A stretch of DNA of 6,325 nt, taken from positions 1 to 6,325 of the forward strand of contig CAMCOJ010000126.1 in NCBI GenBank assembly GCA_945876405.1, in the 5' to 3' direction. The notes under the pieces were generated by a model that made no database searches, was not told the DNA's origin, and saw only the letters and a list, made by a program, of their open reading frames with translations. Of the stretch, positions 1-6,325 are shown in pieces. The position numbers and the translations under genes were made by a program. This DNA comes from an uncultured Ruminococcus sp. (GTDB taxonomy: Bacteria; Bacillota; Clostridia; Oscillospirales; Ruminococcaceae). Numbering within the stretch: the stretch's first letter is position 1; every line of letters begins with the position of its first letter.

Positions 1-46
1 TACACAAGGAGTATCGTCGGCAGCGTCAGATGTGTATAAGAGACAG
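1..46 (+). other. Nextera read-1 adapter with i5 index (library artefact)
   Basis: This is not native DNA. Bases 1-5 (TACAC) match the end of the Illumina P5 oligo, 6-13 (AAGGAGTA) match an i5 index of the Nextera set (remembered as the 507 index), and 14-46 match the read-1 transposase adapter, ending in the mosaic-end bases AGATGTGTATAAGAGACAG. Genomic sequence begins at 47. A GTG at 32 inside the adapter lets an open reading frame run into the kinase gene, giving the false N-terminus MYKRQ. Confidence 0.98.
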
Positions 47-1111
47 TATCTGACATGCGTCGAGGGCGATGCTCCGAACACAAAGGTTGTTATAATCTGC
101 TCCGTCCTGAAAAATCCCGGTACCTCTGCGGACTGCTACCTCATTGTAAGTTCTCTTATCACTCCGATGAACACAACTATTATGCTGCTTAAACAGAGCA
201 GTTATTTTATAATAATACTGCTTATTGTCTTCTCGGTATTTCTTTCCGTGATAATGTCAAAAAGTATCGCAGAACCAATCCAGAAAATAACCGAATCCGC
301 TGATAAACTCGCTAAAGGCGAATACAAAACCGAGTTTGACGGAGGCAGATTTGCTGAAACAAAAAAGCTGGCAAAAACACTTAACTATGCCTCGGCAGAG
401 ATTTCAAAAATAGACGAGCTTCAGCGTGACCTCATCGCAAATGTTTCACATGATCTCAGAACACCGCTGACCATGATAAAAGCCTACGCTGAGATGATAA
501 GGGATATTTCCGGTGAACGCAGGGAAAAACGAGAGGAGCATCTCGGAATAATAATCAAGGAAACAGACAGACTTGCTGCACTTGTAAGTGATATGCTTGA
601 TCTCTCAAAGCTTGAAAACGGAAGTCAGCCACTGAACTATTCCAGCTTTGACATGAATTCGAAACTCAGGGATATTGTTGAAAGATACAAGGGTTTTTCT
701 GAACCAAACGGTTACACAATAAACTATACAGAATCCTCCCCTGTTTTTGTAAGATGTGATATGGGAAAGATTGAACAGGTAATTTACAATCTTATTAACA
801 ACGCAGTAAACTATACAGGCGATGACAAACAGATATATGTCTCAATGGAAACTGAAGAAGATTTTGTAAAAATAACAGTAAAAGATACCGGAAAAGGCAT
901 CTCTGAAGAAAATATACACCAGATTTTCGAAAAATATTACCGCTGTGAAAAAACACGCAGAGAAGTTGTGGGCACCGGTCTCGGTCTCTCCATAGTACGT
1001 GCTGTACTGAAAGCTCATAACTTTCCGTTTGGTGTTCAGAGCGCTCCCGGGAAAGGAACTGCTTTCTGGTTTAAAGTAAAACGCGACAAAGAGTCAATCT
1101 GTATCCAATAA
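47..1111 (+). CDS. sensor histidine kinase, 5'-truncated
   Basis: This is the C-terminal 354 residues of a membrane-bound two-component sensor kinase. It should autophosphorylate a histidine with ATP and pass the phosphate to a response regulator, probably encoded upstream and lost. Numbering from base 47, residues 1-50 are the end of an extracytoplasmic sensor region. Residues 53-70 are a transmembrane helix. Residues 71 to about 122 form a HAMP-like linker (AEPIQKITESADKLAKGEY). The HisKA helix has the phospho-acceptor His135 in NVSHDLRTPL. The HATPase domain shows the N box (NLINNAVNYT, Asn252), G1 box (DTGKGI, Asp280), F box (IFEKYY) and G2 box (GTGLGLSIV, from Gly309). All catalytic motifs are intact. 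The native start and first transmembrane helix lie outside the fragment, so the signal sensed cannot be inferred. Stop is TAA at 1109, followed by a terminator. Confidence 0.95.
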   Translation, partial: YLTCVEGDAPNTKVVIICSVLKNPGTSADCYLIVSSLITPMNTTIMLLKQSSYFIIILLIVFSVFLSVIMSKSIAEPIQKITESADKLAKGEYKTEFDGGRFAETKKLAKTLNYASAEISKIDELQRDLIANVSHDLRTPLTMIKAYAEMIRDISGERREKREEHLGIIIKETDRLAALVSDMLDLSKLENGSQPLNYSSFDMNSKLRDIVERYKGFSEPNGYTINYTESSPVFVRCDMGKIEQVIYNLINNAVNYTGDDKQIYVSMETEEDFVKITVKDTGKGISEENIHQIFEKYYRCEKTRREVVGTGLGLSIVRAVLKAHNFPFGVQSAPGKGTAFWFKVKRDKESICIQ

Positions 1112-1127
1112 TACAAAAAAGTATAAG

Positions 1128-1168
1128 ATGCACGTTTACGGAGATAAAAACGTGCATTTTTATATTTA
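1128..1168 (+). terminator. intrinsic terminator of the kinase gene
   Basis: A perfect 10-bp stem (1128-1137 ATGCACGTTT with 1148-1157 AAACGTGCAT) encloses a 10-nt loop and is followed by a T-rich tract (TTTTTATATTTATT). It lies 17 nt after the kinase stop, so it ends that transcription unit. An A-run upstream of the stem could give weak termination in the reverse direction. Confidence 0.88.
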
Positions 1169-1227
1169 TTGAACAAAGAAACGTTTATCAATATCTATCA
1201 CAAAAGTTTCACATTTCTCTCATAATA

Positions 1228-1255
1228 TTAACACATTGCCTGAGTATAATATAAA
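1228..1255 (+). promoter_or_regulatory. putative sigma-A promoter of the candidate small RNA
   Basis: TTAACA (1228-1233) and TATAAA (1250-1255) are separated by 16 nt, which would start RNA near 1262. An overlapping perfect TATAAT at 1245-1250 would instead start near 1257 but lacks a good -35 box at the right distance. The region between the kinase terminator (to 1168) and this promoter holds no other feature I can support. Confidence 0.55.
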
Positions 1256-1256
1256 C

Positions 1257-1422
1257 ATGCTCAGCGAGGGAAAACAAAAACCCGCAGACAAGATAACAAA
1301 TTCGGAAAGCTGAGCTGATTAATTCACGGTATTTTACGTTTACCCCAACGTAGAATATAAATCCCCAATAATCCCTATATCATAACCAAAAACACTCCTT
1401 CTTGTAAGGAGTGTTTTTGGTT
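1257..1422 (+). ncRNA. candidate independent small RNA with C-rich motifs
   Basis: About 165 nt lie between a promoter and a strong hairpin terminator, with no convincing reading frame. A 7-bp stem, GCTCAGC (1259-1265) with GCTGAGC (1309-1315), closes a 5' domain containing a GGG/CCC pairing. A second hairpin, 1330-1340 with 1347-1357, has 11 bp including one G-T pair and displays the loop TACCCC. Two more C-rich stretches follow in what looks like single-stranded sequence (ATCCCC at 1361-1366, ATCCC at 1371-1375) before the terminator. C-rich loops that bind Shine-Dalgarno sequences are known in Firmicutes sRNAs such as RsaE/RoxS; the similarity here is in layout, not demonstrated homology. 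Because the downstream gene has its own promoter at 1461-1489, a leader riboswitch is less likely. I recognise no named RNA family. Confidence 0.5.
1384..1422. terminator. 17-bp perfect hairpin terminator
   Basis: AACCAAAAACACTCCTT (1384-1400) pairs perfectly with AAGGAGTGTTTTTGGTT (1406-1422) around the loop CTTGT. Read as a terminator, the core is CACTCCTT/AAGGAGTG followed by TTTTTGGTT. The A-run on the 5' arm makes it equally plausible in the minus direction. It insulates the candidate RNA from the next gene. Confidence 0.85.
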
Positions 1423-1460
1423 AACAGAAAAACAAGTGAAAATATTTTTTGGCAAAAGTA

Positions 1461-1489
1461 TTGTATATCAGATTATAAAATGTTATAAT
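1461..1489 (+). promoter_or_regulatory. extended -10 sigma-A promoter
   Basis: TTGTAT (1461-1466) and TATAAT (1484-1489) are separated by exactly 17 nt, and a TGT directly before the -10 gives the extended -10 form TGnTATAAT. Transcription should start near 1496, leaving a leader of about 60 nt before the TTG start at 1556. It shows that the membrane-protein gene is not dependent on the upstream units. Confidence 0.82.
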
Positions 1490-1540
1490 TATAAGTACCG
1501 GTTCATTTACCGTATTATTACAATAAAACAGAACAAAACT

Positions 1541-1547
1541 AAGGAGG
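1541..1547 (+). promoter_or_regulatory. ribosome binding site that sets a TTG start
   Basis: AAGGAGG is a near-perfect Shine-Dalgarno sequence. It stands 8 nt before an in-frame TTG at 1556. The frame is open back to a GTG at 1436, but that GTG has no ribosome binding site, lies upstream of the promoter at 1461-1489, and would add 40 lysine- and tyrosine-rich residues. Confidence 0.85.
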
Positions 1548-1555
1548 AATACTTT

Positions 1556-2344
1556 TTGCCTGAAAACATAAACATCAAACTTCTGATAAAAAGGATTCTG
1601 TCACTGCTTAGCATTGGATATGTCGGGCTTATGGCTTTTCTTGCTTTTGCTTCACTATACTATGATGTTAAGATAGTCAGCCGGACATCGTTCATTATAC
1701 TTGAGATTTTTCTCGGACTCCTTTTCGGTGGAACGATGATTTACACGCGAAAACAGATCCTGACCTCGATAGCCGGTCTGTTCGGACTGCTGTTTTACCT
1801 TCCGGTTGTTGTACTGTATTACAGCCCGGAAAACCTTATCCTGCTGATTCCGCTCGGAATCATCTCCGTTCTGGTATTTTTCTTCAGCGGAGCCGGAGAA
1901 GGAATAAAGACAATACTCGGTACCATTTACCTGCTTCTCTACATAATATGCATTCTCGCTTATTATCTTTATGTTTCAATATTCGCAGGAAATACAATCG
2001 ACACTGTAACCTATGAATCAATTTCACCGTCACAGGCATACAGATGCTACGTACTTGATATTACAGATTCATCAGAAGGTACAACCAAGGTTATCATTGA
2101 ACCTAATACACTTGATATTGACTACGGCAGTATAAAGTTTGTTGAAAAAGGCTATAAGCGAATCGTATACAATGTCAGAAAAAACAAGCTGAACATCATT
2201 CCTGAATGGACTACAGACCCTGAGGACGGAGATATTCTTATGATTGATGGTGAAGTTCGTTTCAGGACTTCCGATGCAGTTAATGAAGATCCGGCATACA
2301 GGTATTTTGCTGCAGAAAACAGAAAATACAGATTCTTACGTTAA
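1556..2344 (+). CDS. five-helix membrane protein of unknown function
   Basis: The product is 262 residues if translated from the TTG start at 1556, chosen for the AAGGAGG 8 nt upstream. Five hydrophobic helices are visible at about residues 14-35, 45-63, 69-89, 94-111 and 119-143. A basic N-terminus (KLLIKR) precedes the first helix, so the N-terminus is probably cytoplasmic. With an odd helix number, the polar C-terminal domain of about 120 residues would then lie outside. That domain opens with YESISPSQAYRCYVLD, which recalls the SPdgkY-type beta-strand motif seen in several uncharacterised Firmicutes exported domains, but I cannot assign a family. It has no lipobox and no catalytic motif that I can see. 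It has its own promoter and ends in a hairpin shortly before the VanZ-like gene, with which it may be partly cotranscribed. No function is proposed. Confidence 0.85.
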   Translation: MPENINIKLLIKRILSLLSIGYVGLMAFLAFASLYYDVKIVSRTSFIILEIFLGLLFGGTMIYTRKQILTSIAGLFGLLFYLPVVVLYYSPENLILLIPLGIISVLVFFFSGAGEGIKTILGTIYLLLYIICILAYYLYVSIFAGNTIDTVTYESISPSQAYRCYVLDITDSSEGTTKVIIEPNTLDIDYGSIKFVEKGYKRIVYNVRKNKLNIIPEWTTDPEDGDILMIDGEVRFRTSDAVNEDPAYRYFAAENRKYRFLR

Positions 2345-2348
2345 ATTC

Positions 2349-2382
2349 AAAGCGTTAAGTTCATCCGAGCTTAACGCTTTTT
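2349..2382 (+). terminator. hairpin terminator with short T-run
   Basis: AAAGCGTTAAG (2349-2359) pairs perfectly with CTTAACGCTTT (2370-2380) around a 10-nt loop. Only five Ts (2378-2382) follow, three of them inside the stem. It begins 5 nt after the membrane-protein stop and ends just before the ribosome binding site of the VanZ-like gene. I see no good promoter for that gene, so the hairpin may be leaky and act as an attenuator between the two. Confidence 0.72.
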
Positions 2383-2400
2383 CACGAAAGGACAGTCTTT

Positions 2401-2889
2401 ATGACAAAAAAAATAATACTTTTCATTCTTCTTGCAGCATGCATGATTATGATATTTCTTTTTTCATCACAGAATGCAGAAATATCAGGGAATCTAAGTG
2501 AAGGAATAACATACAGGATAGCATGTATATTCGTACAGGACTTCAAAACATTTTCCACGGAAAAACAGACTGAGATAGTAGAAGGAATGCATTTTTACAT
2601 ACGAAAGGCCGCTCATTTTTCTGAATATGCACTTCTCGGAATGCTGACATTTCTTAATGCCTGCCAGTATTTCAGTAAAACCGAAACCCGCTTTCTTATA
2701 ACCCTCCCCTTCTGTCTCCTCTACGCATCAGCTGATGAATTTCACCAGTTATTTACCGACGGCAGATGTGGCAGTCCGGTAGATGTCACGATTGATTTTT
2801 CCGGTGCTGTCACAGGTACACTTTTCATTTTTGTTGTATTGATGATTATAAACAGAATAAAAAGATCTCAAAAAACTATTGACAAATAA
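2401..2889 (+). CDS. VanZ-family membrane protein
   Basis: The product is 162 residues, a usual length for stand-alone VanZ-like proteins (Pfam VanZ). Residues 4-21 are the first transmembrane helix, followed by the FSSQ motif (21-24) that typically ends it in this family. The family's conserved blocks follow: RKAAHFSEYALLG (68-80), YASADEFHQLF (108-118) and GRCGSPVDVTIDFSGAVTG (121-139). A last helix spans about 138-151 before a basic tail. The founding VanZ gives low-level teicoplanin resistance in enterococcal Tn1546, but most chromosomal relatives have no known role, so resistance should not be read from this hit. The ATG at 2401 has AAAGGA (2387-2392) 8 nt upstream. The last codons (ATT GAC AAA) contain the -35 box of the trp operon promoter. 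Confidence 0.9.
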   Translation: MTKKIILFILLAACMIMIFLFSSQNAEISGNLSEGITYRIACIFVQDFKTFSTEKQTEIVEGMHFYIRKAAHFSEYALLGMLTFLNACQYFSKTETRFLITLPFCLLYASADEFHQLFTDGRCGSPVDVTIDFSGAVTGTLFIFVVLMIINRIKRSQKTIDK

Positions 2890-2907
2890 AAAAATGAGTT
2901 ATATAAT
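2879..2907 (+). promoter_or_regulatory. consensus sigma-A promoter of the trp operon
   Basis: TTGACA (2879-2884) and TATAAT (2902-2907) are both perfect matches with a 17-nt spacer, the optimal sigma-A arrangement. RNA should start near 2914, at the head of the T-box leader. The -35 lies inside the final codons and the spacer begins in the stop region of the VanZ-like gene. A constitutively strong promoter fits control by termination in the leader. Confidence 0.93.
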
Positions 2908-2913
2908 AAAGAC

Positions 2914-3215
2914 ATGTTAGTTTTATAAGTTTTAAATCCTATGAACAAAAGTAAGTAATCTTCAAAACGGTCTTACAGAGAGCTGAACATTGCTGGAAGT
3001 TCGGCAGATACGATGATGCATGAATGGATTTGTGAGGAGCCCGGTGAAATTTTATTTTAAAAGTATCCGGCGCCGTTTGTTCCGCGTTACAGGAACAGGA
3101 TATAAGGTATTTTATACCCGTATCTGTTAAGAGGATTCTTTGTAATCCTGAATCAGGGTGGCACCACGGTATGTCTATCGTCCCTTCTATATGAAGTGAT
3201 GATAGGCATTTTTTG
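2914..3215 (+). promoter_or_regulatory. tryptophan-specific T-box riboswitch
   Basis: This leader senses the charging state of tRNA-Trp and controls read-through into trpE. Stem I is closed by TCCT/AGGA (2937-2940/3035-3038) and ACAAA/TTTGT (2945-2949/3029-3033). Its specifier loop has AGTAA (2950-2954) on one side and GAA then TGG, A on the other, so the specifier codon is UGG (3025-3027), Trp. AGAGAG and an apical hairpin (2982-2988/2999-3005) follow the usual stem I pattern. Stem III is probably AGGATT/AATCCT (3132-3137/3144-3149). The T-box AGGGTGGCACCACGG is at 3155-3169. Its bulge TGGC (3159-3162) matches the GCCA end expected of tRNA-Trp with discriminator G. The antiterminator pairs AGGG with CCCT (3182-3185) and ACG (3166-3168) with CGT (3179-3181). 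Confidence 0.95.
3171..3214 (+). terminator. T-box regulated terminator
   Basis: Arms 3171-3187 and 3193-3209 form a 17-position stem with one C-T mismatch and a few G-T pairs around the loop TATAT, followed by six Ts (3209-3214). Its 5' arm uses CGTCCCT (3179-3185), the same bases needed by the antiterminator, so the two folds exclude each other. Charged tRNA-Trp should favour this form and stop transcription before trpE. Confidence 0.92.
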
Positions 3216-3247
3216 TTTTCCAGAAAAAAATTCACGGAGGTATATTT

Positions 3248-4729
3248 ATGCTTAAAGTAAAAACATCAGTTGATGAGATTAAAAATTATCTTAAAGATTA
3301 CAATATGGCACCGGTTATGTTTGAAGCACTTTCTGACACACAGACTCCTGTCAGAGTTTATCAGACACTCAGCCAGGGGCAAAAATACAGCTTTATACTC
3401 GAAAGTGTTGACAACAATGAAAAATGGGGACGTTATTCATTTATAGGAATTAATCCGAAACTCGAGATTATAATAAAGGATCACTGTGCTGAGATAAAAT
3501 CCCCTTCCCATACTGAAAAAGCCAGAGTTGATGACCCGGTCAGATTTATCTCCTACTATATTGACAAGTACAGAATGCCGAAAATAAAAAATGCACCTAA
3601 ACTGCTGGGCGGTCTTGTCGGTTACTTCGGATACGATATTGTCCGGTACATGGAACCTAAACTCACAAATATTCCGCATGATGATATCGAACTCCCTGAC
3701 TGTGATCTTTTCCTCTATGATGAACTGATTGCATTTGACCACCTGAGCGGAAAAATAATCATTATCGAAAATATCCTTAAAGATACTCCGGTAAGCATTG
3801 AAGAACAGTATGAAAAGGCATGTGAAAGAGCTGAAGCGGTATACAGAAAAACATTTGACAGCTTTGCTCCTGACCATATAAGACCTTCAGCAAGTGAATT
3901 CAGTGTTACTTCAAATGTCACAAAGGAAGAATTTGAAGCCAGTGTTGAGAAGGCAAAGGAACATATAGTCAACGGTGATATATTCCAGGTCGTTCTCTCA
4001 CAGCGTTTTGAGATAGACAATCCGCCGGACAGTTTCGCAGTATACAGAATGCTCCGGGCTACAAATCCGTCGCCTTATCTTTTCTATTTTAAAAATCCAG
4101 ACTACTGTATAGCAGGTGCTTCACCTGAAATGCTTGTAAATGTTACTGATTCAGTTATCACTACAAAGCCTATTGCAGGAACAATGCCGAGAGGAACAAC
4201 AGATGAAGAGGACGAAAGATTTGAAAAGCATCTTATCAGTGATGAAAAGGAACGTGCAGAACACACAATGCTGGTCGATCTGGGAAGAAACGATATCGGA
4301 AAGGTTTCCGAATACGGCTCGGTAAAGGTTTCAAACCTCATGCACATCGAACGTTATTCAAAGGTTATGCATATCGTATCAGATGTATCCGGTAAACTCA
4401 AAGAAGATAAAAATGCTGTTGACGCCCTCCTCTCCGTCCTCCCTGCAGGAACCCTTTCAGGAGCCCCTAAAGTAAGGGCAATGGAACTTATCGATAGTTT
4501 TGAAAAAACAAAACGCTGTCTTTACGGCGGAACGGTCGGATACCTTGGATTTGACGGAAACATAGATACCTGCATAGCGATAAGAACAGTCCTCTTCAAA
4601 AACAGCAAAGCCTACATCCAGGCCGGAGCCGGCATAGTAGCCGACTCAATCCCTGAAAGAGAATACAACGAAACCAGAAACAAAGCCATGGCAATGATAA
4701 ACGCCGTAAAAGACGCCTCCGAAATATAA
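3248..4729 (+). CDS. trpE: anthranilate synthase component I
   Basis: This 493-residue protein has the usual TrpE length. It converts chorismate to anthranilate using ammonia supplied by TrpG, the first committed step of tryptophan synthesis in the cytoplasm. The N-terminal part carries ILES (50-53), the family's tryptophan-binding motif, and NPSPYLFYF (273-281), which also lines the Trp site, so feedback inhibition is expected. The chorismate-binding domain shows GASPE (290-294), [11 protein letters not shown] (306-316), [16 protein letters not shown] (338 onward, with His339), [18 protein letters not shown] (398-415), [14 protein letters not shown] (427-440) and [18 protein letters not shown] (459-476). 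These fit TrpE better than PabB, as do the Trp T-box and fused trpG-trpD context. The ATG has GGAGG (3236-3240) 7 nt upstream. The last 52 codons are markedly poor in T-ending codons compared with the first 52. Confidence 0.97.
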
Positions 4730-4731
4730 AC

Positions 4732-4875
4732 GCGAAGGTGCAGGGCAACCGCAAAGCCCTGCTGAGCGAAGGTGCAGGCGACCGAAGGGAGTGCAGAGCT
4801 CGACCGCAAAGCCCTGCTAAGCGAAGGTGCAGGCGACCGAAGGGAGTGCAGAGCTCGACCGCAAAGCCCTGCTGA
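4732..4875 (+). repeat. GC-rich 55-bp tandem repeat between trpE and trpGD
   Basis: Two full 55-bp units (4766-4820 and 4821-4875) differ at one base, near the end (CTAA versus CTGA). A shorter 34-bp copy (4732-4765) precedes them and lacks a net 21 bp from the middle. The full unit is 36/55 GC, far above the surrounding genes. Each full unit contains an imperfect internal duplication: GTGCAG at unit positions 7-12 and 26-31, and GACCG at 15-19 and 37-41. The short copy folds into a perfect 7-bp hairpin, GCAGGGC (4740-4746) with GCCCTGC (4756-4762). There is no T-run after any hairpin, so these are not ordinary terminators. The function is unknown; possibilities include a REP-like intergenic repeat or an mRNA processing or stability element. 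Confidence 0.92.
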
Positions 4876-4891
4876 AAAAAATATCACTATT

Positions 4892-4908
4892 ATTTATCAA
4901 GGATAAAT
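4892..4908 (+). other. small AT-rich hairpin before trpGD
   Basis: ATTTATC (4892-4898) pairs with GATAAAT (4902-4908) around a 3-nt loop, 9 nt upstream of the AGGAG (4918-4922) that serves the trpGD start at 4933. It is weak and may be chance. The rest of the stretch from 4876 to 4932 shows no convincing promoter, so trpGD is probably transcribed from the trpE promoter. Confidence 0.3.
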
Positions 4909-4932
4909 CAACTTAAAAGGAGCGTAAATAAA

Positions 4933-6280
4933 ATGATTATAATGATCGATAACTACGACTCATTCACCTATAACCTCTATCAGCTCATCGGTACAATGTA
5001 CCCCGACATAAAGGTATTCAGAAATGACGAAATAACAATTGAAGAAATGGAAAACCTCAACCCTGACGGAATCATCATTTCTCCGGGACCGGGTTATCCG
5101 GCAGACGCAGGTATATCAATACCGGCAATCAAACACTTCGCCACCGAGATTCCGATTCTCGGTGTATGCCTCGGTCACCAGGCGATAGTCGAAGCCTTCG
5201 GCGGCAAGATAGTAAAAGCTGAACAGCTTATGCACGGAAAAGCAAGTGAGATATCCATAGCTTCGACAACGCAGCTTTTCGATTCGCTTCCGGAAAAAAT
5301 CACAGTTGCAAGATACCATTCACTTATTGCAGACAGTGCCTCCAACCCTGACTGTCTCAAGGTTACAGCACGTGATGAAAACGGTCAGATAATGGCTGTT
5401 GAACACAGAGTCTACAAGGTATTCGGTGTCCAGTTCCACCCTGAATCAATACTTACACCTGATGGTGCAGTAATTATCCAGAACTTCCTGAAAAATGTTG
5501 AGGGCTTTGGAAAGCAGAATTCACCTGCTCCTTCTGAGGAAAAAACTGAACTGAAAAAGTACATCTCAAAAGTTGCCGACAAACGTGAACATCTTACGGA
5601 GAGCGAAGCCTATGATGCTATGATGTGCATAATGAACGGAAAAGCCACAGATGCCCAGATTGCATCTCTCCTTACAGCTATGAAGTTTAACGGGGAAAAC
5701 ACAGATGAAATAACCGGATTTGCAAAGGGCATGCGCGAGATGGCGTCTGAAGTAACCAGCTGCCGCGATGCAATAGACATAGTAGGTACCGGCGGAGATA
5801 TGTCAAACACATTTAACATCTCAACCACATCAGCCTTTGTAATCTCTGCATGCGGAGTCAGAGTTGCCAAGCACGGAAACAGAAGCGTGTCAAGCAAAAG
5901 CGGTGCCGCTGACACACTTGAGAGCGTAGGTGTAAAAATTGCCTCAACTCCTGAAGAAGCAAAAAAATACATCGACACAATCGGTCTCTCATTTCTCTTT
6001 GCCCAGAGCTATCACAGCAGCATGAGATATGTTGCTCCGGCACGAAAGCAGCTTGGTATCAAAACCGTATTCAATATACTGGGACCTCTTACAAATCCGG
6101 CAAAAACAGACTACATTGTTCTTGGTACATACTCCAGAGACCTTCTCAGACCTATGTCTGAAGTACTTATCAACCTTGGAATCAAACACGCAATGCTTGT
6201 CCACGGAAACGACTGTATCGATGAGATATCAATCTCCGCTCCTACATCAGTATGCGAAATAAAAGACGGACAGATAAGCG
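4933..6280 (+). CDS. trpGD: fused TrpG-TrpD (amidotransferase / anthranilate PRTase), 3'-truncated
   Basis: One uninterrupted frame encodes two enzymes; 449 native residues remain before the adapter. Residues 1 to about 190 are the class I glutamine amidotransferase that supplies ammonia to TrpE: SPGPGYP (50-56), nucleophile Cys79 in GVCLGHQA, and His169 and Glu171 in FHPES. A linker of about 15 polar residues (PAPSEEKTE) leads into anthranilate phosphoribosyltransferase, which joins anthranilate to PRPP: GTGGD (285-289), KHGNRSVSSKSGAAD (313-327), FNILGPLTNPA (380-390) and the metal-binding Asp430-Glu431 in IDEIS. Roughly 80-90 C-terminal residues are missing, judging from the 531 residues of the E. 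coli fusion. The frame continues past 6280 only through adapter. The ATG at 4933 has AGGAG 10 nt upstream. The usual tight trpE-trpG spacing is replaced here by a 203-bp gap with a repeat. Confidence 0.96.
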
Positions 6281-6325
6281 CTGTCTCTTATACACATCTC
6301 CGAGCCCACGAGACAGGCAGAAATC
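6281..6325 (+). other. Nextera read-2 adapter with i7 index (library artefact)
   Basis: This is not native DNA. Bases 6281-6299 are the mosaic end CTGTCTCTTATACACATCT, 6300-6314 (CCGAGCCCACGAGAC) are the read-2 adapter, 6315-6322 (AGGCAGAA) match an i7 index remembered as N703, and 6323-6325 (ATC) begin the P7 primer. Translated in the trpGD frame this gives the false tail VSYTHLRAHET, a peptide known from adapter-contaminated protein entries. Confidence 0.98.

Follow-up and report, generated by a model that had tools for sequence, protein, structure and literature searches.

Downstream of a sensor histidine kinase gene in an uncultured Ruminococcus sp. lies a unit that is, judging from its sequence and that of its relatives, virtually certain to be a conserved RNA gene. 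We consider it probable that this gene encodes a stand-alone, structured small RNA (sRNA) that is switched on mainly when the neighboring two-component system is active, and that its C-rich loop and linker would block the translation of target mRNAs. The window analyzed here is the whole stretch of 6,325 nucleotides, one contig of a 2.5-Mb genome in 434 contigs. A sequence-only reading had proposed a stand-alone sRNA gene with C-rich loops between positions 1228 and 1425, and conservation and covariation support it; they settle that the RNA unit is real and not a product of chance.

The RNA gene occupies positions 1257 to 1425 of the forward strand, as do all features given below, and would yield a transcript of about 160 to 165 nt if transcription, predicted to start near 1257, terminates in the U run near 1417. 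The -10 box (TATAAT, 1245 to 1250), read in the sequence and conserved in the genus copies, stands 9 nt after the last of four repeats spaced by 11 bp (1196 to 1235). These repeats (TATCACA at 1196, TTTCACA at 1207, TCTCATA at 1218, and TAACACA at 1229) stand in place of a -35 hexamer and form a predicted response-regulator binding site. The promoter postulated earlier holds, with the repeats lying mostly outside the span then noted. The RNA begins with a variable 5' hairpin domain (1259 to 1315), closed by an outer 7-bp stem (1259 to 1265/1309 to 1315), and continues with a 12-bp C-loop hairpin (1329 to 1358; arms 1329 to 1340 and 1347 to 1358) presenting the loop TACCCC (1341 to 1346). The C-rich linker AAATCCCCAATAATCCCTATATCA (1359 to 1382) is predicted to be mostly single-stranded and contains the runs UCCCC (1362 to 1366) and UCCC (1372 to 1375), part of the latter being loosely paired in the fold of the window's copy. 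Both stems, the TACCCC loop, and the later C stretches had been picked out beforehand; all are present, with compensatory changes in both stems and a conserved C-rich loop and linker.

An intrinsic terminator (1383 to 1423) closes the unit. Its stem is perfect, as had been stated, but measures 18 bp instead of 17 (arms 1383 to 1400 and 1406 to 1423), with a run of five U residues inside the stem. The hairpin is missing from the list returned by a simple terminator scan, and its sequence makes it look bidirectional. With the terminator, the RNA folds at a lower energy than 200 of 200 dinucleotide shuffles (z -6.8); the fold without it also falls below 200 such shuffles (z -3.0).

Nine of 11 genomes of the genus carry a full copy of the RNA, whereas G002 has it in two parts on two contig ends and G005 has none. 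A 58-nt core, spanning the C-loop hairpin and the C-rich linker up to where the terminator starts, is identical in eight of the nine full-length copies; the ninth differs by one change, in the loop. A first covariance model, built from nine copies and searched against 297 genomes of the family (E ≤ 0.1), matched 44 genomes, several of the weak matches being false. A second model, built from 31 copies and searched against 396 family genomes (E ≤ 1e-4), matched 47. When one locus was read in each of these 47 genomes, the linker motif was found in 46 (exactly in 39, one edit away in 5, and three edits away in 2), and G222 gave a covariance match without the motif. Matches lacking the motif were left out, namely, L067, L068, and L070 from the first model, G222, and the second match in G217. 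The RNA occurs in 11 genera (g1, g3, g6, g20, g28, g29, g86, g91, g93, g117, and g118), and 33 of 35 copies contain the motif CCCAATAATCC(C)TATATCAT with at most one edit. In a g20 copy (G742), the linker is retained, with no C-loop seen before it.

At the level of the order, a search of 394 genomes (E ≤ 0.01) returned 14 matched genomes. Besides the window's own, three of these have the motif, all from the same family, and ten are without it; no spread beyond the family was seen among these 14 matches. In a genome collection, eight stretches match the linker exactly, all from metagenome-assembled genomes that bear the names Ruminococcus sp. or Oscillospiraceae bacterium. Five of the six g29 genomes have two RNA copies, about 200 nt apart in four pairs and 6.6 kb apart in one, and the second copies possess their own terminator and promoter-like repeats. 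A phage or plasmid origin was rejected, with no match in three collections (one of them queried by exact-motif search).

The structure itself is borne out by compensatory change. In an alignment of 31 copies, 30 of them distinct, standard pairs fill 95.6% of cells versus 66.8% after shuffling, two-sided changes occur at 29 of 30 pairs, and the covariation score reaches 0.789 versus 0.247 for shuffled alignments and no more than 0.149 with the partner slid. Fitting the alignment to the first model favors that model's structure, yet the slid controls and the many pair types make model fitting an unlikely source of the covariation. Across these 31 copies, every one of the 12 pairs of the C-loop hairpin shows two-sided compensatory changes, and the CCCC in the hairpin arm is retained in 31 of 35 copies. 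Within the genus, 59 of 63 cells of the outer 7-bp 5' stem are paired in the nine copies, with two-sided changes at 4 of 7 pairs, and the interior of that domain changes in length and sequence between copies; in the terminator, 8 of 18 pairs change on both sides. Its outer pairs TAAC/GTTA, past the U run, do not vary among the nine genus copies, though they seem unneeded for termination. A loss of the stems or of the C-rich loops, looked for in the relatives, was not found.

These patterns also bear on what else the region might be. A small conserved peptide is exceedingly improbable: the window does contain an ATG frame of 18 codons at 1257, and within the core lies an open frame of 18 codons that in most copies has no start codon, but the ATG frame is common to the closest relative only, the stems change in compensation, and the second C run is one base shorter in g93 and g3, which shifts the frame of the linker. 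A conserved peptide was looked for in the region and not found, and we rejected this possibility because no open reading frame is shared beyond close relatives. Very improbable, too, is a cis-acting leader or attenuator. A same-strand gene does lie downstream in the window, but in 5 of the 9 genus copies the downstream gene is reversed, and different genera have different genes there; without a constant orientation and linkage to one downstream gene, the leader was rejected as well.

Upstream of the RNA gene, the window begins with the sensor histidine kinase gene (47 to 1111; Pfam HisKA and HATPase_c), which lacks its 5' end and is the last gene of a regulator-kinase operon. Both contig ends (14 to 46 and 6281 to 6314) resemble what we take to be a Nextera sequencing adapter, and consequently the kinase frame begins with artefactual residues and the contig ends with artefactual bases; the kinase query (window positions 32 to 1111) starts with five adapter-derived residues. 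A predicted terminator hairpin (1119 to 1167; fold -17.4 kcal/mol, z -6.2) separates the kinase operon from the RNA gene. Farther downstream, a T-box leader (2932 to 3188; Rfam RF00230, 107 bits) lies upstream of a trpE-like gene (3248 to 4729), followed by a 55-bp tandem repeat of 2.3 copies (4748 to 4875) and by a single open frame (4933 to 6280), cut off by the contig end, that fuses trpG-like (anthranilate-synthase glutaminase-like) and trpD-like (phosphoribosyltransferase-like) parts, all named by inspection. Elsewhere, the RNA lies near a small gene, presumably ireB-like, in two g28 genomes (L057 and L062), and a SAM riboswitch (L048, 2919 to 3021) near an S-adenosylmethionine-synthetase-like gene stands beside the RNA gene in g20.

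The promoter ties the RNA to the neighboring two-component system. Its pattern is TTTCACA-N4-TTTCACA-N9-TATAAT, with 11-bp direct repeats; for two repeats plus the -10 box, 29 of 35 copies reach a score of 16 or more out of 20, compared with 1 of 1,050 shuffled upstream regions. This pattern was searched for in 12 genomes, and the counts given here are for the nine genus genomes. Sites with no more than two mismatches number 11, all of them at promoters of the RNA (four) or of the regulator (seven), and an eighth regulator promoter, in G007, has a box with three mismatches; all eight regulator boxes are located 34 to 115 nt upstream of the regulator start. Since the pattern was derived from RNA promoters, the matches there are unsurprising; the box at the regulator promoters, however, is an independent result of the search. 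Overall, 34 sites were obtained versus 9 in the reversed control, 16 of them at the RNA or regulator and 18 elsewhere, each of the latter with three mismatches; the nine of these 18 that were read have no common theme. Two loci read by inspection (L253 and L196) give a possible regulon lead: the gene after the kinase in G127 resembles a small (p)ppGpp synthetase, and in G004, a three-mismatch box stands ahead of a similar-looking gene.

Gene order and co-occurrence point the same way. The kinase precedes the RNA in all nine full genus copies, and a PhoB/OmpR-type response regulator of 224 to 226 amino acids precedes the kinase in all eight relatives where the contig extends; in the window, the regulator gene is off the contig. 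Outside the genus, the RNA lies within 1 kb downstream of the kinase in 10 of 26 RNA-bearing genomes, and the unlinked copies (g93, g3, and g91) retain the promoter repeats. All 26 RNA-bearing genomes tested there contain a kinase match at E ≤ 4e-107 with 41 to 49% identity, compared with 2 of 21 genomes without the RNA (G031 and G073), a comparison confounded by relatedness. In these two genomes (L240 and L249), a close relative of the kinase is present and the RNA was not detected. The best kinase match in G005, which has no RNA, is 32% identical over part of the protein.

Could the RNA instead be a 3' untranslated region or a read-through product of the kinase operon? It does stand directly after the kinase in many genomes, and in G038 a few bases at most part the kinase stop codon from the start of the repeats, but the RNA has its own -10 box and repeats in the 29 of 35 copies mentioned above, kinase and RNA are separated in the window by a terminator-like hairpin, and unlinked copies keep the promoter, making such an origin quite improbable. 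Because the repeats are shared with the regulator-kinase promoter and the kinase co-occurs with the RNA, a C-rich sRNA under two-component control is likely, and we regard control by the linked system, as predicted from these patterns, as very likely. The simplest reading would be that the regulator activates both its own operon and the RNA.

A structure prediction for the membrane, sensor, and HAMP portion of the kinase drew on 35 relatives, of which two come from genomes lacking the RNA (mean pLDDT 84, pTM 0.59). Among solved structures, this predicted part best matches a WalK model and PAS/Cache-type sensor domains, with low identity and a modest TM-score. None of the 25 best NCBIfam models reached its cutoff with the kinase, the best being WalK; for the regulator, the best models are PhoB, RpaB, and YycF (WalR type), all below cutoff. 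In two close relatives, G000 and G007 (L087 and L088), pstS is preceded by a related repeat pair with 11-bp spacing, TTTAACA-N4-TTTGACA (12 of 14 matches), equalled by 2 and 4 of 1,000 shuffles, respectively. This pair could be an extra target of the regulator, or of another one, and its presence makes a phosphate signal possible. A PhoPR-type phosphate system controlling a phosphate starvation RNA would also fit the PhoB models among the regulator's three best (206 to 217 bits) and the pst operon of G007, which has no adjoining regulator or kinase. Such an assignment is nonetheless unlikely, as the regulator scores below every PhoB cutoff (270 to 471 bits) and about equally with RpaB and WalR-type models, the best model of the kinase is WalK, and pstS is absent from the box search sites. 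Given the 18 three-mismatch sites, versus 9 in the control, and the repeat pair before pstS, the regulon may extend beyond the RNA and its own operon.

Earlier, no described RNA with this sequence had been recognized, and the Rfam comparison agrees: no family reaches its cutoff on the element, in the window or at nine other loci. Subthreshold matches were MCS4 (E 5.5), Thr_leader (E 0.71), and mir-722 (E 3.2) in the window and, in other copies, rnk_pseudo (E 0.072, L119), Thr_leader (E 0.29, L048), and ohsC_RNA (E 0.13) and SSRC34_2 (E 1) in L046. The listed matches, which extend to E = 10 in the window and to E = 1 at the nine loci, do not include the covariance models of LhrC or RoxS/RsaE, two families represented in Rfam. 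Among the literature matches listed, no title or abstract opening describes the RNA. An anonymous entry for it may exist among the 16,482 putative structured RNA models that a human-microbiome screen reports (PMC8040213).

The sequence-only reading had likened the C-rich layout to that of RsaE/RoxS. The likeness holds, but LhrC is at least as close by layout. In excerpts of the papers that describe it, the LhrC family of Listeria monocytogenes (LhrC1-5, Rli22, and Rli33-1) is multicopy, controlled by LisRK, and pairs with ribosome-binding sites; two stem-loops surround a single-stranded stretch, with a C-rich motif in the loop, the stretch, and the terminator loop (PMC4132741; PMC8079631). Compared with that description, our RNA is likewise multicopy, with stem-loops flanking a single-stranded stretch, a C-rich loop and stretch, and predicted two-component control; of the LhrC-type C-rich sites, those in the loop and the stretch are found in nearly all copies, and the one in the terminator loop is found in 5 of 12 copies folded. 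Unlike LhrC as described there (CUCCC..UUUU), its motifs are ACCCC and UCCCC...UCCC, and its terminator loop is C-rich in some copies only; moreover, the gene often ends its own regulator-kinase locus and has an extra 5' hairpin.

Two further systems share part of this design. The streptococcal csRNAs, controlled by CiaRH, have TTTAAG-N5-TTTAAG repeats with the -10 box at a distance of ten, and an unpaired stretch between two stem-loops in several copies, according to the parts of the report cited (PMC3091779). Direct repeats before the -10 box, an unpaired stretch flanked by stem-loops, and several copies recur here, whereas the operator is TTTCACA-N4-TTTCACA, with the -10 box at distance nine. 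The csRNA arrangement, with anti-Shine-Dalgarno and anti-AUG sequences in one unpaired stretch, does not recur here: the linker CAU lies 3' of the C runs, so that a single duplex cannot span a Shine-Dalgarno sequence and an AUG in the usual order. RoxS/RsaE, in the excerpts cited, have C-rich regions, ResDE/SrrAB control, and proposed Shine-Dalgarno pairing (PMC4409812); the C-rich regions and predicted two-component control are common to our RNA, which differs from that description in layout, host lineage, the ACCCC hairpin loop, and the near-invariant linker. By analogy of layout, the RNA likely works like LhrC, the csRNAs, and RoxS/RsaE, yet, by Rfam and motif order, it is a member of none of them.

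The proposal to predict targets by pairing the C-rich stretches with ribosome-binding sites bore no fruit: complement searches in the nine genus genomes and pairing energies at 124 start regions yielded no convincing mRNA target. Complements of the linker and the loop were sought just before ATG. For the linker, 18 matches at 15 distinct sites compare with 10 in the reversed control, with one recognizable start region, that of a NarL-type regulator (by inspection), common to the close relatives G001 and G009 only; a long antisense target of the linker was discarded, none being conserved across the nine genomes. For the loop, 135 matches were found versus 89 in the control, a weak excess for which ordinary G-rich start regions could account, and the 30 loci read included five start regions, among them that of a flagellar rod/hook-like gene in G004 (by inspection). 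At the 124 start regions, pairing energy was no better than that of shuffled seeds in absolute terms. Only for the loop seed was the start-to-internal ratio high, at 2.2, a value that 4 of 60 shuffles attained; for the linker seed, 29 of 60 shuffles attained the observed ratio. Since these tests gave no convincing target, the anti-Shine-Dalgarno step is one that we infer from analogy, by which a C-rich antisense action on mRNAs appears likely. The near-invariance of the linker exceeds what short anti-Shine-Dalgarno seeds would need.

The number of C-loops varies between copies. Folding of 12 copies leaves the C run in the loop of the conserved hairpin unpaired in every one; the other C runs mostly lie in loops or single strands, with some in stems in L037, L048, L058, L065, and L119. 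Five of these copies are from g93 and g3: in four of them a second C-loop hairpin precedes the conserved one, and in four the terminator loop contains CCCC, a feature found in 5 of all 12. With these extra hairpins and C-rich terminator loops, the C-loop looks like an iterated module. RsmY and RsmZ have GGA loops for RsmA/CsrA, whereas the conserved core and linker here contain no GGA. The RNA might still titrate, in the manner of RsmY/RsmZ, a protein that recognizes a different motif, the C-rich loops. The two to three C-loop hairpins per RNA, including the terminator loop, in the five g93/g3 copies folded would suit such a sponge, as would the linker, nearly invariant across genera as a fixed protein partner would predict, and the mRNA target search that found none. 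Yet, other folded copies show just one C-loop, or an additional one in the terminator, and a C-loop-binding regulator of this sort is not known to us from Firmicutes. Repeated C-rich loops can, moreover, be mRNA-pairing sites, as in the LhrC description cited (PMC4132741). On balance, a protein sponge seems rather doubtful.

Returning to antisense control, we envisage that the phosphorylated response regulator would bind the repeats and activate the promoters of the RNA and of the regulator-kinase operon, giving positive autoregulation of the operon with the RNA as a main output. The C-rich hairpin loop and linker could then pair with G-rich ribosome-binding sites and block translation, and the 5' hairpin and terminator might protect the RNA ends, both by analogy with LhrC, the csRNAs, and RoxS/RsaE. 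The small RNA would resemble in this respect the GacA-controlled RsmY/RsmZ, which the text cited presents as the main output of their two-component system (PMC4132741). As a more tentative extension, which is possible although we would not bet on it, this would be a dedicated two-component system signaling mainly via the RNA, with its own operon and the RNA as high-affinity targets, in which C-loop hairpins are gained and lost, retuning the post-transcriptional regulon.

If this is true, a whole group of gut bacteria would have a membrane sensor with a modular RNA output. The strong covariation, the defined promoter code, and the linked regulator make the RNA a test case for post-transcriptional control in relatives of Ruminococcus. 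With it, an apparently unrelated lineage joins the pattern of LhrC, the csRNAs, and RoxS, which suggests that two-component systems may have repeatedly recruited C-rich RNAs in Firmicutes.
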